NCBI GenBank assembly: GCA_016789175.1 | Contig: JAEURK010000182.1 | Coordinates: forward strand, 1-39,480 | Origin: Anaerolineales bacterium | GTDB taxonomy: Bacteria > Chloroflexota > Anaerolineae > Anaerolineales > UBA6663 | Reading direction: 5' to 3' | DNA length: 39,480 bases | Part shown: positions 1 through 39,480 of the stretch, in pieces | How the letters are laid out: every line of letters begins with the position of its first letter | How positions within the stretch are numbered: the stretch's first letter is position 1 | The notes under the pieces: generated by a model | Database searches by the model: none | What the model saw: the letters and a program-made list of their open reading frames with translations, nothing else | What the model was told of the DNA's origin: nothing | Made by a program: the position numbers and the translations under genes

Positions 1-1617
1 CAGCGACGCGGCGCTCAGGTGGGCGGTGGTCCAGACCGGGCCATATTCCGGATCGATCCAGTTCGCGCCACGGCCCGGGTGCGGGACCTCGGGCGTATCG
101 ACCGTCGCCTCAAGGTCGCCTTCCTGGGCATCAATGACCACGACTTTATTGGATTGGTTGGCCGCGACCAGGAAGAAGCGCTCGGTGGAATCCCACCCGC
201 CGTCATGCAGGTAGAGCGTCGACTGGATCATCTTGATCGTCGGGTTGGTCGGATCGGTGTAGTTGACCAGCCAGACCTGTCCGGTCTCCTTGACGTTGAC
301 GATCCATTCCGGCTTGTAGGTCGACGCGACGATCGCGGCCACGCGTGGGTCACCGACGTAGGCGTTGGTGTCGGCGGTGTAGCCGCGCACGCTGACGACC
401 TTGAACGGCTCGAGCGTCTGGCCGTCCAGGATCGCGAAGTGCGGAGGCCAGTAGCAGCCCACGATCGCGTACAGGTCGGAGAAGTCGCCGAGCTCGCCGT
501 TGTATTTGCTGACCTCGACCGAACGGGCGTCGTAACACGTTTGAACCTCGGCGACCTTCTGTGGGATCTCCATCCACAGGTCGACGAGCGCCAAGCGGCC
601 GTCGCGACCGATGACGTAGGCATAGCGTCCGGTAGCCGACATGCGCGTGATGTGGACTGCATAGCCGGTGTCCACCGTCGTCACGACCTCATGGGTGTCC
701 CCATCGATAATGGCAACCTGCCCGGCATCTCGCAGCGTCACGCTGAAGTAGTTCTGCCAATTGCGCTGGGTCTGGGGCTCCGTCGGGCGTTGGCTCGGAG
801 GCACCAGCAGCTTCCAGGAGGCCTTCATCTCCTCGAGCGACATCTCCGGCGGCGCCGGCGGCTCGTTCTGAAGGTATTTGGCCATGAGCGTGATCTGGTC
901 GGCCGTCAAGATCCCCTGGTTGCCCCAATCGGGCATGCCGCGTGGCGTGCCGTTGGTGATGATCGCAGCCAGGGCCAGCGTGCCCTTGGCCGTCGTCAGA
1001 TCCGGGGTCAGCGCCGGCCCGGTCGCACCCTTGCGCAAGGTGCCGTGGCAACCCGCGCAGCGTTGAAAGAATGTTTGCTTGGCCCAGGCATAGTCGTCGT
1101 CGTTGAGTGCGATCTCGCTGACCTGTGCCTCGGCGGATCCACCCGCGCTCCCCATCGACGCCTCGCTCGCGGGCAGCCCGGTCAGATAGCCGACGATTGT
1201 GGCAATCTCCGCTTCAGAAAGCGTCTGCGCCAGGGTGGCCGGCATCAGCCCCTTCTGACAGGCCGCGGTCGGGCAATCCGGCACCAGGAAGGCTTCTGGG
1301 GCCAGGATCGACTCCCGGATGTACGCCGCGGCTGTGGTGGCAGAACCCGTATAGCCTGGATCCGCGAGGCGCGTCTGGGCAACCTCGACGATCGTCGAGA
1401 GATCCGGCCCGAGCGCCCCGGACGTTGGGGCGCCCGGGATGACGTGACAGGCGAAGCAGCCTCCTTTTTGGAACGCCGCGGCGGGACTGCCGCTCGCGGC
1501 GACCGGCTCGGCGGTTGCCGGTGGCACGGTGGGCGCCGGCGCTGTTGGTGCGACCTGTTGCATACAGGCCGCCACAAGCACCCCAAGCGCGAGCGGTAAG
1601 AGATGTCGAAGCTTCAT
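1..1617 (-). CDS. nirS: Cytochrome cd1 nitrite reductase NirS with extra N-terminal cytochrome c domain (3' end missing)
   Basis: Reduces nitrite to nitric oxide in denitrification, outside the cytoplasmic membrane. 539 codons are visible; the C-terminal part lies beyond the left edge. The start is ATG at 1617 behind a GAGGGG ribosome site. Residues 1-18 form a lipoprotein signal (VAAC, Cys18), so the enzyme is probably lipid-anchored. A first cytochrome c domain has CFACH at 54-58 and a candidate Met125 ligand. The normal NirS c domain has CAGCH at 187-191. The d1 propeller follows: VTLRDAGQVAIIDGD, DTGYAVHITR with His322, and distal-pocket His471 and His513. The spacing from the c-heme His191 to His322 is 131 residues, matching His69-His200 of the Paracoccus pantotrophus enzyme, so this module is canonical and the first ~130 residues are an addition, perhaps replacing a NirC/c551-type electron donor. 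NirS identity is certain; the role of the extra heme is inference. Confidence 0.95.
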   Translation of the reverse strand, partial: MKLRHLLPLALGVLVAACMQQVAPTAPAPTVPPATAEPVAASGSPAAAFQKGGCFACHVIPGAPTSGALGPDLSTIVEVAQTRLADPGYTGSATTAAAYIRESILAPEAFLVPDCPTAACQKGLMPATLAQTLSEAEIATIVGYLTGLPASEASMGSAGGSAEAQVSEIALNDDDYAWAKQTFFQRCAGCHGTLRKGATGPALTPDLTTAKGTLALAAIITNGTPRGMPDWGNQGILTADQITLMAKYLQNEPPAPPEMSLEEMKASWKLLVPPSQRPTEPQTQRNWQNYFSVTLRDAGQVAIIDGDTHEVVTTVDTGYAVHITRMSATGRYAYVIGRDGRLALVDLWMEIPQKVAEVQTCYDARSVEVSKYNGELGDFSDLYAIVGCYWPPHFAILDGQTLEPFKVVSVRGYTADTNAYVGDPRVAAIVASTYKPEWIVNVKETGQVWLVNYTDPTNPTIKMIQSTLYLHDGGWDSTERFFLVAANQSNKVVVIDAQEGDLEATVDTPEVPHPGRGANWIDPEYGPVWTTAHLSAASL

Positions 1618-1657
1618 GGTATCCCCTCGAGTACGCAATGAATTGGTTTGGCGCCCA

Positions 1658-1682
1658 CCTGACTTGACTTGCCCCAGTCAGG
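1658..1682 (-). other. Short inverted repeat between fhuF-like gene and nirS
   Basis: A 7-bp perfect inverted repeat (CCTGACT/AGTCAGG) with an 11-base loop lies in the 80-bp gap between the FhuF-like gene and nirS. It has no U-tract, so it is more likely a weak RNA hairpin or processing site than a full terminator. Confidence 0.3.
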
Positions 1683-1697
1683 GGAGCGCGTCTCTCT

Positions 1698-2522
1698 TTA
1701 GGGTGGATCGGCGATCAACGTCTGCAGCCAGGTCTTCAAGCGATCCGTCCGCGTCGGCTCCGGATCGTGCGGACAGCCCAAACACGTGGCGTCTGCATCC
1801 AGGCGATCGGCCAGGCAACAGACCGCGCGCTTGACCGCCACCGCGCTGCGGCCACCGGCTGTGACCCGAACCAGCTCGACCGGGCGCAGCCCGTGCGCAC
1901 CGCCCGCCATCACATCGGTTAGGATGTCCTGCGTCAACGGGTGGTTGAGGTGCTGGCCGACCTGGGCGATGGCCTGTGCCACCTGATCACTGGCCGCACC
2001 CCTCAGGATCTCGGGTGTCAACGCTCCGGATCGGGCAAACGGCGGGATGAGCCGGTCGAGACTGCGCGCGATCTCCCGCCCGACTCGCTGGCACCGTTCC
2101 AGCAGTGAGCCCGTGTACGCTTCAGTCGCCGGCCAGATGTCTTCAATGACGCCCGCTCGAACACCAACCCACGTCCGGTCCGGGTCCGGCGCCAATGCAA
2201 GATCGCTGACCACCAAGGAGGTCGTCGGCGCGATCGTCAAGGCGCGCACAAAGGCGTTGAAGCACTGAAGCACGAGCGCCTGCCGGTCAGGGACCGCAAA
2301 GTGGCGTGCACGAACAGCCAGAGCGTGTTCGATCCAGTGCTCCTCGGCGCACGCGAGCAAGCGAACGGCGTGAACGGGCGCAGGCCCGGCTTGAATCGTC
2401 TCGGGGCCCTGTGCCAGGACGGCATCGCGCATGAGGGCGGCGCAGACGCCAATCACGACATCCGATAGCCCTCTGGTGGGAAGCCGGCCCGGCAATGCGA
2501 AACAGTCTTGTGGAGCAAGCAT
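1698..2522 (-). CDS. FhuF-like [2Fe-2S] protein
   Basis: 274 residues. The C-terminus carries the ferric-siderophore-reductase FhuF signature: C235-C236-x10-C247-x2-C250 followed by Pro, which in FhuF binds an unusual [2Fe-2S] cluster. The N-terminal ~230 residues are soluble, with no signal peptide or membrane span, as expected of a cytoplasmic reductase. The start is ATG at 2522 with AGGTGAGGG upstream. It lies 80 bp before nirS on the same strand and is probably co-transcribed with it. Established for the family: reduction of ferric siderophores. Inference: here it may instead provide electrons or iron for heme c/d1 enzyme maturation, since no siderophore gene is visible. The cluster motif is seen directly; the substrate is unknown. 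Confidence 0.75.
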   Translation of the reverse strand: MLAPQDCFALPGRLPTRGLSDVVIGVCAALMRDAVLAQGPETIQAGPAPVHAVRLLACAEEHWIEHALAVRARHFAVPDRQALVLQCFNAFVRALTIAPTTSLVVSDLALAPDPDRTWVGVRAGVIEDIWPATEAYTGSLLERCQRVGREIARSLDRLIPPFARSGALTPEILRGAASDQVAQAIAQVGQHLNHPLTQDILTDVMAGGAHGLRPVELVRVTAGGRSAVAVKRAVCCLADRLDADATCLGCPHDPEPTRTDRLKTWLQTLIADPP

Positions 2523-2647
2523 TCTGCCCTCACCTTCTGTGTCGTCGGATCAATGCGCCGGATTCGTGCGCCGACTCAAACCCGCACCGCCCTCTTGTAG
2601 GCAGTGAAGCGCCATCTGCGGAGCGCGGTATCAGCCATTGACCTCAT

Positions 2648-3046
2648 TCAGATCATGACGATTGGGGCGACGGGCCAGGCGAAACGCGGTGGTGGATCCG
2701 TCCGCCGGGTATCGACCCGGCCGGCCGGGTCAGGCGCCAGGACAACGGCGAACGTGAGGGGCGTTCCGGCCTCCAAAGCCGGTCGGCTCACCGGCGCGGC
2801 CTGAAACACACCGTTGAGGAGGTGCATCAACTCATACGGACAGGGAACGGTATCATCGGAGGTTGGCGCCGATGGCAGGTCCGCAGCGTGGTGTGCATGG
2901 TGCCCGTGGGCCGCTTGAGCCAGAACAAGGGATGCCTCGGGGCGAAAGGGACAGGGCGCGAAGAGGGCCGCGAGTGCGTGGATCACCAGAAACAACGCAA
3001 AACCAGGTCGAGTCAACCGGAAAGCCATGTCAACGATAGGGCCCAT
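2648..3046 (-). CDS. Small exported His-rich protein
   Basis: About 132 residues; function not recognised. The N-terminus has a hydrophobic signal/anchor segment (FALFLVIHALAALFAPCPF), followed by a His-rich stretch (HGHHAHHAADL) and a CPYE motif, with a Pro-rich tail. The layout resembles DUF2946-type small exported proteins, which are linked with metal handling, but that is only a resemblance. The reading frame stays open further upstream, but ATG 3046 (or 3028) is preferred because a candidate FNR-type promoter sits just before it. It lies 125 bp upstream of the fhuF-like gene on the same strand and may head the nirS transcript. Metal binding by the His cluster is inference. Confidence 0.6.
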   Translation of the reverse strand: MGPIVDMAFRLTRPGFALFLVIHALAALFAPCPFRPEASLVLAQAAHGHHAHHAADLPSAPTSDDTVPCPYELMHLLNGVFQAAPVSRPALEAGTPLTFAVVLAPDPAGRVDTRRTDPPPRFAWPVAPIVMI

Positions 3047-3055
3047 TCCGGACTG

Positions 3056-3097
3056 ATCGTAGGGGGACCCTGGATTCCGGGGTATGACGGACGTCAT
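3056..3097 (-). promoter_or_regulatory. FNR/DNR-type box with class II promoter spacing
   Basis: A perfect 14-bp palindrome ATGAC-GGAC-GTCAT at 3084-3097 has the 5-4-5 geometry of CRP/FNR-family sites (consensus TTGAT-N4-ATCAA) with A in place of the first T. On the minus strand TACGAT at 3061-3056 could be a -10 box. It would put the start of transcription near 3049, with the palindrome centred at -41.5, the class II activator position. The gene start follows within a few bases. Function is inferred from geometry. Confidence 0.5.
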
Positions 3098-3282
3098 GAC
3101 CCCGGGGCGGCTCATTAGGCCGTCGCGCTGGCTGCTCGGGCAGGGTGTTGTGTTCCGGCCCCCGGCGCTCGCACTGTTGATGCAGAGCGCCATCCACCTT
3201 GAAGCCCAGGTGCGGGATGCGTCAAGCGCTAGCGCCGCCGTGGTCCGTGCAGGTGCGGCGCCGCGGCCGCCGAAAGCGCCGC

Positions 3283-6159
3283 TCAGCGCATCAGCAGCGA
3301 CAGGAATACCCTTTGGGCAAAAACGCCGTCGTTGAGCGCTTCGAGCACCAGTTGTCCATTCTGGTTTGAGAGGTCGTACTCAAAGCCTGGCATCAGACCG
3401 CTGATCTGGACGTTGTCGAACGCACCGACGACGCCTCCGGTCGCGCTGAGGAACGCGAAGTGATCGCCCCGCTGAGGCGCGAATCCATGGCCGAAGTTGA
3501 GCACCAGGGTACCGTCGAGGCTGGCCGTGCCGGTGATGCCCAGGCTCCCGTACAGGCCAGCGCCACGCCCAAGCACCGGGATCTCCAACCGGCCGCCGGG
3601 CCCCATGCTCAGCGTGCCGCTGATCGCCAGCGTGGGCGTCAGCGCCGCGGCCTGCACCCGCGTGGCGCTTTGGGGTGATGCTGCAGGAGCGGCTGGAACC
3701 TGTAGATTGATGCCGGGAACCAACGTCCCATCGTTCTGCAACCCGAGGAAGTTCACCGCCAGCGTCCCTGTGCCGGTGATCACGCCGTTGGGGGTGATGT
3801 ACGTCCCGTTGGTCGCCACCAGCGCGTTGGCCTTCATCTCCACCAGCCCTGTGCCGCCGCCCACGGCCCCAACCGTCAGCACGTCCAGGGCACGCACCAT
3901 GCCGCCATCCACGGTGATCGAGCCGTCACCGCTCAACCCGGCCTGGCCGAGTTGGATGTTCCGGCAACGGAACAGGCCGCCATCGTCCAGCGAGACGCCG
4001 CCGTCGTAGGTGTGGCCGATGACGCACAAACCCGCCGCCGGGTCCACCACATCGAGCTGGGTCGGGAGTGCCGTATTGGCCGCGCCCCACAGGATCGCGG
4101 CGCCTTCGCCATCCTTGCCGATGATCAGGTCGCCTTCGATGCCGCCGCGCGCCGCATTCCACAGGGCCAGCAGGTTAGCGCTGCCCGGCCCACCGACGAA
4201 GACCGTGCCCAACACATCCATTTGGGAGGGGCCGCCGGTGGCGTGGCGGCCGTCTATGCGGAGCTCGCCATTCTTGATGTGCACGTCTTGGCTGACGTAC
4301 AGGCTGCCGCCCTCCAGCACCGCGACCGAGCCGAATTCCTTTTGACCAACGAACAAGCTGCCCAGGAGCGCCCACAATGCTGGCTGACCGTTGACGGCGC
4401 TGATGCCGTTGACGGTCACTTCCGAATCTCCACTGAGGACGCCCCAGCTCACATAGGCGTCGTTTGAGTTGACGCGCCCGCCGTACTGGATAGTCAACGT
4501 GCTGCTGATGCCGTAGCCCACGGCGATGTTGCCGGTCTCCCACAACGACCCGGCGCCACCCACATCGGCTGTGCCGGTGCCCGTGGCCAGCAGGCCGCCG
4601 ATACGCGCTTCCGCGCTGGTCAAATGCCCCCCGGCCGTCACAAACAATTCGCCCGCGCCTTCGTCGCCAATGTTCAGGCGGCCCGTACCGGTCAGCCTGG
4701 TCCCGTTGCCCAACACCTGCAACCGGGCCAGGGGCGGATTGGAGGGATTGGCCGGCAGCGCGCCGCCGATGGTGGCGTGGATCATGTTGCCTGCACCCGA
4801 AGTGATCCGTACCGTACCTCCTTCGTTGACGGTTAGTGCTGGTTCATCCACCGAATCGTCCAGCAGATTCAGCGACAGATTCTGGAAATCCACGGTATTT
4901 GTGCCCGAGATGATCGCTCGCCCCACCGGGAAGTTGGCCTGGGATGAGATGGAGGTGATGGCGGGACCGGCATCCACCGTATATTGCCCGCCCAGGGCGA
5001 AGATGACGGTATCGCCGTCGCCGGGGTCGCCCTGCGGATCCCAGTTCGTGGTCACGTGCCACGAGCCGCCGCTCGGATTGGTCCAGTTATAGGCACTCGG
5101 CTTAAGCAAGAAGGCGCGCGTCTGCCCATTGAGGGCACCAAAACCCACGATCCTGCCTTTGTTGTTGATGGCGCGCGCTTCCTGCAACACCCAGCCGGTA
5201 TTGGCGGGGATCAGGCTGTTGAGGTCCTGCATCTGGCCGTTCGCCCAGAGGAAGGCGTGCGAGGTTTGCCCGGTTTGCAGCGCGCCGACCACCTGACCTT
5301 TGTCGTTGATGTCATAGGCGATGCTTTGGTCCCAGGTCAGCGCACCCAGGTCCTGCATTGAACCGTTCTGCCACAAGAAGGCGTGCGGCGTGCCATTGGC
5401 CAATCGGGCAGTGCCGACCACCTGACCATTTTTGTTGATCGCCTCCGCCGAGCTGTAGTCGCCGCCCAGCGTGCCCAGGTCCTGCATTGAGCCGTTCTGC
5501 CACAAGAAGGCGTGAAAATTCGCGGAGTCGTCGTACGAACCGCCGACCACCTGCCCGGCGTCGTTGATGCCGTATGCCGCGCTGATGGCGGGCCACAGCG
5601 GGTCCAGGTCGCCCAGGTCCACGATCCCGCCGCTGCCCCACAGAACGGCGTGAGAAAGATAGGTGTCGGGCGCGCAACAGGCGTACCCGACCACCTGCCC
5701 GGCGTTGTTGATCTCGAAGGCATAGCTGGTCGTGCCACCCAGCGTGCCCAGGTCTTGCATGGCGTTGGTTTGCCACCGGAAGGCGTGGTTGTTTCCGCCG
5801 CCAAGGGGCGAGCCTCCGACCGCCTGACCGGCGTCGTTGATGGCGTAGGCCCAGCTCCCCTGCCCACCCAGGTCGCCCAGGCTGGTCAGCGTGCCGTCAT
5901 CCCATAGGAAGGCATACAGGACCGAACTGCTTTGTGACGCGCCGACGACCTGCCCGTTCACGTTGATCCCCATCGCCTTGGTGGTGGGCCCACCCAACGT
6001 GCCGAGGTCGGTGAGGGTGTAGCGGGATTGGGCGGACGGGGCGGCCTGGAGCGGTTCCGCTCCAGGCACGGCGGCCAGGGCCGCAGGCCCTCTGATGATC
6101 CATCCCAACGCGAGCAGCAGGACCGCAATCGAGAACCGAGAGCGCATCTGTCTTTTCAC
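3283..6159 (-). CDS. Secreted HAF-repeat / beta-solenoid protein
   Basis: 958 residues. An N-terminal signal peptide (FSIAVLLLALGW... ending near AALAA) directs export. Residues ~45-360 hold seven HAF repeats of the type DLGTLGG...INxxGQVVG...HAFLW, predicted to form a beta-propeller-like surface. Next comes a passenger-like segment with NWT...W...G.P.DGDTVIF and many Gly/Val-rich strands (ITSGAGN, GTGTADVGGAGS, LEGGSLYVSQ) typical of autotransporter-like beta-solenoids. The C-terminus is AQRVFLSLLMR. The start is GTG 6159 because GGAGGTGATT, almost a perfect anti-SD match, lies six bases upstream. Probably a surface or matrix protein; no catalytic motif was seen. It follows another secreted repeat protein on the same strand. 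Confidence 0.85.
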   Translation of the reverse strand: MKRQMRSRFSIAVLLLALGWIIRGPAALAAVPGAEPLQAAPSAQSRYTLTDLGTLGGPTTKAMGINVNGQVVGASQSSSVLYAFLWDDGTLTSLGDLGGQGSWAYAINDAGQAVGGSPLGGGNNHAFRWQTNAMQDLGTLGGTTSYAFEINNAGQVVGYACCAPDTYLSHAVLWGSGGIVDLGDLDPLWPAISAAYGINDAGQVVGGSYDDSANFHAFLWQNGSMQDLGTLGGDYSSAEAINKNGQVVGTARLANGTPHAFLWQNGSMQDLGALTWDQSIAYDINDKGQVVGALQTGQTSHAFLWANGQMQDLNSLIPANTGWVLQEARAINNKGRIVGFGALNGQTRAFLLKPSAYNWTNPSGGSWHVTTNWDPQGDPGDGDTVIFALGGQYTVDAGPAITSISSQANFPVGRAIISGTNTVDFQNLSLNLLDDSVDEPALTVNEGGTVRITSGAGNMIHATIGGALPANPSNPPLARLQVLGNGTRLTGTGRLNIGDEGAGELFVTAGGHLTSAEARIGGLLATGTGTADVGGAGSLWETGNIAVGYGISSTLTIQYGGRVNSNDAYVSWGVLSGDSEVTVNGISAVNGQPALWALLGSLFVGQKEFGSVAVLEGGSLYVSQDVHIKNGELRIDGRHATGGPSQMDVLGTVFVGGPGSANLLALWNAARGGIEGDLIIGKDGEGAAILWGAANTALPTQLDVVDPAAGLCVIGHTYDGGVSLDDGGLFRCRNIQLGQAGLSGDGSITVDGGMVRALDVLTVGAVGGGTGLVEMKANALVATNGTYITPNGVITGTGTLAVNFLGLQNDGTLVPGINLQVPAAPAASPQSATRVQAAALTPTLAISGTLSMGPGGRLEIPVLGRGAGLYGSLGITGTASLDGTLVLNFGHGFAPQRGDHFAFLSATGGVVGAFDNVQISGLMPGFEYDLSNQNGQLVLEALNDGVFAQRVFLSLLMR
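5345..5514 (-). repeat. Near-identical 41-bp repeats within HAF coding region
   Basis: A 41-bp segment at 5345-5385 recurs at 5474-5514 with one visible difference. The period is 129 bp (43 codons), i.e. one HAF repeat. It encodes the stretch from LGTLGG-type residues to the HAFLWQNG motif. The high DNA identity suggests recent duplication or gene conversion between repeats. Confidence 0.8.
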
Positions 6160-6268
6160 AATCACCTCCGCAGTCGATCCCAGGCCGAATCGGCCACGCG
6201 CAGTGCTGAACGATGGGCTTCACCCGCCGATCAGCGCTGCGCGGGTCTCGTCCCACGTGGAACGTGCT

Positions 6269-7861
6269 CTACTTCACGACGGTCGGTAGATAGACCCAGG
6301 AACCGGCAGGACGCTCGAACGCACCGATGTCACAGGCGGCTGAGCCGTTGCCGTCCCCGTCGTTCGGGCGTGCGACGCCGTTTTGCGATGTGTTGGAGAC
6401 CGGCGCGGCAGCGCAAACGGCATTGCTCCCCGCATCGATCGCGGGGCTGCCAACGGACAGCGGCAAGACCGACGGATTGCCGGTCAGCCCACCCAACAAC
6501 GGATCGGTGCCGCTCATCGAACTATTGGCCGTGCCCCAACCGCAGGTTGCGCCGTCCTCGAGGTTGTGCCCGCCGTTGTTGATGACGCCGACGCAATTTC
6601 CACCGGATGCGTGGCCGGCAACGATGGTGTTGCTCAGCGTCACTGTGCCGCCGCCCCCGACGGCATTGACCACACCGCCGCCGCTGCCCGCGGAATCGAT
6701 CCGCATCGCGTCGTTTTCCTCCGGGTCGGGAACCGTTCCGAAGATGGTGCTGTTGACGATCGCGTGTGCGCCGCCGCCGATGTAGAGATCGTCGCCACTA
6801 CTCGCGCTGTTTGCTGAAAATGTGCTGTTGGCGACGGTCATATCAAACTGGGCGAAGATGGCTCCGCCGGCGACGGCATTGTTGCCGGAGAAGGAGGTTT
6901 GCGTGACGATGATGGTGCCGCCGCTATCGAAGATCCCGCCACCGTCGTCACCCGTATTGTTCTCGAAAAAGACGCAGTCGCTGATCGTCAGCGTGCCCGA
7001 GCTAAGAATCCCACCGCCGTCGGTTCGCGCGTTATTGCTCGAAAGGGTGCTACCGGTGATCGTCAGGGTGCCGGAATTGAAGATGGCGCCCGCGTCGGCA
7101 CCCGCGTTGTTACCGGCAAAGGTACTGTTGGAGATCGTCAGCGTGCCCGAGCTAAGAATCCCACCGCCGTCGGTTCGCGCGTTGTTGCTCGAAAGGGTGC
7201 TACCGGTGATCGTCAGGGTGCCGGAGTTCAGGACGCCCCCCGCATCGGCGCCCGCGTTATTGTCGACGACGGTGCTATGGGTAATCGTCAGGATCCCCGA
7301 ATTTAGAATGCCTCCGCCAGCGGCCGCCGCATTGTTTTCAAACAAGGCACTACTCGTCATTGCCAGCACACCGCCATCATTGCGCACACCACCGCCGCTG
7401 CCGTTGCCGCGGGTCAGGGTGACGCCGGAAATGCTCACCGTGTAAGCGCCGGTGACGTGCAGGACGCGATCCACCCAGTTGGCGTCGATGATGGTTGTGG
7501 CCGCGCCGGCGCCGGTCAGCGCGACGTTGCTCGTCAGGTCCAGGTCGCCGGTCGCAGCCAGGTCTTCGTTGGTTCCGGTCAACGCCAGCGTATAGGTCCC
7601 GGCGGGGAGGTTGATGATGTCGTCACCGGACAGCGCATTAGCCTCCTGAATCGCGGCGCGCAGCGTGCAGACGCTGCCGGCGGTGGCGCACACGCCGTCG
7701 CCGGGCGCCGCATCCACCGCATCCGCCAGGCTGTTGACCGTGAACGTGGAGAGCGGCCCCACCCCATACGCTCCCGTGGCACCCGTCGGAACAAACCACT
7801 GAGCAAAGACGCTGCCGACCAGCAAGGCTAAGGACGTCCACCCCCCAATCAACCCGTTCAT
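6269..7861 (-). CDS. Secreted CSLREA / right-handed beta-helix protein
   Basis: 530 residues. The start is ATG 7861 with GGAGG five bases upstream, followed by a hydrophobic signal segment (LALLVGSVFAQ). A CSLREA-type domain is seen near residues 40-75 (FTVNSLADAVDAAPGDGVC, CTLRAAIQEAN). Residues ~120-400 are rungs of a right-handed beta-helix, each with N-S-GTLTI-S-ST-NNA-DGGG-I pattern. The C-terminal region has the choice-of-anchor-like AIDAGSN...DIGAFERP signature and ends WVYLPTVVK. Such proteins are common in Chloroflexota and are extracellular; enzymatic activity (polysaccharide lyase-like) is possible but no active site was recognised. It sits between the SARP-type regulator gene upstream and the HAF protein downstream, all on one strand. 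Confidence 0.85.
   Translation of the reverse strand: MNGLIGGWTSLALLVGSVFAQWFVPTGATGAYGVGPLSTFTVNSLADAVDAAPGDGVCATAGSVCTLRAAIQEANALSGDDIINLPAGTYTLALTGTNEDLAATGDLDLTSNVALTGAGAATTIIDANWVDRVLHVTGAYTVSISGVTLTRGNGSGGGVRNDGGVLAMTSSALFENNAAAAGGGILNSGILTITHSTVVDNNAGADAGGVLNSGTLTITGSTLSSNNARTDGGGILSSGTLTISNSTFAGNNAGADAGAIFNSGTLTITGSTLSSNNARTDGGGILSSGTLTISDCVFFENNTGDDGGGIFDSGGTIIVTQTSFSGNNAVAGGAIFAQFDMTVANSTFSANSASSGDDLYIGGGAHAIVNSTIFGTVPDPEENDAMRIDSAGSGGGVVNAVGGGGTVTLSNTIVAGHASGGNCVGVINNGGHNLEDGATCGWGTANSSMSGTDPLLGGLTGNPSVLPLSVGSPAIDAGSNAVCAAAPVSNTSQNGVARPNDGDGNGSAACDIGAFERPAGSWVYLPTVVK
6983..7229 (-). repeat. 150-bp period duplication in beta-helix coding region
   Basis: About 97 bp at 6983-7079 recurs at 7133-7229 with very few differences. 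The spacing is exactly 150 bp, equal to 50 codons or two 25-residue helix rungs. This is a recent in-frame tandem duplication that lengthens the beta-helix. Confidence 0.85.
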
Positions 7862-8084
7862 GGTTTCCTCCAGCGGTCGCTTGTTTGAACCTGGCGTCCA
7901 TCACGAGCGGTTTCACCCACTCGTGACGGAAGAATGTGCCCTGCTCGCGCATGGCCGTCGCCAGTCTAGAACGTGGCCATTGTGTGACTCTCGCGGGTTC
8001 GTGCGGCGTGGCACAAACAAAGCGACTTTTGTTGCAAAATCACAAGGGGGAGGAAACCGTCCGGAGACTGTTGTCGCAAAATCA
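7862..8084 (-). promoter_or_regulatory. Upstream region of beta-helix gene with 19-bp direct repeats
   Basis: This spacer between the SARP-type regulator and the beta-helix gene holds two 19-bp direct repeats, 8024-8042 and 8066-8084, identical at 17 of 19 positions (core GCAAAATCA). They are spaced 42 bp, or four helical turns. The second overlaps the regulator's stop codon. Each copy contains a TTGTnGCAAAA element. A 7-bp inverted repeat TCACGAG/CTCGTGA with a 12-base loop lies at 7901-7926, just before the gene. Tandem direct repeats on one DNA face are typical of SARP-family operators, so this is a candidate target of the adjacent regulator; binding is inference. Confidence 0.5.
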
Positions 8085-11000
8085 GGCAGATGGCTTGCGG
8101 CGCCGTGTCAATGGCCGCTGACGTTCTCGCGCCAGCGTCGCCATATCGCGTAGGATGGTGTGACGGCTAACACCGAGGGCGCGAGCGAGGTCCTGGTCTG
8201 TCGGGGCAGCCTGCTGCCTTTGAGCCTCCTCCAATAGCCGGCGCAGGCGGTAGCGACGACGGGCCACCTTCCCGGCGATGGCTTCATCTTCAGGGGCGTG
8301 GAGCGTCCACTCAATCGCCACGCGCTCCGTTTCTGTCAGAGTCCGCCCCAATGGGGCTTCAAGACGCGCCAGGGTGATCGTGCAGGTGGGTGCGCGCCCG
8401 ATCGTCTCGAAATAAGCCGCCGCGACCGCGCGATTGACCGGCACAGACCGGAAGAAGCTTTGGCGCACCTGATCATCCTGAAGAATCTTTGCCTGATGCA
8501 GCAACGCCGCGTAGGCTGCCTGCAGGACGTGACGCGCGTCTTTGCTGCGACCCACTCGATCAAGAAGCTGGTACAACGCCCACAGGTGATATTGTGGGTC
8601 TTCGCCACCGGGGGGCCGTCGCCGAAAATCGTCCCAGGCCTGATCCGCGATTGTCAATGCTCGCGGGCACTCGCCCGAATCCAGGAAAGCATGGCCCAAT
8701 AAGACGCGACTGCGCCAGAGGTTTGCCAGGTCGTTGTTCTCCCCGAACACGGCCGTCGCCGCCTCCAGAAGCACGATCGCCTCCCCGCCCTCTCCTTGTC
8801 GGATGCGAACCGCACCGAGAGCCTGTTGCGCCAGGGCGCCATAGAGCCGGGTGTGATGAGCCTGCGCCAGCCTAAGTGCGGCCTCGATTTGTGTTGCGGC
8901 TTCGTCCAGGTTGCCCTCGCGTTCAGCCACGATTCCTAGACTCGTCGAATAGACGGCGACGCCATCTGCGTCGCCCATCGAGCGGAAGTGATCGATCACG
9001 GTCGTGATCAGTTGGCGCGCGCCGGCGAAGTCGCCGAGGGCACATACCGCCAGCCCCAGCGCGGCGCGCACCACTGCCGCACCGAGGCGATAGCCGACCG
9101 CTTCGTTCGCCGCCAGGGCCTGGTCGCTCAAGGCCATAACGCGGTCTAGAGCCCCACCCGTCTGGAGGAAAGCGAGATAGTTAGCCAGTGAACGCGCCTC
9201 GCCGAAATGATCCCCACTGGCGCGCCGCACCTGCAGCGCCTGGAGGAAATAAGCTTCTGCGTGCTGGCGCGAGCCACCCACCGAAGGCAGTACAAAACCC
9301 AAACCATCGAGCGCCAGGGCTTCCTGCACACGGTCGCGGCACTTCCGCGCAAGAGACAACCCCTGGCCATAGTGCGACTTGGCAGCCTGAACGTCGCCGG
9401 TGCGCACTTCAAGATCGCCCAGTCGGATCAGGATCTCGGCCTGTTGGGCCGGGTTGGCGGCGCGGCGCGCCCGCACCAGCGCGTCGCTGAGGAACGTCAG
9501 GGCGTGCGGATGATGTCCTGTCTTGGTCGCCAGGTCACCCGCCGCGATCAGGATGCGCGCCTGTCCGCCAGGGTCGGGCAACGAATCGAGGTGCTGCATC
9601 CCTTCGTCGATCGCACGCGCCTGCCGTTCACGGTCGCCGGTGACATCACATGCCTGCACAAGTTCGAGCAGGAGTGCGGTGCGCTTCCTGCTCGAAAGCT
9701 TGGGTAGAAGGGCCAGGGCGCGCTCTAATGCGTGCTGAGCTTCCCGAAATGCGAACCGCGCGACCTCCTGCGCACCGACCTGCCAGTAGGCTTCACCGGC
9801 CTCTTCCATCCGGCCCGCCCGTTCCAGGTGGAAGGCACGGACGCGCCAGTTTTGAGGGTCGCGGGTGGCGACCGCGTCGGAGGCGCATGCATGGAGCGCG
9901 ACTCGTCGCACGGGTGCGATCGTCTCGTAGATCGCCGTGCGGATCACATCGTGCAAGAACGCATATCCATCCTCGGTGGCCTGCAGAAAAGAATGGGCAA
10001 TCAGTTCCTCGCCTGCTGCGGCGAGCGCGATCGGCGATTCGTGGAGGAGCGTCATCCAAAGATCAAACGCCACTTGCTCGCCCAGCGCTGCAGCCGCCTC
10101 GAGCGCGGCCCGCGCAGACGTCGATAACGCTCTCAGCCGCGCCTCGAGCGTGCCTCGCCTCGCCAGATACTCGGTCACGTGCAGGGGATTGCCTCCCGTC
10201 AACGCGATCACGCGCGCCGCCTCCGTTCCATCGGCTTGAGACAGCAACCGCACGACGTCCTGCAGGTCAAAGGGTCCGAGGGTCACGGCCCCAAGGTAAC
10301 CGGCGCGGTCCCACTTCTGCAAGACCTGCCAGCCCGGATTCTGCTCGATGCCGGGCCGGCGATAGGCCAGGAACAGGAGCAGCGGCGCGGCGCGAGTGGC
10401 GGGTACGAGCGCGTCCAGCAGGTCCCAGAGCGCCGCATCCGCCCAGTGCAAATCGTCGAGCAATAACATGAGCGGGGCGATCCGCGTCAGGGTTTGCGCC
10501 AGGGTGACAAAGCTGTCGTGGAATCGTTTGCGAGCTTGCGCGGGCGGGAGTTCGGGCAGAGCCGCCCGGCCGCGCCAGGGATCGTAGACCGCGGAAACCG
10601 CCGCCAGGGTCTCGGGTGCAACCAGGTGCTCCACCTGCCGGACCCGGGGATCGAGGATGGGACGCAACGCTTCGGCGATGGGCGTGAAGGGCGAGGCGCT
10701 GGGAAACTCGCTGGCCCGGCCGTAAGCGGTCAACGCACCGCGCCAGCGTGCGCTCGTGGCCCATTCGCGCAACAGACGGCTCTTGCCGATCCCCGCCTGA
10801 CCCTCGATGCACCACAGACCGCCCTGCCCCGCCATGACCTGCTCGATGCGCTCCACGCCCAATTGACGCTCTCGCACGCGTCCGACAAAACGTGTCCGTT
10901 CAGCGACCGGCGGCGCGGTCGGAGCGGTGTCGGTTTCGCGTCGGATCGCGTCCATCAAGGCGTGCATCTCTGCCGGCAACTCGACGCCGAGTTGTGTCCG

Positions 11001-11636
11001 GAAGAGTCGACGCGCATCGTCGTAATGCGCGAGGGCTTGGGCGCGGCGATTGAGCCGGCCGAGCAGTCGCAGGTAGGTCTCGTGAGCCGACTCGCGCAAG
11101 GGTTCCACAGAGATCAGGCGCCGGACATGCGTCAGTGCACCGGCCAGATCCCCTTCCGCCTCGCTCGCCGCCGCCAACCTGTCAAGGAGGGTGAGGTATT
11201 GGTCTTGGAGTGCGAGGCGCGGCGCGATGATCCAGTCGGCATAAATCTCGGGCAGGAGGTCGCCCGTGTACAGCGCGGCGGCTTGTTCGAGCGCTGCGCG
11301 GTCGCCGTGTGTGGCCAGCCGCTCGAATTCCCATGCATCCACCCACCATGTGTCGTCCACATGCAGACCCACGTACTCTGAGTCCGCCATGAGCCAGCCA
11401 GCCCCCAGGGCCTGACGCAAACGGTAGAGCGCGTCGGAGAAACAGCGGCGCACGCTCCCCGCAGGCGCATCTGGGAAAAGCAACTCCGCTAGCCGTTCGC
11501 GTGGGTGCGAGGTGCGCGCATGCAACACCAGATACGCGAGCAAGCTCGAGGGTCTGCTGCCTGGCACCCAGAGAGGGCGGTCGTGGTCGGCAACCTGGAG
11601 AGCGTTGAAAAGGCAGATACGCCGATGGTGGTTCAT
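8082..11636 (-). CDS. Large SARP/BTAD-type transcriptional activator with AAA ATPase and TPRs
   Basis: 1184 residues from ATG 11636 (MNHHRRICLFNAL). Residues ~5-95 are an OmpR/SARP-type winged helix (LLAYLVLH, RERLAELLFPD, VRRCFSDALYRLRQAL). Residues ~100-245 are the bacterial transcriptional activator (BTAD) helical repeats. An ATPase follows with P-loop GQAGIGKS at 279-286 and a Walker-B-like LMLLLDDLHWAD. Many TPR helices span ~600-1080. The C-terminus (~1130-1175) adds a second helix-turn-helix (DQDLARALGVSRHTILRDMATL). This matches LuxR/MalT-like ATP-driven one-component regulators. It lies 220 bp upstream of two secreted proteins on the same strand and probably controls them. The extra C-terminal HTH is uncommon in SARP proteins. 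Upstream AUG alternatives exist, but the domain begins here. Confidence 0.85.
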   Translation of the reverse strand: MNHHRRICLFNALQVADHDRPLWVPGSRPSSLLAYLVLHARTSHPRERLAELLFPDAPAGSVRRCFSDALYRLRQALGAGWLMADSEYVGLHVDDTWWVDAWEFERLATHGDRAALEQAAALYTGDLLPEIYADWIIAPRLALQDQYLTLLDRLAAASEAEGDLAGALTHVRRLISVEPLRESAHETYLRLLGRLNRRAQALAHYDDARRLFRTQLGVELPAEMHALMDAIRRETDTAPTAPPVAERTRFVGRVRERQLGVERIEQVMAGQGGLWCIEGQAGIGKSRLLREWATSARWRGALTAYGRASEFPSASPFTPIAEALRPILDPRVRQVEHLVAPETLAAVSAVYDPWRGRAALPELPPAQARKRFHDSFVTLAQTLTRIAPLMLLLDDLHWADAALWDLLDALVPATRAAPLLLFLAYRRPGIEQNPGWQVLQKWDRAGYLGAVTLGPFDLQDVVRLLSQADGTEAARVIALTGGNPLHVTEYLARRGTLEARLRALSTSARAALEAAAALGEQVAFDLWMTLLHESPIALAAAGEELIAHSFLQATEDGYAFLHDVIRTAIYETIAPVRRVALHACASDAVATRDPQNWRVRAFHLERAGRMEEAGEAYWQVGAQEVARFAFREAQHALERALALLPKLSSRKRTALLLELVQACDVTGDRERQARAIDEGMQHLDSLPDPGGQARILIAAGDLATKTGHHPHALTFLSDALVRARRAANPAQQAEILIRLGDLEVRTGDVQAAKSHYGQGLSLARKCRDRVQEALALDGLGFVLPSVGGSRQHAEAYFLQALQVRRASGDHFGEARSLANYLAFLQTGGALDRVMALSDQALAANEAVGYRLGAAVVRAALGLAVCALGDFAGARQLITTVIDHFRSMGDADGVAVYSTSLGIVAEREGNLDEAATQIEAALRLAQAHHTRLYGALAQQALGAVRIRQGEGGEAIVLLEAATAVFGENNDLANLWRSRVLLGHAFLDSGECPRALTIADQAWDDFRRRPPGGEDPQYHLWALYQLLDRVGRSKDARHVLQAAYAALLHQAKILQDDQVRQSFFRSVPVNRAVAAAYFETIGRAPTCTITLARLEAPLGRTLTETERVAIEWTLHAPEDEAIAGKVARRRYRLRRLLEEAQRQQAAPTDQDLARALGVSRHTILRDMATLARERQRPLTRRRKPSA

Positions 11637-11789
11637 ACGAGAATCCGACCTGGCGTCCTTGGGGTGAAGACCACGAGCGGCGACCAGGCGCGACGTCCAT
11701 GCCAAGCAGGCGGAAATCCTGGACGGCGTTCGTCCAGCGGAGCTCTCAATCTGGGCCGGCGCACACCCCCGAGACCTGGTCGGCTCGTC

Positions 11790-12662
11790 TTAGCGTTGCC
11801 TGACCAGCCGCTCGATTTGAGGGAGGTGTGTCAACTCGTGCGCGGCGAAATAACTCATCTGTTGCTTGATCGAAACGACGCCAAACTCCTCATGCCGGCC
11901 CGTCCGCCACCAATCGACAAATGGGATCGCCTCAAAGTGGGCGATCATCTCCAGACGCGAGGCGTGGTAAGCGGCGAAGATCTCGCGCGTGGACGGCGGG
12001 CGGGTCGCCTCGTCCTTCGCCCAGGCAAAGACCGCCTTGGACTCAAGGACGGGGTCGTCCTCAATGAGGAACTGGTCCAGGCGTGCAGCAATCACACCCT
12101 GCGCGTCGCGCAGATGCGCGATGATGTTGCGAATGGCCCAGCCGCCATCGGGGGGCTGACGAGTCATCGCCTCCTCAGACAGGCCTTCCAACAGCGCCGC
12201 GACATCCAGCGGGGTTTGTCGCAATTGCTCCAGCGCTGCCCGGGGGTCAAGCGCCTCGAGCCAGTACACCGGCGGAAACCATTGAAACGTGCCGCCCCAC
12301 GCGCCGCAGGTCGGGCACTTCTCCACCGCGTCACCCAGCGTGAGGTGCCCGCACGTGCGGCAAACGTACGGGTGAGGCGTCTCATGGATCAAGGGCAGTC
12401 GTCCCTCGGCCATGGCGGAAGCGCCAGTGCGGAGTGCGTCGGCAAGTTCTGCAGAGACTCCGTGCAGTGCAGCCGCCATACGCTCGATCTCAGAAACCAG
12501 CGGCTCCTTCTCACCAGATCGGTCAAGGTCCCATGCCGCCCGTCGGCTCAACGAGTCGGCAGCCGCGCGGCAGAGTTTGGCCAGGTTGTATTGACCCTCC
12601 GACTCAAGCCGCGAGGCCAGCGACAGAAGCAGAATGACATCGACGTCCTGGATGGATCGCAT
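11790..12662 (-). CDS. Rubredoxin-type zinc/iron ribbon fused to DinB-like domain
   Basis: 290 residues. The start is ATG 12662, with GAGGTGA upstream. An N-terminal helical segment (1-90) precedes a rubredoxin-like knuckle pair C101-x2-C104 ... C116-x2-C119 (YVCRTCGHLTLGDAVEKCPTCG), as at the C-terminus of rubrerythrins. Residues ~140-290 are a DinB/DUF664-type four-helix bundle with the metal triad His183 (IIAHLRD) and H275-x3-H279 (AAHELTHL). DinB-family proteins are often metal-dependent thiol S-transferases or damage-inducible proteins. The fusion suggests a cytoplasmic redox or thiol stress enzyme; the substrate is unknown. A FNR-like palindrome lies ~200 bp upstream on the promoter side. 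Confidence 0.8.
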   Translation of the reverse strand: MRSIQDVDVILLLSLASRLESEGQYNLAKLCRAAADSLSRRAAWDLDRSGEKEPLVSEIERMAAALHGVSAELADALRTGASAMAEGRLPLIHETPHPYVCRTCGHLTLGDAVEKCPTCGAWGGTFQWFPPVYWLEALDPRAALEQLRQTPLDVAALLEGLSEEAMTRQPPDGGWAIRNIIAHLRDAQGVIAARLDQFLIEDDPVLESKAVFAWAKDEATRPPSTREIFAAYHASRLEMIAHFEAIPFVDWWRTGRHEEFGVVSIKQQMSYFAAHELTHLPQIERLVRQR

Positions 12663-12835
12663 GGGTCACCTCGTCTGAGCGAATCAACGAAGCCGATCAA
12701 ACACCGCGTAGCGGCCGTTCCCACCGACGCACTCGGTCGGCCGTCCCGACGTTAGGGGCGTGCCCAGGCGCCTGGGTCGGCGCTGCCGCTCATGCGGTAG
12801 CCGAGCGAAGTGAGGTACAAACCGCCCTGTTTACG

Positions 12836-12877
12836 ATCATGGCGGTATTGCCTGAATCCGTCTATGACCGACATCAT
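12836..12877 (-). promoter_or_regulatory. Second FNR-type box, upstream of rubredoxin-DinB gene
   Basis: ATGAC-CGAC-ATCAT at 12864-12877 is the same 5-4-5 arrangement as the box at 3084-3097. On the minus strand CATGAT at 12841-12836 is at the same distance from the box as the candidate -10 in the first copy. Transcription would start near 12829, leaving a ~165-base leader before the rubredoxin-DinB gene. The leader also contains a short unassigned open frame. Confidence 0.45.
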
Positions 12878-12941
12878 GCAGACACACAATGGGTGTCGAA
12901 GCGTTTCGCTTCCCAGGTTACTCTCGGGCAACCGAAAGCGG

Positions 12942-13616
12942 TTAAGCGATCGGCCCGGCGTCGAGCGCGTGTCCGGCTTGCCCCAAGTCGAAGCGCCAGC
13001 AACGGCCGGCCAGTACCTCCATGCGTTCACCCATGACCCGCAGGTAGGCGCCGTCTTGTAGAGCCAATACCGAGTGGGGACGCATGGCGTGGTACTCCTT
13101 CAAACGCACGTCCCGAGCCTGCCGCTCTGGCCCCTGCACGGCCGGGTAATGAACGTGGAAATTGAAGCGAGTCAAGGCCAGCCCAGAGAATTCCGTCGTC
13201 GCACACACGTTTATGTCGCCCGTAGTCAGAACATCCTGCCCGCAAAACACGGTTCCTGCGCTGAAGGCTATCAAGGGTAAGCCAGACTGAATCCGGCGTT
13301 TCACGTTCTCGACGAAACCTCGTTGCCGCAGGCGCTGGGCCAAGCGGTATGTATTTCCACCCGGGATGTACAGCGCCAACGCCTGATCCAGCACGGCGTC
13401 GATGTCGTCGTGTTCCATCTGATCCAGATCGATGAGGCGAACACCGGCCACATCCCTGAAGGCCTCGACGGTGTAGTCCATCCAAAGCGGCCCCATGGCG
13501 GCGGCCGGAAGGTAGGCGACGACCCGAGCACGGTGCGCGCCGACGATCGTGCGGCATGCCTGAACGACATCATGGAGCAACGGTTCACCGGGCGTGCTGA
13601 ACAAATGGAGCTGCAC
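12942..13616 (-). CDS. Peptidase E-like protein (S51 family)
   Basis: 224 residues from GTG 13616, chosen because AGGAGG lies eight bases upstream; a GTG at 13625 would overlap that site. The fold is a class I glutamine amidotransferase-like S51 peptidase. LALYIPGGNTYRLAQRLR matches the GGN motif, LIAFSAGT holds the nucleophile Ser elbow (SAG), and NFHVHYP supplies a candidate catalytic His. Family members cleave Asp-X dipeptides (dipeptidase E) in the cytoplasm or degrade cyanophycin. It is transcribed divergently from the NarL-type kinase, across a ~290-bp spacer that holds a palindrome also found before the M23 gene. Substrate uncertain. Confidence 0.8.
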   Translation of the reverse strand: MQLHLFSTPGEPLLHDVVQACRTIVGAHRARVVAYLPAAAMGPLWMDYTVEAFRDVAGVRLIDLDQMEHDDIDAVLDQALALYIPGGNTYRLAQRLRQRGFVENVKRRIQSGLPLIAFSAGTVFCGQDVLTTGDINVCATTEFSGLALTRFNFHVHYPAVQGPERQARDVRLKEYHAMRPHSVLALQDGAYLRVMGERMEVLAGRCWRFDLGQAGHALDAGPIA

Positions 13617-13758
13617 GTCGCTCACCTCCTGAGCGGCGGGGCCGTCGACCCGGGGCGTCGTGGGTCTGACATCCAGACACGCGGGCCGGTGCGTGGGCCA
13701 ACGTCGCGCCCACGTGCGGTTTCATGAGCCATTCTCTCATCGCTTGAACGGAACGAGA

Positions 13759-13776
13759 TACAACCTGGGTTGTAGA
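13759..13776. promoter_or_regulatory. Palindrome between pepE-like gene and kinase gene
   Basis: TACAACC-TG-GGTTGTA (13759-13774) is a perfect 7-2-7 palindrome, followed by GA. A related 18-mer with 14 identical positions is found at 16596-16613, before the M23 gene. It is a candidate binding site for the nearby NarL-type response regulator. The remaining 13617-13907 spacer shows no gene. Confidence 0.45.
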
Positions 13777-13895
13777 TGAGCCCCATCCTGACGCGGATGA
13801 CCAACCAGCAGTGCTGACCTACGCTGGTCCTTGGCCTCTGGCAGACTTGCAACCAGCCGAGGCCAGGATATCGGAGTCCGTTGAACCCGGCTCGC

Positions 13896-13901
13896 TATAA
13901 T
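13896..13901 (+). promoter_or_regulatory. TATAAT -10 box giving a probable leaderless kinase mRNA
   Basis: A perfect TATAAT ends seven bases before the kinase ATG at 13908. With usual spacing, transcription would begin at or next to the A of ATG. There is no Shine-Dalgarno sequence. No good -35 hexamer is visible at 16-18 bp, so activator help is possible. Confidence 0.5.
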
Positions 13902-13907
13902 CCACCC

Positions 13908-15104
13908 ATGCTGCGCAACCCGGACAGGACGAACGTTGGGTTGTTCTATTTGTCCGCGGCCCTCCTGTTGGGCGCCACGCTGTTGCGCGCGCTCGTACGC
14001 CTCCAGGACGCTCCCGACCTGGCCTGGGTCTTGGGCATGCTCGGGGTGTGGCTCCTGCTGTTTGTGATCGAGGCCCTTGCGGCAGGGCGTTGGCCGATCT
14101 GGGTTCTCGTCTACCTCGGATCGCAGGCAAGTCTGACGTTCCTACTCTTCCAACGCGCGGCCGGCGAAGATTTCTTCGCGGCCCTCTACGCGATCCTCAG
14201 CATGCAAGCCTTGCTGCGGCTGAGGCCACGCTGGGGCGCGCTCTGGATCGGCGCATTTGCCGTGTTGATGGCCATTCCTATGATCACGGCCTTCGGGTGG
14301 ACCCAGGGTCTGGCCTTCACGACGGTGTACACGGCCGGCAATGCCTTGCTGGCTTCCTATGCCTGGACCGTGCGCCGGGCGCGCCTGGTCCGGGCGCAAA
14401 CCGGCGCGCTGACCGACTCTCTGGCGGCCTCGAATGCGGAGCTGCGCATCCGAGCGCTTGAGGCCGAGCGCACCGCGGCGCAGCGCGAACGCCAGCGATT
14501 GGCGCGCGACCTGCACGATTCGGTCACTCAGATGCTCTTCTCGATGACGCTCAGCGCGCAATCGGCGGAGCTTCTGCTACCCCAGCGCCCAGCCCGTGTG
14601 CGCGACGAGATTGGCCGAGTCTTCGACCTGGCCGCGCAGGCCCGCCGCGAACTGACGGACCTGATGGCGGCCCTCGGGTCGGCCACCGCGACGGCGTCCA
14701 CAGATGGCTCGACGCTCATCGCCGCGATCCGTGCCTATGTTCAGGATGCCCGATTGGATGGGCTCGCGATCATGCTCGAGGCGGAGGGCCACGGCCCGCT
14801 GAGCCCCCTCGAATCGCACACGATCTTCCGGTTTGTGCAGGAGGCCTTGAACAATGTCGTCAAACATGCCGCCGCGCGCGACGTCCAGGTTCGGTTGCAG
14901 CTGCAGGCGTCGCCCTTTGTGGAAGTCAGCGACGGCGGCCGCGGCTTCGACACCAGTCAGCCCCCCTCAGGCGCCGCCCACGGTTTGGCAGGCATGCGCG
15001 AGCGCGCCGCCGAGATCGGCTGGGTGTTTCGACTGCAGTCGACGCCCGGCGGCGGAACACGCGTCCGGCTCTTCAAGCCCGCGAACGGAGTCCAGACCCC
15101 ATGA
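13908..15104 (+). CDS. NarL/DegS-type sensor histidine kinase
   Basis: 398 residues from ATG 13908; an in-frame TTG at 13881 precedes the TATAAT box and is rejected. Six or so hydrophobic segments in residues ~10-150 form a membrane sensor. A HisKA_3 dimerisation/phosphotransfer domain follows, with ERQRLARDLHDSVTQ and phospho-acceptor His203. An HATPase_c domain follows with the N-box (FRFVQEALNNVVKHA) and the G-boxes (DGGRGFD, GLAGMRERA, GGGTRVRL). All catalytic motifs are intact. The stop overlaps the response-regulator start in ATGA, indicating translational coupling. The signal is unknown. Confidence 0.92.
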   Translation: MLRNPDRTNVGLFYLSAALLLGATLLRALVRLQDAPDLAWVLGMLGVWLLLFVIEALAAGRWPIWVLVYLGSQASLTFLLFQRAAGEDFFAALYAILSMQALLRLRPRWGALWIGAFAVLMAIPMITAFGWTQGLAFTTVYTAGNALLASYAWTVRRARLVRAQTGALTDSLAASNAELRIRALEAERTAAQRERQRLARDLHDSVTQMLFSMTLSAQSAELLLPQRPARVRDEIGRVFDLAAQARRELTDLMAALGSATATASTDGSTLIAAIRAYVQDARLDGLAIMLEAEGHGPLSPLESHTIFRFVQEALNNVVKHAAARDVQVRLQLQASPFVEVSDGGRGFDTSQPPSGAAHGLAGMRERAAEIGWVFRLQSTPGGGTRVRLFKPANGVQTP

Positions 15105-15766
15105 CCGCTCCACCCCCCGCCATCCGGGTCCTCATCGTCGACGATCATCAGATCGTGCGCCAGGGCCTGCGCACCTTTCTGGAACTGCACAACGACATCG
15201 TAGTCGTGGGCGAAGCCTCGGACGGTCAGGCCGCGGTCGACCTCGCGGTCCGACTGGCGCCCGACGTCGTCCTGCTGGATCTGGTGATGCCGCGGATGGA
15301 TGGGATCGAAGCGCTGCGCCAGATCAAAGCCCGGTCCAGCTCGATCCGGGTGATTGCCCTGACCAGTTTCTCGACCGACGACCAGATCTTTCCCGCCATC
15401 GAAGCCGGCGCGGCCAGCTACCTGCTCAAGGACGTCTCGCCCGGCGAACTCGTGGCGACCCTTCGGGCGGTGCATGCGGGCCAGACCCGGTTGCATCCCG
15501 AGGTCGCGGCACGCCTGATGCAGGCCTTTCGCTCGCGCAGCCAACCGGCGGCCGACGATGAGGCGGCCAGCCTCACCGATCGCGAACGCGAGATCGTCAA
15601 GCTCGTGGCCAAGGGTCTGTCCAATCGCGAGATCGGCGAGGCCCTGGTGATCAGCGAACGCACGGTCAAGACCCACATGAGCAATATCCTGGGCAAACTG
15701 GGGTTGAGCGATCGGACCCAGCTGGCGATCTTCGCCATTCGCGTCGGGCTGGTCTCTCCGCGGTAA
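15101..15766 (+). CDS. NarL/LuxR-family response regulator
   Basis: 221 residues. The receiver domain has acidic pair D14-D15, phospho-acceptor D60 (VVLLDLVMP), the conserved Thr/Ser segment (ALTS) and Lys in YLLKDV. A linker rich in Gln and Ala leads to a C-terminal LuxR helix-turn-helix (LTDREREIVKLVAKGLSNREIGEALVISERTVKTHMSNI...). It is the cognate partner of the kinase upstream (4-bp ATGA overlap), and a degenerate kinase starts four bases after its stop. It probably binds the TACAAC...GTTGTA palindromes that flank this gene group; this is inference. Confidence 0.93.
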   Translation: MTAPPPAIRVLIVDDHQIVRQGLRTFLELHNDIVVVGEASDGQAAVDLAVRLAPDVVLLDLVMPRMDGIEALRQIKARSSSIRVIALTSFSTDDQIFPAIEAGAASYLLKDVSPGELVATLRAVHAGQTRLHPEVAARLMQAFRSRSQPAADDEAASLTDREREIVKLVAKGLSNREIGEALVISERTVKTHMSNILGKLGLSDRTQLAIFAIRVGLVSPR

Positions 15767-15770
15767 GACC

Positions 15771-16568
15771 ATGCTGTTCGTCACGCCCTCAACCCGCACC
15801 CCGAACCGACTGGCGTCCGGCGCCGCCGGCCTGATCCTGCTGGCCGAGTTTGGTCAGGTTCTGGCCTCCGCTCAGCGTCCGGCGCTGATCCTGCCGTATG
15901 TCCTCCTGCATGTCGGCTTCGCCGGGTTCTTCTTCTTCCAGTTGCTTCGCCCTGCCCGCGGCTTCTGGCTTCACGTGTCGCTGGCGGTCCAGGCCGGCCT
16001 GGTGAGCGCGATCCTGTTCCTGAACCCCGAGATCGGCACCGTCGCCGCGCTGTTCGTGTTGCTGTCGTGGCTGGCTGCGCGCGCGCTGTCCGGGCCGACC
16101 CTTTGGATTTGGCTCGGCGCTTTCGCCGTTCTGATCGCCCTGCCCTTCATGGTTTATCTGGGCCCGTTGACCGGTCTGGCCCGAGCCTTGATGCCCATCG
16201 CCGGGTGCTTCATCCTGGGCTCGTACATCAGCGTCCACCGTGGCCTGGAGGCCGATCAATTGGCGCGGCTGCGTCTGTTGGACGAACTCGAACGAACCCA
16301 CCAACAACTGCGCGACTATTCCGCGCAGGCTGGCGATGTGGTCGCGTCCGAGGAGCGCGACCGCCTGGCGCGTGCGTTGCGCCTGACGGTGATGCCAACC
16401 CTGGATCAGATCGCAACCACGGCACATACGATCGACGCGGACCTCGACCGTGACGATGCGTCAGCCGCCCAGGCCCTGCAGGAGCTTCAGACTCTGACCC
16501 GCAACGCCCTGACCGAGATGCGCCGCCTGATCACGCTGTTGCGTCCAGGTGCTGCGCCGACCGCGTAA
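15771..16568 (+). CDS. Degenerate histidine kinase (no phospho-His, no ATPase domain)
   Basis: 265 residues. Membrane segments in ~15-155 resemble the sensor region of the kinase two genes upstream. A coiled segment (RLRLLDELERTHQQLRDYS) leads to a HisKA_3-like helix EERDRLARALRLTVMP. This aligns with ERQRLARDLHDSVTQM of the intact kinase, but the phospho-acceptor His is replaced by Arg204 and the neighbouring Asp by Leu. The protein ends after the second DHp-like helix (LTEMRRLITLLRPG) with no HATPase domain. The frame is open and clean with a normal start. It therefore looks like a maintained pseudokinase, possibly heterodimerising with the kinase to tune it; that role is inference. Confidence 0.75.
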   Translation: MLFVTPSTRTPNRLASGAAGLILLAEFGQVLASAQRPALILPYVLLHVGFAGFFFFQLLRPARGFWLHVSLAVQAGLVSAILFLNPEIGTVAALFVLLSWLAARALSGPTLWIWLGAFAVLIALPFMVYLGPLTGLARALMPIAGCFILGSYISVHRGLEADQLARLRLLDELERTHQQLRDYSAQAGDVVASEERDRLARALRLTVMPTLDQIATTAHTIDADLDRDDASAAQALQELQTLTRNALTEMRRLITLLRPGAAPTA

Positions 16569-16595
16569 GCGCTCCCCGTCCGATCGTCCACGCCA

Positions 16596-16613
16596 TCCAA
16601 CTCAGGTTGTAGA
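16596..16613. promoter_or_regulatory. Second copy of the TACAAC/GTTGTA-type palindrome
   Basis: An 18-mer sharing 14 positions with 13759-13776, including the identical GGTTGTAGA half. It lies ~120 bp upstream of the M23 membrane peptidase gene, in the 163-bp gap after the degenerate kinase. Confidence 0.4.
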
Positions 16614-16731
16614 CGCTTTCTCCACCCGGCGGCCCAGGCCTGGTCCGCCCGCAGCGCGACGTGTCGCGCCGGAATCTGTCGCATGCTGGGCGCAGCGCAT
16701 TCAGCATGACGTTCAGACAGGAGAAACGACG

Positions 16732-18288
16732 ATGAACGACCTACGACTCTTCCCCCAACCCTGGGGCGGCCTGGCCGCGCTGTCCAGCGCGACCCTGGGC
16801 CTCGGCATGCTCGCCATTGCTTACGGTCTGATCGGGCCCGCTGCGATGGCGGACCCCGCGCAGTTGGCCGAGCTGGCCCGCGTCCATGCAGAACCGCTGG
16901 TCATGCAAGATCTGTTCAAGTTGGGCTCGGCGGGCACGGCAGCGGTGCTGGCGGTATCCGTTCACCAGCGACTGACCCGGACGACACCGGGCCGTGTGCC
17001 GGTGGCGGCGGCTTTCGGCCTGGCCGCTGCCCTCTGTCTGTTCGCCAACGCCGCGCTCAGTCTGCGCGCGCTCTGGCTTTCCGCCGACGATCTGCGCCTG
17101 GCCGGCGTCAGCCTGATCGACTGGCTGGGTTTGGCGACGTTGCTGCTCAACGGCGTCTGGTACGGTCTCGTGAACACCCTGGCGTGGCGGCGTCAGGCGT
17201 GGTCCCGCGGGCTATGTCTGCTGGGGCTCGCAGCCGCGGTTCTCAGTTTCATCCCGCCGCTGGCGCCGCTGCTCTTGGTGCTGGGCGTGATGTGGTCGAC
17301 GGGGCTGGGTTGGTCCTGGCTGCGCGAAGCGGCGACGGCCGGGGCGCTGCCGGCAAGCTCGGACTGGCGCTGGCGTGGCCTGAGCTGGGCGCCGGCCGTG
17401 ATCCTCGCCGGTTACGCGCTGTTCTTGCTCACAGGGTTGTCGCTCGGCGGCCTGGGACGCGTGCACGCGTGGCTGGATCTGCAGGTTCTGCTGCCGCTCC
17501 TGGGTGCGCTTGTCTTGATGATCACCATTCTGTATGTCGGCGCGACCCGTCGCCTGAATCGAACGCTGACCACGACGGGCGGCCTGGCCATGCTGGCGCT
17601 GCTGCCGGCGGTCCAGCTGGTGGCGCCTGTGGCTGCCTATCCGGCGTCGCGTGAGGAGCTGCAACCGGCGATCACAGTGCGCCTGCCTGCCGCGGGCCCG
17701 CTCAAAGTGCTCTGGGGCGGAGAGTCATTGGGCACGAACTACCACGCCGCGTTCGCCGATCAACGTTGGGCCTATGATCTGACGCGGGCACCCTACCTCA
17801 CCGGAAGCCCGCGGCTTGAAGACTATGGCTGCTACGGCATGCCGGTCATCGCGCCGATCGATGCGTTGGTTTCCAGCACGCACGACGGTGAACCCGATAA
17901 CATTCCGGGCATGGCCTCCAACAACGTCGAATCGCCCGAGGGCAATCGGGTCGTGCTGCGGCTCGAGACCGGCACGTACCTGATCCTCGCGCACCTCCAG
18001 CCGGGCAGCCTGCAGGTCGCGGCCGGCGATGTCGTCGCCGCCGGGCACGTCCTGGCCCGATGCGGAAACTCGGGCAACACCAGCGAGCCGCATCTCCACA
18101 TCCACCATCAGCGCCAGGATCCGGCCGTGACCCCGATGAACCTTGCAGAGGGCCTGCCGCTTGACTTCATCGGCCCAAACGGACCCTGGATGCCCGAAGG
18201 CGGAATCCAGATGCGCGACGGGCAGCCGCTGGGCGTGGGCGTGGTGATCGAAGATCTCACGGGGCGTTCACCGGCGATGGCTCCGTGA
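16732..18288 (+). CDS. Polytopic membrane protein with C-terminal M23 peptidase domain
   Basis: 518 residues from ATG 16732, preceded by AGGAGA; an upstream open frame from 16549 lacks any ribosome site. Residues 1-~300 contain about eight to ten hydrophobic helices. Residues ~320-500 are a LytM/M23 metallopeptidase domain. Zinc ligands are probably His338 and Asp349 (NYHAAFADQRWAYDL) plus His456/His458 in HLHIHH, with a catalytic His421 in LILAHLQPG and the GNSGNTSEPHLH context. M23 enzymes cut peptidoglycan cross-links; the domain should face outside. Coupling to a multi-span domain suggests cell-wall turnover linked to membrane sensing. It lies downstream of the two-component group. Confidence 0.82.
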   Translation: MNDLRLFPQPWGGLAALSSATLGLGMLAIAYGLIGPAAMADPAQLAELARVHAEPLVMQDLFKLGSAGTAAVLAVSVHQRLTRTTPGRVPVAAAFGLAAALCLFANAALSLRALWLSADDLRLAGVSLIDWLGLATLLLNGVWYGLVNTLAWRRQAWSRGLCLLGLAAAVLSFIPPLAPLLLVLGVMWSTGLGWSWLREAATAGALPASSDWRWRGLSWAPAVILAGYALFLLTGLSLGGLGRVHAWLDLQVLLPLLGALVLMITILYVGATRRLNRTLTTTGGLAMLALLPAVQLVAPVAAYPASREELQPAITVRLPAAGPLKVLWGGESLGTNYHAAFADQRWAYDLTRAPYLTGSPRLEDYGCYGMPVIAPIDALVSSTHDGEPDNIPGMASNNVESPEGNRVVLRLETGTYLILAHLQPGSLQVAAGDVVAAGHVLARCGNSGNTSEPHLHIHHQRQDPAVTPMNLAEGLPLDFIGPNGPWMPEGGIQMRDGQPLGVGVVIEDLTGRSPAMAP

Positions 18289-18376
18289 CGATCCAGCGTC
18301 GTTGATCGGTCTCGAGACGCCCTGCCTGCAGTTGCCGAACGGGTCGACCCCGTTGGGAAGTCTGGTTGTCGTCCCG

Positions 18377-21300
18377 TCACGAGCTGGCCAGAATATGGCG
18401 CACGACATCGAGAAGCGATTGGGACCGACCACGCTCGAGGGCGATGGCAACGGCGGCGACGGGCAGGTTTCTAGATAGGTCGGGCAACAGCGCTCGTGCG
18501 GCGGCCACGGTCTCGGAGACCGCCGCCGGATCATGGAGCGGCAGCGCTAGCCATTCCAAGGCAACGATGGCGTCTCCCGACCTGGCGGCCAGCAACGCCA
18601 GCGTGACCAGAGCGTCCAGCGCCACGAAGTCGAATTGGCCCGCCTGGGCTTCCGCGAGGGCTGCCCGCACGTTGCGCCGGGCAGCCTCGTCGTGCCCAAG
18701 GCGGGCCTCTACCGAGCCCAGGTTGTTCAGGGCCAGCGCGATGCCCAGACGATGGCCGCTCTCGCGATGGACGGCCAGCGCCTGCTGGTAATACTCGCGC
18801 TCTTCGGTGAAGCGACCGGCCCGGCGGGCCGCGGCCCCAAGGTTCGTCAACACCGCGCCGGTGCGGCGGGCATCGTTGTACTCACGCGAGATCACCAGGG
18901 CTTCCTCGAGCAGCGACACAGCCTGCGTGTCGTCGCCGTGGTCCACCAGAGCCGTCGACAGGTTGATCAGGCTAGACGCCACCCCCACCCGGTCGCCGAG
19001 TGCGCGCCGCAGGGCCAGGCACTCGCGGTGAAGCTCTATCGCCGCGGCCGAATCGCCCATGTCGCTGACGACCACGCCCAGGTTGTTGAGCGCGCCGGCC
19101 TCTTCGTCGCGCAGGGCGTGCTCGCGGGCCACTGTCAACTGCTCGCTGTGGAACCCGCGGGCTCGCTCAAACTGGCCCGCGGCGCGCGCGGCCGTGCCGA
19201 GCCCATTCAAGCACCGGGCCAGTTGCCGCGGCTCGACCACGCGCTCGAAGTCCTCGCGGCCCGCCTCAAAGAGCGACACAGCTGTGTCGGACTGGCCGAG
19301 CTCCAACAGGAAGCGGGCGCGCGCCACGCTCAGACGAGCCGCCAAATGGCCGGGCTCGTCGGTCGTCGCCGGATCCCGACCCAGCGCCTCGGCAGCGCGT
19401 GATAACCAATCCACGCCCTCGCGGAAATGGCCGCGGACGTGCATGAACTGAAAGACGCCTTCGAGCATCCGGCTGACATCCGCCCACCGGCCATGGGCGC
19501 TCGCCCAATCCCAGGCCGCACGTACGTTGTCGAGGTCGTCGGCCATGATCGACATCCAGGAGCTCTGAGCGCCGGGCGCCGTGGCCGTCTGCGTGAGCGC
19601 CGCCAGCCAACTCGCGAACCAGCCGCTGTGCCGGTTGTGGAGTTCAGCGCTGAGACCGGGTTCGAGCGCCAACGCCTCGTCGGCGTATCGCCGCAGGACC
19701 TCGTGGAGGTCAAAGCGCCCGCCGCTCTGGCGCACCAGAGATTTGTCGACCAGCGCCGCCAGGGCCTGCGGCGTGGTCCGAGCGATCTGGCTCGCGGCCT
19801 CCGCCGTGAACCCGCGCGGGAAGACGGCCAGGGCGACGAACACCCGGCGCTCATCCATCCCCAGAGCTGCCACCGAAGTTTCGACCACGGCCCGCAGGCT
19901 GCGCTGCCGCTCCGGCACGTCGCGGTGACGCGTCACCAGGAAGTCGGTACTGCGGCGGATTTCAGCGACGATCTCGGCGCAGTCCAGAGCGCCCAGGCGG
20001 GCCGCTGCCAGTTCGATGCCCAACGGCAAGCCTTCGACCATCCGGCAGATCTCGCGGATCGCTGCGGCCTGCTCGTCACCGGCAGGGATCGAGCGTCGCT
20101 GGCGTTCGACGACCTGCAGGAACAGCTGTCCGGCGGAATAGGTCGCCGGGTCCGCCCCGGGTTCCGTCGACAACGCCAACCCATCCAGGGCGAACACCCA
20201 CTCGCTCTGAAGGTCCAGGCGCTCGCGCGAGGTCACCACGATCTTCACGTCGGGCGCGGCGCGCAGGATGTCGGAGAGCAGCTCGGCCGACTCAACGAGA
20301 TGCTCGAAGTTGTCCAGGACGAGCAGGAGCTCGCGGGCGCCCAGTGCGTTCAACAATTGCTTCTTGATGTTGCCAGCTCGCAGCACCAGGCCGATGGCGT
20401 CCGCCAGGTGCTCGATCAGATCCTCGGGGCTGGCCGTGCTCAGCGACACAAACCAGCACCCATTTAGGAAAGTCTCCACGGTGGCAGCGGCGAGCTGCGT
20501 CGCCAGGCGGGTCTTGCCGATCCCGCCCGGCCCGATCAGCGTGACCAGACGACAGGCCGGGTCAGCCAGGCGTTGTTGGAGCTGGGCAAGCTCGCCTTCC
20601 CGACCCACAAAGCCCGTCAGGTTGCCCGGTAGATTGTGTCGAGGACCACGCTGCGCCGACTTGAGTCGCTCGTACAGCGCTGTGGTTTCGGCCGACGGTT
20701 CGACGCCCAACTCCTGCGCCAGCACCTGGCGACAGATCGCGTACTGCGCCAAGGCCGCCGAGCGCTGACCGGTGCGGGCCCTGAGCCGCATGAGTTGTCG
20801 GTGCGCTTCCTCGCGCCAGGGGTCGAGCGCGAGCAGGCGCACGGCGGTCTCGACTGCTCGGCTGTACTCACCGCGCGCCGTCAGGTGCCCGGTCAGCGCA
20901 TGCAGTGTGTGCAGCACCAGCTCGCGATAGCGGGCGCGTTGTAGCAGCACCCACTCCTCGAATTCCGGCGCATCGCGAACGACGAACCCGGCCAGGAAGT
21001 CGCCGACGTACAAGGCGCTGGCCGCTCGCCAGCGCTCACCTTGGGCATCCGGCGCAAGCCCCTCATCCGCGTTCAAGGAATCCAGGAAGGCCTCGACATC
21101 GACCCAGCAAATCCCTGCAGGGTGAAAGGCCACGGTCTCGCGATCGATGCGGAGGTAGGGCCCAACGAGCTTGCGCAGGTTGGTCAGCGTCTGGCGCAGG
21201 TTGTTGCGCGCGTCGGCATCGGGGAGTCCGCCCCACAACAGGGTGGCCAGGGTTTCGCGCGATTGTGGGCGGCGCTCGACGGCCAGAAACGCCAGCAGCG

Positions 21301-21394
21301 CCGCCACCTTGTGCGACGTGAACCCGGTCAGGGGTGAACCGCCGAGGGTCAGCTGCAAACCGCCAAAGAGCCGGATCTCGAGGCCTGAGTCCAT
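18377..21394 (-). CDS. SARP-type regulator with BTAD, NB-ARC ATPase and TPR domains (AfsR-like)
   Basis: 1005 residues, ATG at 21394. Residues ~1-100 form the SARP winged helix (IRLFGGLQLTLGG, HKVAALLAFLAV, RNNLRQTLTNLRKL). BTAD helices span ~105-250. An NB-ARC ATPase follows with P-loop GPGGIGKT (~289-296), Walker B LLLVLDNFEHL and TSRERL sensor. Residues ~610-960 are TPR repeats (ALNNLGVVV, SSLINLSTALV, AVLTNLGAAAR). The family acts as ATP-dependent transcription activators in secondary metabolism or development. Unlike the other giant regulator in the window it has no C-terminal HTH. It is convergent with the M23 gene and downstream of the amidase gene on the same strand. The target is unknown. 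Confidence 0.88.
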   Translation of the reverse strand: MDSGLEIRLFGGLQLTLGGSPLTGFTSHKVAALLAFLAVERRPQSRETLATLLWGGLPDADARNNLRQTLTNLRKLVGPYLRIDRETVAFHPAGICWVDVEAFLDSLNADEGLAPDAQGERWRAASALYVGDFLAGFVVRDAPEFEEWVLLQRARYRELVLHTLHALTGHLTARGEYSRAVETAVRLLALDPWREEAHRQLMRLRARTGQRSAALAQYAICRQVLAQELGVEPSAETTALYERLKSAQRGPRHNLPGNLTGFVGREGELAQLQQRLADPACRLVTLIGPGGIGKTRLATQLAAATVETFLNGCWFVSLSTASPEDLIEHLADAIGLVLRAGNIKKQLLNALGARELLLVLDNFEHLVESAELLSDILRAAPDVKIVVTSRERLDLQSEWVFALDGLALSTEPGADPATYSAGQLFLQVVERQRRSIPAGDEQAAAIREICRMVEGLPLGIELAAARLGALDCAEIVAEIRRSTDFLVTRHRDVPERQRSLRAVVETSVAALGMDERRVFVALAVFPRGFTAEAASQIARTTPQALAALVDKSLVRQSGGRFDLHEVLRRYADEALALEPGLSAELHNRHSGWFASWLAALTQTATAPGAQSSWMSIMADDLDNVRAAWDWASAHGRWADVSRMLEGVFQFMHVRGHFREGVDWLSRAAEALGRDPATTDEPGHLAARLSVARARFLLELGQSDTAVSLFEAGREDFERVVEPRQLARCLNGLGTAARAAGQFERARGFHSEQLTVAREHALRDEEAGALNNLGVVVSDMGDSAAAIELHRECLALRRALGDRVGVASSLINLSTALVDHGDDTQAVSLLEEALVISREYNDARRTGAVLTNLGAAARRAGRFTEEREYYQQALAVHRESGHRLGIALALNNLGSVEARLGHDEAARRNVRAALAEAQAGQFDFVALDALVTLALLAARSGDAIVALEWLALPLHDPAAVSETVAAARALLPDLSRNLPVAAVAIALERGRSQSLLDVVRHILASS

Positions 21395-21434
21395 AGAGCA
21401 GCTGTGCGTGATCCCGCAAGGCCGCCGGAAGGAA

Positions 21435-21468
21435 TGGCCGGCAGGATAGCACAGCCGTGGCCGGCAGG
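21435..21468 (-). repeat. Direct repeat in front of the SARP/NB-ARC regulator
   Basis: An exact 11-bp repeat TGGCCGGCAGG at 21435-21445 and 21458-21468 (23-bp period) lies ~45-75 bp upstream of the regulator's ATG. A TGCTATCCT extended -10-like element lies between the copies on the minus strand. It is a possible autoregulatory site. Confidence 0.35.
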
Positions 21469-21532
21469 CCAGGGGCGGTTCAGTCTGGTCCCAGCGCGTT
21501 CGTCTGTTCGACGAAGCAGGCTCGACTCGGCG

Positions 21533-23101
21533 TCATACGGGCGGGTCAGCGGGGAAGTCGGGTTGGCAGCGGGCGTGTTGTTCGATGGCTCGCATCAGCG
21601 CCAGCACACGGTCTTCGCGCCACGGTGGCGCCGCGATCTGCACGCCGATGGGTAGACCCGCGCTGCCGCGCTCCACGACCCGAGCCAGTTGTTCGGTCCT
21701 CTCGCGGCTGTCCGGTCGATCGCTCTCCTCGCCGGGACGAACCCGGGTCACCGGCACGACCCCGGCCGGCCATCCCAGGACGTTGAAGAGCAGGCAGGAC
21801 CCCCAGAAGTCAGCCAGTCCACGGGTATCGCCGTGACGCACGGCCGGCAGCGGCGAGGCCGGAAGCAGGATCGCATCGAATCCGCCGGCCTCCAGGGCGT
21901 CTCGCATCCGCTGTTCGTAAGCCAGTCGATCGCCGGCCAGGTCGAGGTAGCCGGCCGCGCTCTGTTTGGATGCGGCCTGGAGCATGCGGCTCAGTCGCCC
22001 CGCTCCGCGGCTCTTCAGCAGGCGGCCGAGCACGGGAAGCAGCGCGTTCGGCAGGCGCGCCAGCTGCAGATTGGGTTCGACCAAATCGATCGGTGCTTCG
22101 CCGGACAGGGTCTGGGCCAGGGAGGCGAAACCGGTGGCAGCCATGATTCGGAAGAACAGGAGCACGCCATCCGTGGTGTCCGGCGCCCCAGTCCACTCAA
22201 CCACGGATGTCCCCGCCGCGCGCAGGGCGTCGGCCGACTCGCGGAGCGCGCGACGGATGGCCGGTGACGGGACCCAATCGCTGACCTGAGGGAGTAGCGC
22301 GACCCGCAGTCGCCGAAGATCGACGTCGGCCGGGTCGGCAAATGGCACGGGCACCTGGTGGACCGATGGGTGCGCCACGCCGTGGTCGACCATCACGCGC
22401 AGCGCCAGAGTCAGGTCGTCGACCTGTCGGGCGAGGGGGCCGGGCTGCGCCACGATCACTTCGGCGCCTTCCGCGGTCCGGACAGGGAAGCGATCGCCGG
22501 GTGGCAGGCGCCGGGCGGTCGGCCGAATCGTGCAGAGACCGCAATACGCGGCCGGGATGCGCAGGCTGCCGCCAAAGTCGCCGCCGAGCCCCAACGGCGA
22601 TCCGCCGGCCGCAATCAGGGCCGCCTCGCCGCCGCTGCTCCCGCCCGCGGTCCGCGCCAGGTCCCAGGGATTATGGGTGCGTCCCCAGATGCGGTTGTCC
22701 GTCTCGATTGTGGCGAGGGTCTGGGGCACATTGGTCTTGCCCAATACGATCGCTCCGGCCCGGCGCAGGGCTGCGACCATTGAACCATCCCGGGTTGCGA
22801 CCCTGTCGCGCAGGCGGGACAGGCCGAGGGTTGTGGGCAAGCCGGCCACGTCGAACTGATCCTTGATCGTGACGGGTACGCCGTGGAGCGCGCCCAGCGG
22901 ATCACCGCGGCGCTGGACGGCATCCGCCGCGTCGGCTTCACGCCGGGCCTCCTCAAAGCGAGGCATCACCAGGGCATTGAGTTGCGGATTGACGCTTTCG
23001 ATTCGGTGGATGTGCGCCTCGAGGATGTCTCGGGCCGAACGTGCCCCGGAACGGATGGAATGGACGATCGCTGTGGCGGATGGAAACCGGGTGTCGGGCA
23101 T
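21533..23101 (-). CDS. Amidase-signature family amidase
   Basis: 522 residues from ATG 23101, with GGAG upstream; longer upstream frames run into the cytochrome gene and are rejected. The amidase-signature Ser-Ser-Lys triad is complete: Lys80 (GVPVTIKDQFD), cis-Ser155 (RTAGGSSGGEA) and nucleophile Ser179 (GGDFGGSLRIPA). The 24-residue spacing between the two serines is that of GatA. It hydrolyses an amide bond in the cytoplasm; the substrate cannot be told. It is not the GatA subunit of tRNA amidotransferase by context, as no gatB/gatC is near. It lies 50 bp downstream of a diheme cytochrome and is probably in its operon. Confidence 0.88.
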   Translation of the reverse strand: MPDTRFPSATAIVHSIRSGARSARDILEAHIHRIESVNPQLNALVMPRFEEARREADAADAVQRRGDPLGALHGVPVTIKDQFDVAGLPTTLGLSRLRDRVATRDGSMVAALRRAGAIVLGKTNVPQTLATIETDNRIWGRTHNPWDLARTAGGSSGGEAALIAAGGSPLGLGGDFGGSLRIPAAYCGLCTIRPTARRLPPGDRFPVRTAEGAEVIVAQPGPLARQVDDLTLALRVMVDHGVAHPSVHQVPVPFADPADVDLRRLRVALLPQVSDWVPSPAIRRALRESADALRAAGTSVVEWTGAPDTTDGVLLFFRIMAATGFASLAQTLSGEAPIDLVEPNLQLARLPNALLPVLGRLLKSRGAGRLSRMLQAASKQSAAGYLDLAGDRLAYEQRMRDALEAGGFDAILLPASPLPAVRHGDTRGLADFWGSCLLFNVLGWPAGVVPVTRVRPGEESDRPDSRERTEQLARVVERGSAGLPIGVQIAAPPWREDRVLALMRAIEQHARCQPDFPADPPV

Positions 23102-23151
23102 GCTGTGTTCTCCAAGATGCATGATCGGGTCGTGGCGGCGCCCGATCACCG

Positions 23152-24045
23152 TCAGGGCGCCTCGGCGCGGGCGGGCAGGCTTTGCAAATAGAGCCAGATC
23201 ACCTTGAGTTCGTCGTCCGTCAGTTGAGCCAGGTACTGCGAGGGCATGGCCTCGCTCAACCGTCGACCGGCCGGCGTCACGCCCGTGCGCACGGCGGCGA
23301 AAAACTCGGCCTCGGACCAGGTGCCGAGTTCGCCGCCCGGCGTCAGGTTGGGCGCAAACGGCGCGCCGGGCTCCGCGGGCTGGTGGCCGGCGAGGGTTTC
23401 CCCGTGACAACCCGCGCAGCCATGGGCATGCGCCAGATACTCGCCATAGTTCACGGTGACGCCTGCGGGCGGCGCGGCCGGTCGCTCGTCGTGGGCGATG
23501 GTCTCGGCGTAGAGCAGGTTTTCGAACGCGCCGACGGCGTAGAGCAGCTTGGCCAGCGGCGTCAGGGAGCGCGTGCGTGTCTCACGATCCACAGCCGGCA
23601 CCGTCTGGAGATAGGCGATGAGGCTGCCCAGGTCGGTATCGCTGAGGTAATAAAACTCGTTGGACGGCATGATGAAGGTCGGGGTCCCGTCGAGGCGCAC
23701 GCCGTGCCGGATGGCCCGGACCCAGTCCGCGGCCTGGTAACGCGCGCCAAGGCCGCCCCGACCGGTTGTCAGGTTTGGCGCATCCACAACCCCGAGGGCC
23801 TCGTCCTCGAAGAGCGGGCCGCCGCCCAGATCCGGGCCGTGGCAACCCTGGCAATGCATTTCAGCCCAACGCCGACCGACGTCGAGGCTCACTGTGTCGC
23901 CGGGCTTCGCCACGGCCTCGGCCTGGAGGGTGTAGACGCGATTGAAGCGCAGGTCCGTGCTGATCATCAGCCCGGCTGCGACCAGGAACAGCCCGATCAC
24001 CAACCCGCCCACGGTGATCCCAATCCACTTGAGTACGTTGCGCAT
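23152..24045 (-). CDS. Membrane-anchored diheme cytochrome c
   Basis: 297 residues from ATG 24045, preceded by GAGAGGAG; a TTG six bases earlier is rejected. One N-terminal helix (~5-28) anchors it. Two class I cytochrome c domains follow. Heme 1 is C65-x2-C68-H69 with a Met ligand in FIMPSNEF. Heme 2 is C210-x2-C213-H214 with Met in SEAMPSQYL. Each ends with the typical (L/T)DTDLGSLIAYL or TDDELKVIWLYL helix. It resembles the electron-transfer subunits of periplasmic dehydrogenases. It lies between a small conserved protein and an amidase on the same strand. The partner oxidoreductase is not visible here. Confidence 0.88.
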   Translation of the reverse strand: MRNVLKWIGITVGGLVIGLFLVAAGLMISTDLRFNRVYTLQAEAVAKPGDTVSLDVGRRWAEMHCQGCHGPDLGGGPLFEDEALGVVDAPNLTTGRGGLGARYQAADWVRAIRHGVRLDGTPTFIMPSNEFYYLSDTDLGSLIAYLQTVPAVDRETRTRSLTPLAKLLYAVGAFENLLYAETIAHDERPAAPPAGVTVNYGEYLAHAHGCAGCHGETLAGHQPAEPGAPFAPNLTPGGELGTWSEAEFFAAVRTGVTPAGRRLSEAMPSQYLAQLTDDELKVIWLYLQSLPARAEAP

Positions 24046-24154
24046 GTCCAACTCCTCTCGAATGAGCCGAATGGTCCGAGCGCCGGGCGAAGGGTTGCCC
24101 CGGTATGGTTCGCCGGGGCACCCGACACAAATGCGTCCGCCCCGGCGCGGAAGG

Positions 24155-24370
24155 CTATGGGTCCACGGGCGCCGCGATCAGCGCTCGCAGGTGATCGATC
24201 AATGCCTCCAGCGAACCGAATCCGCGTCGATCGGTGGCCTGAAGGCTTTCCAGGCTGAAACGCCAGGTCGGTTCAGCCGCGTCCAGCTCCTGCCAGAGGC
24301 ATAAAACCAGGACGTGGTAGCGCGGCCTGCGTGGTGACAAGGCGGTGAATGGGTGCCTCGGCGGGGTCAT
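24155..24370 (-). CDS. Small conserved protein (TWRFSLES...GFGSLEAL type)
   Basis: 71 residues. It contains the pattern YHVLVLCLWQE...PTWRFSLESLQATDRRGFGSLEALIDHL. This is recognisable from many short bacterial hypothetical proteins, common in Chloroflexota, of the form LW.E...PWR.SLED..TG.R.GF.sLe.L..fL. Function is unknown. It has no signal or membrane span. It is the first gene of the group leading to the diheme cytochrome (110-bp gap). The start ATG 24370 has only a weak ribosome site. Confidence 0.7.
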   Translation of the reverse strand: MTPPRHPFTALSPRRPRYHVLVLCLWQELDAAEPTWRFSLESLQATDRRGFGSLEALIDHLRALIAAPVDP

Positions 24371-24689
24371 GTCGGTTCCCGATGGAGGCAGCCTACACAG
24401 CCATCATTTGGAGATCGTTTGCCGACCCGGCTGATGGAACCTTTACGCTTCGACGGGTTCAGGGGTGTGCAGGCCCACCAGAGAGAGATCTGTGAGGCGA
24501 TCAGTCGCGAGCCCGACACGGGGTCCGCGCAATGGATTGGGTGGAGGGACACAACCCGATGGCATGGAGGCCTGCGTCTCCACAGGGGGAGCTCTCAGGG
24601 TGCATCCGCTGTGATGAGCCAGTTCCTATCCAGGGTGTCACTCGGTTGTGGAAACGGACATCCTGGATACCAATCGGCGTTACGCTTTT
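24371..24689. other. Non-coding spacer
   Basis: This lies between the divergent small-protein gene and the decayed ArsR-type gene. No frame here has convincing composition or motifs. It presumably holds the promoter of the small-protein operon; nothing else was seen. Confidence 0.5.
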
Positions 24690-24709
24690 ATTCAAATATT
24701 CTATTGAAT
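24690..24709. promoter_or_regulatory. ArsR-type operator before the decayed regulator
   Basis: ATTCAA-N8-TTGAAT forms a 20-bp AT-rich palindrome in otherwise GC-rich DNA. The geometry matches operators of the SqrR/BigR-like ArsR regulators (ATTC-type half sites). It stands ~20-30 bp before the pseudogene reading frame. An AAGGA ribosome site follows it. Confidence 0.6.
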
Positions 24710-24723
24710 AAGGAATATCAGCC

Positions 24724-25386
24724 ATCCCGATAAAAACGACTGTTTGAGCTCATCGCCTTTCTCGCGCAGGCGATCGCCAACCCGCACCGCCTGGAATTGC
24801 TCGACCTGCTTGTCCGGGCCCCGCGTAGCTTTGAGCAGCTGGCCACGACCGCTGCGCTCAGCGTGGCCAATGCCTCGCAGCACCTGCAGCGGCTCAAGCA
24901 CGCCGGGCTGGTGGTCGGCGAGCGCCAGGGCACCACCATCCGCTATCGCCTGGCCGACCCGACCGTGGCCCGGCTGTGGACCGAGTAGCGCCGTCTGGCC
25001 ATGGCCTAGCAGGCCGACGCGGAGTGCGCCCTGGATCGGTATCGCCGGGGTCGACGCCGCTACCCCGGGACCTCACTCAGGGAGCTCTGCGCCGGCCTGG
25101 CGCGCGGCACCGTGCTGCTGCTCGACGCCCGACCGATGCTCGAGCACGAGGCCAGGCACCTGCCCGGCGCCCTGTCGATCCCGCTCGCCGACCTTCCAAC
25201 GCGTCTCAAGACCCTGCCTAAGGACAAACTGATCGTCACCTACTGCCGGGCACGATCTGCATTGATGCCGACGAGGCTCTCGAGTTGGTGCTGGCCAACG
25301 GCCGCGGCAGCGCGCGGCTCGAGGAGAGCGGCGCCGAGTGGCGTGAGGCCGTCTACCGCGTCGAGCACAGCGCTTCAACCCACTGA
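24724..25386 (+). pseudogene. Decayed ArsR-rhodanese fusion regulator
   Basis: The remains encode an ArsR-type winged helix (ELIAFLAQAIANPHRLELL, SVANASQHLQRLKHAGLV, YRLADPTVARLW), a linker, and a rhodanese domain (LLLDARPMLEHEARHLPGAL, LIVTYCRA with the active Cys). This is the usual order in ArsR-rhodanese sulfur/metal regulators. Lesions: no start codon and an in-frame TAA at 24731 in a run of A, two in-frame TAG codons at 24986 and 25007 in the linker, and a one-base loss near 25256. Restoring that base joins YCRAR to CIDADEALELVLANGRGSARLEES, ending at a TGA at 25384. Several independent lesions mean a dead gene rather than recoding. The operator upstream is still intact. Confidence 0.85.
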
Positions 25387-25891
25387 ACACGCACGGCGTA
25401 AGTCGACGGTATCGCGCGTCTCGTGGCGTGAGGGACCATCTGGGGTCACCTCGCGAAGCGGATCAGATCGCACGCTAAGTGTTATACAAACCAGGGGGCA
25501 CAAGTCCACGCGAGCGTGGGAGTCTCACGAGGTGTACAAAGCGCATGCTATCGCGTTGCCATCCCGGCCAGGCCTTTTGGGGGCGAACAGAGAAAGCGGA
25601 CTTTTGCACGCTAAGGTGCAGGACAGGAGACACCTCCCCATTCAGGCAGAAGCGTTGGCGGTCACCCCGCGAAACGGAGTGAATCGTATAGTGGGCGTTA
25701 ACACAACCCGCGCATCGGCCGCAGTGTCCCTGTTCAGCGGGCCTGTTCCTCTTTCAGGCGTGTAGTTCTGTGTGAGGCGGATGTGCTTCCCGCCCAATGG
25801 CGAGTGGTGGGCAAGTGAGCATCGCCCCCTCCATGTCGCGGGATCTCAACACATCGTCTACTGCACGCTTTTCCGTTTCGTGAGGGGATCT
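25387..25891. other. Unexplained non-coding stretch
   Basis: About 500 bp with no convincing gene on either strand. It holds a small perfect hairpin CCACGC-GA-GCGTGG near 25510 and a repeated 10-mer GCACGCTAAG (near 25472 and 25607). The first part may be decayed coding DNA continuing from the pseudogene's neighbourhood. Not recognised as a known RNA or mobile element. Confidence 0.4.
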
Positions 25892-25936
25892 GATCGAGCA
25901 AATGTCCCGATGCTGACGCGGGGCATTTGCTCGATC
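25892..25936 (-). terminator. Long hairpin after the chromate-type operon
   Basis: A 17-bp stem with one mismatch (left arm 25892-25908, right arm 25920-25936) and an 11-base loop lies 18 bp past the stop of the last chrB-like gene. No U-tract follows on the minus strand, so it may act as a 3' stabiliser or factor-assisted terminator. Confidence 0.55.
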
Positions 25937-25953
25937 GAGATGTTCTGCCAGCC

Positions 25954-26391
25954 TCACTGGACTTTCGCTACTTGCAAGCGGCACCAGGCATACAAGGCGT
26001 CATAGACGTCAAACTGGTGCGCCAGGTTTTCCTCGTCATTTGGGTAGCGGAGGCTGAATCCGCTGGCGATGGCCTCCAGGCCGCGTGCCACCGGGTCTTT
26101 GTCAATGTCCGCGGCCACGTCAGCCGCGTGAACGATCTGGGCGAGGCACTGGAGCGCCGGGTCTTTGAGATCGTATTTGAGCACAATCGATTCGAACGAA
26201 CAGCGGCCGTCGTGATGACCCAGTTCCACGCCAGGTGCGTCGAAGGGGATGGCGCCCGTTGCGCTAGCGACCGCGTCCACCTGACTCTTGGGGACAAACA
26301 GGAACTCAGCTTCATTGTCAACGAAGCGCGAGATCAACCACGGGCACGCCACGCGATCCACATGCACATGTGAGCGAGTCAGCCATTTCAT
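25954..26391 (-). CDS. ChrB C-terminal-domain protein (second copy)
   Basis: 145 residues from ATG 26391 (MKWLTRSHVHVDRVACPWLI). It consists only of the ChrB C-terminal domain: VHVDRVACPWLISRFVDNEAEFLFVP, PGVELGHHDGRCSFESIVLKYDL, PALQCLAQIVHAADV and the terminal FDVYDALYAWC helix. In full ChrB this domain follows a PaaX-like DNA-binding domain and is tied to chromate sensing or detoxification. The protein is a paralogue of the product of the gene at 28903-29328. It is the last gene of the operon, 75 bp after the MFS gene and followed by a long hairpin. Family established, exact activity unknown. Confidence 0.88.
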   Translation of the reverse strand: MKWLTRSHVHVDRVACPWLISRFVDNEAEFLFVPKSQVDAVASATGAIPFDAPGVELGHHDGRCSFESIVLKYDLKDPALQCLAQIVHAADVAADIDKDPVARGLEAIASGFSLRYPNDEENLAHQFDVYDALYAWCRLQVAKVQ

Positions 26392-26466
26392 GTTTGGTTT
26401 TCTTCCTTTCCTCAATAACACGCCAGTTCTGCGACGGAGCCTGGACCTCACATCAAACAGTCAACC

Positions 26467-27795
26467 TCACGCACCTCCTTCCTCTTGCGGTCGGACCGCG
26501 CGGAAGTTGAAATAAAGCGCAAGGTCATACCCAATCTTGAGCGCGCCCGCGATGACGAACACCAGGCCCAGCATGGCAGGCGTGCTCGACAGGAGTGGGC
26601 CGGCGACGAGGGGCGACAGAGAGGCGCCGATGGTGCGCGCCACCCCGGTCACGCCGGCCGCCGCCGACCGCTCATCGGGGCGAACCACCGCCATCGTGAG
26701 GGATTGGCGCGTCGGCACGTCCATCTGCGAGATGCTAAAGCGCAGCAACAGCACGCCGATCGCCAGAGGCAGGGTGGGCATGACCGGCACCAGCATCAAC
26801 AGGATATTCGATGGCAGGTGGGTGAGCACCATGGTGTTGACAAGCCCAATGCGCCCAGCAACCCACGCGGCGCTCAAGGCGGACAGTCCAGCCAGCAGGT
26901 TGGCGCCAAAGAAGATTCCTCCTAACACCGCCGGGGTCACACCGAAGCGCGTGCTGAACCAGTAGGCGACCAGGCTCTGCACCACAAACCCGCCGCCGAA
27001 GGCGTCCACCATGAACAGCCCGGCCAGGCCGAGGACCACCTTCCGCGATCGGTGCAGGCCCAGCGTTAGCGCCGGACCAGCGGCCCCCACGTCGCGAAAC
27101 GGGACTTCCACCGCAGGCGAAAGCCTCGTGAACAGAATGCCCAACAGAACCCCCAGCGTCGCATATCCGAGGACGATGATGCGATATCTCGCCAGCGGCG
27201 TCACCCCGGCCGTTTGTAGCCCCTGGGCCAGGGCGCCGCCCGCCAGTGCGCCGAGGGCGGTGGCGAAGGAGCCGACCAGGTTGTACCAGGCAAAGACATG
27301 CGTGCGGCGTTCGCCGGGCACGGATTGCGATAGCGCAGCCTGCTCCACCGATAGAAACGGCCCGACCTCGTTTCCGCTCGGGCTGAGGACGCCGATAGTG
27401 GCGGCCATGAGCAGCACGACGAAGTTTTGAGTGAGTGCGAACAGGATGCCCGCGAACAGCATCAGGGCTGCACCGACGATGAGTATCCGCCGCCGCCCCA
27501 GCCGGTCGGCCGAGGTCGTGAGCCAGAGCGAGATCACGGTGTCGCCCAGCAGAGTCAACGTGAGCAGCGCGCCGATCTGCACGCCTGACAGGCCGACCTG
27601 CACCAGGTACAGCACCAGCACCACCGAAAGGAAACCATAGGCAAACAGCCGCACCGTGCGTGTGATGAAGAGCAGCCGGCTGTCCGGTGTGAGTGCGCCC
27701 GGCCCGACCGCCCGAAGGTGCGCGGCAGCGGTGGCCACAGCCCGGGCTAGGCCCGACTCGACCGGCTGAGGCGGGACGGGAGGTTCGAGAGACAT
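26467..27795 (-). CDS. MFS transporter in chromate-type operon
   Basis: 442 residues from ATG 27795. Twelve hydrophobic helices are predicted. The loop 2-3 signature reads TTSADRLGRRRILI, close to the MFS motif A consensus GxLaDRxGRR. It resembles drug/metabolite or unassigned efflux MFS proteins; the substrate is not evident. It sits between a beta-propeller protein and a ChrB-domain protein in the same direction, a place where an oxyanion or chelate exporter would fit. ChrA, the usual chromate exporter, is encoded 7-9 kb away in another operon. Confidence 0.85.
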   Translation of the reverse strand: MSLEPPVPPQPVESGLARAVATAAAHLRAVGPGALTPDSRLLFITRTVRLFAYGFLSVVLVLYLVQVGLSGVQIGALLTLTLLGDTVISLWLTTSADRLGRRRILIVGAALMLFAGILFALTQNFVVLLMAATIGVLSPSGNEVGPFLSVEQAALSQSVPGERRTHVFAWYNLVGSFATALGALAGGALAQGLQTAGVTPLARYRIIVLGYATLGVLLGILFTRLSPAVEVPFRDVGAAGPALTLGLHRSRKVVLGLAGLFMVDAFGGGFVVQSLVAYWFSTRFGVTPAVLGGIFFGANLLAGLSALSAAWVAGRIGLVNTMVLTHLPSNILLMLVPVMPTLPLAIGVLLLRFSISQMDVPTRQSLTMAVVRPDERSAAAGVTGVARTIGASLSPLVAGPLLSSTPAMLGLVFVIAGALKIGYDLALYFNFRAVRPQEEGGA

Positions 27796-27962
27796 GTTCA
27801 ATCTGCACTTTCGGTAGCCTGCGGTTTGTCCACCTTGATCCCAGGCATGGCCCGGTCAAACGAGGATGTCCCTTTCGCTCACGCGCAGAACCCGGGTCAG
27901 CCTGGCTGATGCCCAGGCGCCCCGCAACCGTCGCAATCCGGATCTGGCGACGCACGCCCCCT

Positions 27963-28889
27963 TCAGCCATTTTCTACATACACCGCCGCGCGGTGAGTTC
28001 GCGGCAGGAAGGCGTAGACCTTGTTCCGGTTCGGGTCAAACGCCAGCGTGTGCGCCCCCTTCTCCGTCGGCACCGTCTCGACCCGCTCCATCGTCTCCGT
28101 GTCGAACACGTCGATGACACCCGGATCACCGATCGCCACGTACAGGCGATGCAGCACCCGGTTGAAGAAGATCACGTCCGGCACACCGCTGAGACCGGAT
28201 TGGTGCAACCGGCGGCCCTCAGGCAATTGCAGACAGATCAACTGACCGCCATCACACGCGCAGAAGAGACGCCGATGCTCCGCGTCCAGGTCAAGGCCAT
28301 GTGGGCCAGCAACGTCGATCTCCAGGGTGCGCGCGATGCGTGTCGGATCGTGAGCGGCCACGACGACAATCTGTGCCGGATCTGCGATGTTGATGTAGAA
28401 CGCATCCGTTTGTGCGTCATACACCGTCCAGCGGGTGCGCCCGGGGGCCGGGATATCCGCGATCAGGGTCCTCTTGGCCACATCCACAATGGAGAAGGTG
28501 AACCGATGGGGGACTGCCGGATCACCGACGTTGGCGGCGAGGAGTCGACGCCGGCGCGGGTCAAAGGCCAGCCCGTTCGGGCGCACACCGACCGACACTT
28601 TGGCCAGGCCGGCTTCATCGTCCGGCGAGAAGATACCGATGGAGTTCTCGACCCGATTGGAGGTGAAGACCAGGTCGAGTTCGTCAGACACCAACGCGCC
28701 TGCCACACCGGTCAGGCCGGAAATCGAGTGCACGTAGCGGTCTTTGTCACAATCGATGACGTCGAGCGCATCGTTGGCCGTGTGAGCCACGTACAGGAGG
28801 GCTCGGGCGCGATGCACGGCCGCGTGATCGAACCCGCCGGACGTGACGTGCGCAGGTAGTTCGACATACCCCACGTGTTGGAGACCCAT
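27963..28889 (-). CDS. YncE/NHL-like beta-propeller protein, cytosolic
   Basis: 308 residues from ATG 28889, with GGAGG upstream. It contains seven propeller blades of the type ...LLYVAHTANDALDVIDCD...DLVFTSNRVENSIGIFSPD...GVRPNGLAFDPRRRRLLAANVGDP..., ending at ...TLAFDPNRNKVYAFLP. There is no signal peptide or lipobox, unlike most YncE proteins, so it should act in the cytoplasm. No catalytic residue is known for such folds; a binding or scaffold role is likely. It lies 13 bp after the ChrB C-terminal-domain gene and 167 bp before the MFS gene, all co-directional. A link with ChrB function is suggested only by this order. Confidence 0.82.
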   Translation of the reverse strand: MGLQHVGYVELPAHVTSGGFDHAAVHRARALLYVAHTANDALDVIDCDKDRYVHSISGLTGVAGALVSDELDLVFTSNRVENSIGIFSPDDEAGLAKVSVGVRPNGLAFDPRRRRLLAANVGDPAVPHRFTFSIVDVAKRTLIADIPAPGRTRWTVYDAQTDAFYINIADPAQIVVVAAHDPTRIARTLEIDVAGPHGLDLDAEHRRLFCACDGGQLICLQLPEGRRLHQSGLSGVPDVIFFNRVLHRLYVAIGDPGVIDVFDTETMERVETVPTEKGAHTLAFDPNRNKVYAFLPRTHRAAVYVENG

Positions 28890-28902
28890 GGTTACCTCCG
28901 GC

Positions 28903-29328
28903 TCAAGCTTCCTCGGGCTCAGCGGCCAGCTGCGCATAGAGGGCGTCATAGATCAGTGCGCCGCGCTCAATGGCCGCCTGGTCGTCGGGGCTGATGAGCC
29001 GGATGCCGCGGCAGAGGAAGTCCAGCCCCGGCGCGACAGGCTCCAAGGTAACCTCCTGCACCCCATCCGCTTCATCAATCATCCGCGCGATGCGCTGCAG
29101 GATGGGGTCCTGTAGGTGGTACTCGCGCAACATCGTATGGAAGGTGCAGTGCCCGCGCCGGTGCGACAGCCGCGCGCCGGGGATGTCGAACGGTTCAGCG
29201 CCCTTCGGCAGGGATTGCGTCCCGGCCGGCACAAACTGAAACCTGGCTTTGGGGTCGATCTCACGACGGATCAACCAGGCGCAGGCAATCCGGTCGACCG
29301 CGACGTTCTCCCACGTCACCCACTTCAT
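28903..29328 (-). CDS. ChrB C-terminal domain, separate gene
   Basis: 141 residues: MKWVTWENVAVDRIACAWLIRREIDPKARFQFVP, IPGARLSHRRGHCTFHTMLREYHL, PILQRIARMIDEADG, YDALYAQL. This is the domain that normally forms the second half of ChrB, the chromate-responsive regulator of chrA operons. Its start codon overlaps the stop of the ChrB N-terminal-domain gene by four bases (ATGA), so both halves are translated together and probably reassemble. Cys46-region and His residues (SHRRGHC) are candidate metal ligands by inference. Confidence 0.9.
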   Translation of the reverse strand: MKWVTWENVAVDRIACAWLIRREIDPKARFQFVPAGTQSLPKGAEPFDIPGARLSHRRGHCTFHTMLREYHLQDPILQRIARMIDEADGVQEVTLEPVAPGLDFLCRGIRLISPDDQAAIERGALIYDALYAQLAAEPEEA

Positions 29329-29783
29329 CGCGCTTTGCCTCCCCGAGCCGAGATGAGCGCCTGACGCACCCGGGTTCCCGCCTCCGAATTAAAGTAGTCC
29401 TGCTGCTTGATGCGCTGGTATTGTTGCGACAGGACGGACAGGTCGTGATTCTTCTTCGCCAGTTCCTTCAGGATGGATCGGTAGGCCGCATCAACCAGCT
29501 CGACGAACTTCTGTGCCAACACCTCTTCAGACGTGCCCAGAATGAGACGCGACTCCCACAAAAACGCCTCCCCACCCATCTCGATGACCTCAGCGGTCAT
29601 CCACTGGAACTGCTCGCGTGTGCGCGGCGTATCCGGCAGCACCCAGACGGCATCGTGCAGCAGGATCGCGCCGAGACGCTTGAGCTTGCGCCAGATGTAT
29701 ACCCGGCGCGCGGTAGGCTTGGGCGAGACCTTCGTTGTGAGCAACAACCAGCGGCGAGGTGAAGCCGCCGACCCCCGCCGCAC
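29325..29783 (-). CDS. ChrB N-terminal (PaaX-like DNA-binding) domain, separate gene
   Basis: 152 residues from GTG 29783. The match is to the ChrB N-terminal domain: RRWLLLTTKVSPKPTARRVYIWRKLKRLGAILLHDAVWVLPDTPRTREQFQWM...GGEAFLWESRLI, followed by a coiled C-terminal helix with Lys/Gln repeats. The domain is related to the PaaX winged helix and represses chromate operons. The frame is open to 29909, but that extension crosses the promoter at 29805-29832, so the start must lie downstream of it. A full ChrB is normally ~300 residues in one chain; here the chain is cut between the domains. It probably autoregulates through the palindrome in its promoter. Confidence 0.85.
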   Translation of the reverse strand: MRRGSAASPRRWLLLTTKVSPKPTARRVYIWRKLKRLGAILLHDAVWVLPDTPRTREQFQWMTAEVIEMGGEAFLWESRLILGTSEEVLAQKFVELVDAAYRSILKELAKKNHDLSVLSQQYQRIKQQDYFNSEAGTRVRQALISARGGKAR

Positions 29784-29788
29784 CTTTG

Positions 29789-29832
29789 ATGTAACCACGG
29801 TTACATTATACGATCGCTTGTCACTTTGTCCA
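29789..29832 (-). promoter_or_regulatory. Promoter and palindromic operator of the chromate-type operon
   Basis: Reading on the minus strand, TGGACA (29832-29827), a 16-bp spacer and TATAAT (29810-29805) make a near-consensus sigma-A promoter. The palindrome ATGTAACC-GT-GGTTACAT (29789-29806, 8-2-8, perfect) overlaps the last bases of the -10 and the expected start site near 29798. This is a repressor-type position. The GTG start lies ~15 bases downstream. Confidence 0.75.
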
Positions 29833-30134
29833 GGGATACAGATAGAAAGCGGGATACGTCGCGCGCTCAGGCGCGGGCGCGCTGCTCTATTCGCGCAAAA
29901 GCTATTCACTGGCCCCGGGATGGGTCCTGGATGAGCCTGCCGATTCTGATGTGATCACCCAATGCCGGTCCGGGTGGGTCCTTCCTTCGGCTGTTCCAGG
30001 CCCAGACACTTACAGCCACATGTCCCAGGTCAATTGGGACCCGTGACAGTATTCCCGTTCTTCCTGCTCGCCTACTCTGAGAGGCAGATCGATATCTTCA
30101 TCAGCCCGTCATTCGGGCGTCACAGGAGGACGAC
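29833..30134. other. Divergent spacer without gene
   Basis: This separates the chromate-type operon from the plus-strand membrane-protein pair. An inverted repeat GTCCCA-N7-TGGGAC lies near 30020-30040. AGGAGG precedes the ATG at 30135. No gene was seen. Confidence 0.5.
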
Positions 30135-30686
30135 ATGCATCTCACAGATCGTGAACTCTGGACGTTGGTCCATGGCATGGGCTTCGGGGCCTTATACCTG
30201 CTGGCTTTCGCCGGCGGCATCGCCGGCCTGTACAGCCTGCGCACCAAGCTGGTGACGGTCGAAGGCATCCTTGACCGCGTCAGCCGCCTGCGCTGGGGCA
30301 GCGCCGTCATGGCGGTTTGCGTCTGGCTGACCGTGATCGTCGGCACCTTCATCGTCTACCCCTGGTATCGCGCGAAGCCGCCGGAAGCCATCGACACCAA
30401 GGCCCAATCGGCTGAGTTGATGGACTATCCGCGCTACTGGTTGCTAGCCAGCGAAGAGACGGCCGAGTATCACCACTTCGGCATGGAGTGGAAGGAACAC
30501 GTGGCCTGGATCACGCCCTTCCTCGCGACGGCGGTGGCGGTGGGCGTCTTTGCCTACGGCAAGGAACTGTCGACCGACCGCCGCGCGCGCTTCATCCTGA
30601 TGGGCCTGTTCATCTTATCGTTCGCGCTCTCGGGGGTGGCGGGCCTCTTCGGCGCCCTGATCACCAAAGCGGCACCCATCATCTGA
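30135..30686 (+). CDS. Four-helix membrane protein with conserved-looking histidines
   Basis: 183 residues, family not recognised. Four hydrophobic helices are predicted near 12-35, 55-77, 122-142 and 152-176. Histidines lie at membrane borders: His13 (TLVHGMGFG), His113-His114 (EYHHFGMEW) and His122 (WKEHVAWITPF). Such placement would suit heme b or metal binding, though that is inference. The ribosome site is AGGAGG before ATG 30135. It is followed 27 bp later by a smaller membrane protein and then by a strong terminator, so the two form a two-gene operon. Confidence 0.75.
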   Translation: MHLTDRELWTLVHGMGFGALYLLAFAGGIAGLYSLRTKLVTVEGILDRVSRLRWGSAVMAVCVWLTVIVGTFIVYPWYRAKPPEAIDTKAQSAELMDYPRYWLLASEETAEYHHFGMEWKEHVAWITPFLATAVAVGVFAYGKELSTDRRARFILMGLFILSFALSGVAGLFGALITKAAPII

Positions 30687-30713
30687 CCCTGATCATCTCC
30701 AGAGGACAACACC

Positions 30714-31100
30714 ATGGCTACTCAATCCATTCCCGCCGAGAAAGCTGTTGAGAAGGCTGCCGGGTACGTCAGCGCCGCCGACCGCGTGATGAACGCGGCC
30801 ATGATCGCCAGCGGCGTCGGCTCGGCCGTGCTCGGCCTGATGGTCGTCGGCGCCGAAATGAACGCCGGCCTCAAAGCCTTCCTGACCTGGGACCCGGGCG
30901 TCGGCCCGCTGGCCGGCAAGGCCGGCGTCGCCGTGATCGCCTTCCTGATCAGTTGGGTGGCAATGCACGTCGCCTTCCAGAAGCAGTCGCCCAAACTGAT
31001 GACGGCGCTCTGGATCACCCTCGGGCTGCTGGTCGTGGGCGTGGCCCTGACCTTCCCGCCGATCTACATGGGCATCGCCGCGGCCTTCGCTCCGAAATAA
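30714..31100 (+). CDS. Three-helix membrane protein, partner of preceding gene
   Basis: 128 residues, family not recognised. The N-terminus is hydrophilic and Ala/Lys-rich (SIPAEKAVEKAAGYVSAADRVM). Helices lie near 28-50, 68-88 and 96-118. Trp81 and His85 (ISWVAMHVAFQK) lie in or at the end of helix 2. The start is ATG 30714 with GAGGA upstream. Codon use is like its neighbours. It shares an operon with the four-helix protein and ends 16 bp before a perfect terminator hairpin. The pair may form one membrane complex; function unknown. Confidence 0.72.
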   Translation: MATQSIPAEKAVEKAAGYVSAADRVMNAAMIASGVGSAVLGLMVVGAEMNAGLKAFLTWDPGVGPLAGKAGVAVIAFLISWVAMHVAFQKQSPKLMTALWITLGLLVVGVALTFPPIYMGIAAAFAPK

Positions 31101-31116
31101 GCGGAACGCCTGAAGT

Positions 31117-31158
31117 CAGGGGCGTCCACCGTCGGGTGGACGCCCCTGTTTGCTTTCT
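31117..31158 (+). terminator. Strong intrinsic terminator
   Basis: A perfect 14-bp stem CAGGGGCGTCCACC (31117-31130) pairs with 31135-31148 around a GTCG tetraloop. It is followed by the T-rich run TTTGCTTTCT. It closes the membrane-protein pair and isolates the two-component genes downstream. Confidence 0.9.
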
Positions 31159-31188
31159 GGACAGGAACGGGGAACAATAACCCTGTCC
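31159..31188 (+). promoter_or_regulatory. Inverted repeat before the second kinase
   Basis: GGACAGG (31159-31165) and CCTGTCC (31182-31188) form a 7-bp inverted repeat with a 16-base gap, 26 bases before the kinase ATG. It could be an operator or an RNA hairpin near the ribosome site. Confidence 0.35.
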
Positions 31189-31213
31189 GCTCGCCGCGCG
31201 TCCGGCTTCCACC

Positions 31214-32596
31214 ATGACCGCTCACTTCTTCGCGATCAATCGCCCGCTCGTGTTGTTTGGCTATGGCCTGACGTTCTTCGTCATGGGCCTGGCGATCTTT
31301 CTCCAGTCGCGGCGCCATAGCCGGTTGCGCCTGGCTCGTGATCTACGCTGGCTGGCGGGCTTCGGCGTGCTGCACGGCATCCACGAATGGGGCGGCCTCT
31401 TCATCCCGATCCAGGCCGAGTATCTGCCGAGGCCCTACATCGAACTGATGCTGGCGCTGCAGATCGCGCTCCTGGGTGCTTCGTTCGCGTGCTTGCTGCT
31501 CTTTGGCGCAGCGGCCACCGAAGGGCATTGGGGGCGTCTGCATTGGATCGGCGTCGGCGCGATCGGCGTCTGGGGGATCAGTTTCTGGTTCACGTTCTAC
31601 CTGTTCCCAGACGCCGAGCAATGGCTCCTGGCCGCCGATGTGTGGGCGCGCTACCTCCTGGGATTACCCGGGAGCCTCCTGTCGGCCTTCGGCCTGTATC
31701 GGCTGGCGAAGGAGACGGTAGCCCCGCTCGGGGCGAGCTATATCTATCGCACGCTCCAGGTGGCCGGCGCGGCTCTGGTCGCGTATGCGGTGCTCGGCGG
31801 CCTCATCGTGCCGTCGATGACCTTTCCGCCGGCGCAGTGGGTGAATCGCGAGGGGGTCTTCCAGATGACGGGCGTGCCGGTCGAGGTGTTTCGGTCGCTC
31901 GCGGGGCTGGTGCTGGCGGTGGCCGTCATCCGCGCGCTCGAGGTGTTCGAGGACGAACTGGACGAGCTCATTGAGGGCATGGAGGCGGATCGGATCCAGA
32001 CCGCCGAGCGCGGCCGGATTGGCCAGGAGATCCACGACGGTGCGCTGCAGGGCGTGTACTCCGCCGGCCTGATCCTCTCCACCCTGACGCCCCAGCTCAA
32101 GGATCAACCCGATGCCCTCGGCCGGCTCGAGCAGGCCCAGCAGGTGCTGAGCTCCGCCAACAACGACCTGCGCGCGTATATGCGCACGCTCCGAGTCGAG
32201 GAGGCGCCGATCTCAGTCGTGGATGCCCTGCGGCTCCTGATCCGGGATCCGCGCTATCGCGGACTGGTGGAGATCAAGCTCGACTGTGGCGGCGACTGCG
32301 ATCTCGCCACCGGCCAGACCCACCACATCCTGGCGATCGTCCAGGAGTGCCTGGCCAACATCGTGCGGCATGCCCAGGCCCAGCGGGTTTGGATCACGCT
32401 CCATCGCGTGACTGACGGCCTGGAGATCCGCATCCGCGACGACGGTCGCGGGTTTGCGCAGGACTCGATCACGCCGGGCTGGGGGCTGCGCGCCATGCAG
32501 GATCGCGCCCGGCTGGCCGGCGGTCGCCTGTCGATCGAGAGTCAACCCGGTCGCGGGACAACCGTGACCTATCTCGCGCCGGAGACCACGCCATGA
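31214..32596 (+). CDS. NarL/DegS-type sensor histidine kinase with 7-helix membrane sensor
   Basis: 460 residues. Residues ~10-235 hold seven hydrophobic helices (a MASE-like intramembrane sensor with LHGIHEWGG motif). An acidic coiled linker (EVFEDELDELIEGMEADRI) precedes HisKA_3 with phospho-acceptor His274 (RIGQEIHDGALQG). The HATPase domain follows, with N-box (ILAIVQECLANIVRHA), RDDGRGF, WGLRAMQDRA and GRGTTVTY. All motifs are intact. The stop overlaps the next start in ATGA. The upstream terminator separates it from the membrane-protein pair. Confidence 0.92.
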   Translation: MTAHFFAINRPLVLFGYGLTFFVMGLAIFLQSRRHSRLRLARDLRWLAGFGVLHGIHEWGGLFIPIQAEYLPRPYIELMLALQIALLGASFACLLLFGAAATEGHWGRLHWIGVGAIGVWGISFWFTFYLFPDAEQWLLAADVWARYLLGLPGSLLSAFGLYRLAKETVAPLGASYIYRTLQVAGAALVAYAVLGGLIVPSMTFPPAQWVNREGVFQMTGVPVEVFRSLAGLVLAVAVIRALEVFEDELDELIEGMEADRIQTAERGRIGQEIHDGALQGVYSAGLILSTLTPQLKDQPDALGRLEQAQQVLSSANNDLRAYMRTLRVEEAPISVVDALRLLIRDPRYRGLVEIKLDCGGDCDLATGQTHHILAIVQECLANIVRHAQAQRVWITLHRVTDGLEIRIRDDGRGFAQDSITPGWGLRAMQDRARLAGGRLSIESQPGRGTTVTYLAPETTP

Positions 32597-33249
32597 AGCG
32601 AACCTTGCGGATCCTCCTGGCGGATGATCACGATGTCGTCCGGATCGGGCTCAAGATGGTGCTCGAGCAGGACGAGGCCAACCGCGTCGTCGCGGAGGCC
32701 GCGACCGCCGAAGCCGCGCTGCAGGCGTGCGAGGCGCATCAGCCGGATGTTGTCATCCTCGACGTCCGGATGCCCCCTGGTGCGAGCGGCCTGGAGGCCT
32801 GTCGCGCGATCGTCTCGCGCTGGCCCGCGACCCAGGTCATCATGCTGACCTCGTATGCCGACGACGGCGTCATCGCCGACGCCATCGAGGCCGGGGCGGT
32901 GGGGTATCTGCTCAAGGCCGGCGACCCGCGCGACATCAGCCGGGCGCTGGATGCCGTGCGCGAAGGGGCTTCCGTGCTCGATCCGGCGGTGACACGGCGT
33001 GTGTTAGCGCTCCTGAGAGGGCGAACAACGCCAACTGCTGATCCTTTGACGGCCCTGACCACGCGCGAACGCGAGATCCTGGCGCTGGTGGCCGAGGGCC
33101 GCTCCAACGCCGACATCGCCGAGCGCCTCGTGCTCAGCGAAAAGACGGTGCGCAATCACCTCAGCGCCGTCTTCGAGAAACTGGGTGTGAGCAATCGCAT
33201 CGAGGCCGCCGCCCTGGCCACGCGCCATCGTCTGCCGCCCCCCGGCTGA
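32593..33249 (+). CDS. NarL/LuxR-family response regulator
   Basis: 218 residues. The receiver has the acidic pair D11-D12, phospho-acceptor D57 (VVILDVRMPPGASG), MLTS and YLLKAG. The LuxR-type HTH follows (LTTREREILALVAEGRSNADIAERLVLSEKTVRNHLSAVFEKL). It is partner of the overlapping kinase gene and is followed three bases later by a degenerate AraC-like gene, likely in the same mRNA. Targets unknown. Confidence 0.93.
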   Translation: MKRTLRILLADDHDVVRIGLKMVLEQDEANRVVAEAATAEAALQACEAHQPDVVILDVRMPPGASGLEACRAIVSRWPATQVIMLTSYADDGVIADAIEAGAVGYLLKAGDPRDISRALDAVREGASVLDPAVTRRVLALLRGRTTPTADPLTALTTREREILALVAEGRSNADIAERLVLSEKTVRNHLSAVFEKLGVSNRIEAAALATRHRLPPPG

Positions 33250-33252
33250 GCT

Positions 33253-34020
33253 ATGGCCGACGGTCCTGGCGTCTGCCCGCCCCGATGTCCGCGGGTTGCA
33301 GCTTTGCATCTAGAGGCTGACACCCCATCCCGCTGGGGCGCGTCCCCCTGCGCCCGTCTCGTGTTCGTGGATCACGGTTTCCTGCGCCTGGAGTTGGCAG
33401 ACGCGCTCTGGTGTGTGCCGCCCCAATGCGCGGTCTGGGTCTTGCCCAACGCGCGGTATCGTCTTTGGGACGGGGGAGCCCTGTCGGCCTGGACCTTGAC
33501 GCTCCCCGAGCGTAGCGCCATCCAGCCCGTGGAGTCGGGAACCGTGCCGGGGACGCCGTTGCTGCGCGAGTTGCTGGACACGGCCGCCGGCTTTGGCGCC
33601 GAACCCTGGCCGGGCAGCCCCGGCGATCACCTACTCCAGGTCCTCCTCGAGCTGCTCCCGCTTGCGCCCCTGCGGGCGCTGCACCTCCCCCTGCCTGCCA
33701 CCGGACCGTTGGCGCAGTTGGCCGAAACCAGCCTGCGCGATCCGCTCGACGACCAGATCCTCGCGGGATGGATGCGCCACCACGCGGTCCTGGAGTCCGA
33801 CGCCCTGCCGGCGTTTCAGGCAGCCACTGGCCTGACCTTTGACGCCTGGCGCCGGCGGCTGCGCTTGTTCGACGCGATCGCGAAGCTGGCGGGCGGGGCC
33901 GACCTGGCGCAGACCGCCGTGTCCGCCAGCGACTGTGATGCGGCCGAGATCGGCGCGGCCTGGCACGCACTCCGGGACGGCCGGGCCTCCGCCTGGGCCT
34001 CGATCCGCCGATCAAGCTGA
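33253..34020 (+). CDS. Degenerate AraC-family-like protein
   Basis: 255 residues. The N-terminal half (~25-140) has AraC-type cupin features (ARLVFVDHGFLRLELADALWCVPPQCAVWVLPNARYRLW). The C-terminal half follows the AraC pattern (LRDPLDDQILAGW..., FQAATGLTFDAWRRRLRLFDAIAKLAGGADL...). The usual first helix-turn-helix (LA...GMS.R.LSR.F) and the second (GYdS.SAF...F) are poorly kept: SASDCDAAEIGAAWHALRDG stands where GF.s.saF..aFrr..G is expected. It lies three bases after the response regulator and is probably coupled to it. DNA binding may be lost or altered; it could act as a ligand-binding modulator. Confidence 0.65.
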   Translation: MADGPGVCPPRCPRVAALHLEADTPSRWGASPCARLVFVDHGFLRLELADALWCVPPQCAVWVLPNARYRLWDGGALSAWTLTLPERSAIQPVESGTVPGTPLLRELLDTAAGFGAEPWPGSPGDHLLQVLLELLPLAPLRALHLPLPATGPLAQLAETSLRDPLDDQILAGWMRHHAVLESDALPAFQAATGLTFDAWRRRLRLFDAIAKLAGGADLAQTAVSASDCDAAEIGAAWHALRDGRASAWASIRRSS

Positions 34021-34069
34021 GCGCTCCTGCGCTGCTTCTCGGGCGCGTTCGTGTGGGATCCATTCCTCC

Positions 34070-34110
34070 TTGACTTCCGGTCCCGTGCGTCGTATTATCG
34101 GATATCGATA
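34070..34110 (+). promoter_or_regulatory. Sigma-A promoter with overlapping operator before padR
   Basis: TTGACT (34070-34075), a 17-bp spacer and TATTAT (34093-34098) form a near-consensus promoter. The inverted repeat TATCG-N5-CGATA (34096-34110) overlaps the -10 and the start site (about 34105). This is the expected place for autorepression by the PadR protein encoded next. Confidence 0.65.
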
Positions 34111-34134
34111 ACGAAACACGATATAGGTGACCGC

Positions 34135-34452
34135 ATGGCCTTGACCCGCGACCTCTTCCTCGGCTTTATCCGACTGCACGTCCTTCACCACGCGGCCCAG
34201 GAGCCGATCTTCGGCCTGGACATGATCCGCGAGCTGGCGCGGCACGGTTACGACCTGAGCCCCGGCACGCTCTACCCGATCCTACACAGCCTCGAGCAGG
34301 CCGGCTGGCTGGCCAGCGAGAAGCAGGTCGTCGGCGGCAAGACGCGCAAGTACTACACCGCCACGCGTAAGGGCAAGACGGCCCTGGCGGAGGCCCGGAT
34401 CAAGGCCCGTGAGCTGCTGGCCGAACTTGATGAACCGGCACACCGAAAGTGA
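34135..34452 (+). CDS. PadR-family transcriptional repressor
   Basis: 105 residues from ATG 34135, with AGGTGA four bases upstream; the frame is open upstream but crosses the promoter. PadR winged-helix signature: FLGFIRLHVLHHAAQEPIFGLDMIRELARHGYDLSPGTLYPILHSLEQAGWLASEKQVVGGKTRKYYTATRKGKTALAEA. Short C-terminal dimerisation helix. PadR repressors are released by small ligands and usually control efflux genes next to them, here an MFS transporter six bases downstream and probably the methyltransferase and ChrA after it. Confidence 0.9.
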   Translation: MALTRDLFLGFIRLHVLHHAAQEPIFGLDMIRELARHGYDLSPGTLYPILHSLEQAGWLASEKQVVGGKTRKYYTATRKGKTALAEARIKARELLAELDEPAHRK

Positions 34453-34458
34453 CACCCG

Positions 34459-35703
34459 ATGACCACCCTGTCCGAAACCACAACACCTTCTGAGCCGCAA
34501 CCCGCGCCACTCTCCGCCGGTCGGGCGCTGAGCTTCGTCGTGTTGCTCGGCGTCGTCAGTCTGTTTGCCGACCTGACCTATGAAGGCGCTCGGGGCCTGA
34601 ACGGTCCGTATCTGAGCTTCCTGGGCGCCAGCGCTACGGCGGTGGGGTTGGCCGCCGGCGCCGGCGAGCTGCTCGGCTACGCCCTGCGTTTCTTCACGGG
34701 TTATCTCTCAGATCGGACTCAGCGCTACTGGGCCATCACCTTCGCGGGCTACCTCGTGAATCTGCTGGCCGCGCCGGCGTTGGCGCTGGTGGGACGCTGG
34801 GAGTGGGCGATCGGCCTGATCTTCGCCGAGCGGATCGGCAAGGCCATCCGCAACCCGGCCCGCGACGCCATGCTCTCCTATGCCTCCTCACAGCTGGGCG
34901 CCGGCAAGAGCTTTGGCCTGCACGAGGCGCTGGACCAGATCGGCGGCGTCCTGGGGCCGACCTTCGTCGCCGTGGTGCTCATGACCCGAGCGTCGGGCGC
35001 GATTGGCCTGGAGACCTATCACTTCGGCTATGCCCTGCTCCTGATCCCGGCGGCCCTGGCGCTGGCCATCCTGACCGTGGCCCGTTGGCGCTTTCCGCAC
35101 CCGGCCGAACTGGCCAGCAAAACGCCCAAGATCGCGGCTCGCGGATACGCCCCGGCCTATTGGTGGTTCCTGCTGGCGGCCGGTCTGATCGCGGCCGGCT
35201 TCGCCGACTACCCGCTTATCGCCTATCACTTCGAGAAGATGGGCCGCCTGAGCGTGGAATGGATCCCGGCGCTGTATGCCCTGGCCATGGCAGTGGACGC
35301 TGTGGCGGCGCTGCTGCTCGGACGTTGGTTTGATCAGAAGGGCCTGGTGATTGTCATCGGCGCCTTCGCGGTCTCGGCGCTCGCGGCGCCGCTGGCGTTC
35401 CTGGGTGACACCGCGTGGTCGGTGGTTGGCGTGACCTTATGGGGCATCGGCATGGGCGCCCAGGAGTCGGTGCTGCGTGCTGCGCTGGTGGGCTTTGTGC
35501 CGACCGAGCGGCGCGCCACGGCCTTTGGTCTGTTCCATACCGTCTTCGGGGTCTTCTGGTTCGCGGGCAGTGCGCTGATGGGCTACCTCTACGACCAATC
35601 CCTGATCGGGGTCGTGATCTTCTCAGTCGTCGCCCAGGCAGTTGCGTTGCCGCTCTTCTGGGTCGCGGCCCGACGGGCCGGCCCACAGTCTATGACGAGG
35701 TGA
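34459..35703 (+). CDS. MFS transporter in PadR-ChrA operon
   Basis: 414 residues with about twelve predicted helices. Conserved MFS features are FADLTYEGARGLNGPYLSFLGASATAVG in helix 1-2, GYLSDRTQRYW (motif A) and AERIGKAIRNPARDAMLS in helix 4. This type resembles bacterial MFS proteins of unknown substrate often placed with PadR genes. The start is six bases after the padR stop. It is followed after two bases by a methyltransferase gene. Efflux is likely; substrate unknown. Confidence 0.88.
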   Translation: MTTLSETTTPSEPQPAPLSAGRALSFVVLLGVVSLFADLTYEGARGLNGPYLSFLGASATAVGLAAGAGELLGYALRFFTGYLSDRTQRYWAITFAGYLVNLLAAPALALVGRWEWAIGLIFAERIGKAIRNPARDAMLSYASSQLGAGKSFGLHEALDQIGGVLGPTFVAVVLMTRASGAIGLETYHFGYALLLIPAALALAILTVARWRFPHPAELASKTPKIAARGYAPAYWWFLLAAGLIAAGFADYPLIAYHFEKMGRLSVEWIPALYALAMAVDAVAALLLGRWFDQKGLVIVIGAFAVSALAAPLAFLGDTAWSVVGVTLWGIGMGAQESVLRAALVGFVPTERRATAFGLFHTVFGVFWFAGSALMGYLYDQSLIGVVIFSVVAQAVALPLFWVAARRAGPQSMTR

Positions 35704-35705
35704 TC

Positions 35706-36377
35706 ATGGGGCATCGTCTGACTCACTGGCTGGGGTGGCTCCTGCTCGGCATGATCGGCGTCGGCGTGCTCTGGCGTTGGGCCAGCCGTCAGCGCTCACT
35801 CCCCTTTCCCAGCTGGCTGGCCGGGTTGATCGACAACCCGCTCGCCGATTGGCTCGGCGGCACGACGACGACGCTGGACCGTATTGGCCTGCGCCCGGGT
35901 GACCATGGCCTGGATGTCGGTTGCGGCCCCGGCCGGCTCAGTCTGCCGGCGGCCCGGCGCGTCGGGCCCGAGGGCGCGATCACGGCACTGGACCTGCAGG
36001 AGGGGATGGTGGCCCGCGTGCGCCGACGGGCCGCCGAGCTCGGTCTCACCAACGTCCGCACACTGTGCGGCGATTGCACTCGGCCGGGTCTGCTGCCCGA
36101 CGACACGTTCGACCGTGCCTGGCTGGTGACGGTGTTGGGCGAGATCCCGGATCAGGCGGCCGCCCTGCGCCAGATCCATCGTGCGCTGATGCCCGGCGGC
36201 ACCCTGGCCGTGGCCGAGGTCTTCGGTATCGACCCACACTATCAAAGTCCCCAAACGGTGCGACATCTTGGTCTGGCTGCTGGCTTCGAGCCAGGTGAGA
36301 GGCTCGGGTCCTGGTGGTTCTTCACCCAGCAGCTCATCAAGCCGCTGAGGATCGTGGAAAGACACCAGGATGCGTGA
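35706..36377 (+). CDS. Membrane-anchored class I SAM-dependent methyltransferase
   Basis: 223 residues from ATG 35706, behind GAGG, two bases after the MFS stop. One N-terminal helix (~9-24) would anchor it. The Rossmann methyltransferase core has motif I at 69-77 (LDVGCGPGR), an acidic residue after strand 2 (ITALDLQEGM), and DRAWLVTVLGEIPD as motif IV/V, with LMPGGTLAVAEV. It belongs to the UbiE/arsenite-methyltransferase-like fold. No Cys triad typical of arsenite methylation is seen. Its stop lies eight bases inside the chrA start. The substrate is unknown. Confidence 0.85.
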   Translation: MGHRLTHWLGWLLLGMIGVGVLWRWASRQRSLPFPSWLAGLIDNPLADWLGGTTTTLDRIGLRPGDHGLDVGCGPGRLSLPAARRVGPEGAITALDLQEGMVARVRRRAAELGLTNVRTLCGDCTRPGLLPDDTFDRAWLVTVLGEIPDQAAALRQIHRALMPGGTLAVAEVFGIDPHYQSPQTVRHLGLAAGFEPGERLGSWWFFTQQLIKPLRIVERHQDA

Positions 36378-37518
36378 ACCTGAAACGGGCAGCGCTCGGC
36401 TCCTCGAGGTCATCGGGTTGTTCCTCAAACTCGGCGCGACCGCTTTCGGCGGACCCGCGGCGCATATCGCCCTGATGCGGGACGAGGTGGTGCGCCGCCG
36501 CCGATGGGTAGACGATCAACACTTCCTGGATCTCCTGGGCGCCACCAACCTGATCCCGGGGCCGAACTCAACGGAGATGGCCATCCATCTGGGATATGTG
36601 CGCGCGGGCTGGCCGGGGTTGATCGCGGCGGGCGTGAGTTTCATCGCTCCGGCCATGGTGATCGTCCTGGCGCTGGCCTGGGCCTATGCCACCTACGGCA
36701 CCACCCCGGAAGCCGACGGCCTGCTGTACGGCATCAAGCCGGTGGTGATCGCGATCGTGGCGCAGGCGCTCTGGGAACTTGGACGAAAGGCGGTGAAAGG
36801 GCCGCTCACGGCGATCGTGGGCGCGGCGGCCCTGAGCCTGTACCTGCTGGGCCAGAACGAGATCGCGCTGCTTGCGGTTGGTGGTCTTGTGGTGATGGTG
36901 ATCGCCAATCGCCAGCGTCTCGGGCGCGCGCCGGTGAGCGCCGTGGCCCCGCTCGGGCTTGCGTTGGGGCCGCTCGCCGCCGAGCCGGTCAATCTGGCGC
37001 AACTGTTCTGGATCTTCCTGAAGATCGGGTCGGTGCTTTATGGCAGCGGCTACGTGCTGTTGGCCTTTCTGCGCGCGGACTTCGTGGTTCGGCTCGGCTG
37101 GCTCACGGACGCACAGCTCATCGACGCCGTCTCCATCGGTCAGGTCACGCCTGGTCCCGTCTTCACCACCGCCACCTTCATCGGGTATCTGCTCGGCGGC
37201 GTGCCAGGCGCGCTCCTGGCGACGCTGGGCATTTTCTTGCCCTCCTTCGTGTTCGTGGCCATCAGCAACCCGTTCATCAGCCGGCTCCGAAACTCGCCGT
37301 GGACATCGGCCCTGCTCGACGGCGTGAACGTGGCCTCCCTCGGCCTCATGGCCGGGGTGACCTTCGAGCTGGGTCGAGCGGCGCTGGTGGATCCACTCAC
37401 CGTGGCGATCGCGCTGGTCACAGGAATAGCCCTGGTGCGCTTCAGGGTCAACGCGACCTGGCTGGTGCTGGCGGGTGGGGTTGTGGGGATCGTGAGGATG
37501 ACGGTGGGCTGGTCGTGA
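36370..37518 (+). CDS. chrA: Chromate transporter ChrA, two-domain
   Basis: 382 residues, long-chain ChrA with two homologous halves. The first half has FLKLGATAFGGPAAHIALMRDEVV (FGGP at 26-29), WVDDQHFLDLLGATNLIPGPNSTEMAIHLGY and a Gly-rich helix. The second has FLKIGSVLYGSGYVLLAFL and DAVSIGQVTPGPVFTTATFIGYLLGG. About ten to twelve membrane helices. ChrA exports chromate using the proton motive force. The start overlaps the methyltransferase stop by eight bases. The operon is headed by PadR, not ChrB; the ChrB-type genes lie 7 kb away in an operon of their own. Confidence 0.93.
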   Translation: MREPETGSARLLEVIGLFLKLGATAFGGPAAHIALMRDEVVRRRRWVDDQHFLDLLGATNLIPGPNSTEMAIHLGYVRAGWPGLIAAGVSFIAPAMVIVLALAWAYATYGTTPEADGLLYGIKPVVIAIVAQALWELGRKAVKGPLTAIVGAAALSLYLLGQNEIALLAVGGLVVMVIANRQRLGRAPVSAVAPLGLALGPLAAEPVNLAQLFWIFLKIGSVLYGSGYVLLAFLRADFVVRLGWLTDAQLIDAVSIGQVTPGPVFTTATFIGYLLGGVPGALLATLGIFLPSFVFVAISNPFISRLRNSPWTSALLDGVNVASLGLMAGVTFELGRAALVDPLTVAIALVTGIALVRFRVNATWLVLAGGVVGIVRMTVGWS

Positions 37519-37574
37519 GGCTGCGGCGCGATCTGGTGCGCCGTTGGCTTCCCTCGCCCGATGCCACTCGACGT

Positions 37575-38408
37575 ATGGCAATCGACATCAATCGTCTGTG
37601 GGATTTCGACCAGCCGGCCCTCAGCGAGGCGCGATTTCGCGCAGCGCTCATCGGCGCGTCCCCAGACGATGCGCTCGTCTTGCAGGCACAAATCGCGCGT
37701 TCCTACGTCCTTCGCGGCGAGACGCAGCCAGCGCTGGAGATCCTGCGTGCGATCGAAGCCAACGTCGCCGTTTCTGGCTCCGAGGCGCAGGTATGCTACT
37801 GGCTCGAGCTTGGCCGCGCGCACGCCTCCCCCGCGCACCCGCCTGAAGCCCTGACCTGGAAGGCGCAGACGCAGGCCCGTCAGGCCTTCCAAGAAGCCTT
37901 TCGGCGGGCCAAGGCGGCTGGGCTCGATCCGCACGCCATTGAAGCGCTCCACCTGATGGCATTCACGGAAAACGACCCAGAGCGACAAGGGATGCATGAA
38001 CGCGATGCCTTGCGGTTCGTTCAGTTTTCGCAGCAGGAGGCCGCCCAACGCTGGGAGTGCGCCGTACGAATCGGTCTGGCACAGGCGCTTATCCGGCTCC
38101 AGAACCACGCTGACGCCGTCTCAGAGCTTCAGGCCGCAACGCGAGCAGGTACACGAATGGGTACGACCCACTGTGCGCGATCCGCGCAGTGGTTCTTGGG
38201 TTGGGCCTATCGGATGGCGGGCCAGTTAAATGAAGCCCTCGCCCTTCAGCTTGAACTGGAGCAATCGGCGGCCGGATCGCTACCCCTGCTCCGGGCGGTC
38301 TTGGACGAGCTTGGATGGCTCTACCAGGCCTTAGGCGATGATGAACGGGCTCGGCTCTACCGCGCACGGGCGCTCGCGCCTTTGGGCGGCCTCAGCAAAG
38401 ATGACTGA
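37575..38408 (+). CDS. TPR-repeat protein (LWDFDQPALSEARFR type)
   Basis: 277 residues from ATG 37575; a GTG at 37515 overlapping the ChrA stop is possible. The N-terminus INRLWDFDQPALSEARFRAAL is a pattern seen in many bacterial TPR-type hypothetical proteins. Helical repeats fill the rest: VLQAQIARSYVLRGETQPALEILRAIEA, WECAVRIGLAQALIRLQNHADAVSELQAA, SAQWFLGWAYRMAGQLNEALALQLEL. There is no signal peptide or enzyme motif. It is likely a cytoplasmic scaffold or response protein co-expressed with chrA. Function unknown. Confidence 0.75.
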   Translation: MAIDINRLWDFDQPALSEARFRAALIGASPDDALVLQAQIARSYVLRGETQPALEILRAIEANVAVSGSEAQVCYWLELGRAHASPAHPPEALTWKAQTQARQAFQEAFRRAKAAGLDPHAIEALHLMAFTENDPERQGMHERDALRFVQFSQQEAAQRWECAVRIGLAQALIRLQNHADAVSELQAATRAGTRMGTTHCARSAQWFLGWAYRMAGQLNEALALQLELEQSAAGSLPLLRAVLDELGWLYQALGDDERARLYRARALAPLGGLSKDD

Positions 38409-38712
38409 GGGTCCGCCGAGCCAGTTCCAGCGGGTCGACCTGCCGACAACTGCTACGTCACACTTCAGGTCCCGTGGACAGCTGATGCATCCGGCCTGAC
38501 TCGCGGACCGCTCAGGCGTCCGATGTCGACTCCGGGACATCTGCTGAGTCCATGGTCGCCATCGGATGACAGCGCGAACGCGAAATCCCCGGCGTGTTGA
38601 GGATCTGCGGACGACCTAGGATCGCAGTCACAAGCGCAGTCGTGTGGGCGGGGAAGCGGCCACACACACCCGGTTCGTGGGTCAGTCGATCGATCTTGGC
38701 TCTACCGGGGAG
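38409..38712. other. Convergent intergenic region without gene
   Basis: This lies between the convergent TPR and receiver-like genes. A GATGTC-N7-GGACATC type inverted repeat near 38523-38542 may be part of a bidirectional terminator. No coding frame was convincing. Confidence 0.45.
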
Positions 38713-39183
38713 TCAGATACGGGTGAGGGGTGGCTTCGGCTGAAGGCCGGGCACTTCAGCCCTGCGCTGATCGAGCGTGTCAAATGGCCGCGACCAGAAC
38801 TGGCTGCCGGAGAAGATGGTGCGCACGAGCTGGGGCCAGACGTCGCCCTTAGCATCGGACCATTGCACGATGCCGGTGACGCCGCCGGCGCGTAGATCCG
38901 CCGTGGCGCCGGCGTCGGCTTCATCGAACCACACCGCCAGCCGGGTTCCTGGCGCGGCCTTGCGGATCCCGGTCAGCGCCTTCCAGAGGCGGTCGGATCG
39001 GTCGACGCTGGGGAGATGCGCGATGCCCAAGACCACGACCTGCGGAATGGCGGGGAGATCCCGCAGCGCCTTGAGGTCGTCGGCTTGCTGCACGACAACC
39101 AGGTCGGGCGTGTCGCCCAGAGCTCGAGCCACGTGTTGACGTTGTGCGACGCTCTGCGAGATCACGGCGACGGTGATGGCCAC
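38713..39183 (-). CDS. Receiver-like protein lacking phosphorylation residues
   Basis: 156 residues from GTG 39183. The fold pattern is a response-regulator receiver: ITVAVISQSVAQRQHVARALGDTPDLVVVQQADDLKALRDLP...VVVLGIAHLP...AAPGTRLAVWFDEADAGATADLRAGGVTGIVQWSDA. The acidic pair after strand 1 is replaced by SQ, and the phospho-acceptor position after strand 3 is Gly (VVVLGI where VVLLDI is usual). The Lys after strand 5 is also absent. No output domain follows, only ~25 extra residues. It is therefore a pseudo-receiver, likely a protein-interaction module. Start weakly supported. Confidence 0.6.
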   Translation of the reverse strand: MAITVAVISQSVAQRQHVARALGDTPDLVVVQQADDLKALRDLPAIPQVVVLGIAHLPSVDRSDRLWKALTGIRKAAPGTRLAVWFDEADAGATADLRAGGVTGIVQWSDAKGDVWPQLVRTIFSGSQFWSRPFDTLDQRRAEVPGLQPKPPLTRI

Positions 39184-39272
39184 GCGGTCATTCTACTCTC
39201 GGTCGGTCCACGTAACCGTTCAGCGTAGTTCATATCTGCACCGGCCCCGCACTCGGCGGCGGGGCGTCGCGC

Positions 39273-39480
39273 TTATCTCGGTGGCCGGGTCGGCGGCCCG
39301 GCGCGCCGGGCCAAAGGTGCCCGGGCGCAGGTGGGACACCCGGACCCCTGCTGGACGGATTGAAAGCGCTGGCGCCAGCGATGACCTCGCGCGCACTCCC
39401 AGAGCGTCGGCGTCATGGTGTTCCTGGGCAAGGTTGGGCCGATCCACGTGATCTCGCGCCGGCGCGCCAACGCGCGATAG
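39273..39480 (-). CDS. Treble-clef zinc-finger protein, 5' end beyond window
   Basis: The last ~68 codons of a minus-strand gene are visible; it enters from the right edge. The stretch LARRREITWIGPTLPRNTMTPTLWECARGHRWRQRFQSVQQGSGCPTCARA matches the recurring bacterial treble-clef zinc-ribbon repeat (xARGxTWIGP...TPTxWxCxxGHxWxxxxxxxxxGxGCPxCA), with metal ligands in C..GH and C-P-x-C. Such proteins often carry several of these repeats and may bind nucleic acids or act with nucleases. How many repeats precede cannot be seen. Confidence 0.7.
   Translation of the reverse strand, partial: YRALARRREITWIGPTLPRNTMTPTLWECARGHRWRQRFQSVQQGSGCPTCARAPLARRAGPPTRPPR

Follow-up and report, generated by a model that had tools for sequence, protein, structure and literature searches.

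The window analysed here, 39,480 nucleotides in length, is an entire contig (C102) of a Chloroflexota genome (G000; 5.6 Mb in 460 contigs, 93.9% complete). At its edge lies a nirS gene, visible in the minus-strand translation as an open frame of 539 residues that runs from an ATG at position 1617 down to position 1. The earlier note had placed nirS at 1-1617, and this assignment holds; the strand, which it did not give, is minus, and the gene is truncated at the window and contig edge. The missing C-terminus (the last 142 residues) was located on two further contigs of the same genome, C385 and C386, each overlapping the end of C102 by exactly 136 bp. These two contigs share 95% identity and hence appear to be one locus seen in two strains. 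The full-length protein would have approximately 681 amino acids, comparable to its relative L004 (80% identity). The features of the gene are listed below.

1..1617, minus strand: nirS 5' part, residues 1-539 of ~681 (translation; PF02239; exact contig overlaps)
1564..1617, minus strand: lipoprotein signal peptide, residues 1-18, lipobox LVAAC with Cys18 (sequence; motif kept in relatives)
1174..1482, minus strand: added cytochrome c domain C1, approximately residues 46-148 (SoxX-like match; PDB 1w2l; invariant alignment columns)
1444-1458, minus strand: C1 heme motif CFACH, residues 54-58
1243-1245, minus strand: candidate C1 ligand Met125 (invariant alignment columns)
868..1107, minus strand: canonical NirS cytochrome c domain C2, approximately residues 171-250, ligand Met228 (PF13442; equivalents of Pseudomonas aeruginosa His51 and Met88 invariant)
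1045-1059, minus strand: C2 heme motif CAGCH, residues 187-191
1..762, minus strand: cytochrome d1 propeller, first 254 residues (PF02239; equivalents of P. aeruginosa Arg156, His182, Arg198, His327, His369, and Arg372 invariant)
652-654, minus strand: d1 ligand His322

The combination that defines NirS, a cytochrome c domain fused to a d1 propeller, was found with the corresponding Pfam models (PF13442/PF00034 and PF02239) above their cut-offs; for the window protein, Cytochrom_D1 (PF02239) matched with E 6.8e-84 and Cytochrome_CBB3 (PF13442) with E 3.9e-15. With the exception of the added N-terminal part, the relative L004 aligns through the C-terminus of 1bl9. The added part begins with a type II signal peptide whose lipobox recurs in relatives, and its C1 domain was not matched by any Pfam model at the threshold applied. 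C1 resembles SoxX-type cytochromes (48 bits, under that model's cut-off) and matches a solved cytochrome c domain (PDB 1w2l, E 5e-5); two additional conserved cysteines upstream of Met125 also occupy invariant alignment columns. Cys18 (in VAAC) and both heme motifs, all pointed out in the earlier note, are present in the minus-strand translation, and His322, proposed there as the d1 ligand, aligns with P. aeruginosa His182 and Paracoccus His200. The spacing of 131 residues between His191 and His322 is indeed that of Paracoccus (69 to 200) and also that of P. aeruginosa (51 to 182). The other d1-pocket residues in the window part of the propeller are Arg296, Arg338, His471, His513, and Arg516.

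A total of 29 homologous loci were retrieved, and the three-heme fusion was present in about 28 Chloroflexota genomes. The proposal that the first ~130 residues are a true addition is well supported, with both CxxCH motifs found in the same frame in more than 20 independent assemblies. Every Chloroflexota copy with an N-terminus, except L022, had the two motifs 132-141 residues apart in a single frame. A lipobox-like motif preceded C1 in 26 of 26 Chloroflexota copies with a readable N-terminus (the window and 25 loci; L022, with its broken frame, and L020, whose N-terminus is missing, were excluded), with one sub-clade (n = 7) carrying the atypical LWAC, VWAC, or IWAC in place of the usual lipobox. 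This conservation lends good support to the predicted lipid anchor. A conserved start inside the frame, around residue 140 and with a signal peptide of its own, would have separated the two parts; the C1-C2 linker of the homologues examined contained no signal peptide, and an internal start before C2 was rejected. An assembly or annotation artefact linking a separate cytochrome gene to nirS is barely credible and was rejected: the gene is split across contigs in the window genome, but the split falls inside the d1 domain and not between C1 and C2, and the fused frame recurs in many independent genomes, closed and high-quality ones among them. Judged by this recurrence, the fusion is neither chance nor artefact.

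Five loci (L012, L013, L014, L015, and L078) carried a further domain of ~120 residues ahead of C1, with the lipobox before that domain; in L013, the extra domain had no Pfam match. Their arrangement corresponds to the cupredoxin-C1-C2-NirS type described by Schwartz et al. 2022 (Figure A6), which has the three-heme core in common with the window protein and differs from it by the additional N-terminal copper-protein-like domain. Three other observations concern variant d1 proteins. L027 is a two-heme NirS with a lipobox-like leader, and lipid anchoring of NirS may thus occur without C1. A Chloroflexota d1-domain protein (G283:C3:48410-49176) extends across two adjacent frames, owing to a frameshift or as a pseudogene. 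Several Myxococcota hits, including G1005:C50:230050-231180, have d1-domain frames of 650-950 aa and may represent further undescribed fusions.

The architecture itself is already in print, and the novelty implied by the earlier note was overestimated. Schwartz et al. 2022 (PMC8756737) described C1-C2-NirS in Anaerolineales, named Anaerolinea thermolimosa as a cultured carrier of the gene, called the architecture "unique to Chloroflexi", noted cupredoxin variants, and proposed that C1 may act like the donor cytochrome c551. A 2024 study (PMC10999283) assigned C1-C2-NirS to NirS clade 1g. The window protein agrees with this published group in domain order, phylum, and catalytic residues, with a second c551/552-like cytochrome domain N-terminal of C2-NirS in one frame, and on these grounds is a further member of it. 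Compared with the papers found, the additions are the conserved lipobox, the occurrence in Gemmatimonadota, and the lack of known d1 genes. In PMC8756737, the word lipoprotein does not occur and a genome-wide lack of d1 biosynthesis is not mentioned; the supplement of PMC10999283, where nir accessory genes (nirBEFJNT) are tabulated by clade, may already record part of the latter.

Among the 298 Gemmatimonadota genomes scanned, five contained a d1 domain; in marine isolates beyond this set, a Gemmatimonadota paper mentions NirK/NirS genes and a cluster predicted for heme D1 (PMC11651109). In each of the five Gemmatimonadota NirS (L087-L090 and L055), one frame held two CxxCH motifs, separated by 110-111 residues, together with a hydrophobic leader whose last residue is Cys; the lipobox pattern was matched in four, L089 being borderline. 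PMC8756737 limits the architecture to Chloroflexi, whereas these sequences indicate that it is not restricted to that phylum. Gemmatimonadota C1 differs from its Chloroflexota counterpart in having neither the extra conserved cysteines nor the GLMP motif. Comparison of the two C1 profiles detected homology (hhalign probability 96%), which is expected since both are cytochromes c. A maximum-likelihood tree, unrooted and built from the C2-d1 part common to all, placed the Gemmatimonadota proteins with two-heme NirS of Myxococcota and SAR324, and the Chloroflexota proteins with NirS of P. aeruginosa and Paracoccus (split support 99/98). The simplest reading of this topology would be two independent fusions; a single ancient fusion followed by losses is compatible with the present sampling.

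In order to assess the active site, we tabulated nine diagnostic positions (P. aeruginosa numbering; d1 contacts taken from PMC7278500): the heme c ligands His51 and Met88, the d1 ligand His182, the d1-binding Arg156, Arg198, and Arg372, the catalytic His327 and His369, and Trp498. All nine were identical to P. aeruginosa in 25 of 25 Chloroflexota and 5 of 5 Gemmatimonadota sequences. The window protein has these residues as far as it extends, ending before Trp498. Because the nine positions are intact (the control genome G023 has a NirF and a NirN that deviate at positions 327 and 372), the proteins are NirS by sequence and appear to be selected for the same type of cofactor. Like canonical NirS (P. 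aeruginosa, 1nir; P. pantotrophus, 1aof), the window protein combines C2 and the propeller with the heme c and d1 ligands, the d1-binding arginines, and the catalytic histidines. Unlike the window protein, canonical NirS has neither C1 nor a lipid anchor and is encoded in nir operons with nirF, nirJ, and nirDLGH.

From these features we infer, with a probability of roughly 0.6, that the protein is a cytochrome cd1 nitrite reductase with three hemes, held by a lipid anchor and supplied with electrons by C1 as a built-in donor. Once exported, the protein would be lipidated and cut by signal peptidase II, and Cys18 would hold it on the outside of the cell membrane. Electrons of the respiratory chain, delivered by a membrane complex or a mobile carrier, would enter at C1 and move on through C2 to the tetrapyrrole of the propeller; there nitrite would be converted to NO with the help of the conserved pair His471/His513. 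It is plausible that C1 substitutes for a separate donor cytochrome, as already proposed in PMC8756737. An AlphaFold model of L004 (mean pLDDT 78) was confident in the propeller, but its confidence was low for C1 and near the heme motif of C2; as the pLDDT of C1 is too low to place hemes or measure distances, the model speaks neither for nor against the C1-C2 electron path.

The known genes for the cofactor count against the nitrite reductase reading, for these genomes seem to lack them and canonical activity is not expected without d1. Synthesis of d1 requires SUMT (uroporphyrinogen-III methyltransferase), siroheme formation, NirDLGH, NirJ, NirF with NirC, and NirN (PMC13168839; PMC7242693). 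Searches with PF02239 found NirF or NirN in none of 33 genomes (28 Chloroflexota and 5 Gemmatimonadota). In 23 Chloroflexota nirS genomes, NirS was all that the profile recognised; no further hit exceeded 32 bits by itself or 52.6 together with neighbours, and such hits were rejected as NirF candidates against ~200-230 bits for NirF and NirN in the control genome. Five more distinct genomes from a 400-genome Chloroflexota scan likewise lacked NirF and NirN among hits listed to E 1e-20, as did the Gemmatimonadota genomes among hits listed to E 1e-15. None of the 33 genomes had a hit above cut-off to PF17805, the siroheme decarboxylase domain. No genome of the 24 tested reached the NirJ cut-off of 515 bits, which is strict, as the control also falls short of it (376 bits). 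The best NirJ-like score in the three-heme genomes was 174 bits, and three of the better hits, on inspection, were TIGR04053 radical SAM proteins and were not accepted as NirJ. SUMT was absent from 25 of 28 Chloroflexota genomes.

Most of these genomes are metagenome-assembled, and gene absence was judged by profile searches. We rejected incompleteness as a general cause, given that the closed single-contig genomes G029 and G136 also lack NirF/NirN, siroheme decarboxylase, and SUMT. The searches were sensitive, since they detected the d1 cluster of the control genome (NirF/NirN, NirDL, and NirJ homologues clustered together with SUMT) and found SUMT above cut-off in 11 of 14 reference genomes. 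As a baseline, 18 of 379 Myxococcota genomes had a presumed NirS (d1 domain above 400 bits, counted by hand), and 16 of these 18 also had NirF/NirN-type d1-propeller proteins, versus 0 of 33 here (Fisher p 2e-11, a guide only, related genomes not being independent). The gap does not go strictly with the presence of C1, because two SAR324-like genomes with ordinary two-heme NirS (G427 and G428; L030 and L031) also lack NirF/NirN and PF17805.

With the known d1 pathway missing, the cofactor would be either supplied from outside or made by an unrecognised route. Heme d1 is inserted outside the membrane, and an anchored, exposed apo-enzyme could therefore be loaded externally. We tentatively propose, at somewhat less than even odds, that these proteins form a class of lipid-anchored three-heme NirS that arose at least twice (in Chloroflexota and in Gemmatimonadota) and functions in hosts unable to make d1, and that they are loaded with d1 from neighbouring denitrifiers or hold another tetrapyrrole in the unchanged pocket.

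A full but unrecognised d1 route built from non-orthologous enzymes, such as TIGR04053-type radical SAM proteins, seems rather unlikely to us. Proteins of this type, related to AhbD/NirJ2, do occur in some of these genomes, and partial gene sets near NirS are known, the nic cluster of Thermus listing NirJ as its only maturation protein (PMC5748679). However, SUMT, the entry step to siroheme, is missing in most of the genomes, and in the window genome and the relative nearest to it, the best NirJ-like hits amount to generic SPASM background (76-77 bits). We consider it quite improbable that the propeller holds a different tetrapyrrole (e.g. heme b) or none in vivo and that the protein serves as a membrane-bound electron-transfer, NO-related, or scaffold protein. 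Such a role would agree with the absence of every known d1 step searched for and, in most genomes (the two closed ones included), of SUMT, and with the scaffolding function that has been proposed for NirS without d1 in P. aeruginosa (PMC7278500). Against it, neither the arginines that bind d1, nor the d1 ligand, nor either catalytic histidine varies over two phyla, and such constancy is difficult to account for unless d1 chemistry is under selection.

The presence of nirS in a genome is routinely taken as a capacity to convert nitrite to NO. If Chloroflexota and Gemmatimonadota genomes with nirS cannot make d1, either that inference is unsafe for two environmentally common phyla, or the organisms rely on neighbours for the cofactor, or a d1 route is still to be discovered.

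As for the genomic surroundings, no denitrification operon was found near nirS. Of the 24 regions compared, 8 had Crp/Fnr-type regulators no more than 10 kb from nirS, which counts for the nitrite reductase reading. We also looked for a conserved neighbour gene that might replace d1 biosynthesis and found none; Crp/Fnr regulators and a membrane protein were all that recurred. Just downstream of nirS, on C385 (L074:1577-2218, minus strand), one frame encodes a DeoR-type HTH followed by a NosL domain. About 2.8 kb downstream, on the opposite strand, lies the end of a hydroxylamine-oxidoreductase-related multiheme cytochrome (C385, L074:1-480, and C386, L075), recognised by PF13447 and by matches to PDB 4qo5 and HAO. 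These two neighbours, not found at the related loci compared, place nirS in a nitrogen-oxide setting, which likewise favours that reading.

Upstream of nirS by 80 bp and on the same strand, positions 1698-2522 (minus) encode a protein of 274 aa whose C-terminal FhuF 2Fe-2S motif scored exactly at the cut-off of Pfam; it was not found near nirS of relatives. Further along the window, positions 3283-6165 (minus) encode a protein of 960 aa in which seven HAF repeats occur together with T5SS/PEP-CTERM-associated repeats. The same contig carries two large SARP/AfsR-type BTAD/AAA/TPR regulators at 8082-11705 and 18377-21394, both on the minus strand.
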